Part shown: in pieces, positions 1 to 64,000 of the stretch
How positions within the stretch are numbered: position 1 is the first letter of the stretch
Layout: every line of letters starts with the position of its first letter
NCBI RefSeq assembly: GCF_021390395.1
Contig: NZ_JAJUWT010000021.1
Span: 1 to 64,000 of the forward strand
From: Saccharothrix sp. S26
Lineage (GTDB): Bacteria; Actinomycetota; Actinomycetes; Mycobacteriales; Pseudonocardiaceae
DNA length: 64,000 bases
Reading direction: 5' to 3'
Position numbers and translations under genes: made by a program
The notes under the pieces: model-generated
Told to the model about the DNA's origin: nothing
Seen by the model: the letters and a program-made list of their open reading frames with translations, nothing else
Databases searched by the model: none

Positions 1-104
1 TGATCTGCCTGGCGCGGCGCCGCTGCGACGTGCTATTCGCCATGCTCCGCGACAAGACCTACTACCGGCACCCCGAACCCACTCCCGCCCCGGCTGCGGC
101 TTGA
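1..104 (+). mobile_element. IS110-family transposase, C-terminal end only
   Basis: The window opens inside a reading frame (first full codon at base 3) that ends at TGA 102-104. The residues RRRCDVLFAMLRDKTYY are the typical C-terminus of IS110/IS116/IS902 transposases (DEDD/Tnp_20 recombinases that act through a bridge RNA). The non-coding DNA just after the stop (TTGACAACCACATAGGGA) resembles the short right end of such elements. Only about 33 residues are visible, so it cannot be said whether the element is intact outside the window. Confidence 0.72.
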
Positions 105-878
105 CAACCACATAGGGACACCCCCCGCCTCGACCAACCGGCCGGCCGGACGGATCCCTCAACCTGGCCAGCCCCAACCGGCTGCCGCTCAACCTGACCG
201 GCTGGCCGAGCCAGCCGACCGACAGAGCCTCCGGCCACCGAATCTGCCCAGTGACCGACCGCCTGACCTGACGGCCTCAACTCCGGCCGGTTGCCGATCT
301 CCGATCACCTGGTCAGGCCGGCTGGCGAGGGGCCCGCCCAGCATTGACGTTCGACAAACGCTCACCGACACGACCGCGACCGACAGCCGGTCCCGCACCG
401 ACCGACCCATTCACCGATGCCCGACGACCGATGTCGCGCTCGTGCCCGCCAACCGTTCGTGCAGGTCGGCAGTGCATCCAACCCACAACTGGGAGGGATC
501 TGCCGACGGGCCGAACTCGCGGCGACTCCCACGATCGGTTGATCGGTCCCGCGACCGGCAGGCTGCGGTGTGGAGTTCTGGTTGACCTGGTCCCGTTCGG
601 CGGCGTGGTGGGCGACTGGGGTCGGCCCAGTCCGAGCGCGAGTCGACCCCGGAGCCCTGGCAGTGGTCCGCATGGGCCCGTGCGTGGTCATGACCGAGCG
701 AGCTTGTGGCCGTGGTCGCGGGCGGTGCGGCATGACACGAGGTGTTGTGACCGAGGAACAGTCGTGCGTGGCTGGTGGCGGGAGAGGGCTGGGGCGAAAG
801 TCTTGCCTCCAGCGGCCGGCGGTCGTGTGGAGGTGGTCGTTCGGCGGGGTGGTGGGGGTGGCGGTTACGGTGGCGGGC
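105..878. other. Long non-coding stretch rich in GACCG/CCGGC
   Basis: About 770 bases with no believable gene. The sequence is dominated by short CCGGCCGG, GACCGAC and CGACCG runs, and the open frames through it on both strands have no protein-like composition. The first 20 to 30 bases are probably the right end of the IS110 element. The rest may be DNA rearranged by IS insertion. No promoter or RNA structure was recognised apart from the G-rich stretch before the aldo/keto reductase. Confidence 0.5.
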
Positions 879-1799
879 GTGCCCGAATTTGCGCTCGGTT
901 TGGCCGCGCTCGGTCGTCCTGCCTACATCAACCTCGGGCGGGAGGACGCGTTGCCCGGCCGGCGGGACGTGGAGGCGATGCGCGCGCACTGCCACGCCGT
1001 GCTGGACGCGGCCTACGCGGCGGGGGTACGGAGGGTGGATGCGGCTCGCTCCTACGGGCGGGCCGAGGAGTTCCTGGGGCAGTGGCTGGCCGCACGAGGT
1101 CACCAGGACGTCCAGGTGTCGAGCAAGTGGGGTTACGCCTACGTCGCCGACTGGCGGCGGGACGCGGACACGCACGAGGTCAAGGAGCACTCGGTCGAGC
1201 GATTCACCCGGCAGTGGCGGGAGACCGAGGAACTGCTCGGGGCGCACGTCGGTCTCTACAACGTGCACTCGCTGACCGTCGACAGCCCGCTGTTCGGCGA
1301 CCCGGACCTGCTCCTCGCCCTGGGCGGGCTGCGCGACTCGGGCGTCCGTCTCGGCTTCTCCACCTCGGGCCCGCGCCAGGACGAGACGATCCGGCGCGCG
1401 TGGGAGCTGACGGTCGAGGGGCGGCGGCTGTTCGACAGCGTCCAGTCCACCTGGAACGTCCTGGAGACTTCGGTGGGGCCTGCGCTGGCGTTCGTCAAGG
1501 AGTCCGGCGGGGAGGTGTTCGTCAAGGAGGGCCTGGCCAACGGCAGGCTGGCCGTCGACCCGCCGCCGCGGGTGCGCGAGCTGGCCGAGAAGCACGACGT
1601 CGGGCCGGACGCCATCGCGTTGGCCGCCGTGCGCGCCCAACCGTGGGCGGACGTGGTGCTCTCCGGGGCCGCGAGCCCGGACCAGCTGCACGCCAACCTG
1701 AAGGCCCGTGACGTCGACCTCCAGCCGGACGACCTCGACGCCTGCGCCGAGCCGCCCGAGCGGTACTGGGCCACGCGGGCGTCGCTGGCCTGGGAGTGA
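879..1799 (+). CDS. Aldo/keto reductase
   Basis: A protein of about 306 residues with the AKR TIM-barrel plan. It has an N-terminal strand and substrate loop, the DAARSYGRAEEFLGQWL segment (the Asp and Tyr of the AKR tetrad), VSSKWGY (the catalytic Lys region), YNVHS, and a C-terminal cofactor region around VVLSGAASPDQL. The family reduces aldehydes or sugars, or oxidises the alcohols, with NAD(P)H. The closest type is D-threo-aldose/L-fucose dehydrogenase-like AKR; the substrate is unknown. GTG 879 gives the natural family N-terminus (MPEFALGLAALGRPAYINLG). GTG 870 is an alternative, and in-frame codons before that look non-coding. Confidence 0.85.
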   Translation: MPEFALGLAALGRPAYINLGREDALPGRRDVEAMRAHCHAVLDAAYAAGVRRVDAARSYGRAEEFLGQWLAARGHQDVQVSSKWGYAYVADWRRDADTHEVKEHSVERFTRQWRETEELLGAHVGLYNVHSLTVDSPLFGDPDLLLALGGLRDSGVRLGFSTSGPRQDETIRRAWELTVEGRRLFDSVQSTWNVLETSVGPALAFVKESGGEVFVKEGLANGRLAVDPPPRVRELAEKHDVGPDAIALAAVRAQPWADVVLSGAASPDQLHANLKARDVDLQPDDLDACAEPPERYWATRASLAWE

Positions 1800-1804
1800 G
1801 CCCG

Positions 1805-2098
1805 CTAGTCCGCTGCGCCGGGGAGGCGCCGGGCGAGTCGGACGTTGCCCGAGTCGAGGTCGACCGGTCCGCGTGGCGGGGCGGCGGACTCCTCGTCCTC
1901 GCCCAGCATCAACGTCACCTGCCGCTGTTGCAGCTCGATGTGCTTGCCGCCCTGGAAGACGGTGGTGAACTCCTCGAACGCGGTCGCCGACACGACCGGG
2001 TGACCCTTGCGCCGGCGCACCCAGCGCAGCAGCCGCTCGCCGGCCGCCAGGCCGAGCAGCAGCACCGCCAGGCCGGGGATCGACATCGCGAACATCAT
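1805..2098 (-). CDS. Small membrane-anchored protein (DUF6191-like)
   Basis: A 97-residue protein with one N-terminal membrane helix (MFAMSIPGLAVLLLGLAAG), a basic stretch RWVRRRKG, and a soluble tail containing a conserved-looking block FEEFTTVFQGGKHIELQQRQ. It resembles the DUF6191 group of actinobacterial membrane proteins, whose function is unknown. Its ATG overlaps the TGA of the upstream Nudix gene (ATGA), so the two are translationally coupled and probably form one operon. Confidence 0.7.
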   Translation of the reverse strand: MMFAMSIPGLAVLLLGLAAGERLLRWVRRRKGHPVVSATAFEEFTTVFQGGKHIELQQRQVTLMLGEDEESAAPPRGPVDLDSGNVRLARRLPGAAD

Positions 2099-2589
2099 GC
2101 CCACCGCAACCACTCCCGGATCAGGGCCCGACCGTCCGGCACGACCGGCCACCCGGGGTCTTCCGCCAACACCCGCACCTCGTCCACGCCCATCCAGCCG
2201 CCCCACGCCACTTCCTCCGGCTGATGGGTGAACGGCCCGTCGCTGCGCACCTCGTAAACGTGGGCGACGTACCGGATGGTTCCGTCCACGAACGGGGTGC
2301 TGAACCGGAACTCCGGGGCCGCCACGACCCCCAGCTCCTCGGCCAGCTCCCGCACCGCGCACTCGTCGGGCGTCTCACCCACCGCGACCACCCCGCCGCA
2401 CGTCGGGTCGTACAGTCCGGGGTAGACGTCCTTCGTGTCGGTGCGCCGGTGCACGTACAGGCGCGTCCCGTCCAGGGACCGCACGACGATGACCGCGCAG
2501 AGGTGCCACAGGCCCTCCGCGCGCATCCGGGCGCGCGTCGCCGTGCCGATGGGTGTGCCGTCCGGGCTGACCACCACTACGTGTTCCAC
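2095..2589 (-). CDS. Nudix hydrolase
   Basis: A 164-residue protein with a complete Nudix box at residues 66-88 (G66-x5-E72-x7-REL-x-EE-x-G-V), which binds the metal and catalyses hydrolysis of nucleoside diphosphate-X substrates. The N-terminal arrangement (V..DG..IG..TR, then HLCAVIVVRS) is like YfcD/IDI-type Nudix proteins, but the isomerase Cys/Glu signature is not obvious, so the substrate is open. The GTG start at 2589 has an excellent Shine-Dalgarno (GGGGAGG, 8 nt away). It is coupled to the small membrane protein downstream by a 4-bp overlap. Confidence 0.85.
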   Translation of the reverse strand: MEHVVVVSPDGTPIGTATRARMRAEGLWHLCAVIVVRSLDGTRLYVHRRTDTKDVYPGLYDPTCGGVVAVGETPDECAVRELAEELGVVAAPEFRFSTPFVDGTIRYVAHVYEVRSDGPFTHQPEEVAWGGWMGVDEVRVLAEDPGWPVVPDGRALIREWLRWA

Positions 2590-2605
2590 GTGAAGATCCT
2601 CCCCA

Positions 2606-2627
2606 GGTAGTACCGGCCCGTGCTACC
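2606..2627. promoter_or_regulatory. Inverted repeat between divergent genes
   Basis: GGTAGTAC-CGGCCC-GTGCTACC forms an 8-bp inverted repeat with one mismatch and a 6-nt spacer. It lies in the about 100-bp divergent region between the Nudix gene and the permease gene. It could be an operator or a hairpin in the permease leader. Confidence 0.35.
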
Positions 2628-2693
2628 CCGGGCCGACGCCCGCCGATGCCGCCGCTTCCTACCGTCGTGCCGTTCGCGTCACGAGGAGGAGTT

Positions 2694-5171
2694 GTGCCCA
2701 CATCCCTGCGGCTCGCGGTCGCCGAGTTCCGCAACCGGCCCGGCCGCGCCGTGCTGCCCGGTGTCGCCCTGGTCGTCGGCGTCGCCTGCCTGCTGGCCGC
2801 CCTGATGCTCAGCGACGCGATGGTCCGCGCCACGGACGAAGGCGCGCCCTCCGCGCCCGCCGGCGTCGACCTCGTCATCCGCCCACCGCTGCGCGGCGAC
2901 GGCGAAGCCCTCGACCAGGCGACCGCCGATCGGGTGGCGCAGGTCGCCGGGGTGAGGGTGGCGCAGCCGATCCGCGAGGTCCGCGCCGACCTGCTGCTCG
3001 ACGGCGGACGGGCGGGCGACCGCCGCGCCACCGCCGACATCGAGCCAGACCGCCCCGAGCTGCACCGCGTGCCGATCCTGGAAGGCCGTTCGCCGGGCCA
3101 CGACGGCGAGATCGCGATCGACCGCGTCACGGCCTACGAGCACGGCCTCAAGCCGGGCTCCACGGTCGAGGTGGCCGACGCCGCGGGCAAGCCGCTGGAC
3201 GTCGTCGTCCGCGGCATCACCAAGCGCGGCTCGCTGGCCGAGGAGCCGGTGGTCGTGATCGGCGAGGGCTTGGCCGCCAAGCTCGGCGGCGAGCCGCGGA
3301 CCGAGGCGATCTACGTGGTCGGCGGTGACCGGGACGCCGTCGCACGGGCCGCGGGCGACGGCGTCCGCGTGGACACCAGGGCGGCGATCGCCGCGGAGCC
3401 CGCCAACAACGACCTCGCGGCCGTGCTGCTGCCGTTCAGCATCCTGGCGCTGGCCACGTCCGTCTTCGTCGCCTCGGCCACCTACCGGGCCGTCTACGCG
3501 CAACGGCAGCGGCACACCGCGCTGCTGCGCTGCCTCGGCGCGCACCGCGGCCCGCTGGTCTGGGCGAACCTCCTCGAAGCGCTGCTCACCGGCGTGGTCG
3601 CGGGCGCGGTCGGCGCGGTGCTCGGCGGGTCGGTGGCGTGGCTGCTGGCCAGGCTGTTCGACGCCACGGGCCTGTCCTCGCTGCTCGGCGCGGTGGAGCT
3701 GAGCCCGTCGCTGCTGCCCACGGTCGGCCAGTCGCTGATCGGCGTCGTCACGGCGGCCGCGCTCAGCGCGTTCGCCGCGGTCCGGCCCGCGCTGGCCGCC
3801 GCGCGCATCTCGCCGCTCGCGGCACTGCGGACGTCCGAAGGTCAGACGCCCGACCGGGACGTGGTGCGCCGCCGTCGGGTCTTCGGCATCGGGCTCGTGG
3901 TCGTCGCCGGCCTGATGGGCGCGCTGGCGGTGCTCGCCCAGGGCTCGCTGATCGCGATCTTCCTGGTCCTGTTCTCCGGCATCATCGCCGTGTTCGGCCT
4001 GTTCGGCGTCCTGGGACCGGTGGTCGTGCCCGCGCTGGGCCGGGTCTTCGGCTCGGTCGCGAGCCGCTTCGGCGGTGCGCAGTGGAAGCTGGCCGCGGCC
4101 GAGGTGCGGCGCGTGCCGCAGCGGTCGGCGTCGGTGGCGATGCCGCTGCTCCTGGCCGCCGCCATGGTCACGTTCTTCGCCGTCACGGTCGGCTCGGCGC
4201 AGCGCATGGAGGACGAGTTCAGCAACGAGCCGCGGCCCGACGCCGTGGTGGCGGACTCGGGCGGACGCCCCCTGGCCGACGGTGTCGGCGTGGCGGCCGA
4301 ACGGCCCGAAGCGGCGGCCGCGGTCGTGGTGCACGGCGTCACCGCCGACCAGAAGGACGACGAGGGCTACGCGTTCCCGACGCAGGTCCTCGGTGCCGAC
4401 CCCGGCGCCATGCGCGACTGGCTGACCAGGCAGGACGTCGATGCGAAGGACTTCGCGCCCGGCACCGTCATGCTCGCCGACTGGTTCGCCGAGCGGTTCG
4501 GCGCGCAGCCGGGCCGGCCGTTCACGGTCGAGGGACTGCCCGGCGGCCCGCGCACGGCCACGTTCGTGGGCACGTTCACCGGATCGGTGCTCGACGACGC
4601 CGACGTGCTGCTGGCCGACCCGGGCCTGGCCCCCGCGTCGAAGGTGCTGGTCGCGTTCGCGCCGGGCGCCGACCCGGCCGCCTACCAGGCGGGTGTGCGT
4701 GCCGCGCTGGCCGACGCGCCCACCGTTCTGGTGAAGACGAAGGCGGAGACGAGCGCGCAGAACCAGCGCTACCTCGACCTGGGGATCGTGATGCTGATGG
4801 TGCTGCTGGGGCTGTCCGTGGCGGTCGCCGTGACCGGTATCGGGACCGCGTTGACGATCTCCGTCCAGGAGCGCCGCAAGGAGCTGGCGCTGCGGCGCGC
4901 GCTGGGCGTCACGAAGGGCGGCCTGCAAGGGGGCGTGGTGGCCGAAGCGGTGCTGTTGGCGCTGGTGGGCGTGCTGGGCGGGGGCGTGTTCGGCCTCGTC
5001 TACGCCGAGCTGACGCTGGCCGCGATCGGCGTGTTCGCCTGGCCCACGGCGGCGGTCGCGCCGCTGCTGGTGGGCGGCGCCGGGGTGGTGGTCCTGGCCG
5101 TGCTCGCGGCGTTCGGCCCGGCCCGCGGCGCGTCCCGGATCAGGCCCGCCGCGGGGCTCGCGGCCGGCTGA
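2694..5171 (+). CDS. FtsX/MacB-type ABC transporter permease
   Basis: An 825-residue membrane protein. It has an N-terminal helix (VLPGVALVVGVACLLAALML), a large extracytoplasmic MacB-like periplasmic-core region (about residues 45-250), then two FtsX-type membrane blocks with the characteristic cytoplasmic motif (QRQRHTALLRCLGAHRG and QERRKELALRRALGVTKG). This is the domain-duplicated permease of the MacB/LolCDE-like export class, which moves lipids, peptides or drugs or works as a mechanotransmission unit. No ATP-binding partner is encoded next to it; a partner elsewhere is needed. GTG 2694 is chosen because GAGGAGGAG lies directly upstream. The gene is monocistronic, with dop 52 bp downstream. 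Confidence 0.88.
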   Translation: MPTSLRLAVAEFRNRPGRAVLPGVALVVGVACLLAALMLSDAMVRATDEGAPSAPAGVDLVIRPPLRGDGEALDQATADRVAQVAGVRVAQPIREVRADLLLDGGRAGDRRATADIEPDRPELHRVPILEGRSPGHDGEIAIDRVTAYEHGLKPGSTVEVADAAGKPLDVVVRGITKRGSLAEEPVVVIGEGLAAKLGGEPRTEAIYVVGGDRDAVARAAGDGVRVDTRAAIAAEPANNDLAAVLLPFSILALATSVFVASATYRAVYAQRQRHTALLRCLGAHRGPLVWANLLEALLTGVVAGAVGAVLGGSVAWLLARLFDATGLSSLLGAVELSPSLLPTVGQSLIGVVTAAALSAFAAVRPALAAARISPLAALRTSEGQTPDRDVVRRRRVFGIGLVVVAGLMGALAVLAQGSLIAIFLVLFSGIIAVFGLFGVLGPVVVPALGRVFGSVASRFGGAQWKLAAAEVRRVPQRSASVAMPLLLAAAMVTFFAVTVGSAQRMEDEFSNEPRPDAVVADSGGRPLADGVGVAAERPEAAAAVVVHGVTADQKDDEGYAFPTQVLGADPGAMRDWLTRQDVDAKDFAPGTVMLADWFAERFGAQPGRPFTVEGLPGGPRTATFVGTFTGSVLDDADVLLADPGLAPASKVLVAFAPGADPAAYQAGVRAALADAPTVLVKTKAETSAQNQRYLDLGIVMLMVLLGLSVAVAVTGIGTALTISVQERRKELALRRALGVTKGGLQGGVVAEAVLLALVGVLGGGVFGLVYAELTLAAIGVFAWPTAAVAPLLVGGAGVVVLAVLAAFGPARGASRIRPAAGLAAG

Positions 5172-5211
5172 AACGTGACCCGGGTTCCGGCGGTGTGCCG
5201 GTGGAAGGTCG

Positions 5212-5217
5212 TAGTCT
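5212..5217 (+). promoter_or_regulatory. -10 element of leaderless dop promoter
   Basis: TAGTCT fits TANNNT and ends exactly 6 nt before the dop ATG, so transcription should begin at the start codon. No Shine-Dalgarno is present, which fits a leaderless mRNA. Confidence 0.55.
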
Positions 5218-5223
5218 GCGTAC

Positions 5224-6717
5224 ATGCGGCGGATCATGGGAACCGAAGTCGAGTACGGCATCTCGGTGCCGGGTGACGCGACGGCGAACCCGGTGCTCAC
5301 CTCGACACAGGTCGTGCTGGCCTACGCGGCGGCCGCCGACATACCGCGAGCGCGCCGGGCCCGCTGGGACTACGAGGTCGAATCGCCGCTGCGCGACGCG
5401 CGCGGCTTCGACCTCGGCACCCCCGGCGGCCACCCCGGCGACAGCGATGTCGAGGACCTGGGCGCGGCCAACGTCATCCTCACCAACGGCGCGCGCCTCT
5501 ACGTCGACCACGCGCACCCCGAGTACTCCGCGCCCGAGGTCACCAACGCCCGCGACGCGGTGATCTGGGACAAGGCGGGGGAGCGGGTGATGGAGGAGGC
5601 CGCGATGCGCGCGGCCACCGTCCCCGGTCAGCCCCGGCTGCAGCTGTACAAGAACAACGTCGACGGCAAGGGCGCCAGCTACGGCACCCACGAGAACTAC
5701 CTGATGCAGCGCAGCACGCCGTTCACCGCGGTGATCGCCGGGCTGACGCCGTTCTTCGTGTCGCGCCAGGTCGTCGTCGGCTCCGGCCGCGTCGGCATCG
5801 GCGCGGCGGGCGAGGAGGCCGGCTACCAGCTGTCCCAGCGCTCGGACTACATCGAGGTCGAGGTCGGCCTGGAGACCACGCTCAAGCGCGGCATCATCAA
5901 CACCCGCGACGAGCCGCACGCCGACGCGGACAAGTACCGCAGGCTGCACGTCATCATCGGCGACGCCAACCTGGCCGAGTACTCGACCTACATCAAGTGC
6001 GGCTCCACCTCGCTCGTGCTCGACATGATCGAGGCCGGCCGCCGGTTCGACGACCTGCGCCTGCAGGAGCCGGTGCGGGCGGTGCACCAGATCAGCCACG
6101 ACCCCACGCTCAAGACGAAGGTCGAGCTGACCAACGGCCGCAAGTTCACCGGGTTGGACCTGCAGTTCGCCTACTACGAGCGCGCCGCCGCGTTCGTGGA
6201 GCAGGAGGGCTACGGCGACCGGGACGTGCTGCGCGTGTGGGGCGAGGTGCTCGACGCGCTGGCCCGCGACCCGCAGGAGTGCGCCGACCGGCTCGACTGG
6301 GTGGCGAAGCTGCGGTTGCTCGAAGGGTATCGCGCCCGCGACGGCCTGGCCTGGGGCTCGCCCCGGCTGTCGCTGGTCGACCTGCAGTACTCCGACGTGC
6401 GGCTGGACAAGGGCCTGTACAACCGGCTGGTGGCCCGCGGCTCGATGAAGCGCCTGGTCAGCGAGGAGGAGGTGCGCGCGGCCATCCTCGCCCCACCGGA
6501 GGACACCCGCGCCTACTTCCGCGGCCGCTGCCTGGAGCGCTACCCCACCTCGGTGGCCGCCGCCTCGTGGGATTCGGTGATCTTCGACCTCGGTCGGGAA
6601 TCACTCGTGCGCATCCCCACCCTCGAACCACTGCGCGGTACGAAAGCGCACGTCGGAGCCCTGCTGGAAGCCTCGGACACGGCCGAGCAACTGGTGGAGG
6701 CCCTGACCCGGGGCTGA
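5224..6717 (+). CDS. dop: Pup deamidase/depupylase Dop
   Basis: A 497-residue glutamine-synthetase-fold enzyme that removes Pup from substrates and, in species whose Pup ends in Gln, deamidates that residue. Recognisable features are the N-terminal [14 protein letters not shown] (catalytic Glu loop), the HPEYSAPEV and [18 protein letters not shown] segments for ATP/Mg binding, and [19 protein letters not shown] shared with PafA. Length and motifs match the actinobacterial family. It is followed by pup 84 bp downstream. Because Pup here ends in Glu, Dop may be needed only for depupylation. Confidence 0.97.
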
Positions 6718-6801
6718 TCAACAGACCCGAGTGGCAGGCGCAGGATGTCGTACCTGGTGGGTAGTGTTTAACTCGCAGGACCCGAGGACCGGGAGGTCGA
6801 C

Positions 6802-6996
6802 ATGGCCCAGGAACAGGTTCAGCGCCAAGGCGGCGGTGACGGCGACGAGAGCGGCGACGGCGCGGCCGGCGCCGGCCAGGAACGCCGGGAGAAGCTCGGC
6901 GAGGACGTCGACGCCATCCTCGACGAGATCGACGACGTGCTCGAGGAGAACGCCGAGGACTTCGTCCGCGCGTACGTGCAAAAGGGCGGCGAGTAA
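6802..6996 (+). CDS. pup: Prokaryotic ubiquitin-like protein Pup
   Basis: A 64-residue, acidic, disordered protein tag. The C-terminal half ([35 protein letters not shown]) is the conserved helix that binds the proteasomal ATPase coiled coil, followed by the GG-E end. The last residue is Glu, so it can be ligated by PafA directly without Dop deamidation (Mycobacterium Pup ends in Gln). The start ATG has GGGAGG 5 nt upstream. The N-terminal half is Gly/Gln-rich and variable, as expected. Confidence 0.97.
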
Positions 6997-7030
6997 GAAG
7001 CCGCCGGCGGGACAGGAGAAGAACGCACAC

Positions 7031-7879
7031 ATGGACCACAGCTCGACCGGGCACTTCCCGGCCGCGTCGTTGCCCCCGGCCTACCTCAGGCCGGGGTCGT
7101 CGTCGTTCACCGATTTCCTCCGCGCGCAGGCTCCCGAACTGCTGCCGTCGAGCCGCCCGCTGCCGGAGGGCAGCGCGGTGCAGGCCCCGCACGGCACGAC
7201 CATCGTCGCCCTCACGTTCAAGGGCGGCGTGGTGATCGCGGGCGACCGGCGCGCCACGATGGGCAACGTGATCGCCCAGCGCGACATGAAGAAGGTGTTC
7301 ATCACCGACGACTACTCGGCGGTGGGCATCGCGGGCACGGCGGGCATCGCGGTCGAGATCGTCCGGCTCTACGCGGTCGAGCTCCGGCACTACGAGAAGA
7401 TCGAGGGCGTCTCGCTGTCGCTGGACGGCAAGGCGAACCGGCTCTCCGCGATGATCAAGGGCAACCTGGACGCGGCGCTCGCGGGCCTCGCGGTCGTGCC
7501 GCTGTTCGCGGGCTTCGACACCGACGCGCCCGACCCGGACCGGGCGGGCCGCATCATCTCCTACGACGTGACCGGCGGCCGGTACGAGGAGTCGCAGGGC
7601 TACCAGGCCGTGGGCTCGGGCTCGCTGTTCGCGAAGTCGGCGATGAAGAAGCTCTACGACCCCGACGCCGACGCCGAGGCCGCCGCGAGGACCGCGATCG
7701 AGGCGCTGTACGACGCGGCGGACGACGACTCGGGCACCGGCGGCCCGGACGTGATCCGCAAGATCTACCCGGTCGTCGTGACGATCACCGCCGAGGGCGC
7801 GGTCCACCTGCCCGACGCGGACACCGCCACGTTGGCCGAGGCGGTCGTCGAGGGCCGCAAGTCCAAGCCGGCGGGCTGA
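7031..7879 (+). CDS. prcB: 20S proteasome beta subunit
   Basis: A 282-residue precursor. The propeptide is residues 1-55, and processing at HG|TT exposes Thr56 as the N-terminal nucleophile. The mature protein starts [21 protein letters not shown], containing the Asp and Arg/Lys active-site surroundings. PrcB forms the two inner heptameric rings and holds the protease sites that degrade pupylated proteins. It starts 34 bp after pup and is followed by prcA 53 bp later, the conserved actinobacterial order. Confidence 0.97.
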
Positions 7880-7932
7880 GCCGTGCCGACCCCGATCCCC
7901 ACCCGCATCCGCCGAGCCCGGGAGCCGCAGCA

Positions 7933-8748
7933 GTGACGATGCCGTTGTACGCCTCACCCGAGCAGATCCTCCGCGACCGCGCGGAGTACGCCCGGAAGGG
8001 CATCGCCCGAGGCCGGAGCGTCGTGGTGCTCCGCTACGCCGACGGCGTGCTGTTCGTCGCGGAGAACCCGTCCGCGACCCTGCACAAGGTGTCCGAGATC
8101 TACGACCGCATCGCGTTCGCCGCGGTCGGCCGCTACAGCGAGTTCGAGAACCTGCGCCAAGCGGGCATCCGGTTCGCCGACATCCGCGGCTACCAGAACG
8201 ACCCGCGCGACGTCACGGGCCGTTCGCTGGCGAACGTCTACGCCCAGACCCTGGGCTCGATCTTCGCCGAGCAGATCAAGCCCCTCGAGGTGGAGATCTG
8301 CGTGGCCGAGGTCGGCGTCGACCCGGAGCAGGACACCCTCTACCGCCTGACCTACGACGGCTCGATCGTGGAAGAGCCGCAGTACGTCGTGATGGGTGGC
8401 CAGGCCGAGGCCACGGGCACCGCCCTCAAGGACGCCTACAGCGAGGGCCAACCGCTGGCCGACGCCGTCCGCACCGCGGTCAAGGCCCTCAGCGCCGGCA
8501 GCACCACCACCGGCAACGGCAAACCGGACCTCCTCGACCGCGGCAAGCTGGAAGTGGCGGTCCTGGAACGCGCCCGTCCCCGCCGAGCCTTCCGCCGCAT
8601 CGCGGGTGCCGCCCTGGCCGCACTGCTGCCCGGCGACGACCCTGCCCCGACCGAGGCCGAGCCCGCGTCGGAGGAGCCGCCCGCCAAGGGCGGCAAGAAG
8701 AAGCCGGTGACGGACGTGAACCTCCCGCCGAACGACGACAAGCCGTAG
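7933..8748 (+). CDS. prcA: 20S proteasome alpha subunit
   Basis: A 271-residue subunit of the outer heptameric rings that gate the chamber and dock the activator. Conserved parts are [28 protein letters not shown] (alpha N-terminal helix), [31 protein letters not shown] and [16 protein letters not shown]. The C-terminal tail (after about residue 235) is Pro/Lys/Glu-rich and variable. GTG 7933 is preferred over ATG 7939 because GGGAG lies 8 nt upstream of it. The gene ends the dop-pup-prcBA unit at a strong hairpin; pafA is not next in line. Confidence 0.96.
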
Positions 8749-8755
8749 GTTCCGC

Positions 8756-8803
8756 ACCACGGCGAAGGCCCCCGGCACGGTCGCCGGGGGCCTTCGCCGT
8801 GGT
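8756..8803. terminator. Strong hairpin terminator after prcA
   Basis: A perfect 21-bp inverted repeat beginning ACCACGGCGAAGGCC with a 6-nt loop (ACGGTC). It lacks a T-tract, as is usual in actinobacteria. It lies between prcA and the convergent glpD gene, so it can end transcription from both sides. Confidence 0.85.
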
Positions 8804-8892
8804 GGGGACGTCGTCGCGGACCAGTGGCGCGGCTCCACCACGATCGGGCCCACGAGGTGGGCGGCGACCCGGTCACCGGCGGGCCCCAGGAC

Positions 8893-10434
8893 CTACGCGG
8901 CCGCCTTCGCCAGCAATCGCCCGGTCCGCTCGCGCACCGCCGGCGTGTCCAACCCGCGCACCACCACGGTGGTCCGCCGCCGCAGCACGTCGTCCACCTC
9001 CGTCGCCCACTCGTACCGCTGCGCGTGCGCGACCTGCGCCCAGATGTCGGGTCCGTCCGGGTGCACCCGGTCCAACAACGACGGATCGTCCAACGCCAAC
9101 GACAGCACCTCGTGGCTGACCGTCCCGTAGTGCGTGGCCAAGTGGCGCAACACGTCGTCGGGCACCGACGGCAGCTCCCGTCCCAACTGCGCCCACACCC
9201 GTTCGGGCACCGCCGCTCCCGGCAACGCCGCCGGCACCCCGTCGAACGCCCGCGACAGGTCCCGCCCCAGCGCCTCGCCGACCCGCGCCAGCACCGACGC
9301 CCCGATCCGCCGGAACGTGGTCCACTTGCCGCCCGCCACGCTGATCATCCCGCCACGCCCGCGCGTGATCACGGTCTCGCGCTTGGCGTGGCTGGTGTCG
9401 CCGGACCCGCCGGGCAGCACCCGCAGCCCGGCGAACGTGTACGCCAACCGCGACCGGTCCAGCGCCTCGGCGGAGATGCCGACCGACGCCTCACCGAGGA
9501 TCTGGTCGATGTCGGCCGGTGAGCACCGGACCTCCGCCGGGTCGCCCTCGTACACCTCGTCCGTCGTGCCGAGCAGCAGCTGCCCCTCCCACGGGATGGC
9601 GAACGACACCCGCACGTCGTCCACCGGGATGGTCATCGCCGCGCGCCACGGCACGTCGGTCCGCAGCACCAAGTGCGCGCCCTTGGACAACCGGATGCTG
9701 GGCGCGGCCGACGGGTCCTCCATCCGCCGCACCGAGTCCAGCCACGGCCCGGTCGCGTTGACCACCACCGACGCGTCCAACCCGAACCCGGACCCGTCGA
9801 CCTTGTCCCGCAGCTCGACCCCGGTCACCACCGACCCGCGCTTGCGCAGCCCCACCACCTCGACGTGGTTCAGCAGCACCGCACCCGCCTCGGCCGCCGC
9901 ACGCGCCGCCGTGATGGCCACCCGGGCGTCGTTCATCTGGTGGTCGTAGTACAGCGCCGCACCGCGCAGGCCCTCGGTCCGCAGGTGCGGCACGTACTGC
10001 GCGGCCCGCCGCGCCGACAGCACCTTGCCCACGCCGTCGCCGAACCCGGACAGCGCCGAGTACAGCACCACGCCCGCGCCGAGCACGGGCCGCGAGTGCG
10101 GCCCGCCCCGGTACACCGGCACCAGGAACGGCAGCGGCCGGACCAGGTGCGGGGCCAGGTGGTCGCCCAGCGCGCGCCGCTCGGCGTGGTTCTCCCGCAC
10201 CATCGGCACCGCGCTCGGCCCCATCGCCAGGTACCGCAGGCCGCCGTGCACCAGCTTGGACGACGCGCTGGACGTGGCTCCCGCGAAGTCGCCCGCCTCG
10301 ACCAGCGCCACCCGCAGGCCGGACCGGGCCGCCGCCCACGTGGTGGCGATGCCCAGCGCGCCGCCGCCGATCACGACCAGGTCGAAGGCTCCGTGTCCCA
10401 GCGCCTCGCGCGCCCTGGCCCGTTGCTCGCTCAT
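8893..10434 (-). CDS. glpD: Glycerol-3-phosphate dehydrogenase (FAD)
   Basis: A 513-residue flavoenzyme that oxidises sn-glycerol 3-phosphate to dihydroxyacetone phosphate and feeds electrons to quinones at the membrane. The N-terminal FAD dinucleotide fold is DLVVIGGGALGIATTWAAARSGLRVALVEAGDFA, followed by SSKLVHGGLRYL, a signature of GlpD. The C-terminal part is the DAO_C cap domain. It is the last gene of gylR-glpF-glpK-glpD. The ATG has GGGGAC upstream. A 16-bp direct repeat (CTCATCGTTGTCGTCC) covers its start and the glpK stop region. Confidence 0.96.
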   Translation of the reverse strand: MSEQRARAREALGHGAFDLVVIGGGALGIATTWAAARSGLRVALVEAGDFAGATSSASSKLVHGGLRYLAMGPSAVPMVRENHAERRALGDHLAPHLVRPLPFLVPVYRGGPHSRPVLGAGVVLYSALSGFGDGVGKVLSARRAAQYVPHLRTEGLRGAALYYDHQMNDARVAITAARAAAEAGAVLLNHVEVVGLRKRGSVVTGVELRDKVDGSGFGLDASVVVNATGPWLDSVRRMEDPSAAPSIRLSKGAHLVLRTDVPWRAAMTIPVDDVRVSFAIPWEGQLLLGTTDEVYEGDPAEVRCSPADIDQILGEASVGISAEALDRSRLAYTFAGLRVLPGGSGDTSHAKRETVITRGRGGMISVAGGKWTTFRRIGASVLARVGEALGRDLSRAFDGVPAALPGAAVPERVWAQLGRELPSVPDDVLRHLATHYGTVSHEVLSLALDDPSLLDRVHPDGPDIWAQVAHAQRYEWATEVDDVLRRRTTVVVRGLDTPAVRERTGRLLAKAAA

Positions 10435-10452
10435 CGTTGTCGTCCCCGCTGT

Positions 10453-11943
10453 TCACTCATCGTTGTCGTCCTCGTCGATCCAGCCGACGGTCCGCTCGAC
10501 CGCCTTCTTCCACTTGCGGTAGCCCTTGTCCCTGGTCCGCGCGTCCATCGTCGGCAGCCACTCGGCGGCTTTGTGCCAGTTCTCGCGCAGGGTCTCGGTG
10601 TCCGACCAGTAGCCCACCGCGAGCCCGGCCGCGTAAGCCGCGCCCAGGCACGTGGTCTCGGCGACGATCGGCCGCACCACCGGCACGTCGAGCACGTCGG
10701 ACAGGAAGCCCATGAGCAGGTTGTTGGCGGTCATGCCGCCGTCGACCTTCAGCGTGGTCAGCTCCACGCCCGAGTCGGCGTTCATCGCGTCCACGACCTC
10801 GCGGGTCTGCCACGCGGTCGCCTCCAGCACCGCGCGCGCGATGTGGCCCTTGTCGATGTAGCCGGTCAGGCCCGCGATGACGCCGCGCGCGTCGGACCGC
10901 CAGTGCGGCGCGAACAGGCCGGAGAACGCGGGCACGAAGTACGCGCCGCCGTTGTCCTCGACCGACCGGGCCAGCGTCTCGATCTCCGGGGCGCTGCCGA
11001 TGAGCCCCATCTTGTCGCGGAACCACTGCACCAGCGCGCCGGTGACCGCGATCGCGCCTTCCAGCGCGTACGCGGCCGGCTGGTCGCCGATCTTGTAGCC
11101 GACCGTGGTGAGCAGGCCGTTCTCCGAGACCACCGGCTTGTCACCGGTGTTGACCAGCAGGAAGCTGCCGGTGCCGTAGGTGCACTTGCCCTCGCCGGGG
11201 GAGTAGCAGGTCTGGCCGAACAGCGCGGCCTGCTGGTCGCCGAGCGCGGAGGCCACCGGGACGCCTTCCAGCGTGCCGGTCGCGGTGCCGTAGACCTCGG
11301 CGGACGAGCGGATCTCCGGCAGCATCGCCCGGGGCACGCCGATCGCGTCGACCAGCTCGTCGTCCCAGTCCAGCGTCTCCAGGTTCATCAGCATGGTACG
11401 GCTGGCGTTGGTGACGTCGGTGACGTGGCGGCCGGTGAGCTTCCAGATCAGCCAGGTGTCCATGGTGCCGAACAGCACCTCGCCCCGCTCGCCGCGGTCG
11501 CGCAGCCCGTCGACGTGGTCGAGCAGCCAGCGGACCTTCGGCCCGGAGAAGTAGGTGGCCAGCGGCAGGCCGCACTTGTCCCGGAACCGGTTCTGCTCGC
11601 CCAGCTCCTTCACCAGCTGGTCGGTGCGCGTGTCCTGCCAGACGATCGCGTTGTGCACGGGCCTGCCGGTGGCCTTGTCCCACACCAGCGTGGTCTCGCG
11701 CTGGTTGGTGATGCCGACGGCGGCCAGGTCGTGCACGGTCAGCGACGCCTTCTGCAGCGCGCCGTGCACGACGTCGAGCACGTTGGCCCAGATCTCCTCG
11801 GCGTCGTGCTCGACCCAGCCCGGCTTGGGGAAGATCTGCCGGTGCTCCTTCTGCGCCACGGACACGATCGCGCCACCGTGGTCGAAGACGATGCACCGCG
11901 ACGACGTCGTGCCCTGGTCGATGGCTGCGATGTAGGTGCTCAC
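10453..11943 (-). CDS. glpK: Glycerol kinase
   Basis: A 496-residue FGGY-family kinase that phosphorylates glycerol to glycerol 3-phosphate with ATP. It opens with the phosphate-binding loop [14 protein letters not shown]. Glycerol-site segments [13 protein letters not shown] and NQRETT are present, and [21 protein letters not shown] marks the C-terminal ATP domain. It lies 10 bp downstream of the facilitator gene glpF and 18 bp before glpD. Length is normal for the family. Confidence 0.97.
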
Positions 11944-11953
11944 GGGACGCTCC

Positions 11954-12664
11954 TCAGTAGACGGCGATGTCGACGAGCCCGGCCAATGCTCCGCCGATCA
12001 GGGGACCGACGACGGGGATCCAGGCGTATCCCCAGTCCGATCCACCCTTTCCGGGGATCGGCAGGACGGCGTGCGCGAGCCGCGGGCCGAGGTCGCGCGC
12101 GGGGTTGATGGCGTAGCCGGTGGGCCCGCCCAGGGACATGCCGATGCCGACGACGAGCAGGGCGACGATCAGCACGCCGGTCCCGGAGGTCTCCAGGCCC
12201 TTGGTCTGGCCGGTCGCCAGGATGACGAACACCAGCACGAACGTGGCGATGACCTCGGTGACGAGGTTCTGCGCGCGGTGGCGCACCTCCGGGCCGGTGG
12301 CGAAGATGCCGAGCACCTCACCGGTGTTGGCGCGGAACTGGCCGAGGTAGGTCAGGTAGCACAGCACCGCGCCGGTGAACGCGCCGAGGAACTGGGCCAG
12401 CAGGTAGAGCGGGACGGTGCTCCAGTCGCCGTTGTGGATGGCCAGGCCGAGCGTCACGGCCGGGTTGAGGTGCGCGCCGGACAGCGGCGCGACGGCGTAG
12501 GCGCCGGCCAGCACGGCGAAGCCCCAGCCGAACGTGATCACCACCCAGCCCGCGCCGTGGGACTTCGACTTCGCCAACACCACGCCCGCCACGACGCCGT
12601 TGCCGAGCAGCAACAGCAGTGCGGTGCCCAGGAACTCACCGATGAAGATCGACTGGTTGGTCAT
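11954..12664 (-). CDS. glpF: Glycerol uptake facilitator (aquaglyceroporin)
   Basis: A 236-residue MIP-family channel with six membrane helices and two half-helices carrying NPA motifs: [12 protein letters not shown] in the first half and [13 protein letters not shown] in the second. The Asp after the second NPAR is typical of glycerol facilitators rather than water channels. The ATG at 12664 has an AGAGAGGG Shine-Dalgarno. A palindromic operator-like sequence lies 28 bp upstream of the start. Confidence 0.95.
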
Positions 12665-12691
12665 CCACGCGCCCTCTCTGGCCTGAATGCC

Positions 12692-12708
12692 GTTCGACAA
12701 TGTCGTAC
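12692..12708. promoter_or_regulatory. GylR operator upstream of glpF
   Basis: GTTCGAC-AAT-GTCGTAC is a 7-3-7 inverted repeat with one mismatch, in the 103-bp gap between gylR and glpF. It is nearly identical to the perfect copy in front of gylR, so both are read as binding sites for the IclR-type regulator. Confidence 0.65.
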
Positions 12709-12767
12709 GGTGCGCGTGAATCCTGTGCCGACGCTCACAACTTGTCAACCCTCCTGGAACGCCCGCG

Positions 12768-13535
12768 TCACCAGGGGATGGCGCCGAGCTCGCGCGAGAT
12801 CGACCGCGCGGCCTCCCGGACGTAGGACACGAGGTCGGTGCGCGGCTGCTTGTGCTCGTCGCACAACCGCTCGACCGGTCCGGAGATCCCGACCGCGCCC
12901 ACGGTCACCGCCCGCCGGTCCCGGATGGGCGCGGCCAGCGACACCTCGCCCTCGACCAGCTCCTCCACGTCCGACGCCCAACCACGTTGCCTGACCTGCT
13001 CCAACGCGTCACCGAGCCGGTCGAGGTCGGTGATCGTGGCGGCGGTGTAGGCCTTGAGCGGCTCGTCGTCGGCCAGGCCCAGGCCGACCGGGTCGTCGGC
13101 GAGCAGCACCTTGCCCAGGGCGCTGGCGTGCGCGGGCAGCAGAGCGCCGACCTCGAGCACCTGCCGGGAGTTGTCCGGGCGGAACACGTGGTGCACGACC
13201 AGGACCTGGTTCTCGTGCAGGGTGCCGATGCGGACGCTCTCCATGCTGCGCGAGGCCAGCGAGTCCGACCAGTTCAACGCGCGGGTGCGCAGCTCGTTGC
13301 CGTCGAGGTAGCTGCTGCCGATGTGGAACAGCGCCGCGCCGAGCTGGTACTTGCCCGAGTCCGGCGACTGCTCGACGAACCCGACGAGCTGCAACGTCCG
13401 CAGGATGCCGTGCACGGTCGGTTTGGGCAGCTCCAGGGCTCGGGCGAGCTCCGCGACCCCCATCCGCCGCGCGCCGCTGGCCAGCAGCCGCAACACGGCG
13501 GCCGCCCGTTCGATGGACTGGATGGGTCCGGGCAC
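12768..13535 (-). CDS. gylR: IclR-family glycerol operon regulator (GylR type)
   Basis: A 255-residue protein with an N-terminal winged helix-turn-helix ([30 protein letters not shown], about residues 25-54) and an IclR effector-binding domain. The middle section ([27 protein letters not shown], and the end [17 protein letters not shown]) closely resembles Streptomyces GylR, which represses glycerol use until glycerol or glycerol 3-phosphate binds. It is encoded directly upstream of glpFKD on the same strand. The GTG 13535 start has a leaderless-type -10 and a perfect operator just upstream, so autoregulation is likely. Confidence 0.92.
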
Positions 13536-13541
13536 GCGATC

Positions 13542-13574
13542 ACTCTAGCGCTTCACCGTTCGACCATGTCGAAC
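13542..13574 (-). promoter_or_regulatory. gylR leaderless promoter and operator
   Basis: On the minus strand TAGAGT (13547-13542) ends 6 nt before the gylR GTG. Directly upstream, 13558-13574 is a perfect palindrome GTTCGAC-CAT-GTCGAAC that covers the -35 region, so a bound repressor would block polymerase. Confidence 0.65.
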
Positions 13575-13588
13575 TACGCCGATCGTAA

Positions 13589-13921
13589 TCACGCGCAGCC
13601 GGAGCCCGCCCGGTCCCGGCACAGCCCACGGGGCTCGGGCGCCAACCCGAGCAGGCGGCGGCACTGGGGCGGCATGTCCACCCCGTCGGCGATCCGCTCG
13701 ATCGTGTCCAGCGTCGGCAGCCTCCGCCGGCGCATGTACTCGCTGATCCGCCCCTGCGCGATGCCCGTGACGCCCGCGAGGTCGTTCTGGCTGTACCCGG
13801 CGTGCCGCCGGAGCAGGACCAGCAGGCTCGCGATGTCGCGGTCCTCCAGCGCGGCGACGACGTCGGGCCGCGACCACAGCCTGTCCGGCACGCGCGCGAC
13901 CCATCCGGCTCTACGTTCCAT
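13589..13921 (-). CDS. XRE-type helix-turn-helix protein
   Basis: A 110-residue DNA-binding protein. The HTH is LVLLRRHAGYSQNDLAGVTGIAQGRISEYMRRRRLPTLDTIERIADGVDMP (about residues 33-83), a standard XRE/Cro fold. The tail is short and without an effector domain. The ATG at 13921 is preferred to an upstream GTG (13951) because GGGGGG lies about 7 nt before it. Targets are unknown. Confidence 0.8.
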   Translation of the reverse strand: MERRAGWVARVPDRLWSRPDVVAALEDRDIASLLVLLRRHAGYSQNDLAGVTGIAQGRISEYMRRRRLPTLDTIERIADGVDMPPQCRRLLGLAPEPRGLCRDRAGSGCA

Positions 13922-14070
13922 GACAAGTCCCCCCGACTGGGAATCGCCCACCGTCAGCGCGGTGTTACGGACCGGAACCGCGCAATCACACGGTGATATC
14001 TCACGCTGTGCTGCCGAACCCGCCGCGCGCCCTGGGACGGTGACTGGTCCGTAGACCTAGGGGGGATCCC

Positions 14071-14589
14071 ATGCGTCACCTGACCAAGTTGTTCGCGGTG
14101 TTCGGACTGCTGCTCGCCGCGCTGATCGTCGTGCCGACCGGGGCGACCGGAGCAACCGGGGCGATTGCGGCGGCGCCGTCCGCCCGGACCGCGAACACCC
14201 CGATCCAGAGCCGGCACGACTGGCGGTGCCTGGACTCGGACGTCTCGTCGCCGACCCACAACGGCACCAAGGTGCAGATCTGGGACTGCAACGGCTGGAA
14301 CAACCAGAAGTGGACCTACTACGACGACTACACCATCCGCAGCACCCATGACGGCCGATGCCTGGACGCCGACGTCTCGTCGCCGACGCACGACGGCACC
14401 AAGGTGCAGGTCTGGGACTGCAACGGGTGGGACAACCAGAAGTGGACCATGTACACCAACGGCCAGGTCGTGAGCTGGCACGACGGCCGGTGCCTCGACC
14501 TGGACGTGTCGTCGCCGACGCACAACGGCAGCAAGGTCCAGGTCTGGACGTGCAACGGCTGGGACAACCAGTCCTGGTACAAGCCGTGA
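14071..14589 (+). CDS. Secreted ricin-type beta-trefoil lectin
   Basis: A 172-residue protein with a signal peptide (positively charged MRHLTK, then FAVFGLLLAALIVVP) and a mature part made of three near-identical repeats of about 43 residues. Each ends in a QxW motif (NNQKW, DNQKW, DNQSW) and contains RCLD.DVSSPTH.G.KVQ.W.CNGW. Three QxW subdomains form a complete beta-trefoil carbohydrate-binding module with no catalytic domain attached, so it is a free-standing secreted lectin. AGGGGGGAT precedes the ATG. The repeats are also strongly conserved at the DNA level. Confidence 0.9.
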   Translation: MRHLTKLFAVFGLLLAALIVVPTGATGATGAIAAAPSARTANTPIQSRHDWRCLDSDVSSPTHNGTKVQIWDCNGWNNQKWTYYDDYTIRSTHDGRCLDADVSSPTHDGTKVQVWDCNGWDNQKWTMYTNGQVVSWHDGRCLDLDVSSPTHNGSKVQVWTCNGWDNQSWYKP

Positions 14590-14612
14590 CACCGCCGCGC
14601 CGGTGAGCACGC

Positions 14613-14650
14613 CCGGTCGTCCCGGCCCCACGCGGGGTCGGGACGACCGG
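14613..14650. terminator. Bidirectional hairpin terminator
   Basis: CCGGTCGTCCCGGCCCC and its complement form a 17-bp stem with one G-T pair and a 4-nt loop (ACGC), placed between two convergent genes. The following bases can extend the stem (GTGAG with CTCAC), reaching into the stop codon of the minus-strand gene. Confidence 0.8.
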
Positions 14651-14656
14651 TGCGCC

Positions 14657-15553
14657 TCACAGGTCCAGCGACCAGGTCTGCGCCTGCACGTCACGCCCGA
14701 ACAGCCGCTCCGGCGTGCTCGTGTCGATCCGGAAGCCGGCCTTCTCGTAGATGTGGCGTGACGCCGCCAGCCCGGCCACGGTCCACAGCACCACCCGCTC
14801 GTACCCGGCCCGGCGGGCGAAGCGGAGGCACTCGTCCACCAGCCGCGCGCCGATGCCCAGGCCGCGCGCGGCCGGCTCGACCAGCAGCAGGCGCAGCTTG
14901 GCCGTGCGGTCGTCCACCCGCACGCAGAACACCGACCCGACCGGCTCCCCGTCGACCTCGGCGATCCACGCCGCCTCGCGGTCGGGGGAGTGCTCCTGCC
15001 CGTACTCGCCGACGACCCGCGCCACCAGGGCCTCGAAGGTCTGGTCGAAGCCGCACTCCTCCGCGTAGCGCACCCCGTGCCGCTGCACCACCCACCCGAG
15101 GTCGCCCGGCCGCAACGGCCGCAGCAGGTAGGAGCGGGGCGTGCCGGTGAGCAGGCGTTCGATCCGCCGCATCGACGCCACCAGCTCGGCGCGCTCCGCC
15201 GCCGGCAAGGGCTCCAGCAGCGCGCCGATCTCGGCGTCGGACCGGGCGTTCAGCTCGGCGAACACCGACTCGCCGCGCGGGGTGAGGGTGACGACGTGAC
15301 GGCGCGAGTCGCGCTCGGACGGCGTCCGGGTGACCAGCCCGTCACGGTCGAAGCGGCCGAGGATGCGGCTGAGGTAGCCGGCGTCCAACGACAGCGCGGC
15401 CCGCAGGTCCGGCACCTCGCACGGGCCAGCGGCCAGTTCGAACAGCACGCGCACCTCGGTCACCGAGTACGGCGAGGACAGGTAGCCGCGGTCGAGCACG
15501 CCGATCACGCCGGTGTAGAAGCGGTTGAACGCGCGCACGTCCGCGACCGTCAT
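14657..15553 (-). CDS. MarR-GNAT fusion: regulator with acetyltransferase domain
   Basis: A 298-residue protein. Residues 1 to about 140 form a MarR winged helix (SVTEVRVLFELAAGPCEVPDLRAALSLDAGYLSRILGRFDRDGLVTR). Residues about 145-298 form a GNAT acetyltransferase with the acetyl-CoA loop LLLVEPAARGLGIGARLVDECLRFARRAGY. This fusion is a known actinobacterial and proteobacterial architecture, and the acetylated substrate is unknown. The ATG at 15553 has GAGGGAG 7 nt upstream. Two palindromes in the leader point to autoregulation. Confidence 0.88.
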   Translation of the reverse strand: MTVADVRAFNRFYTGVIGVLDRGYLSSPYSVTEVRVLFELAAGPCEVPDLRAALSLDAGYLSRILGRFDRDGLVTRTPSERDSRRHVVTLTPRGESVFAELNARSDAEIGALLEPLPAAERAELVASMRRIERLLTGTPRSYLLRPLRPGDLGWVVQRHGVRYAEECGFDQTFEALVARVVGEYGQEHSPDREAAWIAEVDGEPVGSVFCVRVDDRTAKLRLLLVEPAARGLGIGARLVDECLRFARRAGYERVVLWTVAGLAASRHIYEKAGFRIDTSTPERLFGRDVQAQTWSLDL

Positions 15554-15554
15554 C

Positions 15555-15590
15555 GTTGACTCCCTCAACAGAACCGTTGACGGAGTCAAC
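15555..15590. promoter_or_regulatory. Paired MarR-type palindromes
   Basis: GTTGA-CTCCC-TCAAC (15555-15569) and GTTGAC-GGA-GTCAAC (15576-15590) are two inverted repeats with 21-bp centre spacing, i.e. two helical turns. They lie directly before the MarR-GNAT gene start and probably bind its MarR domain. Confidence 0.6.
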
Positions 15591-15591
15591 C

Positions 15592-17025
15592 TTAGTCACG
15601 GGGTCGGTAGATGGCCAACGCCGCCGGCCGGGACCGGAACTCGAACGTGGACCCGGTGGGGCCGACCTCGCCGTCCGTCGCGATCGCCACCGCCGCGTCG
15701 AGCAGCCGCACGTCCAGCCAGCGCGTCTCCAGGTGCCGGTAGGTGCGGCTGCGGTGCAGCGAGCCCAGCAGCGCGCCGAGGAAGAAGCGCGCCCGCGAGA
15801 ACCGGGTGTCGGCGCGGATGTAGCGGACGTCCATCAGGCCCGCGTCGAGGGAGGGCCGCATGGTCGGCGCGAAGCCCTTGGGCCGGTACGGGCCGTTGCC
15901 GACGAACAGCATCCACACCAGGTGCGGCTCGCCGTTGAGCTCGACCCGCAACGGGCGTGACGTGCGCAGCACGTTGGCCAGGGCGATCGCGGCCGCGGGC
16001 CACTTGCCCCACCGGTCCTGCAACTGCTCGCGCAGCCGCACCATGTCGGGGTAGCCGCCCAGGCTCGCGGTGTTGACGAACCAGCGCGGCCCCTCGCCGT
16101 CCACCGACACCGCCGCCAGGTCCACCAGCACGCCGTCGCCCTCCGCGACCGCCCGCGCCGTGTCGTCCAGCCCCCGCACGCCCACGTCCCGCGCGAAGTG
16201 GTTCAACGTCCCGGCGGGCACGAGCACCAGCGGCAGCCGGTGCGCCGCCGCCAGTGCGGCCACCGCCGCGACCGACCCGTCCCCGCCCGCCACGCCCAGT
16301 GCGTGCGGAGCGTGATCGGCGATCACCGTGTCGAGATCCTCGATTCCCACGATCGTGGCCTTCGGCCACTCCTGGAGGATCTCGGTGGTCGGATCTGCGC
16401 CGCCCAGGCCCGCGCTCGGGTTCACCACGACCACCAGGCCCTCGCCGTCGACCAGCGGCTCCAGCTCCCGGTGCTCGCGCGCCGACGCGGGCTCGGTGCG
16501 CCCCACGGGCCACCAACGCCTGGTCAGCAGGCCCGCGCCGACCCCGATCGCGGCGCCCGCCGCCACGTCGGACGGCCAGTGCACGCCCGTGTGGATCCGC
16601 GAGTAGGCCACCGCGGCGGCCACCGGCGCGACCGCCGCCGCCAACGCGGGCGACTCCATCGCCAACGCCGTGGTGAACGCCGCCGCCGACGCCGCGTGCC
16701 CGGACGGGAACGACGACGACGTGGGGCGCTTGGTCAGCCGCCTGGGCACCAGCAGCAGGTCGGCGGCGGGCCGGCGGCGCGGGAACAGGCGCTTCGCGAC
16801 CAGGCTCGCGCTGAAGCTCGCCCCGCCGATCGCCGCCACCCCGCGCAGCGCCGCACGCCGCGTCACCCCTTTGCGCATCGCCAGCACACCCCCCACCACC
16901 AGCCACAACGCGCTGTGGTTGGCGGCGCGGGACAACCTCTTCATCCCCTCGTCCACGGGGGAGGCGCGCAGCGCGCCGGAACGCCTCATCACGGCCAGGT
17001 CCAGGCGGTTCACTCGTCGGAGCAC
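15592..17025 (-). CDS. PAP2 phosphatase-diacylglycerol kinase fusion
   Basis: A 477-residue bifunctional lipid enzyme. The N-terminal half is a membrane PAP2/phosphatidic acid phosphatase domain with all three signature blocks: KRLFPRRRP, SFPSGHA and SRIHTGVHWPSD. The C-terminal half (from about residue 195) is a DAGK/sphingosine kinase-like catalytic domain with VVVVNPSAGLG, GGDGSV and PAGTLNHFARD. It probably handles undecaprenyl- or glycerophospholipid phosphates at the membrane. Its last codons end 38 bp upstream of the MarR-GNAT start. A separate DAGK-like gene lies at 27.2 kb. Confidence 0.87.
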   Translation of the reverse strand: MLRRVNRLDLAVMRRSGALRASPVDEGMKRLSRAANHSALWLVVGGVLAMRKGVTRRAALRGVAAIGGASFSASLVAKRLFPRRRPAADLLLVPRRLTKRPTSSSFPSGHAASAAAFTTALAMESPALAAAVAPVAAAVAYSRIHTGVHWPSDVAAGAAIGVGAGLLTRRWWPVGRTEPASAREHRELEPLVDGEGLVVVVNPSAGLGGADPTTEILQEWPKATIVGIEDLDTVIADHAPHALGVAGGDGSVAAVAALAAAHRLPLVLVPAGTLNHFARDVGVRGLDDTARAVAEGDGVLVDLAAVSVDGEGPRWFVNTASLGGYPDMVRLREQLQDRWGKWPAAAIALANVLRTSRPLRVELNGEPHLVWMLFVGNGPYRPKGFAPTMRPSLDAGLMDVRYIRADTRFSRARFFLGALLGSLHRSRTYRHLETRWLDVRLLDAAVAIATDGEVGPTGSTFEFRSRPAALAIYRPRD

Positions 17026-17093
17026 ACGAGAACGTTATCCGCGAAATCGGTGCGACGCCCGATTGGATCACTGAGGAAAGCGCCGAATGCGCC

Positions 17094-17099
17094 TACTGT
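17094..17099 (+). promoter_or_regulatory. -10 element of pafA promoter
   Basis: TACTGT ends exactly 6 nt before the pafA ATG, the same geometry as at dop, pafB and gylR. The mRNA should be leaderless even though GAGGG is adjacent to the ATG (too close to act as a normal Shine-Dalgarno). Confidence 0.5.
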
Positions 17100-17105
17100 T
17101 GAGGG

Positions 17106-18464
17106 ATGCAGCGGCGGATCTTCGGCATTGAGACTGAGTTCGGGGTGACCTGCACCTTCCACGGGCAGCGCAGGCTGTCCCCGGATGAGGTCGCGCGTTA
17201 TCTGTTCCGCCGGGTCGTCTCGTGGGGACGCTCGTCGAACGTCTTCCTGCGCAACGGCTCTCGGCTCTACCTGGACGTGGGCTCGCACCCCGAGTACGCC
17301 ACGGCGGAATGCGACGACCTCGCCCAGCTCGTCACGCATGACAAGGCTGGTGAGCGGATCCTCGAAGACCTGCTCGTCGACGCCGAGCGCAGGCTCGCCG
17401 ACGAGGGCATCGGGGGCGACATCTTCCTGTTCAAGAACAACACCGACTCCGCGGGCAACTCCTACGGTTGCCACGAGAACTACCTGGTCGCGCGGGCGGG
17501 CGAGTTCTCCCGCATCGCCGACGTCCTGCTGCCGTTCCTGGTGACCCGGCAGCTCATCTGCGGCGCGGGCAAGGTGCTCCAGACGCCGCGCGGAGCGGTC
17601 TACTGCCTGTCGCAGCGGGCCGAGCACATCTGGGAGGGCGTGTCCAGCGCCACCACCCGGTCCCGCCCGATCATCAACACCCGCGACGAGCCGCACGCCG
17701 ACGCCGAGCGCTACCGCAGGCTCCACGTCATCGTCGGCGACTCGAACATGTCCGAGGTGACCACGCTGCTCAAGGTGGGCAGCGCCAACCTCGTGCTGGA
17801 GATGATCGAGCAGGGCGTGCAGTTCCGCGACTTCAGCCTGGACAACCCGATCCGCGCGATCCGCGAGATCAGCCACGATCTGACCGGCAGGCGCACCGTG
17901 CGGCTGGCGGGCGGCAAGGAGGCCTCGGCGCTGGACATCCAGCGCGAGTACTACGAGCGCGCGGTGGAGCACGTGGCCAAGCGCGCGCCCGACCCGATGG
18001 CGGAACGGGTGCTCGAGCTGTGGGGCCGCACGCTGGACGCGGTCGAGGCCGAGGACCTGTCCAAGATCGACCGCGAGATCGACTGGGCCATCAAGTACCG
18101 GCTGATGGAGCGCTACCAGGCCAAGCACGGCATGGACCTGTCCAACCCGCGCATCGCCCAGCTCGACCTCGCCTACCACGACATCCGGCGCGGCCGGGGC
18201 ATCTTCGACCTGCTCCAGCGGAAGGACCAGGTGGAACGGGTGACCGACGACGGCGAGATCGAGGCCGCCAAGGACACCCCGCCGCAGACCACGCGGGCCA
18301 AGCTGCGCGGCGACTTCATCGCCGCCGCGCAGGCCGCGGGCCGCGACTTCACCGTCGACTGGGTGCACCTCAAGCTCAACGACCAGGCGCAGCGCACCGT
18401 GCTGTGCAAGGACCCGTTCCGCGCGGTGGACGAACGCGTGGAGCGGCTGATCTCGTCTCTCTAG
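17106..18464 (+). CDS. pafA: Pup--protein ligase PafA
   Basis: A 452-residue carboxylate-amine ligase of the glutamine-synthetase fold. It joins the C-terminal Glu side chain of Pup to substrate lysines using ATP. Features are [18 protein letters not shown] (catalytic Glu/Mg site), [38 protein letters not shown] and [19 protein letters not shown]. It is a paralogue of Dop at 5.2 kb. In many relatives pafA directly follows prcA; here about 8.3 kb, including the glycerol regulon, lies between them. Confidence 0.97.
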
Positions 18465-18480
18465 CGGTATGCCCGGCGGG

Positions 18481-18514
18481 GGATCTTCGTGAGGCTCACA
18501 CCTCATGAAGATCC
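18481..18514 (+). promoter_or_regulatory. Hairpin covering the start codon of the next gene
   Basis: GGATCTTCGTGAGG pairs with CCTCATGAAGATCC (14 bp, one G-U) around a 6-nt loop. The only Shine-Dalgarno-like GAGG is in the left arm and the ATG of the BNR-repeat gene is in the right arm, so the folded RNA would hide both. It could also serve as the pafA terminator. Confidence 0.6.
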
Positions 18515-19527
18515 TTCTCCTGGCGACGGCCACCGCGGCGTCGCTGTTGGCCGCACCACCCGCCCAGGCGCACGGCGCGACCTGGGACGAGCGCCCCACC
18601 GGTGTCGACGTGCGGTTGCGCTCGGTGTCCGCGGTGAACGCGCACGTCGCGTGGACCAGCGGCAAGGGCACGGTGCTGCGCACCACCGACGGCGGCGCGT
18701 CCTGGCAGGCCGTGACGCCGCCCGACGCGGCCACGCTCGACTTCCGCGACGTCGAGGCGTTCGACGCCTGGCACGCGGTCGCGCTGACCGCGGGCCCGGC
18801 GGACACCTCGCGCGTCTACCGCACCTCCGACGGCGGCCGGACCTGGGCGTTGGCGTTCCGCAACGACGACCCGGCCGCGTTCTACGACTGCCTGGCGTTC
18901 TTCGACCGGTTCCGCGGCCTGGCGATGAGCGACCCGGTGGACGGGAAGTTCCGGGTCCTGTCCACCCACGACGGCGGCCGGTCGTGGCAGCGCGTGCCGG
19001 AGGAGAACTTCCCGCCCGCGCTGCCGGGCGAGTTCGGCTTCGCGGCCAGCGGCCAGTGCGTGACCACGGCGGGGCCGCGTGACGCGTGGATCGCCACCGG
19101 CGGCGGTGCGACCGCCCGCGTCCTGCACTCCTCCGACGGCGGCCGGCACTGGTCGGTGGCCGACACGCCGCTGTCCAGCTCGGCGTCCACGGGCGTGTTC
19201 TCGGTGGCGTTCCGGACGCCGCGGCAGGGCGTGGTCGTGGGCGGCGACTACAAGAACCCGGCGGCGCGGGTCGCCGGCCTGGCCTGGAGCCGGGACGGTG
19301 GCGCGACGTGGGAGGGGCCCGCGCAGGCGCCGTTCGGCTACCGGTCGGGCGCGGACTGGTGGGGCGACGCGGTGGTCGCGGTCGGCCCGACCGGCAGCGA
19401 CCTCAGCCGTGACGGCGGCCGGACGTGGCGGTCGCTGGGCACCGGCAGCTTCGACACCATCGACTGCGTCGCGGTGTGCTGGGCGGCGGGCGAGCACGGT
19501 CGTGCGGGCGTCCTGAGCAGGGGATGA
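18505..19527 (+). CDS. Secreted BNR/Asp-box repeat beta-propeller protein
   Basis: A 340-residue protein with a cleavable signal peptide (MKILLLATATAASLLAAPPAQA). It has repeated Asp-box turns (TTDGGASWQ, TSDGGRTWA, THDGGRSWQ, SSDGGRHWS, SRDGGATWE, SRDGGRTWR), about one per 45-60 residues. This pattern gives a six-bladed propeller of the sialidase or YCF48-like type. No sialidase catalytic Arg triad or FRIP motif is apparent, so it is probably a binding or scaffolding protein rather than a sialidase. The start ATG lies inside a hairpin. Confidence 0.82.
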   Translation: MKILLLATATAASLLAAPPAQAHGATWDERPTGVDVRLRSVSAVNAHVAWTSGKGTVLRTTDGGASWQAVTPPDAATLDFRDVEAFDAWHAVALTAGPADTSRVYRTSDGGRTWALAFRNDDPAAFYDCLAFFDRFRGLAMSDPVDGKFRVLSTHDGGRSWQRVPEENFPPALPGEFGFAASGQCVTTAGPRDAWIATGGGATARVLHSSDGGRHWSVADTPLSSSASTGVFSVAFRTPRQGVVVGGDYKNPAARVAGLAWSRDGGATWEGPAQAPFGYRSGADWWGDAVVAVGPTGSDLSRDGGRTWRSLGTGSFDTIDCVAVCWAAGEHGRAGVLSRG

Positions 19528-19538
19528 GCGGAAGAGTC

Positions 19539-19564
19539 GGCCCCGGACCGGGTGGTCCGGGGCC
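19539..19564. terminator. Hairpin terminator
   Basis: GGCCCCGGACC and GGTCCGGGGCC form a perfect 11-bp stem with loop GGGT, 12 bp after the stop of the BNR-repeat gene and followed by TTCTGC. It isolates that gene from the AT-rich promoter of the next operon. Confidence 0.8.
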
Positions 19565-19577
19565 TTCTGCGGCTCTA

Positions 19578-19616
19578 TTGACAAAACTGTTTTTTACGTA
19601 CAAGGTTGTTTTTGCG
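19578..19616 (+). promoter_or_regulatory. AT-rich promoter with direct repeats
   Basis: A rare AT-rich island in this genome. It contains TTGACA (19578-19583), the palindrome AAAAC-T-GTTTT, and two direct repeats of the form ACAANNNTGTTTTT starting at 19581 and 19600 (19-bp period). It is probably the promoter and operator of the regulator/SRPBCC operon, perhaps bound by the regulator itself. Confidence 0.5.
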
Positions 19617-20174
19617 ATGAGAGACGTCCTGTACCTGGAGCAGATCGAGCAGGCCGAGGCACTGCTCAAGCCGCAGCGCATCGAGGTGCTGCGGCAACTG
19701 GCCGAGCCGCGGTCGTGCACCGAGGTGGCCGCCGCGCTCGACCAGACCCCGCAGCGGGTCTACTACCACGTGAAACGCCTGGTCGAAGCCGGTCTCGCCA
19801 CGCAGGTGACCGAGCGGCGCGTGCGCGGCATCAACGAGGGCTTGTACCAGGCGAGCGCCCGCTCGTACTGGCTGTCGCCGGGGCTGGTCGGCCGGCTCGG
19901 GCTGCGCCGCGCCCAGGACGAGCTGAGCCTGGGCTACCTGCTGGACCTCGTGGAACGGGTCCAAGCCGACATCGCGGGCCTGGACCGCACCCGGCCCGAG
20001 CTGCCGTCGCTGGGCGTGTCGGGCGAGATCCGGGTGCGGCCCGAGCAGCGGCAGCGGTTCTTCGACGACCTGAAGACGACCTTGCAGGACTTGTTCGCCC
20101 GCTACGGCGGCGCGGAGGGCGACGCCTTCCGGCTGGCCGTGGCGTGCTACCCGAAGGAGGAGACCGATGAGTGA
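19617..20174 (+). CDS. ArsR/HTH_20-type transcriptional regulator
   Basis: A 185-residue protein with an N-terminal winged helix (ALLKPQRIEVLRQLAEPRSCTEVAAALDQTPQRVYYHVKRLVEAGLATQV, about residues 15-65), followed by a helical C-terminal part of the HTH_20 type without visible metal-binding cysteines. It overlaps the following SRPBCC gene by 8 bp. Regulator-SRPBCC pairs of this type are common in actinobacteria; the regulator usually represses its own operon. The ATG at 19617 is the first credible start after the promoter. Confidence 0.82.
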   Translation: MRDVLYLEQIEQAEALLKPQRIEVLRQLAEPRSCTEVAAALDQTPQRVYYHVKRLVEAGLATQVTERRVRGINEGLYQASARSYWLSPGLVGRLGLRRAQDELSLGYLLDLVERVQADIAGLDRTRPELPSLGVSGEIRVRPEQRQRFFDDLKTTLQDLFARYGGAEGDAFRLAVACYPKEETDE

Positions 20175-21042
20175 GACCGTGGTCCTGCGCGCCCGCACGA
20201 CCGCGCCCGTCGACCGGGTGCGCCGCGCCGTCACGGACGCCGCCGAGCTGCGCGCGTGGCTGGCCGAGCACGCGGAGGTCGAGCTGCCCGGGCGGTTCGG
20301 GTTCTGGGGCCGCTTCACGCCCGAGGGCGACGCCCCGCACCAGGCGTTGCGGCACGTGGACGAGCACTCGCTGCGGTTCGACTGGAGGGTCGGCGGCGAG
20401 GACACCACCGTCGAGATCGGCTGGGCCGCCGAGGGCGACGACACGGTCGTCACGCTGTCCCAGAGCCACTTCCCCGGCTGGGGCGTGGCCGTCGCGGAGA
20501 CCTCCGTGCTCGGCTACCTCTACACCTACTGGTGCCTGTCGCTGGCCAACCTGGTCGACCACGTCGAAGGCCGCCCGCTGACGCCGAAGGTCGACTTCAC
20601 CTCAGCCGAGATGCGCGGCGAGGTGCTGATCGGTGCCCCGGTCGACGCGGTGGCCCACTCGCTGGTCGACGCCGAGCAGTACTCGCGCTGGTTCGGCGCG
20701 AAGATCGACATCGAGGCGTGGGAGGGCGGCCGGGTCGCGATGGGCGGCTTCGAGCTGAACCCGGAGCCGGCGAAGGTCGTCGACTTCGAGCCCGGCAGGC
20801 GGATGGGCGTCGACTGGGGCGGCATGGTGTCGACCTGGGAGCTGGACTCCTCGGCGGGCGGCACCCGGCTGACGTTCGTGCAGAGCGGGTTCGACACCGG
20901 TCAGCCGCCCTACGGCGCGTGGGCGGGCTGGCTGTCGGGCGTGGCGGAGCTGCGCCGGTTCCACGAGCTTCCCGACTGGCGGCCCATCTGGCTGCGACCG
21001 GACGTGCCCGGCCTGCCCGAGGGGATGCTCACCGAGGGCTGA
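20167..21042 (+). CDS. SRPBCC (AHSA1/START-like) double-domain protein
   Basis: A 291-residue protein with two START/AHSA1-like halves (about residues 1-135 and 140-280). Each begins with a VxxPVDxV..AVTDA..-type strand and helix that forms a hydrophobic ligand cavity. The signatures RAWLAEHAEVELPGRFGFWG and EQYSRWFGAKIDIEAWEGGRVAMGGFELNPEPAKVVDFEPGRRMGVDW are typical of SRPBCC family members. The ligand is unknown. It is translationally coupled to the regulator upstream. Confidence 0.82.
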   Translation: MSETVVLRARTTAPVDRVRRAVTDAAELRAWLAEHAEVELPGRFGFWGRFTPEGDAPHQALRHVDEHSLRFDWRVGGEDTTVEIGWAAEGDDTVVTLSQSHFPGWGVAVAETSVLGYLYTYWCLSLANLVDHVEGRPLTPKVDFTSAEMRGEVLIGAPVDAVAHSLVDAEQYSRWFGAKIDIEAWEGGRVAMGGFELNPEPAKVVDFEPGRRMGVDWGGMVSTWELDSSAGGTRLTFVQSGFDTGQPPYGAWAGWLSGVAELRRFHELPDWRPIWLRPDVPGLPEGMLTEG

Positions 21043-21658
21043 GGCGGATGAGCTTCAGCTCGACGGCGGTCCGCACGGCCGCGGTCCTGGTGTCCACGCC
21101 GAGCTTGTCGAAGATCCGCACCAGGTGCGTCTTCACCGTCGCCTCGCTGATGAACAGCGCCTTGGCGATCTCCCGGTTCGACAGGCCGCGGGCGAGGTGG
21201 TCGAGGATCTGCACCTCGCGCTTGGTCACCGCGGGGGCGGGGGTGCGGCGCAGCAGGCGCCGGGCGATGTCGGGGGACAGCACCGTGCGCCCGGTGGACG
21301 CCTGCCGGACCGCGGCGGCCAGCTCGTCGGGAGGGCAGTCCTTGAGCAGGTAGCCCGTCGCACCCGCCTCCACCGCGCGCACCACGTCCGCGTCCGAGTC
21401 GTACGTGGTCAGCACCACCACCTGCGGCGGCTCGGGCAGGGCCCGGATGCGCCGGGTGGCCTCCACCCCGTCGATGCCCGCGCCCAGTTGCAGGTCCATC
21501 AGCACCACGTCCACCTGCCTGGTGGCGGCGAGGCGGACCGCGTCCTCGCCCGTGGCGGCCTCGGCGACCACCTCGAAGTCGCGGGCCAGCAGCCCGGCCA
21601 GGCCGAACCGCACCACCGGGTGGTCGTCCACCACCAGCACCCGCAACGGCCCCGTCAC
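21029..21658 (-). CDS. NarL/LuxR-family response regulator
   Basis: A 209-residue regulator. The receiver domain has VDDH near the start and Asp55 (VLMDLQLG) as phosphorylation site, with T/K switch residues VLTTYD and LLKD. The C-terminal LuxR HTH is VTKREVQILDHLARGLSNREIAKALFISEATVKTHL. GTG 21658 overlaps the stop of the kinase gene (GTGA). It ends convergently 14 bp into the SRPBCC gene. It is partner of the adjacent sensor kinase. Confidence 0.93.
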   Translation of the reverse strand: MTGPLRVLVVDDHPVVRFGLAGLLARDFEVVAEAATGEDAVRLAATRQVDVVLMDLQLGAGIDGVEATRRIRALPEPPQVVVLTTYDSDADVVRAVEAGATGYLLKDCPPDELAAAVRQASTGRTVLSPDIARRLLRRTPAPAVTKREVQILDHLARGLSNREIAKALFISEATVKTHLVRIFDKLGVDTRTAAVRTAVELKLIRLSPR

Positions 21659-22620
21659 GGCGTCGGCACGCTCACGGCCAGCGCCGTGCCCTCGCCCGGC
21701 GTGCTCTCCACCGTCACCGTGCCGCCCAGCTCGGCCACGCGGTCGCGGATCGCCGCCAACCCGTAGCCCCGACCCGGCTCCGGGCGCACCGCGGCGGGGT
21801 CGAAGCCGCGGCCGTCGTCGCACACGTCCAACGTCACCGCGTCACCCAGGTAGGTGAGCGTGATGACGGCGGTGGTGGCGTCGGCGTGCTCGCGGACGTT
21901 GGCCAGCGCGCCCTGCGCGACCCGCAGCAACGCCACCTCCACCGGCACCGGCAGCGGGTACGGCTCGCCCTCCACCTCGAGCCGGTCGCACAGGGCGCGC
22001 AGCGCGTCGGTCAGCGTGCGGCCCTGCAAGGGGGACAGGTCGCGCACGAACCGGCGCGCCTCGGCCAGGTTGTCCTTGGCCACCTCGCGGGCGCGGTCGG
22101 TGTCGCCGAGCTCCAGCAGCAACGTGATGCTGGACAGGCCCTGGGCCAGCGTGTCGTGGATCTCCCGGGCCAGCCGCTGCCGCTCCTCCAGCACGCCCGC
22201 CTGGTGCAGCAGCCGGCGGCGGTCGAAGAACACCGCGGCGGTGATCACCGCGACGCCGACCGGGCCCAGCACCAGGCTCGGCTCGACCGCGTCGGCCAGC
22301 CGCACCTGCGCCAGCACCACGGCGGCGGTGAGCACGGCGGCCAGCGGCACGGCCACGCGCGGCCGCAGCTGCCGCAGGCACTGGAAGAACAGCGGGATCG
22401 CGCACCAGCCGAAGCTCGGCGCGAGCCACACCAGCGCCAGCCACAGCGCCAGCACCCCCGGCAGGGCGGCCGTCCACCGCACGCCGAACGGGTAGGCCGC
22501 GCCCAGCACGGCGGCGAGGACCAGCACGGCGGGCGCGACGCCGTGGTACGCGACGTACCGCGCCGCCGACGCCGTCAACAGCACGTAGAAGCCCGCGTGC
22601 ATCGCCCGGTGCAGCCACAC
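21655..22620 (-). CDS. NarL-type sensor histidine kinase
   Basis: A 321-residue kinase. The N-terminal half has four to five membrane helices. The HisKA_3 dimerisation domain is LEERQRLAREIHDTLAQGLSSITLLLE with His155 as the phospho-acceptor, and the HATPase domain has NVREHA and DDGRGFDPAAV with a C-terminal GYGLAAIRDRVAELGG. GTG 22620 is chosen over ATG 22602 for its AGGG leader. It is encoded divergently from a GlcG/HbpS-like protein, which recalls SenS-SenR-HbpS of Streptomyces. Confidence 0.9.
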   Translation of the reverse strand: MWLHRAMHAGFYVLLTASAARYVAYHGVAPAVLVLAAVLGAAYPFGVRWTAALPGVLALWLALVWLAPSFGWCAIPLFFQCLRQLRPRVAVPLAAVLTAAVVLAQVRLADAVEPSLVLGPVGVAVITAAVFFDRRRLLHQAGVLEERQRLAREIHDTLAQGLSSITLLLELGDTDRAREVAKDNLAEARRFVRDLSPLQGRTLTDALRALCDRLEVEGEPYPLPVPVEVALLRVAQGALANVREHADATTAVITLTYLGDAVTLDVCDDGRGFDPAAVRPEPGRGYGLAAIRDRVAELGGTVTVESTPGEGTALAVSVPTP

Positions 22621-22767
22621 GGGGCCGACCCTAGGCCAGGTCCCGGCCGCCGGGGTCAACCGATGGGTTGAACCGGGGTCGACCGGAACCACGACGTCGC
22701 GGCGGCCCGGCCGGGAGAGGCTCGAACCCGGCAGGAACCCCGGAGTTCGGACGAGGAGGGTATGGCG

Positions 22768-23274
22768 ATGCGCAAGACCACGATCGCGGTGCTGGTGGCG
22801 TTGTCGGTGGCGGGCGCCGGCGGTTACGCGGTGGCCGACCAGCAGCACGGGCGCAGCGGTGTCGCGGTGCGGACGACCACGACGATCACGGTCGACGCGG
22901 CCGTGCGGGCGGCCCAGGCGGCGCTGGACGTGGCCGAGAAGGAGGGGCAGCGGGTCACCGTCGCCGTGGTGGACCGCAGCGGGGACGTGGTCGTGCTGCT
23001 GCACGGCGACGGCGCGGGCCCGCAGACGGAGGAGTCGGCGCGGCGCAAGGCGTTCACCTCGGTGTCGTTCAACGCGCCGACGTCGGCGCTGGCGGGCCGC
23101 GTGACCGGGGCGGGCGCGACGTTGCGCGACATCCCGGGCACGTTGTTCCTGGCAGGCGGGGTGCCGGTGGTGTCGGACGGCGCGCCGGTCGCGGGCATCG
23201 GCGTGGGCGGCGCGCCCAGCGGCGACCTGGACGAGCGCTTCGCCCGCGCGGGCCTGACCGCGATCGGCGGCTGA
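22768..23274 (+). CDS. GlcG/HbpS-like heme-degrading family protein
   Basis: A 168-residue protein with an N-terminal hydrophobic signal or anchor (MRKTTIAVLVALSVAGAGGYAVA) and a GlcG/HbpS fold: ITVDAAVRAAQAALDVAEKEGQRVTVAVVDRSGDVVVLLHGDGA, RKAFTSVSFNAPTSAL, and FLAGGVPVV..G..VAGIGVGG. Streptomyces HbpS binds heme outside the cell and modulates the SenS kinase. ATG 22768 is preferred to 22762 because GGAGG sits 8 nt upstream of it. It stands back to back with a two-component system (about 150 bp apart). Confidence 0.85.
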   Translation: MRKTTIAVLVALSVAGAGGYAVADQQHGRSGVAVRTTTTITVDAAVRAAQAALDVAEKEGQRVTVAVVDRSGDVVVLLHGDGAGPQTEESARRKAFTSVSFNAPTSALAGRVTGAGATLRDIPGTLFLAGGVPVVSDGAPVAGIGVGGAPSGDLDERFARAGLTAIGG

Positions 23275-23280
23275 CCACCC

Positions 23281-23390
23281 CGCGTGTCCTACCTCCAGAA
23301 CGCGCGTGTCCTACCTCCAGAACGCGTGAGTCGTACGTTCGCGACCCGTGAGTCCTACGTTCGCGACCCCCGAGTTCTGCGTTCACGACC
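23281..23390. repeat. Five-unit 22-bp tandem repeat
   Basis: Five consecutive 22-bp units. Two are identical (CGCGTGTCCTACCTCCAGAA plus CG), followed by three related ones (CGTGAGTCGTACGTTCGCGA, CGTGAGTCCTACGTTCGCGA and CCCGAGTTCTGCGTTCACGA, each plus CC). The shared core is CG-G-GTCCTAC-T-C. The 22-bp period is two helical turns and not a multiple of three, so it is non-coding. It starts 7 bp after the HbpS-like stop. Confidence 0.85.
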
Positions 23391-23423
23391 GGTGGTCGGG
23401 CAGGTCGTGCCCGGCCACCGGTC
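23387..23423. terminator. Hairpin terminator after the tandem repeat
   Basis: GACCGGTGGTCGGGCA pairs with TGCCCGGCCACCGGTC (16 bp, one G-T) around a 5-nt loop. It lies between the HbpS-like gene and pafB. Confidence 0.7.
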
Positions 23424-23470
23424 GCCGTCCGAGTGGGGCTGTCCGGCCTGGCAATCGGACTGAAAGGACC

Positions 23471-23500
23471 ATTCACCCGCCTTCAGGGCGGGGATGGCGT
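23471..23500 (+). repeat. IS200/IS605-like right-end hairpin remnant (tentative)
   Basis: ATTCACCCGCC-TTCAG-GGCGGG followed by GATGGCGT resembles the hairpin at the right end of IS200/IS605-type elements that overlaps the omega RNA scaffold. No tnpA or tnpB is present. It may be a solo end, or a chance hairpin in the pafB leader. Confidence 0.3.
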
Positions 23501-23533
23501 CATCGGGTGTTCGTCCGGGGTTAGGGTTCCGGT

Positions 23534-24520
23534 GTGGCCATCGCACGTGCCGAACGGCTCGTCAACCTGGTGCTGTGCCTGCTGTCGACCCGGCAGTACC
23601 TGACCGCCGAGCGCATCCGCGCCATCGTCCCCGGCTATGCCGACGCCGCGACGGACGAGGCGTTCTTCCGCATGTTCGAACGCGACAAGACGGAGCTGCG
23701 CGACCTCGGCGTGCCGCTGGAGACCGGCCGCGGCGCGGGTTTCGACGCGGTCGACGGGTACCGCATCGCCCGTCGGGACTACGAGCTCGGCGACATCGAC
23801 CTCGAACCGGACGAGGCGGCCGCCGTGGCGCTGGCCGCCCGGCTGTGGGACTCGCCCCAGTTCACCGGCGCCGCGCACGGTGCCCTGATCAAGCTCCGCG
23901 CCGCGGGCGTGGACGTCGACCAGGACGTGCACGTGCCGGTCGAGCCGAAGGTCCGCACCAGCGAACCGGCGTTCCCGCCGCTGCTCGCGGCCGTGCAGGA
24001 GGGTCGGGTGGTCGAGTTCGACTACCGCCGCCCGGTGCCGGTCGAGGTGCGCACCCGCACCGTCGAGCCGTGGGGCGTGGTCGCCTGGCGCGGCCGGTGG
24101 TACCTCGTCGGGCACGACCGCGACCGCGACGCGCCCCGCTGCTTCCGGCTGTCCCGGATCGTCGGCGACGTGCGCGCGGTCGGCAAGGCGGGCGCCGTGC
24201 AACGGCCCGGGGAGTTCGACCTGCTGTCGTTCGTGGTGCGCAACCAGCCCGCCGCCGACCAGCCGCCCGCCACCGCCAAGCTGTGGGTGGCCGCCGGCCG
24301 CGCCCAGGGCGTGCGACGGCGTGCCAAGGTCATCGGCTCCCGCGACTTCGACGGCGAGCCCGGCGACGTGCTGGAGATCGAGCTGAGGTTCCCCGACTCC
24401 GCCGCCGGGTGGATCGCGGGCTTCGGCCCCGACGTGGTGGTGCTGGAGCCGGAAGTGCTGGCCAAGACGGTGCGCGAGAAGCTGCTCGGCGCGCTGCGCG
24501 GTGCGGGGGTGCGCGCGTGA
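23534..24520 (+). CDS. pafB: PafB, WYL-domain DNA-damage regulator
   Basis: A 328-residue protein with an N-terminal winged helix (ERLVNLVLCLLSTRQYLTAERIRAIVPGY), a WYL domain around EPWGVVAWRGRWYLVGHDRDRDAPRCFRLSRI, and a WCX C-terminal domain. With PafC it forms the activator of the RecA-independent DNA-damage response, which responds to single-stranded DNA through the WYL domains. GTG 23534 has TAGGGT exactly 6 nt upstream (leaderless). Its TGA overlaps the pafC GTG. It is about 5 kb from pafA. Confidence 0.94.
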   Translation: MAIARAERLVNLVLCLLSTRQYLTAERIRAIVPGYADAATDEAFFRMFERDKTELRDLGVPLETGRGAGFDAVDGYRIARRDYELGDIDLEPDEAAAVALAARLWDSPQFTGAAHGALIKLRAAGVDVDQDVHVPVEPKVRTSEPAFPPLLAAVQEGRVVEFDYRRPVPVEVRTRTVEPWGVVAWRGRWYLVGHDRDRDAPRCFRLSRIVGDVRAVGKAGAVQRPGEFDLLSFVVRNQPAADQPPATAKLWVAAGRAQGVRRRAKVIGSRDFDGEPGDVLEIELRFPDSAAGWIAGFGPDVVVLEPEVLAKTVREKLLGALRGAGVRA

Positions 24521-25488
24521 ACGCCTCCTCCGACCGGCTGCCCCGGCTGCTCGCCCTCGTGCCCTACCTGCTGGCCCGGCCCGGCATCCCGATCGACGAG
24601 GTCGCCGCCGACTTCGAGGTCACGCCCAAGCAGATCCGCAAGGACCTCGAGCTGCTGTGGATGTGCGGCCTGCCCGGCTACGGCCCCGGCGACCTGATCG
24701 ACCTGTCGTTCGAGGGCGAGACGGTGACCGTCACCTTCGACGCGGGCATGAGCAGGCCGCTGCGGCTGACCGCGGCCGAGGCGACGTCGCTGCTGGTGGC
24801 GCTGCGCGCGTTGGCGGAGACGCCCGGCGTGGCCGACCAGGACGCGGTGCAGCGCGCGGTGGCCAAGATCGAGGCCGCGGTCGGCCAGGCGCAGCCCGCC
24901 GGGGTCGCCGTCGGCCTGGCCCTGCGGGAAGCGCCGGAGACCTCGCGAGTACGGGATACCGTATCGGACGGTGTGCTGCGCAAGCGCGCCCTGCACCTGC
25001 GCTACTACACACCGTCACGGGACGAGATCACCGAACGGGTCGTGGACCCCATGCGGATGCTGCTCGTGGAGGGCCGCGGCTACCTGGAGGCGTGGTGCCG
25101 GGCGGCGGACGGCGTGCGGCTGTTCCGGCTCGACCGGATCGACGCCGTCGACGTGCTGGACGAGCCCGCGTCCCCTCCGCCCCACGCCACCCCCACCGAC
25201 ACCTCGGAGGGGTTGTTCCAGCCGGACCCGTCCCAGCGCACGGCCGTGCTGGTGCTCGAACCGGACGCCCGCTGGGTGGCCGAGTACTACCCGACCGACG
25301 GCCTGGTCGAGCTCGGCGACGGGCGCGCCAGGGTGCTCATGCGCTACGCCGACACCGCCTGGATGGTCCGGCTGCTGCTCGGGTTGGGCGGCGAAGCGCA
25401 CGTGGAGCAACCGCCCGAGCTGGTGTCCGAGGTCGCCCGGCAGGCCGAGGCGGCGTTGCGCCGGGCGGATCACCTCCCGGCAACCTAG
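24517..25488 (+). CDS. pafC: PafC, WYL-domain DNA-damage regulator
   Basis: A 323-residue partner of PafB with the same plan: an HTH (RLLALVPYLLARPGIPIDEVAADFEVTPKQIRKDLELLWMCGLPG), a WYL domain (VVDPMRMLLVEGRGYLEAWCRAADGVRLFRLDRIDAV) and a C-terminal WCX domain. It starts at GTG 24517 inside the pafB stop (GTGA), so the two subunits are produced together. It is followed by the tat genes, the standard actinobacterial order. Confidence 0.94.
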   Translation: MNASSDRLPRLLALVPYLLARPGIPIDEVAADFEVTPKQIRKDLELLWMCGLPGYGPGDLIDLSFEGETVTVTFDAGMSRPLRLTAAEATSLLVALRALAETPGVADQDAVQRAVAKIEAAVGQAQPAGVAVGLALREAPETSRVRDTVSDGVLRKRALHLRYYTPSRDEITERVVDPMRMLLVEGRGYLEAWCRAADGVRLFRLDRIDAVDVLDEPASPPPHATPTDTSEGLFQPDPSQRTAVLVLEPDARWVAEYYPTDGLVELGDGRARVLMRYADTAWMVRLLLGLGGEAHVEQPPELVSEVARQAEAALRRADHLPAT

Positions 25489-25506
25489 GCCCAGTACGGT
25501 GGTGCC

Positions 25507-25773
25507 GTGCCGTACTTGCCGATCCTGGCGCCGATCGTCCTCGGAGTGGTCGTGCTCGTCCTGACCGTGCTCCGGGTCGTCCGATCCTTGCGTCGCTTCC
25601 GCGCCGCAAGCACTCTGGTGGGTGACAGGGTCGGCGATCGCGTCGGTCTGCTGCGCGCGCGGTCCGCCGCGCTCGCGGTGGCCGTGGCCGCACGGCGTCC
25701 GGATCACGCCCGCAAGGGCAAGCCCCGCGTACCATCGGTGGACCGGGGGAGACAGGAGGACAACGGTGCCTAA
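25507..25773 (+). CDS. Small membrane protein upstream of tatA
   Basis: An 88-residue protein with one N-terminal membrane helix (YLPILAPIVLGVVVLVLTVL) followed by an Arg-rich cytoplasmic tail. It lies between pafC and tatA and overlaps the tatA start by 8 bp. No family is recognised. The fit into the operon and the clean helix support a real gene, but the tail is low-complexity. Confidence 0.55.
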   Translation: MPYLPILAPIVLGVVVLVLTVLRVVRSLRRFRAASTLVGDRVGDRVGLLRARSAALAVAVAARRPDHARKGKPRVPSVDRGRQEDNGA

Positions 25774-26125
25774 CCTCGGACCAACCGAGCTGATCATCAT
25801 CGCCGTGGTGATCATTCTGCTGTTCGGTGCGAAGAAGCTGCCCGACATGGCCCGCTCGATCGGCCGCTCGGCGAAGATCCTCAAGGCCGAGACCAAGGGC
25901 CTGCGCAGCGAGGACGACCCGCAGCAGCAGCCGGGCACGACGGCCCAGCAGGTGCCCGCGCCGCAGCAGCTGCCGCCCGCGCAGCCGCAGGTGGTCCAGC
26001 AGCCGGTCGCGCAGCCGCAGCAGGTCGTGCAGCCGGTGGCGCAGCCGCAGCCCGTGCAGCCGCAGGTGGCGCAGCCCATCGAGCAGTCCGCGCAGAACCT
26101 GCAGAACAAGCAGAACACCAACTAG
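25766..26125 (+). CDS. tatA: Sec-independent translocase TatA
   Basis: A 119-residue protein. Residues 1-25 hold the TatA membrane helix (LGPTELIIIAVVIILLFGAKKLPDMARSIGRS), including the conserved FG before the amphipathic helix. The long Pro/Gln tail (about residues 50-119) is typical of actinobacteria. TatA assembles the pore that exports folded, twin-arginine proteins. GTG 25766 has a perfect AGGAGGA 5 nt upstream. tatC follows 36 bp downstream. Confidence 0.94.
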   Translation: MPNLGPTELIIIAVVIILLFGAKKLPDMARSIGRSAKILKAETKGLRSEDDPQQQPGTTAQQVPAPQQLPPAQPQVVQQPVAQPQQVVQPVAQPQPVQPQVAQPIEQSAQNLQNKQNTN

Positions 26126-26161
26126 AACCGCGTCAACGAGAGCCTAAGGACGGTCCGCACG

Positions 26162-27157
26162 GTGGGGGCAAGTCCGGTCCGGTGGTGGGCCCAGCGCCGG
26201 GAGCGCCGCAAGATCACGAGTCGCCGGGGCAACCCCGACGGCACCATGTCGTTGAAGGACCACCTCTACGACCTCCGGCACCGGCTGGGGTTGGCGCTGC
26301 TGTTCATCGTGGGCGGCGCGATCTTCGGCTTCATCTGGTGGGAAGTGCGCTTCTTCGGGCTGCCGGACCTGGGGGACATCGTCGTCGAGCCCTACTGCGG
26401 CATCCCGGAGACGCAGCGGCTCACCCAGGCGGGCCAGGGCTGCCAGCTGCTGCAGACCAAGCCCTTCGAGGTCTTCATGATCCGGCTGAAGGTCGGTGCG
26501 GGCGCGGGCATGGCGCTGACCGCGCCGCTGTGGCTCTACCAGGTGTGGCGGTTCATCTCCCCGGGCCTGTACGCCAAGGAGCGGCGCTTCGCCATCGTGT
26601 TCGTGGCGTGCGCGTCGGTGCTGTTCGTCGCGGGCGCCACGCTGGCGTTCTACGTGGTGCCGCAGGGCCTGGCGGTGCTGGTCGGCTTCGGTGACGACCA
26701 GTTCATCACCGCGTTGACGGCCGGCGAGTACGTCAGCTTCGTGATGGCGTTGCTGCTGATCTTCGGCGTGAGCTTCGAGCTGCCGCTCATCGTGGTGATG
26801 CTCAACCAGGTCGGCGTGGTCAGCTACGAGAAGCTGAACAAGTGGCGGCGCGGCCTGGTGTTCGGCCTGTTCGTCTTCGCCGCGATCGCCACGCCCGGCA
26901 CCGACCCGATCTCCATGGTCGCGCTGGCCGTGGCGCTGGTGCTGCTGTTCGAGCTGGCCATCCAGATCGCCCGCGTGCACGACAAGCGGGTGGCCCGCCG
27001 GCGCAAGGCCGAGGGCCTGGACGACCTGCCGGACGACGTGGCCGCGCCGTTCGACTACACGCCGTCGGCGGTCGAGGAACCGTCACCCGAACCGGTGCCC
27101 ACGCCCGACCCGGCGCCGGAGCACCCCGGTCGGGTGCGCTACGACGACGTGACCTGA
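26162..27157 (+). CDS. tatC: Sec-independent translocase TatC
   Basis: A 331-residue, six-helix membrane receptor for twin-arginine signal peptides. Conserved parts are MSLKDHLYDLRHRL (substrate-binding cytosolic N-terminus with the key Glu/Asp-like position), FEVFMIRLKV, LYQVWRFISPGLYAKERR and ATPGTDPISM. The C-terminal tail is Pro/Glu-rich. An N-terminal basic extension (residues 1-27) precedes the core. Confidence 0.94.
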   Translation: MGASPVRWWAQRRERRKITSRRGNPDGTMSLKDHLYDLRHRLGLALLFIVGGAIFGFIWWEVRFFGLPDLGDIVVEPYCGIPETQRLTQAGQGCQLLQTKPFEVFMIRLKVGAGAGMALTAPLWLYQVWRFISPGLYAKERRFAIVFVACASVLFVAGATLAFYVVPQGLAVLVGFGDDQFITALTAGEYVSFVMALLLIFGVSFELPLIVVMLNQVGVVSYEKLNKWRRGLVFGLFVFAAIATPGTDPISMVALAVALVLLFELAIQIARVHDKRVARRRKAEGLDDLPDDVAAPFDYTPSAVEEPSPEPVPTPDPAPEHPGRVRYDDVT

Positions 27158-27201
27158 GCGAGATCACTCGATCCGGTGAAGCCTTTGTAGGCTTCCCGAC
27201 C

Positions 27202-28086
27202 ATGTCGACGTCAACGCGGGCGGCCCTGCTGGTGTGCCCCGCTTCGGGCAAGGGCAGGGCCGCGCGCATGGCGGGCACCGTCGCGCACCGGCTGCGCGCC
27301 GTGGTCGACCGGCTCGACCTGCACGTCGCACCCACCGCCGAGGGCACGGCCGAAGCCGCGCGCCGGGCCGTCGCCGACGGCGTCGACGTGCTCGTGGTCC
27401 TCGGCGGCGACGGTGGAGCGCACCTGGCCGTGCAGGCGTGCGCGCAGTCGGCCACGGCGCTGGCCGTGGTGCCCGCGGGCACCGGCAACGACCTGGCCGC
27501 CGCCCTGGGCACCACCTCGGTGGACGACGTGGTGGCCGCGTTGCGCGACGGCACGCGCGCTCGCTTCGACCTCGGCCGCGTGGACGGCGGCCCCTGGTTC
27601 GCCACCGTGCTGTGCGCGGGCTTCGACTCCGCGGTCAACGAGCGCGCGAACGCCCTGCGCTGGCCCGCCGGGCCGCGCCGCTACGACCTCGCGATCCTGG
27701 CCGAGCTCGCCGCCCTGCGGCCCCGGCGGCTGGTCGTCGAGACCGACGACGACGTGCTCGAACTGGACGCGCTGCTGGTCGCGGTCGGCAACACGACCAG
27801 CTACGGCGGCGGCATCCCGGTCTGCCCGGACGCCTCGGCGACCGACGGCCTGTTCGACCTCACCGTGGTGCGCGCCGCGCCGCGGCGGACCCTGCTGCGG
27901 ATGCTGCCCACGCTGCGCACCGGGCGGCACGTGGACCACCCGGCCGTGCGCACCCTGCGGGCCCGCTCCGCGCGGCTGTCCGGACCGCCCTGGGTGGCCT
28001 ACGCCGACGGCGAACGGCTGAGCGAGGTGCCGTTGACGACCAGGTGCGTGCCCGGCGCCCTCACCGCCGTCACCGGTGCCGGCTGA
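27202..28086 (+). CDS. Diacylglycerol kinase-like lipid kinase
   Basis: A 294-residue DAGK/sphingosine kinase-family protein: LLVCPASGKGRA (phosphate loop), VLGGDGGAHLAVQACAQSATALAVVPAGTGNDLAAALG (nucleotide-binding GGDG and the GTGND signature) and the C-terminal beta sandwich SYGGGIPVCPDASATDGLFDLTVV. It probably phosphorylates diacylglycerol or a related lipid. The second Gly-rich motif reads GGDGG. It lies between tatC and helY as in mycobacteria. TAGGCT, 8 nt before the ATG, suggests a leaderless mRNA. Confidence 0.88.
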   Translation: MSTSTRAALLVCPASGKGRAARMAGTVAHRLRAVVDRLDLHVAPTAEGTAEAARRAVADGVDVLVVLGGDGGAHLAVQACAQSATALAVVPAGTGNDLAAALGTTSVDDVVAALRDGTRARFDLGRVDGGPWFATVLCAGFDSAVNERANALRWPAGPRRYDLAILAELAALRPRRLVVETDDDVLELDALLVAVGNTTSYGGGIPVCPDASATDGLFDLTVVRAAPRRTLLRMLPTLRTGRHVDHPAVRTLRARSARLSGPPWVAYADGERLSEVPLTTRCVPGALTAVTGAG

Positions 28087-28555
28087 GCACGTCGCGCCTG
28101 CGCCAGGCGTCGTGCGGCTCGGCCGTGCCGCGGTCGAACAGCCACCCGGCGACGCTCAGCACCCCGTTGGCCGCGTCCAGCGGTGTGTCGTGCGCCGACT
28201 CGACGGTCTCGATCTCGTGCCTGCCGCAGTCGCGGATCGCGTCGCAGCGGACCGAGATCTCGCCCTCCACCTGCCACGGCGGTGGCGGCCGCAGCACGTT
28301 GCGGTGCGGGTCGCGGGGCAGCGAGACGTGCACGTGGAAGGCCACTCCGTCCAGCTCGGCCAGCGCGGACAGCCCGGCGTAGGGCGCGCCGGGCAGGTGG
28401 TCGAACACCAGGCCCGAGCCCGGTCTGCCCAGGTGGCCCGCCAGCCGCTCGACCCGCGCGGCGGCCCGGCGCAGCACCGCGAGCACCGGGTCCGCCTCGA
28501 CCAGGTCGGGGAACACCCACCTGAGGTCGCCCTCGACCAACGGGATCGTTGCCAC
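28070..28555 (-). CDS. Conserved hypothetical protein
   Basis: A 161-residue protein from GTG 28555 (reading ATIPLVEGDLRWVFPDLVEADPVLAVLRRAAARVERL), convergent with the lipid kinase by a 17-bp overlap. It has no clear membrane segment or catalytic motif. The sequence GVAFHVHVSLPRDPHRNVLRPPPPWQVEGEISVRCDAIRDCG is regular enough for a real protein with codon use matching the region. No function can be assigned. Confidence 0.6.
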   Translation of the reverse strand: MATIPLVEGDLRWVFPDLVEADPVLAVLRRAAARVERLAGHLGRPGSGLVFDHLPGAPYAGLSALAELDGVAFHVHVSLPRDPHRNVLRPPPPWQVEGEISVRCDAIRDCGRHEIETVESAHDTPLDAANGVLSVAGWLFDRGTAEPHDAWRRRDVLSRHR

Positions 28556-28683
28556 GTCTGACGAGTGTGCCGCATGAGCCGCCCCAATGGTCCCTATGAC
28601 TTCAGTGTCGACCAAAAGAGTTGTTCCGGGTTCCGGTGCGGATCTGAAGCGATTTTGTCGGTCCTGTGTGACAGCCTGGACAG

Positions 28684-31449
28684 GTGTCAAGCACTTCGCG
28701 GTCTCCGGCCGACTCGTACGCGGACTTCCGCCGCCGCTCCTCCCGGCCCAAGCTGGCCGACTTCCTGGGGGTCATCTCGTTCGAACTCGACCCGTTCCAG
28801 CAACGCGCCTGCGAGGCGCTCGAGGACGGGCACGGCGTGCTGGTCTGCGCGCCCACCGGCGCCGGCAAGACCGTCGTCGGCGAGTTCGCCGTGCACCTGG
28901 CCCTGTCCGAGGGCAGCAAGTGCTTCTACACCACCCCGATCAAGGCGCTGTCGAACCAGAAGTACGCCGACCTCGTCGCCCGCTACGGCGCGCGGCAGGT
29001 CGGCCTGCTCACCGGCGACACCTCGGTCAACGGCGACGCGCCGATCGTCGTGATGACCACCGAGGTGCTGCGCAACATGCTGTACGCGGGCTCCTCGACG
29101 CTGAACACCCTCGCCTACGTGGTGATGGACGAGATCCACTACCTCGCCGACCGGTTCCGCGGCCCGGTGTGGGAGGAAGTGATCCTGCACCTGCCCGAGT
29201 CCGTGCGGCTGGTCGGCCTGTCCGCGACCGTCAGCAACGCCGAGGAGTTCGGCGAGTGGCTGGTCGAGGTGCGCGGCGACACGACCGTCGTGGTGGACGA
29301 GCACCGGCCCGTGCCGCTGTGGCAGCACATGCTGGCCGGCGGCCGGATGATGGACCTGTTCGCCGGCGACGGCCCCGACGGGCACGCCCGCATCAACCCG
29401 CAGCTGCTGCGGCACACCGACGACCTGTCCCGCTTCCACGTGCCGTGGAGCCGCAACCGCAACAACAAGGATCAGCGGGGCCGCCCGCCGCGCGGGTCCG
29501 GTTTCCGGCCGCCGTCCCGGGTCGACATCGTGCAGCGGCTCGACGGCGCGGCCCTGCTGCCCGCCATCGACTTCGTGTTCAGCCGCGCGGGCTGTGACGC
29601 GGCCGTCACGCAGTGCGTCCGCGCGGGCCTGCGGCTCAACTCCGCCGACGAGGTGGAGCAGATCCGCGAGGTCATCGAGGAGAAGACCAAGGACCTGCCG
29701 CAAGGCGACCTGATGGTGCTGGGCTACTGGGAGTGGCGCGAGGCCCTGGAGCGCGGCATCGCCAGCCACCACGCCGGCCTGCTGCCCGCGTTCAAGGAGA
29801 CCGTGGAGGAGCTGTTCGTCCGCGGCCTGGTGAAGGTCGTGTTCGCCACCGAGACGCTGGCGCTGGGCATCAACATGCCCGCCCGCACCGTCGTGCTGGA
29901 GAAGCTGGTCAAGTACAACGGCGAGGCGCACGTCGACCTCACCCCCGGCGAGTACACGCAGCTCACCGGGCGCGCGGGCCGGCGCGGCATCGACGTCGAG
30001 GGCCACGCGGTGGTGGTGTGGCAGCCCGGCGTCGACCCCAAGGCGGTCGGCGGCCTCGCGTCCACCCGAACCTACCCGCTGCGGTCGTCGTTCCGGCCCG
30101 GCTACAACATGGCCGTCAACCTGGTCAACCAGCTGGGCGCGGCGGCCGCCCGGGAGATCCTGGAGCAGTCGTTCGCCCAGTTCCAGGCCGACCGGTCGGT
30201 CGTGGGGCTGGCCCGGCGGATCGAGCGCAACCGCGAGGCCCTGGGCGGCTACGCCGAGGCGATGACCTGCCACCTCGGCGACTTCACCGAGTACGCGTCG
30301 CTGCGCCGCCGGGTCGCCGACCGGGAGAAGGCGCTGGCGCGGCAGAACACCTCCGCGAAGCGGGCCGAGGCCGCGCAGTCGCTGGAGCGGCTGCGCAAGG
30401 GCGACGTGATCGCCGTGCCGTCCGGGCGCAGGTCCGGGCTCGCCGTGGTGATCGACCCGGGGCTCGAGCCGCTGGGCGAGGCGCGGCCGTTCGTGGTGAC
30501 CGAGGACCGGTGGGCGGGCCGGCTGTCGTCGGCGGACTTCCCCCTGCCGGTCGAGGTGCTGGGCAAGATGAGGCTGCCCAAGCAGGTCGACACGCGCTCG
30601 CCGAAGTCCCGGCGCGACCTGGCGGCGTCGTTGCGCGCCACCGGGATCGTCGCGCCCGCGATGCGCAAGCGCCGTTCGACCGCCGACGACGACGCCGAAC
30701 TGGCCACGTTGCGCCGGGCGTTGCGCGCGCACCCGTGCCACGGCTGCGAGAAGCGCGAGGAACACGCCCGCTGGGGTGAGCGCTACCACCGGCTGCTGGC
30801 CGAGACCGAGCAGTTGGAGCGCAAGGTCGCCGCCACCACGCACTCGTTGGCGCGCGAGTTCGACCGCATCCGCGGCCTGCTGCGGGAACGCGGCTACCTG
30901 CACGCCGAGGAGAACGGGCCCGGCGAGGAGGTCACCGAGCACGGCAAGCGGCTGACCAGGCTCTACAGCGAGTCCGACCTGCTGGCCGCCGAGTGCTTGC
31001 GGCACGGCGTGTGGCGCGACCTCGACCCGGCCGAACTGGCGGCGGTCGTGTCGGCGCTGGTGTACGAGGCCCGCCGCGACGGTCCGCTGGAGGCGCGGCT
31101 GCCACCGGGCCGGGTGTCGGACGCGTTGACCGCGACCGCGCGGCTGTGGGCCGAGCTGGAGGACGACGAGCGCCGGCACCGGCTCGACCGCACCCGCCAA
31201 CCCGACCCGGGCTTCGCGTGGGCGGTGTACCGGTGGGCGCGCGGCGAGTCGCTGGAGAAGGTGCTGTCCGCGGCGGAGGAGAACGGCGCCGAGCTCGGCG
31301 CGGGCGACTTCGTGCGGTGGTGCCGGCAGGTGATCGACTTCCTGGACCAGATCCGCGACGTCGTCGGCGGCGGTGACCCGGTCGGCGCGGCCGCCCGGAA
31401 GGCGGTGGACGCGCTGCGCCGCGGGGTGGTGGCGATGGCCACCGTTTGA
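28684..31449 (+). CDS. helY: Ski2/Mtr4-like RNA helicase HelY
   Basis: A 921-residue superfamily-2 helicase. Motif I is APTGAGKT (residues 56-63), motif II MDEIHYLAD (DEIH box), motif III SATV, and motif VI QLTGRAGRRGIDVEGHAVV with the RecA2 domain before it. The C-terminal third is the helical DSHCT domain (VWRDLDPAELAAVVSALVYEARRD). HelY is the actinobacterial homologue of Mtr4/Ski2 RNA-decay helicases. GTG 28684 is preceded by CAGCCT at 6 nt (weak leaderless promoter). It completes the pafBC-tatAC-helY order. Confidence 0.93.
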   Translation: MSSTSRSPADSYADFRRRSSRPKLADFLGVISFELDPFQQRACEALEDGHGVLVCAPTGAGKTVVGEFAVHLALSEGSKCFYTTPIKALSNQKYADLVARYGARQVGLLTGDTSVNGDAPIVVMTTEVLRNMLYAGSSTLNTLAYVVMDEIHYLADRFRGPVWEEVILHLPESVRLVGLSATVSNAEEFGEWLVEVRGDTTVVVDEHRPVPLWQHMLAGGRMMDLFAGDGPDGHARINPQLLRHTDDLSRFHVPWSRNRNNKDQRGRPPRGSGFRPPSRVDIVQRLDGAALLPAIDFVFSRAGCDAAVTQCVRAGLRLNSADEVEQIREVIEEKTKDLPQGDLMVLGYWEWREALERGIASHHAGLLPAFKETVEELFVRGLVKVVFATETLALGINMPARTVVLEKLVKYNGEAHVDLTPGEYTQLTGRAGRRGIDVEGHAVVVWQPGVDPKAVGGLASTRTYPLRSSFRPGYNMAVNLVNQLGAAAAREILEQSFAQFQADRSVVGLARRIERNREALGGYAEAMTCHLGDFTEYASLRRRVADREKALARQNTSAKRAEAAQSLERLRKGDVIAVPSGRRSGLAVVIDPGLEPLGEARPFVVTEDRWAGRLSSADFPLPVEVLGKMRLPKQVDTRSPKSRRDLAASLRATGIVAPAMRKRRSTADDDAELATLRRALRAHPCHGCEKREEHARWGERYHRLLAETEQLERKVAATTHSLAREFDRIRGLLRERGYLHAEENGPGEEVTEHGKRLTRLYSESDLLAAECLRHGVWRDLDPAELAAVVSALVYEARRDGPLEARLPPGRVSDALTATARLWAELEDDERRHRLDRTRQPDPGFAWAVYRWARGESLEKVLSAAEENGAELGAGDFVRWCRQVIDFLDQIRDVVGGGDPVGAAARKAVDALRRGVVAMATV

Positions 31450-31581
31450 CAAAGCTTTGCGGGGTGGCTGGGTACCGCGCGGGTGGCTGTGGTTTGATCG
31501 CGCCCGCAAGGCTTGAACAGCTCGTCGAGATCGTCCAAGACCGTTGCAGACCTATTCCAGACCGACCGTCGGAGGCCGAGC

Positions 31582-32274
31582 ATGACCAGTCCGTACGGAC
31601 CGTCCGGAGGGAACGACCCGCAGCCGCAGTGGGGCCAGCAGCAACAGCCCTACGGTGGTGGGTACCCCGGCACGCCGTCGGGTGGTTTCCCCGCTCAGCA
31701 GCCCAACCCCTACGGGCAGCCGGATCCGTCGCAGCAGCAGTGGGGCCAGCAGCAGCAACAGCAGCCCTACCCGCAGCAGTACCCCGCCGGGTACGACCCG
31801 AACAACCCCCAGTCCAACCCGTACGGGCAGCCGCAGCAGGGCCAGTACGGTCAGCCCGGGCAGTACGGCCAGCCTGGTCAGCCCGGCCAGTACGGGCAGC
31901 AGCCAGGCCAGTACGGGCAGCCGGGTCAGTACGGCCAGCAGCCGCCGCCGAAGAAGTCCAGCGCCGTGCTCTGGGTCGTGGTGGCGCTCGTCGTGCTCGT
32001 GGTCGCGGCCGTCGGCATCACCGGCTTCGTCGCGCCGGGGTTCTTCAACACCAAGGTGTTCGACCAGACCGCCGTGCAGAACGGTGTCGTCGGCGTGCTG
32101 AAGGACGACTACAAGATCTCCGACGTCGAGGGCGCGACCTGCCCCGCCGAGCAGGAGGTCAAGCCGAACACGACCTTCGAGTGCACGGTGAAGGTCGGCG
32201 GCAAGGACAAGAAGGTCAAGATCACGGTGAAGACCGAGGACGGTGAGTACGAGGTCGGCCAGCCCGCCGGCTGA
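31582..32274 (+). CDS. Gln/Gly/Pro-rich membrane protein with DUF4333 domain
   Basis: A 230-residue protein. Residues 1 to about 125 are a low-complexity PYGQPGQYGQQ-type repeat tract facing the cytoplasm. Then comes one membrane helix (VLWVVVALVVLVVAAVGITGFV) and an extracellular DUF4333 domain with one cysteine pair (GATCPAEQEV and FECTVKV). DUF4333 is common in mycobacterial and related envelope proteins. A GGAGG lies 6 nt before the ATG. Function unknown. Confidence 0.85.
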   Translation: MTSPYGPSGGNDPQPQWGQQQQPYGGGYPGTPSGGFPAQQPNPYGQPDPSQQQWGQQQQQQPYPQQYPAGYDPNNPQSNPYGQPQQGQYGQPGQYGQPGQPGQYGQQPGQYGQPGQYGQQPPPKKSSAVLWVVVALVVLVVAAVGITGFVAPGFFNTKVFDQTAVQNGVVGVLKDDYKISDVEGATCPAEQEVKPNTTFECTVKVGGKDKKVKITVKTEDGEYEVGQPAG

Positions 32275-32291
32275 TCGCTCCCGTCGTGCCC

Positions 32292-32326
32292 GAGGCCACT
32301 CCCGCGCTGGTTGCGGGGGTGGCCTC
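32292..32326. terminator. Hairpin terminator
   Basis: GAGGCCACTCCCGC pairs with GCGGGGGTGGCCTC (one mismatch) around a 7-nt loop, 17 bp after the DUF4333-protein stop. Confidence 0.75.
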
Positions 32327-32385
32327 GTGGCATGTGGCCGGAAACTCGTTAGCGAAGCGAGCGATCTGTGCGGCACGATGCGGGG

Positions 32386-33594
32386 GTGACCGACCACGAC
32401 GTCCGCGTGCTGGACGACTCCCAGTACCGAACCGCCCACACCCTGTTCCGCGGCACGCTGCACCACCCGCCCGCACCGGACGACCAGTGGAAGTTCGCGC
32501 AGGAGTCGTACGTGCCCGGCTGCACGTGGGGCGCGTTCGCCGACGGGGAGATGATCGGCACGGTCCAGTCGTTCCCGTCGAGCCTGGCCGTGCCCGGCGG
32601 CGCGGTGGTGCCGCACGCGGCCGTGAGCCGGGTGGGCGTGCGGGCGGACTGGACGCGGCGCGGTGTGCTGAGCGCGTTGCAGCGGGCGCAGTTGCGGGAG
32701 TTGCGGTCGCGAGGTGACGTGGCCGCGTCGCTGCGCGCGTCCGAGACGGCGATCTACGGCCGTTACGGCTACGGCATCGCCACCCGGTACCGGTTCCTGC
32801 GCATCGACCGCCGTGAGGCCGCGCCCCGCACCCGCCCGGTCGGCCGGGTGCGGTTCGTCGAGGGCGAGGCGGGGGAGCGGATCGCGCGCGGGCTGTTCGA
32901 GGAGCTGTCGCCCCAGCGCGCGGGCACGATCTCCCGGTGGCCCGCGTGGTGGGGGTTGAGCATCCGGCGCGTGGCGGCCGAGGAGAACCTGAGGATCGCG
33001 GTCCGGTCGGGCGGGTCGGGCGACGACGGTTACGTGGTGTTCAAGGTCGTGCCCGGCGACCACGGCTCCGCCGACGGGCCGCCGACCAGGCTGTCCGTGA
33101 TGGACTTGTGGGCGCGTGACGCCGAGGCGTGGGCCGACCTGTGGCTGTTCGTGCTGGGCATCGACCTGGTGGACGAGGTGGTGACGCTCGGCCGGCCGTT
33201 GGACGAGCCGTTGGAGTGGCTGCTGGGCGACCGGCGCGCGTGCCGGGTCGTCGATCACGCCGACGAGGCGTGGCTGCGCCTGCTCGACGTGCCGGCGGCC
33301 CTGTCCGCGCGCACGTACCGCTCGTCCGAGCCCGTGGTGCTCGGGGTGCGTGACGCCTACCTGCCGGAGAACGCGGGTTCGTACCGGGTGACGGCGGACG
33401 GCGTGACGCGGGTGGACGACGCGCCGGAACTGGTGCTGGACGTCGACGTGCTCGCCTCGGCCTACCTGGGCGACGTGTCGTTCTCCACCCTCGCCGCCAC
33501 GCGCCGCCTGGACGTCGTCGACCCGGCCGCCCTGGCCCGCGCCGACGCCCTGTTCGCGGTGTCCGAAGTCCCCTGGTGCGGCACCTATTTCTGA
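32386..33594 (+). CDS. Eis-family GNAT N-acetyltransferase
   Basis: A 402-residue three-domain acetyltransferase like mycobacterial Eis. Domain 1 is the GNAT with acetyl-CoA loop VSRVGVRADWTRRGVLSALQRAQL. ASETAIYGRYGYG carries the catalytic Tyr, a second GNAT half follows, and a sterol-carrier-like C-terminal domain ends in CGTYF, whose terminal carboxylate joins the Eis active site. Eis proteins acetylate amines on aminoglycosides and on protein lysines; the natural target here is unknown. GTG 32386 with CACGAT at 6 nt is preferred over GTG 32368. Confidence 0.87.
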   Translation: MTDHDVRVLDDSQYRTAHTLFRGTLHHPPAPDDQWKFAQESYVPGCTWGAFADGEMIGTVQSFPSSLAVPGGAVVPHAAVSRVGVRADWTRRGVLSALQRAQLRELRSRGDVAASLRASETAIYGRYGYGIATRYRFLRIDRREAAPRTRPVGRVRFVEGEAGERIARGLFEELSPQRAGTISRWPAWWGLSIRRVAAEENLRIAVRSGGSGDDGYVVFKVVPGDHGSADGPPTRLSVMDLWARDAEAWADLWLFVLGIDLVDEVVTLGRPLDEPLEWLLGDRRACRVVDHADEAWLRLLDVPAALSARTYRSSEPVVLGVRDAYLPENAGSYRVTADGVTRVDDAPELVLDVDVLASAYLGDVSFSTLAATRRLDVVDPAALARADALFAVSEVPWCGTYF

Positions 33595-33685
33595 CCTGTC
33601 CCGCTCCGGTTCGTGACCGCTCCCGGCCCGGCCGTTCCGCGTACTCGCACCCCACCTGCCCGTGCGGCCGGGATGCGGGTCCACG

Positions 33686-34504
33686 TCAGCCGGTCGGGCT
33701 GAGCCGCCGCACCTTGGACGGGTCGCCGCGCACCAGGTCGTCGTGCGCGAGGACGAAGTCGCCGTTGGGCAGGGGCTCGTACTCGAACCGCGCGCCGATC
33801 ACCCGGTCCGACAGGAACTCCCGCAGCTTGTGCCGCATCGTGCCGCCGTGGTCGACGGGGTGCCCCCACTCCTCGCCCGCCTCGTCGGTGCCGAAGATCA
33901 GCCAGTGGTCCGGTCGCACCCGGGCGTCCAGGTCGGGCACCTCGCCGGTGTGGCTGTCCAGCGCGGGCAGCACCAGGCGGTCGGGGTCGGTCGGGCGGTA
34001 CCAGAGCAGCAACGGCTTGGCCCAGCGCGCCTCGGCGTTGTCGAAACAGCACAACACGATCGTGTGACCGGAAAAGACGTCGGCGTAGAACTGGAACAAC
34101 TCGTCCCTCAACCGCGGCCGCCGGTGCGGCGGCACCTGCTCCAACGCCCGCGGGATGCGCGTCGGATCCGCCGCCACCACGACCGTGTAGATGTCGTGCG
34201 CGAACACCTCCACCTCGCCGCCGGTCCAGTCCATCGCGACGGGCCCATCACCCGACACCGCGTGCGGCCGCACCGCCTCCACCATCCTGGTGAGCACCGC
34301 ACCATCCCGCCCCACCGGCAAGAAATTCTCCCGCCCAACCCCCACCGCGGGCACGTGCAGCACCATCGCGTTGGGCCCGGCGGCCAGGTTCACCACCTGG
34401 TTCTGGTACCCGAGCACTTCGACGCGCCCGTGCACGGGATGCCCACACCGGCCCGCGTAGAGGATCGTGCCCGCGAACTCGGCCTCGTCGGTGGAGACGC
34501 ACAT
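33686..34504 (-). CDS. Conserved hypothetical protein
   Basis: A 272-residue soluble protein. It has no signal, membrane helix or named motif. The N-terminus (AEFAGTILYAGRCGHPVHGRVEVLGYQNQVVNL) is followed by AMDWTGGEVEVFAHDIYTVVVAADPTRIPRALEQVPPHRRP and FYADVFSGHTIVLCCFDNAEARWAKPLLLWY. It resembles conserved actinobacterial hypothetical proteins of this length, function unknown. TACGGT lies 7 nt before the ATG, suggesting a leaderless transcript. Confidence 0.68.
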   Translation of the reverse strand: MCVSTDEAEFAGTILYAGRCGHPVHGRVEVLGYQNQVVNLAAGPNAMVLHVPAVGVGRENFLPVGRDGAVLTRMVEAVRPHAVSGDGPVAMDWTGGEVEVFAHDIYTVVVAADPTRIPRALEQVPPHRRPRLRDELFQFYADVFSGHTIVLCCFDNAEARWAKPLLLWYRPTDPDRLVLPALDSHTGEVPDLDARVRPDHWLIFGTDEAGEEWGHPVDHGGTMRHKLREFLSDRVIGARFEYEPLPNGDFVLAHDDLVRGDPSKVRRLSPTG

Positions 34505-34933
34505 GCCGCGCACCGTACAGCGGCCCCACCCCCGAGCGACCTCATCACGCCGACCTCATCACGCCGACGCCACCCGCCACGACCGCCCGCCGCCGATACC
34601 GGTCATGGTCGCGCTCGCCTGTCGCGGTGATCCATCGCCGTCGCGGCTGCCGGTCGCGCCCGCCGCGCCTGTCGCCCTCGCTCGTCCGCGCGGGTGTCCG
34701 TTGCGGACGTCTGGTGCGGGCCGCGTGTCGCGGTCGTCGCCGTCGCAGGCCGCGATTGTCCGTCGTCTCCGCCACGTCACGGACGCGCGTTGCGGTCTCC
34801 GTCCGGCCGACATGGATCACCGGCCCCGCGCCTGCCATCCGCACGCCACATCCGCCGGCTTGTCGTCGGCGGCCGGTCGTTGGCAGCGGCCCCAGCGGGT
34901 GGGGTGTGGCTGGACGGAGGTCGCGTTGGTGGG
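34505..34933. other. Non-coding stretch between minus-strand genes
   Basis: About 430 bases. It holds the promoter of the 33.7-kb gene and a direct repeat CGACCTCATCACGC at 34537-34550 and 34551-34564. The remaining open frames are Arg/Ala-rich with no start signal. No gene or RNA was recognised. Confidence 0.5.
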
Positions 34934-35905
34934 TCAGCGGCGTTCCAGGGCGGACAGCAGGCGCGGCAGCGAGCTGCCCAGGCCCCAGCGCCGGGTCAGT
35001 TCGGCGACGCGGTCCGGGTCGGCGGGGGCGGCGGGGACCGGGTCGGGGCGGTCCATGACGATGTCGGCGTCAGTGGCGACGTTGACCACGGTCGGGGCGA
35101 CGGCGAGGTAGTCCTGGGCGTTGAGCAGGGCGGTGCGGGCGCGGGTGGTGAGTTTGCGGTCGCGGCCGTCGTGGACGGCGTCGAGGACGGCTTGCAGGGA
35201 GCCGAACTCGGTGATCAGCTTGGCCGCCGTCTTCTCGCCGATGCCGGCGACGCCGGGCAGGCCGTCCGACGGGTCGCCGCGCAGCACGGCCATCCCGGCG
35301 TACGCGCGCCCGGCGTCCTGCACCGGCAGCGCGTACTTGGCGGCCAGCTCGCGCGGCCCGATCAGCTCGGCCTTCGCCCAGCCGCGGCCGAGGTAGAGGA
35401 CGCGCACCGGGGTCGGCTCGTCGCGCACGACCTGGAACAGGTCGCGGTCGCCGGTGATCACCTCGACCGGGTCGGTGGTCTCGCGGGCGGCGAGGGTGCC
35501 GATGACGTCGTCGGCCTCGTAGCCGGCGGCCTCGGCGGTCGCGATGCCCACCGCGTCCAGCACGTCGAGGATGATCGGCACCTGCGGGGTGAGGGTGTCG
35601 GGCACTTCCTCCTCGCCGTCGGCGGCGCCCTCGGCGACGCGGTGCGCCTTGTAGGACGGGAGGGCGGCGACGCGGAACTCCGGCCGCCAGTCGGCGTCCA
35701 GGCACGCCACCAGGCGGCTCGCCTTCCGGTCGGTGATGACCTTCGCGATCGTGTCGACGAAGCCGCGCACCGCGTTGACCGGTGTGCCGTCCGGGGCGGT
35801 CATCGACTCGGGCAGCGCGTAGAACGCCCGGAAGTACAGGCTGGCGGCGTCCATCAGGACCAGCGGATTGCTCACCTGGGACAGCTTGCCAGAGACCACC
35901 GACAT
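34934..35905 (-). CDS. 5'-3' exonuclease (FEN/Pol I N-domain-like)
   Basis: A 323-residue nuclease corresponding to the 5' nuclease domain of DNA polymerase I, encoded alone. Metal-binding acidic motifs are LVLMDAASLYFRAFY (N-terminal Asp), AACLDADWRPEFR-type strand (VACLDADWRPEFRVAALPSYKAHR), EADDVIGTLA and ITGDRDLFQVV. The helix-hairpin-helix is GDPSDGLPGVAGIGEKTAAKLI. It would remove RNA/DNA flaps in repair or lagging-strand processing. Mycobacteria also encode such a stand-alone protein. Confidence 0.93.
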   Translation of the reverse strand: MSVVSGKLSQVSNPLVLMDAASLYFRAFYALPESMTAPDGTPVNAVRGFVDTIAKVITDRKASRLVACLDADWRPEFRVAALPSYKAHRVAEGAADGEEEVPDTLTPQVPIILDVLDAVGIATAEAAGYEADDVIGTLAARETTDPVEVITGDRDLFQVVRDEPTPVRVLYLGRGWAKAELIGPRELAAKYALPVQDAGRAYAGMAVLRGDPSDGLPGVAGIGEKTAAKLITEFGSLQAVLDAVHDGRDRKLTTRARTALLNAQDYLAVAPTVVNVATDADIVMDRPDPVPAAPADPDRVAELTRRWGLGSSLPRLLSALERR

Positions 35906-35927
35906 CGCCGATCGCTGCGGTTAGGGC

Positions 35928-35936
35928 TGTGGATAA
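35928..35936 (-). promoter_or_regulatory. Perfect DnaA-box sequence
   Basis: TGTGGATAA here is the complement of TTATCCACA, the consensus DnaA box. It lies 23 bp upstream of the exonuclease start codon. A one-mismatch copy (GGTGGATAA) lies at 36246-36254. One box does not make an origin, but DnaA control of the exonuclease promoter is conceivable. Confidence 0.4.
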
Positions 35937-35942
35937 CTCCCC

Positions 35943-36140
35943 GGTGCTGCGGTGCTGCGGTGCTGCGGTGCTGCGGTGCTGCGGTGCTGCGGTGCTGCGG
36001 TGCTGCGGTGCTCGCTGGCTGTGGCTGTGGCTGTGGTTGGTGCGTTGGTGCTGTGGCAGGGCCGGGTGGAGGCGGGGTGGGAGAGGGGCGGGGTGGGAGA
36101 GGGGCGGGATGGGAGAGGGGCGGGATGGGGGTTGGGCACG
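35943..36140. repeat. Nested minisatellites (8-bp, 6-bp, 16-bp units), G-rich
   Basis: Eight perfect copies of GGTGCTGC (35943-36006), then GTGGCT hexamers (about 36015-36036), then three 16-bp units CGGGGTGGGAGAGGGG, CGGGGTGGGAGAGGGG and CGGGATGGGAGAGGGG (36073-36120) plus a partial copy. Reading frames through the array give only repeat peptides and lack start signals. The G-runs on the plus strand could fold as G-quadruplexes. Confidence 0.8.
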
Positions 36141-36355
36141 GGAGGTGGTTGAGGGCGGCCTCGTTGTTTCAACCGACGTTTCAGGGATTCGGAAACGGTG
36201 TTATTGGGGAGTGGGTTGTTGAGATTCACCCATTGGTGGAGGGCGGTGGTGGATAAGGGCTGGTCGGAGGTGGTGGCTGGTCGATCGGGGGTCGGGGCTG
36301 GTGGTGTGGTGACTTGTGGCGTGGGACGGGGTGGGCACGACTAGGCTTCACTCCC

Positions 36356-37483
36356 ATGTCGACCCAAGTTGGGCCCGTCGACGTGGACGCACTGCGCGCG
36401 CGCCTCGACCGGGCTACCGCTGCCGCCTCCATCGCGGGCGTTGACGCGTTGCTCATCGCGCCCGGATCGGACTTGCGGTACCTCCTGGGCGCGGGTGGGG
36501 CGTCGTTCGAGCGGTTGACCTGCTTGGTGGTGCCGGTCGGCGGGACGCCGGTGTTGGTGGTGCCCAAGCTGGAGCACCCCGGTTACGCGGCCGTCCCCAC
36601 CGACGAGCTCGGGGTCGAGGTGGCCACCTGGGTGGACGGCGAGGACCCGTACGCGCTGGTCAAGAGGGCGCTGAAGGGCAGCCGGACGGCGGTGTCGGAC
36701 ATGATGCCCGCGCTGCACACGTTGCGGTTGCGCGATGTGGTCGGCGCGGACCAGGTGCTCGCCGGGCCGATCCTGCGCGAGCTGCGGATGCGCAAGGACG
36801 CCGCCGAGGTGGCCGCGTTGCGCAAGGCGGGCGCGGCGATCGACCGGGTGCACGCGCGCATGGCCGAGTGGTTGCGCCCCGGCCGCACGGAGGCCGAGGT
36901 GGGCGCGGACATCGCCGCCGCGATCGTCGCCGAGGGCCACGCGCTGGCCGAGTTCGTGATCGTCGGCTCCGGCCCGAACGGCGCGTCGCCCCACCACGAG
37001 CTGTCCGACCGGGTGATCGAGGCGGGCGACGTGGTCGTGGTCGACATCGGCGGGCCGGTGGCCGAGGGCTACAACTCCGACTCCACCCGCAACTACGTGC
37101 TCGGCGAGCCGCGTGACGCCGACGTGTGGGAGACCTACGCGGTGTTGCAGGCGGCGCAGCGGGCGGCCGTCGAGGCGGTGCGGCCCGGCGTCACGTGCGA
37201 AGCGGTCGACGCCGCCGCGCGCGACATCATCGCCGACGCCGGCTTCGGCGAGTACTTCGTGCACCGCACCGGCCACGGCATCGGGCTCGACGTGCACGAG
37301 GATCCCTACATCGTGGCCGGCAACGACCTGACGCTGGAGCCGGGCATGGCGTTCAGCGTCGAACCCGGCATCTACCTGCCGGGGCGGTGGGGCGCGCGGA
37401 TCGAGGACATCGTGATCACGACCGCCGACGGCGTGGAGAGCGTCAACAACCGACCGCACGAGCTGGTGGTGTTGCCCGCGTGA
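36356..37483 (+). CDS. M24 metallopeptidase (Xaa-Pro aminopeptidase/dipeptidase)
   Basis: A 375-residue pita-bread peptidase with an N-terminal creatinase-like domain and a catalytic domain. Metal ligands are visible: DIGG (Asp), DSTRNYVLG (Asp), HRTGHGIGLDVHEDP (His), SVEPGIYLPG (Glu) and RIEDIVI (Glu). It releases residues N-terminal to, or paired with, proline. Its TGA overlaps the GTG of an Lrp/AsnC regulator gene, so the two are co-transcribed. TAGGCT 8 nt before the ATG suggests a leaderless mRNA. Confidence 0.92.
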   Translation: MSTQVGPVDVDALRARLDRATAAASIAGVDALLIAPGSDLRYLLGAGGASFERLTCLVVPVGGTPVLVVPKLEHPGYAAVPTDELGVEVATWVDGEDPYALVKRALKGSRTAVSDMMPALHTLRLRDVVGADQVLAGPILRELRMRKDAAEVAALRKAGAAIDRVHARMAEWLRPGRTEAEVGADIAAAIVAEGHALAEFVIVGSGPNGASPHHELSDRVIEAGDVVVVDIGGPVAEGYNSDSTRNYVLGEPRDADVWETYAVLQAAQRAAVEAVRPGVTCEAVDAAARDIIADAGFGEYFVHRTGHGIGLDVHEDPYIVAGNDLTLEPGMAFSVEPGIYLPGRWGARIEDIVITTADGVESVNNRPHELVVLPA

Positions 37484-37929
37484 CGAACCTGGAGCCGACA
37501 GACCGGGCGATCCTGCGCGAACTGGCCGCCGACGGCCGGTGCAGCTTCACCGACCTCGCCGAACGGGTCGGGTTGAGCGTGTCGGCCGTGCACCAGCGGG
37601 TGCGGCGGCTGGAGCAGCGCGGCGTGGTCCGCGGTTACGCGGCACGGCTGGACGGCGACGAGATCGGCCTGCCGCTGACCGCGTTCATCTCGTTGACCCC
37701 GATCGACCCGGCGGCTCCGGACGACTACCCGAAACGGCTGGAGCACCTGCCGCAGATCGAGGCGTGCTACTCCGTGGCCGGCGACGCGTCCTACGTGCTG
37801 CGGGTGCGGGTGGCGTCACCGCACGCGTTGGAGGAGCTGCTCCGCCAGATCCGCGAGGTGGCGAACGTGTCCACCCGCACGACCGTGGTGCTGTCCACCC
37901 CGTACGAGGACCGGCCGCCGGCGGTCTGA
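37480..37929 (+). CDS. Lrp/AsnC-family regulator
   Basis: A 149-residue protein with an N-terminal HTH (TDRAILRELAADGRCSFTDLAERVGLSVSAVHQRVRRLEQRGVV) and a RAM/AsnC ligand-binding domain (IEACYSVAGDASYVLRVRVASPHALEELLRQI). Members sense amino acids and oligomerise. The GTG start overlaps the peptidase stop by 4 bp, which ties amino-acid sensing to dipeptide breakdown; control of the same operon is a reasonable inference. Confidence 0.9.
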   Translation: MTNLEPTDRAILRELAADGRCSFTDLAERVGLSVSAVHQRVRRLEQRGVVRGYAARLDGDEIGLPLTAFISLTPIDPAAPDDYPKRLEHLPQIEACYSVAGDASYVLRVRVASPHALEELLRQIREVANVSTRTTVVLSTPYEDRPPAV

Positions 37930-37949
37930 CCGGAACGGCCACGCCGGAC

Positions 37950-38699
37950 CTACCCGATCGGGTCGGCGGGCACCTCGTCGTAGGCGGCTCGGACGCGCGC
38001 GAGCACCGCGTCGTCCACGGCGTACTCGACGTCGTCGACCCGGGACACGCCGCAGACGCCGATCGAGTTGGTCAGGAACGCGCCGCGGTAGCGACCGACG
38101 TCGGCCAACCGCACCACCTCGCGGCGTCCCGGCAGCCGCTGCTCGACCAGCTGCATGGTGATGCCGTGCAGCCAGTCCGCCTCCGGCCACACCACGCCGC
38201 CGTCGTGGTCGAAGAAGCCGATGTTGGCGATCGCGCCCTCCACCACCACGCCGTCGTCGACCAGCAGCGCGTCGTCGAACCCGGCCTGCTCGGCGCGCTT
38301 GCCGTGGTGCAGCTGGCCGAACCCGCCGAGGTGCTTCACGTGCGGCAACGGCCGCGCGTAGGCCACCGACATCAGGCTCTGCGGCGTCGGCGGGGGAGCG
38401 GTCGGCGGGCGGACGACGACCATCACGGTCGGCTCGTCGAAGCCGAACACGACGACCCGCACGGCCGCGTCACGCACGTCGCCCAGCGCGTGGGCGACCA
38501 GGCCGCGCACGTGCTCGCCGTCCAGCGGCTCGCCGTACAGCTCGCGGTTGGCCCGGTCCAGGCGGCGCAGGTGCAGGTCGAGGCCCTTGACCCGGCGGTC
38601 GCGCACCTGCATGGCGGTGAAGTGCCCGTAGTTGGCCAGCAGGCCGGGCACGAAGTGGTCGACGGTCGGCGGCCCGCCGTCGATCTCGATCCTCAACAC
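37950..38699 (-). CDS. Class IV aminotransferase (branched-chain/ADC lyase-like)
   Basis: A 249-residue PLP enzyme of fold type IV. Features are the LHLRRLDRANRELYG N-terminal segment, KHLGGFGQLHHGKRAEQAGFDDALLVDDGVVVEGAIANIGFF (PLP-site region, with the lyase-type GxxxNI stretch) and VGVCGVSRVDD-like C-terminus. It is closest in size to 4-amino-4-deoxychorismate lyase and D-amino acid transaminase-type proteins; the exact substrate is uncertain. GTG 38699 has TACGGT 7 nt upstream. Confidence 0.8.
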   Translation of the reverse strand: MLRIEIDGGPPTVDHFVPGLLANYGHFTAMQVRDRRVKGLDLHLRRLDRANRELYGEPLDGEHVRGLVAHALGDVRDAAVRVVVFGFDEPTVMVVVRPPTAPPPTPQSLMSVAYARPLPHVKHLGGFGQLHHGKRAEQAGFDDALLVDDGVVVEGAIANIGFFDHDGGVVWPEADWLHGITMQLVEQRLPGRREVVRLADVGRYRGAFLTNSIGVCGVSRVDDVEYAVDDAVLARVRAAYDEVPADPIG

Positions 38700-38777
38700 G
38701 GACCGAACCGTAACGTGGCCGGAATCGAGGGTCGCCGGTCGTTGCCGCCGTGCCCGGTGGCGGAGAGGGTGGACGGT

Positions 38778-39752
38778 GTGGAGCGGGAGGTCTTGGTGAT
38801 CGGGTACGGCGGTGCGGCGCTGACCGACATCGCCGGCCCGGCGGACGTGTTCGCCGGCGCGAACCGGGCGCTGGTGGCGGCCGGTTCGCGGGACGGCTAC
38901 CGGGTGCGGCTGGCCGGGCTCGGCGGCGGGTTCGAGGTGACCGGAGGGCTGCGGATGGAGGCCGAGGACCTGCGGGAGGTGTCCGGCGGGGTGGACACGG
39001 TCCTGGTCGTCGGCGGCTTCACGTTCGCCGACGCGGCCCGGGACGCCGAGCTGCGCCACCACCTGCGGCGGGTCGCGTCCGGCGCGCGGCGGGTGACGAG
39101 CGTGTGCACGGGCGCGTTCGTGCTGGCGGCGGCCGGGCTGCTGGACGGCGCACGCGCCACGACGCACTGGGCGTACTGCGACCGGCTCGCGGCCGACCAC
39201 CCGTCGGTGCAGGTCGTGCCGGACGCGATCCACGTGCGGGACGGGCGGCTGGTCACGTCCGCCGGCGTCACCGCGGGCATCGACCTCGCGCTGGCGCTGG
39301 TCGAACGCGACCACGACGCCGCCCTGGCCCGGTTCGTCGCCCGCTGGATGGTGGTGTTCCTGCAACGCCCCGGCGGCCAGTCGCAGTTCAGCGTGCGGTC
39401 ACGCGTGCCGCCGGTGCGCGAGCCGGGCCTGCGGGCCGTGCTGGACGCGGTCGTCGACGACCCGGCGGCCGCGTGGACGGTCGAGGAGATGGCGCGCCGA
39501 GCGGCGATGAGCACCCGGCACTTCTCCCGCGTGTTCCCGCGCCGGGTCGGCGTCTCGCCCGCCCGGTACGTCGAGCGGGTCCGGGTGGAGGCCGCGGCGA
39601 CCGCGCTGGAGGCGGGCGACGAAGGGCTCGACGTGGTGGCCAGGCGCACGGGTTTCGGTTCGGCGGAGACGTTGCGCCGGGCTTTCCTGCGGGTGCTCGG
39701 CGTGACGCCGGGCGGGTACCGCGACAGGTTCCGCACCACCGGTGCGGCATAG
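38778..39752 (+). CDS. GlxA-family AraC regulator with DJ-1-like domain
   Basis: A 324-residue protein. The N-terminal half (about 1-185) is a DJ-1/PfpI-like fold: VLVIGYGGAALTDIAGPADVFAGANRAL, VGGFTFADA, SVCTGAFVLAAAGLLDGARATTHW, with Cys in the nucleophile-elbow position. The C-terminal half is an AraC HTH pair (WTVEEMARRAAMSTRHFSRVFPRRVGVSPARYVERVRVEAA and DVVARRTGFGSAETLRRAF). It probably controls the adjacent DJ-1/PfpI enzyme gene 13 bp downstream. The GTG is placed 9 nt after GAGAGG. Confidence 0.87.
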   Translation: MEREVLVIGYGGAALTDIAGPADVFAGANRALVAAGSRDGYRVRLAGLGGGFEVTGGLRMEAEDLREVSGGVDTVLVVGGFTFADAARDAELRHHLRRVASGARRVTSVCTGAFVLAAAGLLDGARATTHWAYCDRLAADHPSVQVVPDAIHVRDGRLVTSAGVTAGIDLALALVERDHDAALARFVARWMVVFLQRPGGQSQFSVRSRVPPVREPGLRAVLDAVVDDPAAAWTVEEMARRAAMSTRHFSRVFPRRVGVSPARYVERVRVEAAATALEAGDEGLDVVARRTGFGSAETLRRAFLRVLGVTPGGYRDRFRTTGAA

Positions 39753-39765
39753 GAGGGGGACGACT

Positions 39766-40392
39766 GTGGACGTGGCTTTCGTGCTCTACCCGGGGCTGAC
39801 CGCGCTGGACCTGGTGGGGCCCTACGACGTGCTGGGCCACCAGCCGGAGGTGACCTCGCACTTCGTGGCCGCCACGCTGGACCCCGTGGTCTCCGACGCG
39901 GGGTTGGCGCTCGTGCCGACGACGACGTTCGCCGAGCTGGACCGCGCCGACCTGGTCCTGGTGCCCGGCTCGGGCCGCTGGGCGGACGCGTTGGCGGACG
40001 GCGTGGTCGCGGCGTGGCTGGCCGACGTGCACCCGACCGCCACCTGGACCACGTCGGTGTGCTCCGGGTCGACGTTGTTGGCGCAGGCGGGCATCCTGGC
40101 CGGCCGTCCCGCCACCACGCACTGGGCGGTGCGCGACGAGCTGGCCGCCCTCGGCGGGGTGGTGAGCACCGACCGCGTGGTGGTCGACGGGTCCGTGGCC
40201 ACCGCCGCCGGGGTGTCCGCCGGGATCGACCTGGCGCTCACGCTCGTCGGCCGGATCTGGGGCGACGAGCGGGCCCGGTTCACGCAACTGCTCATCGAGT
40301 ACGACCCGCAGCCGCCCTACCAGGTGGAGATCCCCGAGGAGCCGCCCGCCGAGCTCGTCGCCTTCGCCCGCGGCGCGTTCGCCGGGCGGTGA
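39766..40392 (+). CDS. DJ-1/PfpI-family protein (isonitrile hydratase-like)
   Basis: A 208-residue DJ-1 fold: MDVAFVLYPGLTALDLVGPYDVLG, VPGSGRWADA, WTTSVCSGSTLLAQAGILAGRPATTHWAVRDEL with the nucleophile Cys, and GVSAGIDLALTLVGRIWGDERA. This subgroup is annotated as isonitrile hydratase or thiamine-type DJ-1. GTG 39766 has AGGAGGGGG upstream. Forms an operon with the GlxA-type regulator gene, which carries the same fold. Confidence 0.88.
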   Translation: MDVAFVLYPGLTALDLVGPYDVLGHQPEVTSHFVAATLDPVVSDAGLALVPTTTFAELDRADLVLVPGSGRWADALADGVVAAWLADVHPTATWTTSVCSGSTLLAQAGILAGRPATTHWAVRDELAALGGVVSTDRVVVDGSVATAAGVSAGIDLALTLVGRIWGDERARFTQLLIEYDPQPPYQVEIPEEPPAELVAFARGAFAGR

Positions 40393-40410
40393 CCGGCCGG
40401 ACGGCGGAGC

Positions 40411-41349
40411 TCAGCACGTCTCGGGCAGGCCGAACAGCGGGAACCGGTCCGACGGGAACGTGATGATCTCCGCGATCTCGTCGCCCTCGATGCGCAGCAC
40501 GTCCAGGGACACCGGCTTGAAGTGCTCCTCGCCGGGCTTGCGGGCGTAGGCGGCGAAGGCCGGCTGCCGGTTCGCCCGCGTCTCGATCACCTTCCACTCG
40601 CCGAACGCCTCCGGGCCCACCATCACCGGCGACCAGATGGCGATCACGGCGTCCCGGCCGCGGTGCCACTCGGGGTCCGGCGGCATCGTCCACGTGACGT
40701 CCTCGCGCAACGCCGAGGCCATCAGCCGCACGTCGCAGCGCTCGGTGGCCTCCACGAACTTGCGGATCACCGCCTTCTCCCGCGGGTTCGGCCCGCCCGA
40801 CCAGTCGGCACGCCGTTGCGGCAGGTGCTTGCGCATGGTCACGCGGGCGCGTTGCAGCGCGCTGTTCACCGCGGGCACGGTGTCCTCCAGCAACGCCGCC
40901 GTCTCGTTCGCCGGCCAGCCCAGCACGTCCCGCAGCACCAGCACCGCCCGCTGCTTGGCGGGCAGGTGCTGCACCGCGGCCAGGAACGCCAGCTCGATCG
41001 TCTCGCGCGCGACCACCTCCGCGTCCGGCTCGGCGTCGAGCAGGGCGTCCGGGAAGGGCTGCAACCACGGCACGTCCGCCGCCGGCATCGCGTCGGTGGT
41101 GGCGTGCGCGGGACGGCGGTCGATCACGTCCAGGCACGCGTTCGTGGCGATCCGGTACAGCCAGGCGCGGAACGACGAACGACCCTCGAAGCTGTCCCGG
41201 GCGCGCCACGCCTTGAGGAACGTCTCCTGCACCAGGTCCTCCGCCTCGTCGAACGAGCCCAGCAGCCGGTAGCAGTGCACCCGCAGCTCGTGCCGGTGCC
41301 GTTCGGCCTCCCGCGTGAAGTCGACGGTCATCTGCGCAACCTCGCTCAT
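40411..41349 (-). CDS. ECF sigma-70 factor with SnoaL-like C-terminal domain
   Basis: A 312-residue sigma factor (ECF41/SigG-like). Sigma2 is LGSFDEAEDLVQETFLKAWRARDSFEGRSSFRAWLYRIATNACLD; sigma4 is LPAKQRAVLVLRDVLGWPANETAALLEDTVPAVNSALQRAR. The C-terminal SnoaL_2 domain (about residues 205-312) replaces a separate anti-sigma factor and modulates activity. ATG 41349 is chosen since GGAGGG lies 5 nt upstream. It is divergent from an MFS gene with 105 bp between. Confidence 0.88.
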   Translation of the reverse strand: MSEVAQMTVDFTREAERHRHELRVHCYRLLGSFDEAEDLVQETFLKAWRARDSFEGRSSFRAWLYRIATNACLDVIDRRPAHATTDAMPAADVPWLQPFPDALLDAEPDAEVVARETIELAFLAAVQHLPAKQRAVLVLRDVLGWPANETAALLEDTVPAVNSALQRARVTMRKHLPQRRADWSGGPNPREKAVIRKFVEATERCDVRLMASALREDVTWTMPPDPEWHRGRDAVIAIWSPVMVGPEAFGEWKVIETRANRQPAFAAYARKPGEEHFKPVSLDVLRIEGDEIAEIITFPSDRFPLFGLPETC

Positions 41350-41454
41350 GGTCACCCTCCGGGCTTGTACGGTGACGTGCCGGTCGCACGCCGCACAACA
41401 TGTGACCCGGCGGGCCCGGGAAACTCATCGGTCGCGCACGGATCGGGGGAGCAG

Positions 41455-42651
41455 GTGGTCGGGGGCACGGGGTTGCGCGCGGTGTTCGCGGTGCCGGAGT
41501 TCCGGGTGCTGTGGTCGGCGGCGGTGCTGTCGACCGTCGGCGACCAATTGGCCCGGGTGGCGCTGTCCGTGCTGGTGTTCCAGCGCACGGGGTCGGCCGC
41601 GTGGACGGCGTCGACCTACGCGTTGACGATGCTGCCCGCGCTGGTGTCGGGGGTGCTGCTGACGGGCCTGGCCGACCGGTACCCGCGGCGGACCGTGATG
41701 GTGGTGGCCGACGCGGTGCGGGCGGTGCTGCTGGCCGTGATGGCGGTGCCGGGCGTGCCGCTGCCCCTGGTGGCCGCGTTGCTGGTGGTCGCGCAGTTGG
41801 CCGAGCCGCCGTTCGCCGCGGCCCAGGGCGCGCTGCTGCCGTCCGTGCTGGGGGACAAGTACGAGGCCGGGCAGTCGGTGCACCTGATCACCCACCAGGC
41901 CGGGCTGCTGCTGGGGTTCGTCGGCGGCGGGCTGGTGGTGGCGTGGCTCGGCACGTCCGGCGCGCTGCTCGCCGACGGGGTCACGTTCGCGTTGTCGGCG
42001 TTGCTGCTGAGGTTCGGCCTGCGGCAACGCCCGGCTCCGGCGTCCGTGCCGGCCGCGCACGTCCGGATCAGGGCGGGCGCGGCGCTGGTGTGGCGGGACC
42101 GGCGGCTGCGGTTGCTGGTGGGCCTGGGGTGGCTGGCGCTGTTCACCGTGGTGCCGGAAGGGCTGGCCGCGCCGTTCTCGGCGGAGGTCGGCGCGGGCGC
42201 GGCGGGGGTCGGGCTGCTGCTGGCCGCCGACCCGGCCGGGATGGTGCTGGGCACCGTGCTGCTGCGGTTCCTGCCGACGTCGACGCGCGTGCGGCTGCTC
42301 GGGCTGCTGGCCGTGGCGACGGCGTTGCCGCTGGTCGGGTACCTGTTCGCGCCGAACCTGGTGGGTGCGGTGGCGTTGCTCGCGGTCAGCGGCGCGTTCA
42401 GCGCCTACCAGGTGACGGCGGGCGCGACGTTCGTCCGCCTGGTGCCCGACGAGCAGCGCGGCCAGGCGTTGGGCTTCGCCCGCAGCGGCCTGGTCGCGGC
42501 GCAGGGCATCGGCGTTGCGGCGGGCGGGCTGCTGGCCTCCGCGACGGGCTCGGCGACGACCGCGATCGCCGTGGCGGGCATCGCGGGCACCGTCCTCGCG
42601 CTCGCCGCCACCACCGCGTGGACCCGCGTCGCGCCCGCGGCGGTGCCCTGA
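41455..42651 (+). CDS. MFS transporter (EntS/DHA3-like)
   Basis: A 398-residue, twelve-helix major facilitator. It begins GLRAVFAVPEFRVLWSAAVLSTVGDQLARVALSVLVFQRTGS and has the signature loop GLADRYPRRTVMVVADAVRAV between helices 2 and 3. It resembles the macrolide and siderophore exporter group. GTG 41455 has GGGGGAG 4 nt upstream. Its stop lies 2 bp before the next MFS gene, so the two are one operon. Confidence 0.88.
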   Translation: MVGGTGLRAVFAVPEFRVLWSAAVLSTVGDQLARVALSVLVFQRTGSAAWTASTYALTMLPALVSGVLLTGLADRYPRRTVMVVADAVRAVLLAVMAVPGVPLPLVAALLVVAQLAEPPFAAAQGALLPSVLGDKYEAGQSVHLITHQAGLLLGFVGGGLVVAWLGTSGALLADGVTFALSALLLRFGLRQRPAPASVPAAHVRIRAGAALVWRDRRLRLLVGLGWLALFTVVPEGLAAPFSAEVGAGAAGVGLLLAADPAGMVLGTVLLRFLPTSTRVRLLGLLAVATALPLVGYLFAPNLVGAVALLAVSGAFSAYQVTAGATFVRLVPDEQRGQALGFARSGLVAAQGIGVAAGGLLASATGSATTAIAVAGIAGTVLALAATTAWTRVAPAAVP

Positions 42652-42653
42652 CG

Positions 42654-43808
42654 GTGCTCCGGCGCAACCGGTCGTTCCTGTTGTTGTGGGCGGGTCAGGC
42701 CGTGTCGCTCGTCGGGTCGCAGGTGACGGTGGTCGCGGTGCCCTTGGTGGCGGCGTTGCAGTTGGGGGCCGGAGCGGTCGAGGTCGGGGTGGTGGCGGCT
42801 TGTGGGCGGTTGCCGTACCTCGTGTTCGGGTTGCCGGCCGGGGTGTGGGTGGACCGGTTGCCGCGGCGGGTGGTGGCCGGGGTGTGCGCGGTCGGGCAGG
42901 CGGTGAGCCTGGCGGTCGTGCCGGTGGCGGCGGGCTTGGGGGCGCTGTCGGTGGGGTTGTTGGCCGCGGTGGCGGCGGTGGCGGGGGTGTTCGCCGTGTT
43001 CGGTGACATCGCCGGGCTGGCGCTGGTGCCCATGGTGGTGCCCGCCGGGCAGTTGACGCGGGCTCAGGGGGTCGTGGAGGTGGGGCAGGCCACCGCGCAG
43101 GTCGCCGGGCCCGCGTTGGGCGGGTGGCTGGTCGGGGCGGTCACGGCCGCGGGCGCGGTGGCGGCCGACGCGGTCAGCTTCCTCGTCGCGGCGCTGACCC
43201 TGCTGGGGGTGCGGGTGGTCGAACGACCGCGGGCCGGCGCGGGGGTGTGGACCGGGGTGCGGGCCGTCTTCGGTCACCAGGGGTTGCGGCGGGTCACGCT
43301 CTGCACGGCCACGCACGTGTTCTGGTTCAACGCCTTCACCGTCGTGGTGCTGCTGCACCTGGTGTCGGTGGTGGGGCTGTCGGCCGCACGCGCCGGCGTG
43401 ACGCTGTCCGTCGGTGCGGTCGGCGGGCTGGTCGGCGCGCTCGTCGCGGCCCGGCTGGGCGAGCGGTGGGGCCGCCGGCGCACGATGGTCGCCGCCGTGC
43501 TGACCACCGGGGCGGCCCAGGCCCTGGTCGCGGTGGACGGCCTCGTGATCGGCGCGGTGGCGGTGATGTGGTTCGCGCTCCAGGTCTACAACGTGCACCA
43601 GGTGCCGGTGCGCTACGAGGCGACGCCCGCCGCGCTGCACGGTCGGGTCAACGCGACCATCCGCACGGCCGTCTGGGGCACCGCGCCCGCCGGCGCGCTG
43701 GTGGGCGGCCTGCTCGGCGACGTCGTCGGCACGCGGACCACGCTCGTGCTCAGCGGCCTCGGCGCGGCGGCGGCGTGCCTGTGGCTGGTCCGGGCGCGCG
43801 TCGGCTGA
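42654..43808 (+). CDS. MFS transporter
   Basis: A 384-residue, twelve-helix transporter beginning VLRRNRSFLLLWAGQAVSLVGSQVTVVAVPLVAAL, with LPAGVWVDRLPRRVVAGV as the helix 2-3 loop and RLGERWGRRRTMVAAVLTTGAAQ as the helix 8-9 loop. It is a paralogue of the preceding MFS, 2 bp upstream. Substrates are unknown; the tandem pair suggests export of a related compound, or a heteromeric transporter. Confidence 0.85.
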   Translation: MLRRNRSFLLLWAGQAVSLVGSQVTVVAVPLVAALQLGAGAVEVGVVAACGRLPYLVFGLPAGVWVDRLPRRVVAGVCAVGQAVSLAVVPVAAGLGALSVGLLAAVAAVAGVFAVFGDIAGLALVPMVVPAGQLTRAQGVVEVGQATAQVAGPALGGWLVGAVTAAGAVAADAVSFLVAALTLLGVRVVERPRAGAGVWTGVRAVFGHQGLRRVTLCTATHVFWFNAFTVVVLLHLVSVVGLSAARAGVTLSVGAVGGLVGALVAARLGERWGRRRTMVAAVLTTGAAQALVAVDGLVIGAVAVMWFALQVYNVHQVPVRYEATPAALHGRVNATIRTAVWGTAPAGALVGGLLGDVVGTRTTLVLSGLGAAAACLWLVRARVG

Positions 43809-43884
43809 CCGCGCCGGCCGCGGGAGTGGCAGTGCTCACCGCGGCCCGCACGTGCTCCAGGGCGTCGGTCGGGGCTCCCCGTCT

Positions 43885-43919
43885 TCACCAGATCTTGTCG
43901 CGCATGGCGGCGCACCTCC
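43885..43919 (-). CDS. Micro-ORF MRDKIW with Shine-Dalgarno (copy 1)
   Basis: On the minus strand, GGAGG (43919-43915), 9 nt, then ATG CGC GAC AAG ATC TGG TGA ending at 43885. It encodes the hexapeptide MRDKIW. It is the third and last copy in the reading direction. The 20 bp at the 3' end are identical in all three copies, and the next base differs but always leaves a start codon (ATG here). Confidence 0.4.
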
Positions 43920-43966
43920 CCTCGACGTGGCTGTCGGCGGTCCGGGCACAGGCGGGCATCGGGGGG

Positions 43967-43999
43967 TCACCAGATCTTGTCGCGCACAACCACACCTCC
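43967..43999 (-). CDS. Micro-ORF MRDKIW with Shine-Dalgarno (copy 2)
   Basis: On the minus strand, GGAGG (43999-43995), 7 nt, then GTG CGC GAC AAG ATC TGG TGA ending at 43967. It encodes the same peptide as copies 1 and 3, here with a GTG start. The flanks between copies are not repeated. Confidence 0.4.
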   Translation of the reverse strand, partial: GGVVVRDKIW

Positions 44000-44031
44000 G
44001 TCCTGTCTCGACACGGCTGCCACCTGCGGTT

Positions 44032-44065
44032 TCACCAGATCTTGTCGCGCACCGCGCTCACCTCC
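44032..44065 (-). CDS. Micro-ORF MRDKIW with Shine-Dalgarno (copy 3)
   Basis: On the minus strand, GGAGG (44065-44061), 8 nt, then GTG CGC GAC AAG ATC TGG TGA ending at 44032. It is the first copy in the reading direction. The TGA of an 18-codon ORF lies directly after its GGAGG, suggesting coupling. Confidence 0.4.
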
Positions 44066-44114
44066 AGTGGGTTGCGTCACCCCGGTAGCGGCTGACATCG
44101 ATACAGGTCACCAT
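44058..44114 (-). CDS. Putative 18-residue leader ORF
   Basis: Minus-strand ORF ATG 44114 to TGA 44058, encoding MVTCIDVSRYRGDATHWR. GGAGGG lies 8 nt before its ATG. Its stop is directly behind the GGAGG of MRDKIW copy 3. Too short for statistical coding evidence; the good spacing and its position in front of the array are the support. Confidence 0.35.
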   Translation of the reverse strand: MVTCIDVSRYRGDATHWR

Positions 44115-44124
44115 TACTGTGACC
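44106..44124. promoter_or_regulatory. Inverted repeat before the GGDEF gene
   Basis: GGTCAC-CATTACT-GTGACC, a perfect 6-bp inverted repeat with a 7-nt spacer, 49 bp upstream of the diguanylate cyclase ATG and overlapping the ribosome-binding region of the minus-strand leader ORF. It could control both directions. Confidence 0.4.
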
Positions 44125-44172
44125 CTCCGTCCGGACGCCATGACAGTCCGGGGCAGACAGTCGTGAGGAACC

Positions 44173-45498
44173 ATGGGCAGAGCGCGTTCGACGTCGTCGG
44201 GCGATCGACGCTGGTCACTATGGTCCCTGCCGCGGCAGGCCCTGGTGTACGTGCTGTCGGTGGACCTGCTCGCGGTGCTCGCGATCGCCGCCGCCACCAC
44301 CTGGCCCGTGCCCGCCGGGTCGTGGACCACGTTCGCCGTCCTGCTCGGCTGCGCCGCGCTGCACCTGCACTCGTCCCGCTGGATCGAGCGCATCCGCCGC
44401 GACCACAGCCACCTGCCGCACGTCGACCTGTGCAGCATCTGGATCCTGGCCGGCGCGCTCGTGCTGCCACCCGTGCTCGCCGTCGCCCTGGTCGTGCTGA
44501 TGTACGCGCACCGCTGGTGGGTCGTCGGCCGTTGGGACGCCTCACGCCCACCGCACCGCAACGTGTTCACCACGGCGATGATGGTGCTGGCCACGCTCGC
44601 CGCGGGGACCGTGGCGGGCCTCACCGGCCTGCGCGACCACCTGCGCGACGGGCAGCCCGCCGGCCCGCTCGACCTCGTCGGCCTGGTCGGCGCGGGCGCG
44701 GCGCAGTGGCTGGTCAACACCGCCCTGGTGGCCGCGGTGATCCTGCTGACCGTGCGGCCCCGCTCGGTGCGCGACGCCCTCGGCAGCGGCGCGGACAACC
44801 TGCTCGAAGCGGGCCAGCTCGCGCTGGGCGGGTTCGTCGCGCTCGCGGTCGCGTGGTGGCCCGGCTTCGCGCTGCCGATGGTGGTGGCGGCCGTCGCCCT
44901 GCACCGCACCGTGCTCATCCACCAGCTCGAGCTGGCCGCCCGCACCGACGCCAAGACCGGCCTGCTCAACGCCGAGGCCTGGCACCTGCAGGCGACGCTG
45001 GAGCTGCAACGCACCCGCCAGCAGCCGCCCGGCTCGCGGGTCGGCCTGTTCATGATCGACGTCGACCACTTCAAGGACATCAACGACACCCACGGCCACC
45101 AGACCGGCGACCTGGTGCTGCGGCGCATCGCGGCGGCGTTGGAGAGCGCGGTGCGGCGCGGTGACGCGGTCGGTCGCTTCGGCGGCGAGGAGTTCGCCGT
45201 GCTGCTGCCCGGTGTCGACCACGAGGAAGCCGTGGCCATCGCCGAGCGGATGCGCACCGAGGTCCACCGGGTGCTCGTGGACGACGGCGACGGCGGCACG
45301 GTCGCCGGGCTCACCGTCAGCATCGGCATCGCCGTGTGGCCCGAGGTCGCCGAGGACACCGTGTCCGGGCTGCTCGCCGCGGCCGACGCGGCGCTGTACG
45401 AGGCCAAGCGGCTCGGCCGCGACCAGGTGCAGGCGGCGGGCCGTCACCGCCGGGCACCGTGGACGCCCGCGGCCCGCGCCGAGCGCCCCGGGGTGTAA
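44173..45498 (+). CDS. Membrane diguanylate cyclase (GGDEF)
   Basis: A 441-residue protein with six to eight N-terminal membrane helices (about residues 20-260) and a C-terminal GGDEF domain. The active-site loop is RFGGEEFAVLL (GGEEF at residues 337-341) and an inhibitory I-site RRGD lies five residues before it, so it is probably an active and product-inhibited c-di-GMP synthase. Motifs TDAKTGLLNAEAW and MIDVDHFKDINDTHGH are complete. No EAL domain is present. It lies 111 bp upstream of the CHAT-TPR gene. Confidence 0.93.
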   Translation: MGRARSTSSGDRRWSLWSLPRQALVYVLSVDLLAVLAIAAATTWPVPAGSWTTFAVLLGCAALHLHSSRWIERIRRDHSHLPHVDLCSIWILAGALVLPPVLAVALVVLMYAHRWWVVGRWDASRPPHRNVFTTAMMVLATLAAGTVAGLTGLRDHLRDGQPAGPLDLVGLVGAGAAQWLVNTALVAAVILLTVRPRSVRDALGSGADNLLEAGQLALGGFVALAVAWWPGFALPMVVAAVALHRTVLIHQLELAARTDAKTGLLNAEAWHLQATLELQRTRQQPPGSRVGLFMIDVDHFKDINDTHGHQTGDLVLRRIAAALESAVRRGDAVGRFGGEEFAVLLPGVDHEEAVAIAERMRTEVHRVLVDDGDGGTVAGLTVSIGIAVWPEVAEDTVSGLLAAADAALYEAKRLGRDQVQAAGRHRRAPWTPAARAERPGV

Positions 45499-45609
45499 CA
45501 ACCGCGACTACCCGCGGGATCCGCTACTGGTCGGGCCCTCCGGTGGCGTAGTTTCTGCCCGCCACCCCCGACACGGTGGACCCTCCTCGCTTGCAAGGGT
45601 CGTGAGCCA

Positions 45610-48600
45610 GTGGACCTCGGTGCTCCGCACGGAATCCGCTTCCGCTTCGAAGCGGGGCTGCTGCGTGCCGTCCTGCTCGACGTGCACCGCAAGGCGCCCG
45701 TCGACGCCCGCGAGGAGCTGACCGCCGAGTCCGGCGCGCGTGACCTGCTGGTCGAGCAGACCCGCGACGGGCACGTGCGCGCGGTGCTGCGGCACCGGTT
45801 CGACCTGCCCGCGCCCGCCGACTGGCGGCTCGCCGTGGCCGCGCCCGCCACCGCCACCGACGACGGGGTGACGTTCGCCCTGCCCGACGCGGTGACGCTG
45901 CGCGTGTCCGGCTCCGCGCCGTGCCGCGTCGAGGACGGCGGCGTGTGCGTGCGGCTGCCCGCGGGCCGGTCCGACCTGGACGTCACGGTGGTCAGCGAGC
46001 CGGTGTTCGAGGTCGGCGACACGGTCGTGGTGTGCCGCCCGGACCAGGTGCGCGAGGCCGCGGTCGTGGTGTCGTGCCTGCCCGCCGACCGCGTCACGCC
46101 CGTCGTCGCGCTGCGGCCCGCGGACGCCTCGTCGCACCGGCACGACCGGCTGCTGGCCCAGCTGCTCGACGCCACCGGCGTGCGGCGCGTGGTGTTCCTC
46201 GCCGAGCCGGACATCGACGTCGAGGTGCTGCCCGACCTGCCCGAGCGCCTGCACCTGCCGGGGGAGGACCCCGCCGGGCTGACCGCCAAGGCGTGGGAGC
46301 TGCTGCGCGGCGGCGAGCCCGAGCGCACCCTCGACGTGGCGCCCGACGCGGACTTCGTCGCCGCCCTGTTCACCGCCCTGCGCACCGGCGCGGTGCTGCG
46401 CGTGGCCGACGACGCGCCACCCGTGCCGTTCGCCGCGCACAACCCGGACGACGGTGACGAGGCCGTGCTGGTCGAGCACACCGGAGAGGTCGACGACCTG
46501 GTCGCCGCCTGCTACGCCCACCACCGCGGCGCGCGGCTCGTGATCACGCCGAAGCCGGACCTGGCCGAGGTGGGCGCGGTGGTGGCCGAGGAGCAGGAGC
46601 GGGTCACCGCGGCGGCCGGCGCGATCGGTGACGCGGTGAAGGGCATCGGGTTCGTCGAGGCGCTGTGGCGGTACCTGTCCACCGGTGGGCACGACCCGTT
46701 CGCGGCGGTCGAGGCGGTGGTCACCGCGCAGGTGCCCGCCGAGGCGATCGCGGAGGTGGGCGACCGGCGGCTGACGGCGTTCACCACCGGCCTGCCGTAC
46801 TCCTTCGTGCACACCGAGTCCGTCAACTGGGCGCGCAAGCCGATCGGGCACGTGGTCGCCGACCCGGCGCTGGTCGTGCTCACCGAGCTGCACCGGGCGG
46901 GCGTGGCGCGCGAGCCCGGCGCGTTCAGCCTGGTGGTCGACTCCGGGGCGTTCCGCGCCGCGGCGGACGACCGGACGGCCGCGCCGCCGGGCCACCACAC
47001 CCACCCCATCGTGCTGCCCGAGCAGGACGCCTCACCCGACGTGCTGCGTGACCTGGTCGCGGACCTGCCGGTCGAGCTGCTGTTCTTCAACTGCCACGAC
47101 GCCGACGACGCGATCGTGCTGGGCGGCGACACGCTGCCCGACGACGACATCCCCGTGACGCTGCCGCACCGGCCGATCGTGTTCAACAACTCGTGCCGGT
47201 CGTGGACGCGGCTGGGCCGCGAGTTCGTCCGCGCTGGTGCGCGCGGCTACATCGGCACCCTGTGGACGATCCCGCCGAACCTCGCCGCCGGGTTCGCCCG
47301 CACGGTCGTGCGGCGGCTCACCGTCGAGGAGACGCCTGCCGCGCGTGCGATCGTCAACACCGGCACGCCCGGCGGCATCGAGCGGTCCTACCTGTACGTC
47401 GGCACGGTCAACGGCCGGTTGGACGAGTGGCGCGACCGGTCCACCACGGCCGCGGAGGCCGCGCTGGCCGGGTGCGAGCTGCTGGCCGCCGCCGCCCGCG
47501 ACTGCGCCGGGCCGGTGTCGCCGGTGCTGCACCGGGAGCTCTGCGCGCTGCGCGAGGTCGCCGAGGCGGGCGAGGCGACCGACACCCCGTCGTACGCGGC
47601 CGTGCTCTTGGCCGAGCTGAAGCTGGAGGACGACGACGAGCGGGCCGCCGTCCTGGTGGAGCGGATCGACGCCCTGCTCGGCGGGCTCGACCTGCCCGAG
47701 GACGAGCTGGAAGCGCTCTGGGCGACCAGGTTCGAGCTCACCGGCGCCCGGCACGAGCGGCGCGGGGAATACGGGGCCGCGCTCGCGGACTTCGAACGGT
47801 GTGTGGGCTTGGGCGACGCGTGCCCCGATCGCGCGGACGTCCTGCTGCGGATGGCGAGGCTGCTGATGCGCGAAGGCAGAACCGACGAAGCCGGACAGGC
47901 GGCGCGGCTGGCGTACGACGAGCACCGCGCGAGCGGCGACGGACCCGGGCAGCTGGAGTCGGTCACCGTGCTCGATGGCCTCGGTGACGCCGACCCCGCG
48001 ACCGCGCTGCGCTACGCCGTCGAGGGCCACGACCTGGCCGAGGAGCTCGGCGACCGGGCCCGGCAGGCGGCGTTCAAGCTGGCCGAGTGCGACCGCCGCC
48101 GTGACGCGGGTGACCTGGCCGAGGCGATCGAGGCCGGGTCGCGTGCCGTGGAGCTGTTCCGCGCCCTGGGCGACGACCGGCAGGAGCTGGCCGCGCTGCG
48201 CCGGCTCGGCGCGTGCCACCGGGACCGGGGCGACCTGGAGACCGCGCAGCACTACGCCCTCGTGGGGCTGGCCCGCGCCGAGCAGGTCGGCGCGGCGGCC
48301 GAGGTGGCGTCGTTCCACGACGACCTGGGCGAGGTGCTCACCGCGCGCGGCGAGCACGGCGCGGCGCTGGGCCACTACCGGCACGCGGTGTCCAAGCTCG
48401 TCGCCACCGGCGCGTGGGAGCGCGGCGCGGAACTGCTGCCGCACCTGGCCGTGGGCGCGGTGCGGGCGGGCGACCCGGAGGCTCTGTGGACCGCCGCCCT
48501 GTCCGGCGGCCTGATCTGCGAGGTCGCGCCGCGCGAGGTGTGGGCGTCGGTCCTGCCGCTGGTGGTGGACTCGATGAAGCGGGCGATCGAGACCGGGCCG

Positions 48601-48885
48601 CTGGAGCTGACCGAACGCGGCATGACCGACTTCGCCAGCGCGGTGACCGCGGGCCGGCGCGAGGACATGCCGTTCCAGGTGGGCCTGCTCGCGGACGTGG
48701 TGGTCGTGCTGCTGGCGTGGCTGATGGACCGCGCCGACGCGCACATCCTCGCGTTCGCCCGCGAGCTGGACCGCACCAGCGGCGGCGTGCTCGACCTGGT
48801 CGGCTACGTGTCCGTGCCCTACGCCGACCGCGCCCGCAACCCCGGGACGGGCCGGTCGCGGCCTACCAGTGGCGGCCCGCGCTGA
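45610..48885 (+). CDS. CHAT protease-like protein with TPR-rich C-terminus
   Basis: A 1091-residue protein. The N-terminal about 380 residues have no recognised domain. A CHAT (caspase HetF-associated with TPR) domain spans about residues 400-610, with the likely catalytic pair His496 (LLFFNCHDAD) and Cys529 (IVFNNSCRSW) and the family signature GARGYIGTLWTIPPNLAAGFARTVVRRL. From about residue 690 to 1000 come TPR-like helical repeats (GALADFERCVGLG, EAIEAGSRAVELFRALGDD, AALRRLGACHRDRGDLETAQHYALVGLARA and others). CHAT-TPR proteins act as caspase-like proteases in defence or regulated cell death; the target is unknown here. GTG 45610 start. Confidence 0.8.
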   Translation: MDLGAPHGIRFRFEAGLLRAVLLDVHRKAPVDAREELTAESGARDLLVEQTRDGHVRAVLRHRFDLPAPADWRLAVAAPATATDDGVTFALPDAVTLRVSGSAPCRVEDGGVCVRLPAGRSDLDVTVVSEPVFEVGDTVVVCRPDQVREAAVVVSCLPADRVTPVVALRPADASSHRHDRLLAQLLDATGVRRVVFLAEPDIDVEVLPDLPERLHLPGEDPAGLTAKAWELLRGGEPERTLDVAPDADFVAALFTALRTGAVLRVADDAPPVPFAAHNPDDGDEAVLVEHTGEVDDLVAACYAHHRGARLVITPKPDLAEVGAVVAEEQERVTAAAGAIGDAVKGIGFVEALWRYLSTGGHDPFAAVEAVVTAQVPAEAIAEVGDRRLTAFTTGLPYSFVHTESVNWARKPIGHVVADPALVVLTELHRAGVAREPGAFSLVVDSGAFRAAADDRTAAPPGHHTHPIVLPEQDASPDVLRDLVADLPVELLFFNCHDADDAIVLGGDTLPDDDIPVTLPHRPIVFNNSCRSWTRLGREFVRAGARGYIGTLWTIPPNLAAGFARTVVRRLTVEETPAARAIVNTGTPGGIERSYLYVGTVNGRLDEWRDRSTTAAEAALAGCELLAAAARDCAGPVSPVLHRELCALREVAEAGEATDTPSYAAVLLAELKLEDDDERAAVLVERIDALLGGLDLPEDELEALWATRFELTGARHERRGEYGAALADFERCVGLGDACPDRADVLLRMARLLMREGRTDEAGQAARLAYDEHRASGDGPGQLESVTVLDGLGDADPATALRYAVEGHDLAEELGDRARQAAFKLAECDRRRDAGDLAEAIEAGSRAVELFRALGDDRQELAALRRLGACHRDRGDLETAQHYALVGLARAEQVGAAAEVASFHDDLGEVLTARGEHGAALGHYRHAVSKLVATGAWERGAELLPHLAVGAVRAGDPEALWTAALSGGLICEVAPREVWASVLPLVVDSMKRAIETGPLELTERGMTDFASAVTAGRREDMPFQVGLLADVVVVLLAWLMDRADAHILAFARELDRTSGGVLDLVGYVSVPYADRARNPGTGRSRPTSGGPR

Positions 48886-49435
48886 GCTCGTCCAGCCCGG
48901 GGCGCGACAGGTGCAGCACCTGGAAGCGGACCTCGGCGTCCGGCGCGGTGCTCCACAGGCTGAAGTGCACCAGCTCCCAGTGCCGGGGGTCGATCGCCAG
49001 CGCGGTGCAGTGCAGCGCCGGGTCGTCCTTGAGCGACTTCAGCTCGTCGAGTGCCTGGTCGATCGCCTCGGTCGGGTCGGCGAACGCGGGCAGCCGCCAC
49101 GTGCGCTTGGTCGCGGCGGTGGGCGCGTCGGCCGTGCCGCGCTCGAACGCCAGACCCGCCCAGTGCTGCACGGTCGGCCGGCCGAAGTCGGCGCTCAGCC
49201 CCCGGAAACCGGGACCCCACAGGAAGCTGTTCATGCCCTCGACGGTGCGCCACAGGTAGAACGGGGCGTACTGGTTGACCGGCGACCCGTCGACACCGCG
49301 TTCCCGCACGCAGTAGGCCTTCAGGCCCAGGCCGGGGAAGGCGTCCAGCGCGGAGCCCTTGGTGGCGACGCGCGTGCGGATGACGTCCATGTCGTAGTCG
49401 GCGGGCAGGGTGATCTCGTAGTGCATCGCGTGCAT
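48863..49435 (-). CDS. DUF4865-family protein
   Basis: A 190-residue soluble protein that begins MHAMHYEITLPADYDMDVIRTRVATKGSALDAFPGLGLKAYCVRERG and includes QYAPFYLWRTVEGMNSFLWGPGF and DPRHWELVHFSLWS, matching the DUF4865 pattern. The family has unknown function. It follows a P1 peptidase gene by 2 bp on the same strand, with GGGGGAAC as Shine-Dalgarno. It overlaps the end of the CHAT gene on the other strand by 23 bp. Confidence 0.75.
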   Translation of the reverse strand: MHAMHYEITLPADYDMDVIRTRVATKGSALDAFPGLGLKAYCVRERGVDGSPVNQYAPFYLWRTVEGMNSFLWGPGFRGLSADFGRPTVQHWAGLAFERGTADAPTAATKRTWRLPAFADPTEAIDQALDELKSLKDDPALHCTALAIDPRHWELVHFSLWSTAPDAEVRFQVLHLSRPGLDELSAGRHW

Positions 49436-49437
49436 GG

Positions 49438-50481
49438 TCAGTTCCCCCGGTACGTGGCGGCGGTGCGTGGGTAGAGCTCTCGGTAGGCCGCGAGGTGACC
49501 CCACGGCGTGGTGACGGAATGGGCCCGGAGCAGGCCGTGGACGAGCGCCCGGGCGAACACCGCGCGTGCGGCGGCGAGCACCTGGTCGACGTCCTCGGCG
49601 TCGTGCGTGCCGGTGGAGGTGGCGAACACCGTGTCGCCGTCGGTGAGGCCGTGGGCCGGGCGGACGGCGGTCGCGAGACCGTCCTGCGCCGCGTTGGCCA
49701 GGGCGAACAGGTGCGGCAGGCGGGCGTTCGTGGCGATCGCGCCGATGACGGTGTTGAACGGCTGCGCGTGCCCCTGCACGCGGGCCGCCCGCAGGTCGTC
49801 ACCCTGGTAGGTGGGGAACTCGCCGGGCAGGCCGAGGTGGGCGGCGAACGGCAGGCCGGTGTCCACGTCGACGGACGGGCCGACCGCGTTGAGCGCGGCG
49901 ACCGCGCCGACGACGACGCCACCGGGCAGCTCGGCGCTCGCCGTGCCCAGACCGCCCTTCAGCGTGGCGTTGAGCGCGCCCGTGCCGGCGCCGACGTTGC
50001 CCTGCGCCACCTCGACCCCGGCGTTGCGCACCGCCTCCGCGCCCTCCTCGGCCCCGGGCCGTGCGTGGAAGTCGCCACCGCGCCCCAGGTCGAACAACGC
50101 CGCGGCGGGCACGAACGCCCCGAGCTCCCGCGACGCCCCGTCAGCCGCCGCCAACCCGTACGCGCTCCCACCGGTGAGCACGACACCGCGCACCTCCCGA
50201 CCGCCGTAGCGGGCGTCGAGCGCGGCCGTGTCCCGGGTCGCGGGCGCACCACCTCGGACATCCACAGTGGACCGCGAACCGGCCGGGAACAACACGGCCG
50301 TGACACCGGTCAACGCACCACCACCGATCCGCGTGGCGTGCCCGACCAGCACACCGGGCACATCGGTGATCGCGTTCCGCACACCGTCGATGCTACGACC
50401 GACCCACTTCGTCGGCTCCCGCGGTGTGGGCGTTCGGGTTCGCGGGTCGGGAACCGGGCCACCGAGTGCGTCGAGGTCCAC
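49438..50481 (-). CDS. P1-family (DmpA-like) aminopeptidase
   Basis: A 347-residue N-terminal-nucleophile hydrolase. Features include NAITDVPGVLVGHAT near the N-terminus, GVVLTGGSAYGLAAADGA, GNVGAGTGALNATLKGGLGTAS, and the nucleophile segment FNTVIGAIATNARL (the Thr is predicted to become the N-terminus after self-cleavage), then RPAHGLTDGDTVFA. Members are L-aminopeptidases/D-esterases. The GTG start at 50481 adds about 30 residues before the family core; a GTG near 50380 is possible. Confidence 0.85.
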   Translation of the reverse strand: MDLDALGGPVPDPRTRTPTPREPTKWVGRSIDGVRNAITDVPGVLVGHATRIGGGALTGVTAVLFPAGSRSTVDVRGGAPATRDTAALDARYGGREVRGVVLTGGSAYGLAAADGASRELGAFVPAAALFDLGRGGDFHARPGAEEGAEAVRNAGVEVAQGNVGAGTGALNATLKGGLGTASAELPGGVVVGAVAALNAVGPSVDVDTGLPFAAHLGLPGEFPTYQGDDLRAARVQGHAQPFNTVIGAIATNARLPHLFALANAAQDGLATAVRPAHGLTDGDTVFATSTGTHDAEDVDQVLAAARAVFARALVHGLLRAHSVTTPWGHLAAYRELYPRTAATYRGN

Positions 50482-50521
50482 GAGAACCGAAGCCCGGAGC
50501 CGGCCCGGCGTGAGCCGGCGG

Positions 50522-51952
50522 TCAGTCGGTCGTGAGCAGGGTGCGGCCCAGTTCGCGGACGACGGAGGCCAGCAGGTCGACGTCCTCCTCGGTGGTGCGC
50601 CAGTTCACGATCGCGGGACGCAGGGCGACCATGCCGCGGTAGACGGTGGTGCCCGCGTAGACGCGGCCGTCGTCGATCAGGGCCTCGCCCAGGCGGCGGT
50701 TCAGGTCGTCCAGGGCGGATTCCGGGACGCCCGGTGGGCGGTAGCGGAAGCAGACGATGAAGAGGGTGATCGGGGCCAGCAGTTCGAGGTCGGGTGCCTC
50801 TTCGATGCGGCGGCCCAGGCGCAGGGCCAGGTCTTGGTGGCGTTCGACCATGGCGCGGTGGCCGTCGCGGCCGTAGGCGCGCAGGGTGGCCCACAGCGGG
50901 AAGGCGCGGGCGCGGCGGGAGGACTCCGGGCCGCGCGTGTTGTAGTTGACGAACTCGTCGTCCGGGTCGGGCAGGTAGGCGGTGTGCCAGCCGCCGAAGG
51001 TCCGCTCCAGGGCGGCCGGGTCGCGCACGAACGCCATGCCGCTGTCGTACGGCACGTTGAGCCACTTGTGGCCGTCGGCGGCCACCGAGTCGGCCCGCTC
51101 CACGCCGCGCACCAGCCCGGCCGTGCGCGGCGACACGGCGGCGAACAGGCCGAACGCGCCGTCCACGTGCAGCCACGCCCCGTGCCGCTGCGCCAGGTCG
51201 GCCATCGCGTCGAGCGGGTCGTAGTCGCCGCCGTTGACCTCACCCGCGTTGCCGATCAGCACCGCCGGCCCCGACGACGCCAGCTCCCGGTCGAGGGCGT
51301 CGACGTCGAGCCTGCCCGCGTCGTCACGGGCCAGCACCCGCACCGCGTCGCGCCCCAACCCCAGCAGTTGCAACGCCTTGCGGCTGCTCGGGTGCACGTA
51401 CCCGCTGGAGAACACCGGCAGCCGCGGCAGCCCGACCAGGCCGTCCGCGGCGACGTCCACCCCGTGCCGCCGCGCCCACCAGTCCCGCGCGCACGCCAAC
51501 CCGGTCAGGTTCGCGGCCGTCGCGCTCGGCGTGAGCACCCCGCCGTGCGACTCGGGCAGCCCCAACAGCTCTTTCAACCACCGCAGCACCACCGTCTCGG
51601 CGCGCGCGGCCAGCGGCGAGGTCAGCCACAGCCCGGTGGCCTGGTCCAGCAGCGACGTCACCCAGTCCGCCGCCTGCGCGGCCGGGGTCGCGCCACCGAC
51701 CACGAAGTGGAAGAACCGGGGCCCGGACGAGTGCGTGGCGGCCCGCGTCCCGATCCGCAGCAGGTCCGCGACGGCGGCGATCGTGCCGTCGCCCGCCTGC
51801 GGCAGCGGCCCGTCCAGGTCGTCGACCAGGTGGGCGTGCGTGGCGTCGCGCACCGGCAGGTGCGGCAACGCGTCGAGGTACGGCCCGGCGGCCCGCGCCA
51901 CCATCCCCAACGCCTCGGCGGCGTCCTCTCGAGCGTTCAGCGGATCACCCAT
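50522..51952 (-). CDS. PLP-dependent group II amino acid decarboxylase-like enzyme
   Basis: A 476-residue fold-type I enzyme (aromatic-L-amino-acid/glutamate decarboxylase group). PLP-lysine Lys296 is in VAADGHKWLNVPYDSG. Other features are FFHFVVGGATPAAQAADWVTSLLDQATGLWLTSP, GGVLTPSATAANLTGLACARDWW and HVDGAFGLFAAVSP. The substrate is not predictable. TACCCT lies exactly 6 nt before the ATG, marking a leaderless promoter. It is divergent from the type-B carboxylesterase. Confidence 0.9.
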   Translation of the reverse strand: MGDPLNAREDAAEALGMVARAAGPYLDALPHLPVRDATHAHLVDDLDGPLPQAGDGTIAAVADLLRIGTRAATHSSGPRFFHFVVGGATPAAQAADWVTSLLDQATGLWLTSPLAARAETVVLRWLKELLGLPESHGGVLTPSATAANLTGLACARDWWARRHGVDVAADGLVGLPRLPVFSSGYVHPSSRKALQLLGLGRDAVRVLARDDAGRLDVDALDRELASSGPAVLIGNAGEVNGGDYDPLDAMADLAQRHGAWLHVDGAFGLFAAVSPRTAGLVRGVERADSVAADGHKWLNVPYDSGMAFVRDPAALERTFGGWHTAYLPDPDDEFVNYNTRGPESSRRARAFPLWATLRAYGRDGHRAMVERHQDLALRLGRRIEEAPDLELLAPITLFIVCFRYRPPGVPESALDDLNRRLGEALIDDGRVYAGTTVYRGMVALRPAIVNWRTTEEDVDLLASVVRELGRTLLTTD

Positions 51953-52031
51953 CTTCGCAGGGTAGGCGCTGGTGGGCGATGTGGGCACCCGGCTCGACGC
52001 GCGGGCCGCGGCCACGGCAGAGTGCGCGCCG

Positions 52032-53306
52032 ATGACACGACGTGGGCGGTTCAGGGGCCGGGCGGTCGACGCGGAGGTGGACGCCTTCCTCGGCATCCGG
52101 TACGCCGAGCCGCCGTTCGGCGCGCGCCGGTTCGCCGCGCCCGTGCCGGTCGACGACGCGGGCGACCGCCGGGAGTTCGGCCCGATCGCGCCGCAGTCCG
52201 CGCGGCTGCCCGGCGCACCGGTGTGGCGGCCGGGCGACGAGGACGTGCTGACCCTCAACGTGTGGACGCCGTCCACTTCGGACGGACCGTGGCCGGTGCT
52301 GCTGTACCTCCACGGCGGTGCTTACACGTTCGGGTCGTCGGCCCAGCCGGACTACGACGGCACGGCGTTGGCACGGGCCGGGCTGGTCGTCGTCACGTGC
52401 AACTACCGGCTCGGGTTCGAGGGCTTCGGGCACGTGGACGGCCACCCGGACAACCGGGGGCTGCTCGACCAGCGGGCCGCGCTGCGGTGGGTGCGGGAGC
52501 ACATCGCGGTCTTCGGCGGCGACCCGGACGACGTCACGGTCGGCGGCCAGTCGGCAGGCGCCGGGTCGGCGTTGTTCCTGGCGGCGTCGGAGCCGGTGCG
52601 GCGGGTCATCGCGCACAGCGTGCCGAACCGGGTCTGCACGCCGGGGTTCGCGCGGCGGGTCGCGGAGTGGATCGACAGCACGACGCCGGAGTCGGCGGTG
52701 GCGTCGGCCGACGCGCTCGTCGCCGCGCAGCGCACCGGGCCGTTGAGCTACGACCCGGTGCTGTTCGGGCCGGTCGCCGACGCGCTGCCCGCCTTGGCGG
52801 TGGACGCCCTGCTGTGCCACACGGACGTCGAGTACGCGCTGTTCGACGCGGTGGGCACGTTCCGGCCGCCCGCCGACCTGCGGGTGTTCGGCCGCGACTG
52901 GGGCATCCCCGACCACGTCATCGCCGCGTACGAGCACTTCGAGGACGCGCACGTGCGGCTCGCGGGCGACTTCGTCTTCGCCGAGCCCACCGCCAGGCTC
53001 GCCGAGGCGCACGGCCGGGCGTTCCTGGCCCGGTTCACCCGGCCTCCCGCGTGGCACACCGCCGACGTGCCGTTCTCGTTCGGCAACCTGGCCGGGAACG
53101 AGTTCCTGATCGGCGGCCCGGCCGGTGACGACGAGCGCGCGCTGTCCCGTCGGATGCTCCGCGCGTGGGTCGACTTCTGCACCACCGGCGATCCCGGGTG
53201 GACGGGTGTGCACCACTGGGGCGAGGAGGTCGAGTCGCGGCGCGAGGCGTGGCGGGGTGTGGACCTCCCCGCACCCGTCGACCACCCCGTCGAGCCGGTC
53301 ACCTGA
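52032..53306 (+). CDS. Type-B carboxylesterase
   Basis: A 424-residue alpha/beta hydrolase. The oxyanion loop is YLHGGAYTFGSS, the nucleophile elbow GGQSAGAGS (Ser174), and the AERYAEPPFGARRFAAPVP-type N-terminus (GIRYAEPPFGARRFAAP) identifies the carboxylesterase/para-nitrobenzyl esterase family. It is shorter than the usual 480-520 residues, lacking part of the lid. The esterase stop overlaps the stop of a convergent gene by 8 bp. An upstream GTG (51972) is possible but ATG 52032 fits the family. Confidence 0.87.
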   Translation: MTRRGRFRGRAVDAEVDAFLGIRYAEPPFGARRFAAPVPVDDAGDRREFGPIAPQSARLPGAPVWRPGDEDVLTLNVWTPSTSDGPWPVLLYLHGGAYTFGSSAQPDYDGTALARAGLVVVTCNYRLGFEGFGHVDGHPDNRGLLDQRAALRWVREHIAVFGGDPDDVTVGGQSAGAGSALFLAASEPVRRVIAHSVPNRVCTPGFARRVAEWIDSTTPESAVASADALVAAQRTGPLSYDPVLFGPVADALPALAVDALLCHTDVEYALFDAVGTFRPPADLRVFGRDWGIPDHVIAAYEHFEDAHVRLAGDFVFAEPTARLAEAHGRAFLARFTRPPAWHTADVPFSFGNLAGNEFLIGGPAGDDERALSRRMLRAWVDFCTTGDPGWTGVHHWGEEVESRREAWRGVDLPAPVDHPVEPVT

Positions 53307-54198
53307 CCGCTTCGCGCACCGCGGGCACGATCTCGTTCGCCCACGTCCCGAGCGCGACGTCGGTCAGCGGCTCGCGGACCGGGAAGTACACGAACCCGGC
53401 CGCGTCGTGCTCCAGCACCGCGCCGGTCAGCTCCTCGACCCACTGGTCGACCGAACCGCCGACCCACCGGCCGTCCGCGTCACGGGTCGCGGCGAGCGGG
53501 GTGGGCGAGATCGTCCCCGGCAGGTTGTAGATCGTGGCCACCTCGCGCGGATCCCGGCCGGCGGCCGCCGCCGCCTCGTCGATCACGGGCCGGGACGTGC
53601 GGTAGCGCTCGCTGAGCCAGTCCGCCGCGTGGCCGGGGATCCACCCGTCGGCGAGCTTGCCGGTGACCGCGAGCGACTTCGGCCCCACCGAGCCCGTCCA
53701 CACCGGTGGTGCGGGCGTCGGGGCCGGGTGCAGCGCGGAGACCCGGTAGAACTCGCCGTCGAACGTCACCGGCTCGCCGCCACCGGACAACGCCCGGACC
53801 AGCGTGATGGCCTCCTCCATCGCGCGGACGGCCGCACCGGGCGTCAGCCGCGCGAAGCCCATCCTGGCGATGTCGTCCCACAACCCGCCCGCGCCGATGC
53901 CCAGCACGATCCGGCCCGATGTCAGCTCCGACAGCGACGTCACCGCGCGGGCGAGCACGGGCGCGGGCCGGCTCGGCAGGTTGGTCACGCTGACCAGGCC
54001 GGTGATGCCGGTCGTGGCGCCCAGCGCGACGCTCACCAGCGCGTAGGCGTCCAGTCGGTCGCCGAAGTAGGGGTGGTCGGAGGCGCTGAACAGGTCCAGG
54101 CCCGCGCGGTCGGCCTCGACGGCCTGCCGCAGGCCGTCCCCGGCCCGGCTGACGGCCGTGCTGATCCCGACCCCGAACAACGGCTCGCGCGTCGACAT
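53299..54198 (-). CDS. Luciferase-like (LLM) flavin/F420-dependent oxidoreductase
   Basis: A 299-residue TIM-barrel luciferase-like protein: ADRAGLDLFSASDHPYFGDRLDAYALVSVALGATTGITGLVSVTNLPSRPAPVLARAVTSLSELTSGRIVLGIGAGG, and VWTGSVGPKSLAVTGKLADGWIPGHAA near the C-terminus. The type usually binds F420 in actinobacteria, less often FMN. It is divergent from the MarR gene 57 bp away, which carries the shared operator, so it is probably controlled by that regulator. Confidence 0.85.
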   Translation of the reverse strand: MSTREPLFGVGISTAVSRAGDGLRQAVEADRAGLDLFSASDHPYFGDRLDAYALVSVALGATTGITGLVSVTNLPSRPAPVLARAVTSLSELTSGRIVLGIGAGGLWDDIARMGFARLTPGAAVRAMEEAITLVRALSGGGEPVTFDGEFYRVSALHPAPTPAPPVWTGSVGPKSLAVTGKLADGWIPGHAADWLSERYRTSRPVIDEAAAAAGRDPREVATIYNLPGTISPTPLAATRDADGRWVGGSVDQWVEELTGAVLEHDAAGFVYFPVREPLTDVALGTWANEIVPAVREAVR

Positions 54199-54223
54199 GG
54201 CGTGAAGTCCTTCCCGATGGATG

Positions 54224-54247
54224 GTTCGCGGTACGAACGAGTATCGT
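54224..54247. promoter_or_regulatory. MarR operator and promoter
   Basis: Perfect inverted repeat GTTCG-CGGTA-CGAAC (54224-54238) between the divergent LLM oxidoreductase and MarR genes. TATCGT (54242-54247) lies 7 nt before the MarR ATG. The operator lies between the -35 and -10 positions. The same arms recur twice upstream of the FAD oxidoreductase gene at 55.8 kb. Confidence 0.7.
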
Positions 54248-54254
54248 GGCCACC

Positions 54255-54722
54255 ATGGCCGAAGCGGTGGGTGAGCGGATGGGTGTGGTCACCGCCCTGG
54301 TCCGCTCCGCTTTCCTGGTGGACGCGGTGTACGCCGACTCGGCCCGGGAGTACGGCCTGACCCAGCAGCAGGGGCAGTTGCTGTGCGTGCTAATGCCCCG
54401 GTCCTACGGCATGGGCGAGTTGGGCGAGGTGCTGGGCCTGGCGAAGTCGAGCCTGAGCGGCCTGGTCGACCGGACCGCGAAGCGCGGGCTGGTCCGCCGC
54501 GAGACGGACCCGTCGGACAGCCGCGCGGTCCGGGTCGGGCTGACCGAGGAGGGCGGCCGGCTCGCCGGCGAGTTCTACGCCGAGACGTGCCGCCGCATCG
54601 AGCGGCTGCCCTCCGGCCTGGGCGACGACGAGCGCCAGGCCCTCGCGGACCTGCTCGCCCGCGTGGTGCGGGACAACGAGGTGCCGCCGGTATTCATGGT
54701 GCTCGACGAGGATCAGGGCTGA
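54255..54722 (+). CDS. MarR-family regulator
   Basis: A 155-residue regulator with a winged HTH: YGLTQQQGQLLCVLMPRSYGMGELGEVLGLAKSSLSGLVDRTAKRGLVRRETDPSDSRAVRVGLTEEG. Its long dimer helices are intact. It overlaps the end of the convergent FAD oxidoreductase gene by 10 bp. The GTTCG-N5-CGAAC sites near it and the oxidoreductase point to redox or phenolic-compound sensing. ATG 54255 is preferred over GTG 54246 by the leaderless-type -10 spacing. Confidence 0.9.
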   Translation: MAEAVGERMGVVTALVRSAFLVDAVYADSAREYGLTQQQGQLLCVLMPRSYGMGELGEVLGLAKSSLSGLVDRTAKRGLVRRETDPSDSRAVRVGLTEEGGRLAGEFYAETCRRIERLPSGLGDDERQALADLLARVVRDNEVPPVFMVLDEDQG

Positions 54723-55807
54723 CGGTCCACCCCGAACAGCTCGACGAACCGCCCGGTGAACAGGTCCGCGCCCTTGTACCGGGCGACCGCCTCCGGCGGC
54801 AGGATCGTCGTGCCGTCCGGGGTGGGGAACTGGCCGACCCCGGCCTCCGGACCCAGCGGCAGCAGGATGGACGGCACCGGTGACGGGTGGTAGGTGGCCG
54901 TGGGTCGCTCGCCGCGCACCCGCGCGAGGATGTTCTTCGCCACCACGTCGGCGTGCTGCATCGCGTACCCGGCCATCTTCGCCTCGGCCAGGTCGGTGAT
55001 GTCGCCGACCGCGTGGACGTGCTCGAAGCCCTCGACGGTGAGCGACTCGGTGACGCGCACCCGGCCCTGCGGCGTCACGGCGGCGGACAGCGCGTCGTCC
55101 AGGAACCCGCCGTTGACGCGCACCCCGTGGCAGCGGAACCAGATGTCGGCGGTGATCGGGCCACCGGTCGTCCCGACGGTGAACGTCCCGGCCCGCGCGG
55201 GCTCGGTCGGCGGCTGCTCGGTCAGCGCCGTGCCCAGCCGCACCCGCACGCCCAGCTCGTCGAGCTGTCGGTGCAGCGCCTCGCGCAGGTCGGGCTCGAA
55301 TCCGGGCACCAGCCGTTCGGCCGGGTCGACCACCGTCACCCGCTTGTCCGGCCACACCGCCTTGATCTCACCGGACAGCTCCAGCCCGACCGGACCCGCG
55401 CCGACGATCAGCACGCGTGGCGCGTCGGCGAGCTCCTTGTGGGTGGCGCGCAGCCGCTCCAACGCCTCGGCGGCCGAGTCGGTGTCCGTCTTCGCCGGGT
55501 ACGGGTAGCCGGAACCGGTGGCCAGCACGACGTGGTCGGCGGCGATGCGTTCGCCGGACGGCAGCGTGACGCCGTCCGGGCCGACCGAGGCAGCCCGGTC
55601 GCGGACGACCCGGCCGCGGGTGAGCAGCCGGTCGTACGGGAAGAAGATGTTCTCCGCCCAGTCCGGCCGCACCAAAGCCCGCAACGACCCGGCGGCGTGC
55701 ACGAACGCTTCCTTCGGCTCCACCAGGACCACGTCGGTGTGCTCGTCCAGCGCCTTGGCCACCGCGGACCCGCCGTACCCGCCGCCCACCACGACAACAC
55801 GACTCAT
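54713..55807 (-). CDS. FAD/NAD(P)-dependent oxidoreductase (NDH-2/AIF-like)
   Basis: A 364-residue pyridine nucleotide-disulfide-type reductase. The FAD fold is SRVVVVGGGYGGSAVAKAL, the NAD(P)H fold VLIVGAGPVGLELSGEIKAVWP, and the third block HAVGDITDLAEAKMAGYAMQHADVVAKNIL. It is similar in layout to type II NADH dehydrogenases and AIF-like quinone reductases, but shorter and without an obvious membrane anchor. The ATG has GGGGAG upstream. Two palindromic operators precede it. Confidence 0.87.
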   Translation of the reverse strand: MSRVVVVGGGYGGSAVAKALDEHTDVVLVEPKEAFVHAAGSLRALVRPDWAENIFFPYDRLLTRGRVVRDRAASVGPDGVTLPSGERIAADHVVLATGSGYPYPAKTDTDSAAEALERLRATHKELADAPRVLIVGAGPVGLELSGEIKAVWPDKRVTVVDPAERLVPGFEPDLREALHRQLDELGVRVRLGTALTEQPPTEPARAGTFTVGTTGGPITADIWFRCHGVRVNGGFLDDALSAAVTPQGRVRVTESLTVEGFEHVHAVGDITDLAEAKMAGYAMQHADVVAKNILARVRGERPTATYHPSPVPSILLPLGPEAGVGQFPTPDGTTILPPEAVARYKGADLFTGRFVELFGVDRQP

Positions 55808-55833
55808 CGGAACACGCTCCCCAGCGATCAGTA

Positions 55834-55870
55834 GTTCGTCCTACGAACCACAGTAGTTCGTAGGACGAAC
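55834..55870. promoter_or_regulatory. Double GTTCG-N5-CGAAC operator
   Basis: Two perfect inverted repeats, GTTCG-TCCTA-CGAAC (55834-55848) and GTTCG-TAGGA-CGAAC (55856-55870), 22 bp apart. Their 16-bp extended sequences (AGTTCGTCCTACGAAC and its complement) also form one large inverted repeat. They resemble the single site at 54224, so the nearby MarR protein is the likely ligand. Confidence 0.7.
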
Positions 55871-55908
55871 TGAATCAAATCGCGTGGGGTTCGCGTCCCG
55901 CACGGTGG

Positions 55909-57594
55909 TCAGCGCGGGTCGTCGCGCTCCCGCCGCACGGTGACCTTGCGGCCCTTGATGGTCGCGCCCCGCAGGGACGCGATCACCTGCTGCGCCGCCG
56001 AGTCCGGCACCTCCACCAGCGAGAACCGGTCGGCGATCTCGATCGCGCCGATGTCGCGGCCGTTGAGGCGCGCCTCGCCCGCGATCGCGCCCACCAGGTC
56101 CTGCGGCCGGATGCCCGAGCTGCGGCCCGCGCCGACGAACAGCCTCGTCATGCCCGCGGACGGGCGGCGAGGACGACGCGGCTCGCGGCGGTCGCCACCG
56201 CCGTCGCGGCCGCGGCGCTCGTTGGGGCCCGACCGCGGCACATACTCCGGGATCTCCTCCTCGTCCGCCGCCGCGCCGGTGGCCTCGTGCGCGAGCTTGA
56301 CCGCCGCCAGCGCCACCTCCATGACGTCGAACTCGTCGGTGAGCGTCTCCACCACGACCCGGAAGCTCTCCAGGTCGTCCTCCAGCAGGCTCTCGTGCAG
56401 CGCGGCGCGGGTCAGCTCCAGCCGGCGCGCCCGCAGGTCCGCGATCGTGGGGACCTTCTCCACGTGGATGCGCTGCTTGGTGACGCGCTCGATCGTCTTG
56501 AGCATGCCGTGCTCGCGCGGCTCGGCCAGGGTGATCGCCACGCCCTCGCGGCCCGCGCGCCCGATCCGGCCGATGCGGTGCACGTAGGACTCCGGCGCGG
56601 ACGGCACGTTGTAGTTGACCACGTGCGTCAGCTGCTCGATGTCCAGGCCGCGGGCCGCCACGTCGGTGGCCACCAGCAGGTCGGCCGTGCCGTTGCGCAG
56701 CCGCGCCATCACGCGGTCGCGCTGCTCCTGGCTGATGCCGCCGTGCAGCGACTCCGCCCGGTAGCCGCGCCCGTTCAACGTCTCGGTGAGCTGGTCGACC
56801 TCGTCGCGGGTCCGGCAGAACACGATCGCCGCAGTCGGCGCCTCGACGTCCAGCACCCGGCCCAGCGCGGCAGGCTTGTGCGCCCGCGGCACGACGTACG
56901 CGCTCTGCCGCACGCGCGGCGCCTCGCCCGGCTCCGCCTGCTCGCGGCCGATGGTGATGCGCACCGGGTCGGACAGGTGCCGGCGGGCCAGCCGGTCGAT
57001 GCGGCCGGGCATGGTCGCGGAGAACAGCACGGTCTGCCGCTCGGCGGGCGTCTCGGCCAGGATCGTGTCCAGGTCCTCGGCGAAGCCCATGTCCAGCATC
57101 TCGTCGGCCTCGTCGAGCACGACGACTTCCAGGTGCTCCAGCTTCAGCGTGCCCCGGTTGAGGTGGTCGACCGCGCGGCCCGGCGTGGCCACGACGACGT
57201 CCACGCCCTGCTCCAGCACGCGCAGCTGCCGCCCGATGGGCTGGCCGCCGTAGATCGGCAGCACCCGCGCGCCCAGCTCCCGGCCGTACCGGTGCACGGC
57301 TTCGGAGACCTGGACCGCCAGCTCCCGCGTCGGCACCAGGACGAGCGCGAACGGGGCCCGCTCCCCGCGCTCGCCGCTCGCCATGCGCTCCAGCACGGGC
57401 AGCGCGAACGCCGCGGTCTTGCCGGTGCCGGTGGCGGCCTGTCCCAGCAGGTCACGGCCCGCGGTCAGCGGCGGGATGGCTTCACGTTGGATGGGGGTGG
57501 GCTCCTCGTAGCCGAGGCCGGACAGCGCCCGGAGCAGTTCGGGGCGCAACCCGAGGTCGGCGAAGCTGGTCCGGTCGTCGGGCTCGTCGTTCAT
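55909..57594 (-). CDS. deaD: DEAD-box RNA helicase (DeaD/CsdA type)
   Basis: A 561-residue helicase. It has the Q motif FADLGLRPELLRALSGLGYEEPTPIQREAIP, motif I ATGTGKTA, DEAD (LDEADEML), SAT and HRIGRIGRAGREG. The C-terminal DbpA/CsdA-type RNA-binding domain (TRLFVGAGRSSGIRPQDLVGAIAGEARLNGRDIGAIEIADRFSLVEVP) follows an Arg/Gly-rich linker. It unwinds structured RNA in ribosome assembly and decay, often in cold stress. It ends at 55909 close to the operator region. Confidence 0.94.
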   Translation of the reverse strand: MNDEPDDRTSFADLGLRPELLRALSGLGYEEPTPIQREAIPPLTAGRDLLGQAATGTGKTAAFALPVLERMASGERGERAPFALVLVPTRELAVQVSEAVHRYGRELGARVLPIYGGQPIGRQLRVLEQGVDVVVATPGRAVDHLNRGTLKLEHLEVVVLDEADEMLDMGFAEDLDTILAETPAERQTVLFSATMPGRIDRLARRHLSDPVRITIGREQAEPGEAPRVRQSAYVVPRAHKPAALGRVLDVEAPTAAIVFCRTRDEVDQLTETLNGRGYRAESLHGGISQEQRDRVMARLRNGTADLLVATDVAARGLDIEQLTHVVNYNVPSAPESYVHRIGRIGRAGREGVAITLAEPREHGMLKTIERVTKQRIHVEKVPTIADLRARRLELTRAALHESLLEDDLESFRVVVETLTDEFDVMEVALAAVKLAHEATGAAADEEEIPEYVPRSGPNERRGRDGGGDRREPRRPRRPSAGMTRLFVGAGRSSGIRPQDLVGAIAGEARLNGRDIGAIEIADRFSLVEVPDSAAQQVIASLRGATIKGRKVTVRRERDDPR

Positions 57595-57598
57595 GCCG

Positions 57599-58201
57599 TC
57601 AAGTCTCGCTGATCGCCCCTGAACCGCTCGGTGAGGGGGGTCGGCCGAGGAGGTGGTCGTGCAGTTCGGCGTGTCGGAACTGGTAGACGGGGCCCACCGC
57701 GCGCAGCAGCCCCAACCGGTGTACGTCGTCCAGGAAAGCGAGCAGGTCGCGCGGCAGCACGCGGGCGCGGGCGAGCTTGACCGTGGCGACGAGGTAGGCC
57801 GGCCAGGCGTGGTGGTTGCCGAAGCCCAGCGCCATCCCCAGGACCATGATCGCGGCCGGCACGGTCACCGCGGTGAGCCGCGACCCGACCAGGCCGGGCA
57901 GCAGGGTCAGCGCGGTCGCGACCAGGGCCATGCCGAACGTGCGCACGAACGTGAGCGTGCGATCGGCGCGGAGGGTGCTGAGCGCGGTGGCGGCACGATC
58001 GGCGACGGCGGCGCGCTCGACCCGGGACACCCCGGCGAACACCGACGCGATCAACCCGACCGTCGCCCCCGCCGTGAGCCCGGACAGCACCTCGCCCCAC
58101 GGGATGAACGGCAGCAGCGCCAAGCCCGTCACCAGGCAGGCCGCCACGGTCAGGAGCCCGAGCCGGACCGCCGCATCGCGCCGTCGCGAGACCATCCGCA
58201 C
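57599..58201 (-). CDS. Four-helix membrane protein with STAND-like C-terminal tail
   Basis: A 200-residue protein with about four membrane helices (RLGLLTVAACLVTGLALLPFIPW, GLTAGATVGLIASVFAGV, FGMALVATALTLLPGLVG, PAAIMVLGMALGFG). A soluble C-terminal end HRLGLLRAVGPVYQFRHAELHDHLLG resembles the last residues of STAND/NACHT-type membrane proteins. The larger parent domain is not present. It ends 5 bp upstream of the helicase start. GTG 58201 or ATG 58195 start. Confidence 0.6.
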   Translation of the reverse strand: MRMVSRRRDAAVRLGLLTVAACLVTGLALLPFIPWGEVLSGLTAGATVGLIASVFAGVSRVERAAVADRAATALSTLRADRTLTFVRTFGMALVATALTLLPGLVGSRLTAVTVPAAIMVLGMALGFGNHHAWPAYLVATVKLARARVLPRDLLAFLDDVHRLGLLRAVGPVYQFRHAELHDHLLGRPPSPSGSGAISET

Positions 58202-58512
58202 ATCTTGGGGGCCGCGACGGGTCGAGGTCGACCATCGACCCGCCGGATTGTGGTGAATCGATGGCGAACCGCCGATCTCGGGGCAGCGTCGGAAGTAGCG
58301 GACAAATCGGAAACCAACCCGCGAAGGTGATGGTGGATAATGTCAGCGCGTTTCGCGATCGGCGTCCCCGTCGTGGTCGACTTCCCGGTGGCGTGCCTCG
58401 AAATCGACACCGAGCATGAGTGTCCGACCCCGGGGCGAGTGGTGTGCGTTACTTGGGTGCGCGGAAGGTCCGGTATGCGCGCGACCTGCGGTGAACCGGT
58501 TAAGGTGTTGGG
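58202..58512. other. Intergenic region between divergent genes
   Basis: 310 bases. It includes TAAGGT (58501-58506), a leaderless-type -10, and GGTGGATAA, a one-mismatch DnaA-box-like motif at 58332. No gene was recognised. Confidence 0.5.
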
Positions 58513-59499
58513 GTGCGACCGTTGCGTTGGGGTGTCCTCGGGGCCACGGCCCACATCGCAGGCCGGGTGCTGCCCGCGATCCACCGCACGGCGGGCAACG
58601 CGGTGGTGGCCGTGGCGAGCCGGGAAGGCAGGCGAGCGGCGGCCGAGGAGGTGGCGCGGCCGTTCGGGGCGCGGGTGCACGACGGGTACGACGCGGTGCT
58701 CGCGGACCTCGACGTGGACGCGGTGTACATCGCGCTGCCCAACACGCAGCACGTGCCGTGGACGTTGCGCGCGCTGGACGCCGGCAAGCACGTGCTGGTG
58801 GAGAAGCCGATGGCACTGTCCGAAGAGGACTGCGTGCGCGTCGAGCGCGCCGCCGCCGACCTGGTGGTCATGGAGGCGTACATGTACCGCTTCCACCCCC
58901 AGCAGAGGCGTGCCGCCGAAATACTGGACTCCGGCGAGATCGGCGAGCTGCGGGTGGTGCGGTCGGCGTTCGCGTACCCCACCGCCGTCGAGGGCAACAT
59001 CCGGTTCGACCCGGCGCTGGGCGGCGGTGCGACCTGGGACGTCGGCTGCTACGCGTTCGACGTGCCGCTGTGGGCGTTCGACGCCGAGCCGCGGGCCGTG
59101 CGGGCGCGGTTCCACTCGCGCGAGGTCGACGTGAGCGCGGTGGCCACCCTCGACTTCGGTGACGGCCGCTGGGCCGTGCTGGACTACAGCCTCGAGTACG
59201 GACCGCGCGCCGCCTACGACTTGCAGGGCACGCGCGGCTCCATCTCGGTGCGCAACGCGTGGACCCGCCCGGACGAGCAGGGCCTGATCACGGTCGCCAC
59301 GCTGGACGGCGTGCGCGACGAGGTCGTGCCCGCCTCCGACGCCTACGAGCACCAGGCCGCCGCGTTCGCCGAGGCCGTGTGGGAGAAGGTCACGCCGCTG
59401 GTGTCGCTCGCCCACTCCGCGCGCACGGCCCGGGTGGGCGAGGCGCTGGTGCGGTCCGCCGCGACCGGCGGCGAGGTGCACCTCCGCCGCCGGCCGTGA
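58513..59499 (+). CDS. Gfo/Idh/MocA-family oxidoreductase
   Basis: A 328-residue NAD(P)-dependent dehydrogenase. The N-terminal Rossmann fold is LRWGVLGATAHIAGRVLPAI. The catalytic-type motif EKPMAL (Lys) is followed by MEAYMYRFHPQ and the C-terminal substrate sheet (TWDVGCYAFDVPLW). It is similar to trans-dihydrobenzenediol/sugar dehydrogenases; the substrate is unknown. GTG 58513 with TAAGGT exactly 6 nt upstream indicates a leaderless transcript. Confidence 0.9.
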   Translation: MRPLRWGVLGATAHIAGRVLPAIHRTAGNAVVAVASREGRRAAAEEVARPFGARVHDGYDAVLADLDVDAVYIALPNTQHVPWTLRALDAGKHVLVEKPMALSEEDCVRVERAAADLVVMEAYMYRFHPQQRRAAEILDSGEIGELRVVRSAFAYPTAVEGNIRFDPALGGGATWDVGCYAFDVPLWAFDAEPRAVRARFHSREVDVSAVATLDFGDGRWAVLDYSLEYGPRAAYDLQGTRGSISVRNAWTRPDEQGLITVATLDGVRDEVVPASDAYEHQAAAFAEAVWEKVTPLVSLAHSARTARVGEALVRSAATGGEVHLRRRP

Positions 59500-59504
59500 C
59501 GCGT

Positions 59505-59780
59505 CAGTCCAGCGCCGCCGCGGCTTCCACCGGGGCGTGCGCAGCACGTACGCCGTGGACAGCACGGTCGGCAGCAGCGTCAGCCCGGTCGCCGACCCGC
59601 TGAACCAGCGGTTGTGGAGGCTGGCCGCCGTCAACGACTCGGTCGGCCGCGTCACCGCCGCGCCGCGTCCCGCGACGAACGCCGCGATCAGGGCGCTGAG
59701 CAACGAGATGCCGACACCGGCGACCACGGGGATTTCCGGCGGCTCGGGCTCGCGTTGGACCGGGATCCGGAGCTCATCCC
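59505..59780 (-). pseudogene. Remnant of an unidentified membrane protein
   Basis: Minus-strand reading from about 59780 gives LRIPVQREPEPPEIPVVAGV and onwards, a membrane helix (VVAGVGISLLSALIAAFVAG), then GSATGLTLLPTVLSTAYVLRTP. After 59540 it leaves the frame; the next frame ends VEAAAALD-stop, so the end seems frameshifted. No start codon lies in front and no family was recognised. Confidence 0.4.
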
Positions 59781-60249
59781 ATCGCGGGCAACCGGTTCTA
59801 CGGGACGTTGGCCCTCGAGCGGGCGATCACCATGGAGGAGTTGTCCTGCGCCGACGTCGGCATGCTGGTCGCCTCGGCCGGACCCCTGCCGGCCGGGTCC
59901 TGGTCGACCTGCTCGCCGACCACGAGCAGAAGGAGTGGTTCTACGGCCGGATGCTCGCCGAGCCACTGTGGACGTTCTTCGCCCTCACCGAACCCGACCG
60001 CGGCTCAGGGTCGTCTTCGCCCGCGCCGGCTCCGGCCCGCTCGACACCACGCGCGCGGCCTGCGAGTTCTTCGGCGTCGGAGCCCGCTTCGACCACCTGC
60101 GGCTGGACAAGCTGGTCCGCGACGCGCGCGGGCTGGAGTTCATCGAGGGCATGTCGAACATGCAGAAGGTGAACCTGTTCCAGGGCCTGTTCACCGGGAA
60201 GCTGGACCCGGACGACCCGTTCCGGGTGGGCGTCGGCTCACCGCGCTGA
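59740..60249 (+). pseudogene. Decayed acyl-CoA dehydrogenase
   Basis: Pieces of an acyl-CoA dehydrogenase occur in three frames: GLALDRDPELIP (frame of 59614), then GNRFYGTLALERAITMEELSCADVGMLVASAG (frame of 59808), then LVDLLADHEQKEWFYGRMLAEPLWTFFALTEPDRGS (frame of 59537). A large deletion follows, then the C-terminal end (RACEFFGVGARFDHLRLDKLVRDARGLEFIEGMSNMQKVNLFQGLFTG). At least two frameshifts and the loss of the central FAD-binding region show it is dead. The pieces together match only about 200 of some 380-400 residues. Confidence 0.75.
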
Positions 60250-60766
60250 ACCCGGCCAGCCACCGCGCCACCGCGGCGGCCGACCGCAACCGCACCCACG
60301 GCACCCCGGCCGCCGCCAGTCGGCCGGGGTACTCGGCCAGGTGCCTGCGCCGGGCCTTCACCGCCCACACCAGCACCGAGTTCCGGCTGAAGAGGAACGC
60401 GGGCGTCTCCCGGTTGCCGTTCCACAGCTCGGTCCGGCGCGCGATCCGGGACGCGGTGCGCCGCGCCAACCGCGGCAGGACCACCCGCAGCGGCAGGTCC
60501 AGCCACACGATCAGGTCGGCCCGGTGCCACAGCACGTCCGCGGTCAACCTGGCGAGGTTGCCGTCGGCCACCCACGCGGGCCCTTCGGTCGCCGCCGCCA
60601 GCCGGGCCCGGAACTCGTCGTCCGGTGGCGTGGTCCAGTCCGGGCCGTGCTGGATCGCGTCCAGCTCCACGTGCGGGCCGTCGACCAGCCGGGCGAGCTC
60701 ACGCGCCAACGTCGACTTGCCCGCGCCGCTGGCACCGAGGACGACGATCCGCCGTGGGGTCACCAC
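60191..60766 (-). CDS. P-loop kinase (topology-modulation/adenylate kinase-like)
   Basis: A 191-residue nucleoside-kinase-like protein with a Walker A IVVLGASGAGKSTLARELARLV, LDAIQHGPDWTTPPDDEF and ADLIVWLDLPLRVVLPRLARRTASRI. The set is typical of the FlaR/topology modulation family of small P-loop phosphotransferases. The last about 15 residues are antisense to the acyl-CoA dehydrogenase remnant and look like read-through, so the true end may have been altered by rearrangement. GTG 60766 start. Confidence 0.75.
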   Translation of the reverse strand: MVTPRRIVVLGASGAGKSTLARELARLVDGPHVELDAIQHGPDWTTPPDDEFRARLAAATEGPAWVADGNLARLTADVLWHRADLIVWLDLPLRVVLPRLARRTASRIARRTELWNGNRETPAFLFSRNSVLVWAVKARRRHLAEYPGRLAAAGVPWVRLRSAAAVARWLAGFSAVSRRPPGTGRPGPASR

Positions 60767-60878
60767 GCAGGGATACCAGACGGTCGCGTTCCCGGGCCAC
60801 CGCATTGCCCGGCGCACGGCGACGAGCCCACCGGGCCGGGGGACCGGTGGGCTCGTCTTTTCCCGGGCGGAGGTAAAC

Positions 60879-61235
60879 CTATTTGCCGTGCAGCTGCTTG
60901 AGGTACCCGTAGGTGCTCGGCAGCGTGGTCAGCAGTTCCTTCTGCGTCGGCTTGATCTGCGCGAACACCGGTTCCGCCGAGTCCAGCACGTCCTGGCGCG
61001 CGGCGAGCGCGGGCAGGCTGTGGTCGGGCGGGTGGTCCAGCCCGGCGAAGATGCAGTAGTAGTTGCTCCAGAATTCGCGGAACTCGGCGTCGAAGTTCGC
61101 GTAGCAGGTCGACTTGGCGGTGATCGGCATGTTCACCGCGAGACCGGCTTTGTACATGCGAACCTTCTCCTGGAAGTCGTCCGCCGGCCGTAGCTCCTTG
61201 CACGCCTGCCAGAACGCGGTGTCGTTGCGCGGGCC
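60879..61235 (-). pseudogene. C-terminal fragment, possibly a flavin-dependent halogenase
   Basis: A 119-residue reading frame (NDTAFWQACKELRPADDFQE, then MPITAKSTCYANFDAEFREFWSNYYCIFAGLDHP, SLPALAARQDVLDSAEPVFAQI). The (D/N)DTxFW motif and the aromatic C-terminal stretch suggest the C-terminus of a tryptophan-halogenase-type flavoprotein. It has lost the FAD-binding part, cut at about 61235 by the start of an antiporter fragment. The family call is uncertain. Confidence 0.4.
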
Positions 61236-61731
61236 CGCCATCCTCGGCGAGGTCGGCGGCGGCTACCTCGGCGGTCGGCTGGCGCGCCAGGACCGGCGCA
61301 CGTCGCTGACGGTCGGCGTGCTGGTCAACACCCGCGGCCTGACCGAGATCGTCGTGCTCCAGGCCGGGTACAGCGGCGGGCTGCTGCTCGACGGCGGCGA
61401 CGGCGTGCGCGTCGAACCCGGCGGCATCGACCTGTTCGCGTGGCGCACCTGGCTGGACGCGCCGCACGGCGCGCCCGTCGACCTCGGCCACCCGCCCGCA
61501 CCCTCGGTCGAGGACGTGATCCGCGTGTGGGTGGGCGACCGGCGCGACGGGCCGCACGTCGACGTCCGCCGCGGCGCGTCGCCCGCGACGCCGCGCGCCG
61601 CGCAGCGCGACCTGGTCGACTTCCTGGGCCCCTCGCGCGGCTGGGCCGGCGTCCACTCGCCGGGCCAGGAGGAACTCCTGGTGGCGAGCGTGGACGCCGG
61701 CCCGCAGATCACCGAGCCGTTGCCGCTGTAG
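61232..61731 (+). pseudogene. Chimeric remnant: antiporter C-terminus fused to unknown sequence
   Basis: Plus-strand frame beginning about 61232 without a start: GEVGGGYLGGRLARQDRRTS, then LTVGVLVNTRGLTEIVVLQAGYSGGLL, which matches a central membrane region of CPA2 Na+/H+ antiporters. At about 61375 it passes into an unrelated soluble sequence (VEPGGIDLFAWRTWLDAP and onwards, ending at TAG 61731). Neither part is a complete gene. Confidence 0.55.
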
Positions 61732-61750
61732 CGGGTTCACGCAGCAGCTA

Positions 61751-62815
61751 GTTCACGCAGTCGCGCTCGGACGGCTGCCTGCCGGGCTCCTCGGTCTCCG
61801 TGGCCGGCAGCGGGATCGAGTGGCCGCCCGTGGGCGTGCCGGTCGCGCCCTCGGCGAAGAACTCCGCCGCGAACGCCCGGACCGCCGCCGGGTCGACCGC
61901 CCGGCCCTGCTCCAGGCCGACCGCGACCTCCTCGCCGAGCGGGATGATCGCGGTCCGCACGGCCGGGGTGAGCCGCCGGGCGAACTCCGGCAGGTCCCAG
62001 CCCGGGTCGGTGCGCACGGCGGACCGGGCCGCCTCGACCACGCGGGCGAGCCGGGCCGGGTCGCCACCGCCGACCACCTTCGCCCCCAGGGCGCGCAGGA
62101 ACAGCTGCTGGCGCACGATCCGGTCCAGGTCGCCGTTGCGCAGGCCGTTGCGCTGCCGCAGGAACGCCAGCGCCTGCGCCCCGTTCAGCGACACCGGCCC
62201 GTTGGGCAGGTCGACGCCGGAGAGCGGGTCGCGCACCGGCCGCCGCAGGCAGACGTCCACGCCGCCCACCGCGTCCGCCAGCGTGACGAGGCCGGCCATG
62301 TCCAGCGTCACGTGGTGGTCGACCTCCACGCCGGTCAACGACTCGACCGCGCCGGTCAACGCCTCCGCGCCCGCCCGGTCGCCCTCGGGCCCCCCGACCC
62401 GCTGCACGGCGCGCCCGTAGGCCGAGCTCAGCCTGGCCGGGCCCACGCCGGGCAGGTCGACCACCGCGTCACGGGGCAGCCAGGCGGCACTGGTCGTGCC
62501 GTCGTCACCGACCCGCGCGAGGACGATCGAATCGGTGTTGCCCGCGCCGTCGGTGCCGATCAACAGCACCGTGCGCGCGGTCGGCGTGACCTGGCCCGCG
62601 GGCGGCGCGGACGCGGTCCGGTCCACGCTCAGCGGCACGATCACCGCGACGGCGGCCGCGGCGGCGGTCAGCCCGGCGGCGGCGAACAACGCGATCGGCC
62701 GCCGTCGCGAGCGCTTGCCGTGCAGGTTCGCCAGCACGGACCGGTGGTCGACGGCCTGGTCGGCCTCGGCCGCGATCGCCTCGCGGATGAGCGCTTCCTG
62801 TCGGGTGTCGGTCAT
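61751..62815 (-). CDS. LytR-CpsA-Psr (LCP) family protein
   Basis: A 354-residue type II membrane protein with a cytoplasmic N-terminus (TDTRQEALIREAIAAEADQA), a membrane helix (PIALFAAAGLTAAAAAVAVIVPLSV), and an LCP domain: VLLIGTDGAGNTDSIVLARV, AAWLPRDAVVDLPGVGPARLSSAYG, LDMAGLVTLADAVGGVDVCL and ALAFLRQRNGLRNGDLDRIVRQQLFLRAL. LCP enzymes attach glycopolymers to peptidoglycan. Its ATG overlaps the stop of the sigma factor gene. The N-terminal part resembles an anti-sigma-like module encoded with SigE-type factors. Confidence 0.87.
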
Positions 62816-63315
62816 CGCAGCACCTCCGACGGCGTGTTCTCGTTGACCCGCAACGTGTGCAGCGCGCGGGAGATGTGGCTGCGCACGGTGCCTTCCGTGC
62901 AACCGAGGATCTTGGCGATCTCGGCGTCGGTGCTGTCCTCGTAGTAGCGCAGCACGAGGGCGGCGCGCTGCTTGCGCGGCAGCACGGCGATCCGGGCGCG
63001 CATCGCGTCCCGCTCGGCGTGGCGGTCGGCCGGGTCGGCGACGGCGGGGGCCAGCTCGTCCAGCGAGACGTGCGTCGCGGAGACGTCCCGGGCCGCCCGG
63101 CGCCGCCGCCACGACAGGTACTCGTTGGTCACCATCCGCTTGACGTAGAGGTAGGGCGCGTCGACCGCCCCGATCCGCGCCCACTTCTGCCGCGCGCGCA
63201 GCAGCACGTCCTGGACGATGTCCTGGGCGAGGTGCTTGTCGCACGTCAGCGCCGTGGCGTAGCGCAATAGTCGGTCGAGACGTTCGGTGACGAACTGGTC
63301 GTAGTCGGCCGGCAC
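62812..63315 (-). CDS. SigE-family ECF sigma factor
   Basis: A 167-residue ECF factor. Sigma2 has LLRYATALTCDKHLAQDIVQDVLLRARQKWARIGAVDAPYLYVKRMVTNEYLSWRRRRAARDV; sigma4 has LPRKQRAALVLRYYEDSTDAEIAKILGCTEGTVRSHISRALHTLR. GTG 63315 has AGGGGG 6 nt upstream. It overlaps the LCP gene by 4 bp, so a combined sigma-LCP unit regulates a cell-envelope response. Confidence 0.9.
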   Translation of the reverse strand: MPADYDQFVTERLDRLLRYATALTCDKHLAQDIVQDVLLRARQKWARIGAVDAPYLYVKRMVTNEYLSWRRRRAARDVSATHVSLDELAPAVADPADRHAERDAMRARIAVLPRKQRAALVLRYYEDSTDAEIAKILGCTEGTVRSHISRALHTLRVNENTPSEVLR

Positions 63316-63414
63316 GTCGCCCCCTTCTGCCTGCTGTCGGTTTCGCGTGGCGGTCGGGAAACCCTTCGGGAGACGCGCGACGTTGAACCAGTCGGGTGTG
63401 ACGTGCGCCACCCG

Positions 63415-63455
63415 TTGTTTCTAACCCCTTGTAGGGGTATAGATGGGGTTAGGAA
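63415..63455 (+). promoter_or_regulatory. Promoter with overlapping palindrome
   Basis: TTGTTT (63415-63420), 17 bp, TATAGA (63438-63443) make a near-consensus sigma-70-type promoter, unusual in this genome. The inverted repeat TTTCTAACCCC / GGGGTTAGGAA (63418-63428 and 63445-63455) overlaps it, and CCCC-TTGTA-GGGG is nested inside. A repressor is likely. Confidence 0.6.
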
Positions 63456-63475
63456 CAAAGCCGAGGGGTGGCGTC

Positions 63476-64000
63476 ATGCCGAAGATCAACGTGTACCTGC
63501 CGGACGAGCTGGCTGAGCAGGTCAAGGAGACGGGTGTGCCGGTGTCGGCCGTGTGCCAGCGCGCGTTGGAGCAGGCCGTGCGGCGGATCGGCACGATCAG
63601 GGCGATCAGGTTCGACGACCCGGCGTCCGAGGAGGTGGCGGCGCGCCAGTCGCGGTTCACCGACCGGGTGCGCGCGGTGTTGCGCCTGGCGGCCGACCGG
63701 GCCCGCGCGGACGGTTCGGCGACCGTGGACACCGAGCACCTGCTGGCCGGCGTGCTCGCCGAGGGCGGGAACCTCGCCTTGCGGGTCCTGCAGGCGATGG
63801 ACGTCGACCCGGAGCGCATCAGCCTGCCCGCGCGCTCCGGCTCCGACACGCCGGCCGCGTACGGCCCGCAGGCGGCCGTCGCCCTGGAGCTGGCCGTCAC
63901 CGAGGCGCTCACGCTGGGGCACAACTACGTCGGCTGCGAGCACCTGCTGATCGGCCTGGTCGCCGAACCGGACGGCACGGCGGGCGAGGTGCTGCGCGGC
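63476..64000 (+). CDS. Clp N-terminal-domain protein with RHH-like start (partial)
   Basis: At least 175 residues, open to the right edge. The beginning PKINVYLPDELAEQVKETGVPVSAVCQRALEQAV is a ribbon-helix-helix-like DNA-binding segment. The rest is a Clp_N repeat pair (FTDRVRAVLRLAADRARADGSATVDTEHLLAGVLAEGGNLALRVLQAMDVD and ALELAVTEALTLGHNYVGCEHLLIGLVAE). Clp_N modules bind substrates or recruit ClpP/chaperones. No ATPase part is visible within the window. Confidence 0.75.
   Translation, partial: MPKINVYLPDELAEQVKETGVPVSAVCQRALEQAVRRIGTIRAIRFDDPASEEVAARQSRFTDRVRAVLRLAADRARADGSATVDTEHLLAGVLAEGGNLALRVLQAMDVDPERISLPARSGSDTPAAYGPQAAVALELAVTEALTLGHNYVGCEHLLIGLVAEPDGTAGEVLRG

Follow-up and report, generated by a model that had tools for sequence, protein, structure and literature searches.

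Among described systems, the LCP/SIP peptides of Streptococcus and other Firmicutes, whose genes are single-copy, are the nearest precedent in gene layout for the locus described here. Microcin C combines a heptapeptide precursor gene with the MFS exporter MccC and an adenylating partner enzyme. In the passages of PMC10518010 that deal with LCP/SIP and its receptor RopB, a mature peptide of about eight residues is encoded by a leaderless ultrasmall ORF that is divergent from the receptor gene, and the peptides are hydrophobic, re-imported and bound by cytosolic RopB. The RRNPPA pheromones Phr3T and Phr105 are described, in part of PMC11343458, as having more than one pheromone copy per locus. 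The biarylitide precursor gene bytA has 18 bp and encodes a pentapeptide, and such genes are reported to have been overlooked by annotation pipelines (PMC13417212). Some membrane diguanylate cyclases sense signals, for example AI-2 by a dCACHE cyclase. The consulted portions of a review of c-di-GMP inputs name AI-2 and BDSF, make one general mention of peptides and contain no peptide-sensing cyclase (PMC8846402).

The locus considered here lies in a window of 64,000 nucleotides, which is the whole stretch of DNA that was analysed, and consists of three tiny ORFs for one hexapeptide together with the following neighbours and sites:

41455–42651, plus strand: MFS1, MFS transporter gene of an exporter-type branch (EntS and similar being the closest models with a name); proposed peptide exporter
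42657–43808, plus strand: MFS2, between MFS1 and the array
43885–43905, minus strand: tiny ORF 3, ATG start, MRDKIW, TGA stop
43915–43919, minus strand: GGAGG ribosome site of tiny ORF 3
43967–43987, minus strand: tiny ORF 2, GTG start, MRDKIW, TGA stop
43995–43999, minus strand: GGAGG ribosome site of tiny ORF 2
44032–44052, minus strand: tiny ORF 1, GTG start, MRDKIW, TGA stop
44061–44065, minus strand: GGAGG ribosome site of tiny ORF 1
44092–44120, plus strand: putative promoter-like site of the cyclase gene (CTGACA, 17 nt, TACTGT), identified by eye and similar in some relatives
44107–44123, no strand: inverted repeat GTCAC-N7-GTGAC that overlies the promoter-like site and was seen only within the window's clade
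44173–45498, plus strand: membrane diguanylate cyclase, with a membrane domain (about residues 1–255) and a GGDEF domain; proposed receptor

Like those of LCP, the ORFs of such arrays are ultrasmall and leaderless, the mature form of the peptide being a predicted one here; they are divergent from a cyclase gene whose product may be the receptor. Unlike LCP, the peptides are mostly polar with tryptophan or charged residues and often come in 2–19 gene copies, and their partner is an actinomycete membrane GGDEF protein rather than a cytosolic receptor of the RopB/RRNPPA type; because of this difference in receptor we do not class the arrays as an LCP system. A second form of the gene, a single ORF with in-frame repeats, would deliver several copies from one locus, as in Phr3T and Phr105, but where RRNPPA systems rely on secreted propeptides that are processed outside the cell and sensed by Rap, the present loci combine minimal genes or leaderless repeats with a cyclase. 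The shortest ORFs, such as GTG AGC AAG GAC CTC TGA in L089, are comparable to bytA in size, although biarylitides require a P450 partner and no recurring P450 was recognised beside the arrays. The combination of a tiny peptide gene with an MFS gene recalls microcin C, yet no adenylating partner was recognised here. The use of a membrane GGDEF enzyme as the (here proposed) receptor is shared with the AI-2-sensing dCACHE cyclase, whereas the membrane domain at these loci has no Pfam match in any of the four cyclases scanned. No published description of an array–cyclase system was found among the matches listed, and five of the peptide strings do not occur in the literature text searched, a coverage from which subscription journals were mostly absent.

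Three identical tiny ORFs and their conservation

On the minus strand of the window, DTG-CGC-GAC-AAG-ATC-TGG-TGA (MRDKIW, six codons and a stop) occurs three times. The 18-nt core, CGCGACAAGATCTGGTGA, is present in three exact copies (43885–43902, 43967–43984 and 44032–44049, minus strand), and GGAGG lies 8, 7 and 9 nt from the start in ORFs 1, 2 and 3 in transcription order, whose starts are GTG, GTG and ATG, in agreement with the repeats, starts and spacings given by an earlier, sequence-only reading of this DNA. No further match to the core was found in the window at up to three mismatches, where shuffles give a mean of 0.03, and a degenerate whole-ORF pattern run over the 9.08 Mb genome returned only these three MRDKIW ORFs. 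The array lies between a plus-strand MFS gene ending at 43808, with which it is convergent, and the plus-strand GGDEF gene starting at 44173, with which it is back to back. A near palindrome, ACCAGATCTTGT, was noted by eye inside the core. Elsewhere in the window, at about 35940–36030, a tandem repeat region gives AVLRCCG repeats in its translations.

The sequence-only reading had also placed an 18-codon ORF ahead of the three. The window does contain it (MVTCIDVSRYRGDATHWR), yet its reading frame is not conserved: in several relatives its ATG has become ATT, an in-frame TAG occurs, or the end stop is missing. It was rejected as an array member on this ground, and its segment overlaps the promoter-like site of the cyclase gene. 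A general BldD-like operator was likewise rejected, with a GTNAC pair in only 2 of 24 array loci, both of the MRDKIW type.

Copies of MR[DE]KIW were found at up to two mismatches in 21 of the 25 genomes of the genus, three of which carry MREKIW in both copies, and the peptide also occurs in further genera of the Pseudonocardiaceae. A degenerate pattern of ribosome site, any start and any synonymous codons matched in 24 of 297 family genomes, at 54 places, and the reversed control gave zero. A scan of named genomes yielded 17 stretches, 15 of them from Saccharothrix, Actinosynnema pretiosum, Umezawaea, Lentzea, Kutzneria viridogrisea and Actinophytocola (Saccharothrix and Kutzneria both being Pseudonocardiaceae). 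The other two look like chance and were set aside: a single copy in Arthrobacter terrae (L044) with no GGDEF match nearby, and a single copy in an Armatimonadetes MAG (L046) with a 71-bit GGDEF match 4.7 kb away. A collection made solely with the 15-mer CGCGA[CG]AAGATCTGG comprises 63 distinct copies, of which 31 are preceded by ATG, 31 by GTG and one by TTG, and 62 are followed by TGA. One genome (G206; L022/L039) has a degenerating array, with one intact MRDKIW copy, a decayed third copy, and another copy whose altered stop lets it read in frame into the intact one.

The earlier reading had suggested looking among relatives for the same peptide in changed codons. For MRDKIW this gave nothing, none of the 54 places having a synonymous codon although the pattern permitted them; across 21 arrays, as described below, such changes predominate. 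We would expect the MRDKIW codons to be common ones in such G+C-rich genomes, which would bear on the lack of synonymous change without fully explaining it, and since no synonymous codon occurs in the 54 places, a constraint at the nucleotide level may also act on the MRDKIW family.

Pairing of the arrays with a membrane cyclase

The gene back to back with the array encodes a protein with a GGDEF domain (Pfam E 4e-42) whose GGEEF motif is intact and preceded by an RxxD (alignment A1), and G337, G338 and E340 are invariant across 38 aligned proteins. By its GG(D/E)EF motif the protein qualifies as a diguanylate cyclase, and enzyme activity is predicted. The AlphaFold model (mean pLDDT 90.6; 90.8 for the N-terminal part alone) predicts with high confidence an all-helical membrane domain of about 255 residues. 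Foldseek comparison of this domain with solved structures gave 353 matches at E ≤10 and none at E ≤0.001, the best having E 0.5; among the best 50 of the 353, the top probabilities (0.66–0.69) belong to the vitamin-binding S-components RibU and ThiT at E 0.65–1.7, which is a lead only. In a set of 119 phylum-wide genomes the membrane domain was found at E ≤1e-25 in the window's genome only, and a profile of the whole cyclase reached E ≤1e-70 in 99 of 394 genomes of the class, in some through the GGDEF domain only. Right after the cyclase gene, on the same strand, lies a gene for a large TPR protein of about 1091 aa (45610–48885), which adjoins the cyclase in the three genus members examined and was not found in five loci of other genera.

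In all eight relatives that were read over 16 kb and had been found by the ORF pattern, the array is immediately upstream of an orthologous GGDEF gene and divergent from it, and a cyclase orthologue is also the divergent neighbour in each of five named loci checked. When 61 genomes, eight of the 25 genus members among them, were searched with the cyclase, all ten with a match of at least 60% identity carried MR[DE]KIW, and in the four array-less members of the genus the best match did not exceed 43% identity. Of 12 genomes from another peptide's genus, 5 contain MRDNTWT; its 29 places all lie beside the cyclase and make up one cluster per genome. Peptide types track cyclase clades in the one tree computed, in which the label 'none' is outdated for L158, L075, L147, L201, L203 and perhaps L198, a candidate peptide ORF having later been found there. 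Comparative sequence evidence of this kind supports the array–cyclase pairing well.

Other peptides and two gene forms

Cyclase paralogues of other Actinomycetes have upstream arrays on the opposite strand, with 2–19 tiny ORFs that usually each have their own ribosome site. Their peptides include MxSWDW, MxDRDW, M(R)VERDW, MRTREH, MxNRDN, MxSRDN, MxDRDF, M(x)SKDL (19 copies) and MRDNNWT; other families of the class add MRDNTWT, MRDTTWS, MRDNTWS, MRDNNWN, MRDVNWT, MRGNSWD, MRANSWD and MRDNHWTP, as well as MRSVQWA, MRGWKWS, MRHTSWS, MRGVNWV and others. Elsewhere, one small ORF with in-frame repeats occupies the same place on the same strand, for example MNGNEWVRHGNEWFTGNEWFAGNEWFAGNEWFTGNEWLYQASC; repeats of this kind include STDWT (six copies), GNEW (six), RPNDWR (three), SEWH (four) and DDSNWVR (three), and one locus has both forms (MRDTNWVLRDTNWSW, four copies). 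These loci show two forms of gene that would deliver a peptide repeatedly. No signal peptide was recognised in the in-frame-repeat ORFs, which would need proteolysis. At some cyclase loci a lone tiny ORF stands in the array's place; MLRGVTWI, MATREG, MRDRDM and MSNRDS recur between loci, and others could be chance. The genome of the window has three cyclase loci with three peptides: MRDKIW, RPNDWR repeats, and MRNRDM with MFDNRDM. The second of these cyclase paralogues lies on contig C5 near 111298 (L158/L101) with the divergent peptide ORF MSTITTNAGSTRPNDWRTGRPNDWRR, and the third on contig C24 near 67263 (L239) with divergent MRNRDM and MFDNRDM. The link to the cyclase, the other peptides and the in-frame-repeat form all go beyond what the sequence-only reading had seen.

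Among 121 usable cyclase loci, 48 have a detected array of two or more ORFs on the strand opposite the cyclase gene, and not one has such an array on the cyclase's own strand. Because the loci had been picked by their cyclase, it is this comparison of strands, and not the neighbourhood, that constitutes the test. The 121 were left from an input of 149 after removal of 19 duplicates, two loci that were too short and seven without a located cyclase start. The array detector missed a known two-copy array (L082); applied to 276 kb of other sequence as a control, it returned zero arrays. By script, 58 of the 121 loci have neither array nor in-frame repeat; several of these hold a lone tiny ORF, and in others no peptide ORF was found. 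The in-frame-repeat detector is unspecific when used alone, with 15 opposite-strand hits at array-less loci, of which those at L090 and L110 are probably fortuitous, and 19 hits on the same strand, among them several that merely read real repeats in antisense. It also missed L080 and L106, which were recognised by eye.

Selection on the encoded peptide

Altogether 155 copies in 27 arrays were collected by their last three residues and stop. All have an in-frame start no more than seven codons upstream (ATG in 115, GTG in 37, TTG in 3), and the stops are TGA in 149, TAA in 4 and TAG in 2. In 21 arrays with 112 copies, codon differences from residue 3 onward are synonymous in 39 cases and non-synonymous in one (pN/pS 0.005), a count made on copies that resemble one another in nucleotides and have a ribosome site, a start and a stop, whatever their residues, and omitting L089 and arrays of fewer than three copies. 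At residue 2 of the same arrays there are 18 synonymous and 14 non-synonymous differences. A looser count over 64 kb with a 12-nt core, chance matches included, gave 76 synonymous and 100 non-synonymous differences (pN/pS 0.29). One array spells a single serine as both AGC and TCC. The excess of 39 to 1 from the third residue on argues that the product of the arrays is a translated peptide, and translation of the tiny ORFs under selection on the peptide is a well-supported prediction. The idea that the conserved unit comprises ribosome site, start and peptide, put forward from the window's three copies, is upheld by the arrays at 48 cyclase loci and by the codon test.

Transporter genes beside the arrays

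MFS1 and MFS2 stand in tandem at 41455–43808. An MFS1 orthologue lies across the array from the cyclase in seven of the eight relatives, one of which (L041) has a second MFS gene in between, MFS2 being found elsewhere in this one relative of the eight; no MFS match was found at L035. Beyond the genus, an MFS1 orthologue adjoins the array in three of the four other genera examined. For the two MFS proteins scanned, the closest models are of exporter type (TIGR00900, EntS), with every score under the curated cut-off. Of 32 array loci, 28 have an MFS gene alongside, compared with 23 of 61 loci at which no array was detected, one of the 61 being counted twice (Fisher p 3e-6, uncorrected for relatedness). 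At 20 longer array loci the gene is present in 19, in 16 by ORF list and in 3 by match search. The window and 19 of these 20 loci have a convergent gene downstream of the array. The exception is L165, where a different gene on the array's own strand takes the MFS place. The 1.5–1.9 kb upstream of the peptide loci L071, L085, L093 and L122 showed no MFS gene. On the far side of the MFS pair, 40411–41355 encodes an ECF-type sigma factor with a C-terminal SnoaL domain.

Discussion

We tentatively propose the following account of how these loci might work. Each tiny gene would be translated from its own ribosome site into a finished hexapeptide, MRDKIW, and several gene copies would raise the output of this one peptide. 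MRDKIW would serve as a ligand specific to the membrane diguanylate cyclase whose gene stands back to back with the array, and it would most likely leave the cell without a leader, probably through the adjoining MFS transporter. The membrane domain of the cyclase may sense the peptide, such that peptide level sets c-di-GMP in a leaderless pheromone loop, and paralogues with different peptides in one genome could form parallel channels. We favour a leaderless pheromone read by the cyclase because of the many copies of a processing-free peptide, the matched presence and absence of its partner, the several peptide types per genome and the exporter-type neighbour. On balance we think it probable that the array serves to make large amounts of a leaderless peptide as the adjoining cyclase's ligand, probably exported and acting as a pheromone that sets c-di-GMP; export of the peptide, its binding by the cyclase, the direction of the effect and any cell-density role are parts of the model that we infer. 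A broader statement, that Actinomycetes possess an undescribed family of private channels in which a leaderless pheromone of 5–8 residues, encoded by arrays or in-frame repeats, is exported by a dedicated MFS protein and read out by a cognate membrane cyclase, with the peptides setting c-di-GMP directly and one genome able to run three channels side by side, seems to us evenly poised between right and wrong.

Such peptides might instead remain inside the cell, each a tiny regulatory subunit acting directly on the cyclase or the MFS protein and never secreted. The lack of a recognised signal peptide would fit this, the in-frame-repeat form could serve as a multivalent cytoplasmic ligand, and the MFS gene is not universal. 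We nevertheless regard it as unlikely: an exporter-type gene stands beside 28 of 32 array loci, and we know of no precedent for unanchored six-residue cytoplasmic regulators in many identical gene copies. It is conceivable, if improbable, that the arrays encode RiPP precursors, among which multicopy ones occur, or antibiotic peptides for which the MFS protein is the exporter, with the cyclase merely timing their production. Biarylitide precursors, as part of PMC13417212 describes them, are equally small (18-bp genes), and a ryptide-exporter model matches one of the two MFS proteins scanned weakly (E 9.6e-6, 24.9 bits, cut-off 575). Visual inspection of the ORF lists of the 20 longer loci, with no family search behind it, revealed no recurring tailoring enzyme that we recognised, however, and Pfam found none among eight proteins of the window, one of which (38723–39752, out of frame) was uninformative; MRDKIW has a single aromatic residue, and what stays constant beside it is a cyclase orthologue that is present or absent together with the array. 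A tailored RiPP finds no support, given that the recurring neighbours are a membrane diguanylate cyclase and, in most cases, an MFS transporter.

That reading had also raised nucleotide repeats with another role, and a leader controlling the neighbouring genes. The repeats sit just upstream of the promoter-like site, are nucleotide-identical in the 54 MRDKIW places and contain the near palindrome seen by eye in the core, as might be expected if they regulated the cyclase gene as operators in the DNA or as an RNA element and the ORFs were incidental. The codon test strongly disfavours this, its 39 synonymous differences to one in 21 arrays including the serine spelled AGC and TCC; moreover, start codons vary within ATG, GTG and TTG only, and in-frame repeats stand in for the array elsewhere. 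We consider a role as operator or RNA element very improbable. Short ORFs with tryptophan codons do look like attenuator leaders, and L165 has a downstream gene on the array's strand, but a translated attenuation leader is hardly credible: what follows the array in the window and at 19 of the 20 longer loci is a convergent gene, not a structural gene on the array's strand, and several peptide families (MxNRDN, MSKDL, MRTREH) have no tryptophan.

The arrays suggest an undescribed family of minimal peptide signals in many actinomycetes, with genes whose minute size probably lets them escape annotation pipelines. The sequences of the proposed ligands follow directly from the genome and can be synthesised, and the question is therefore directly testable. 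In filamentous actinomycetes c-di-GMP controls development, and a leaderless pheromone read by a membrane cyclase would, if the proposal is true, give c-di-GMP a peptide input encoded in the genome and represent a new type of cell–cell signal.
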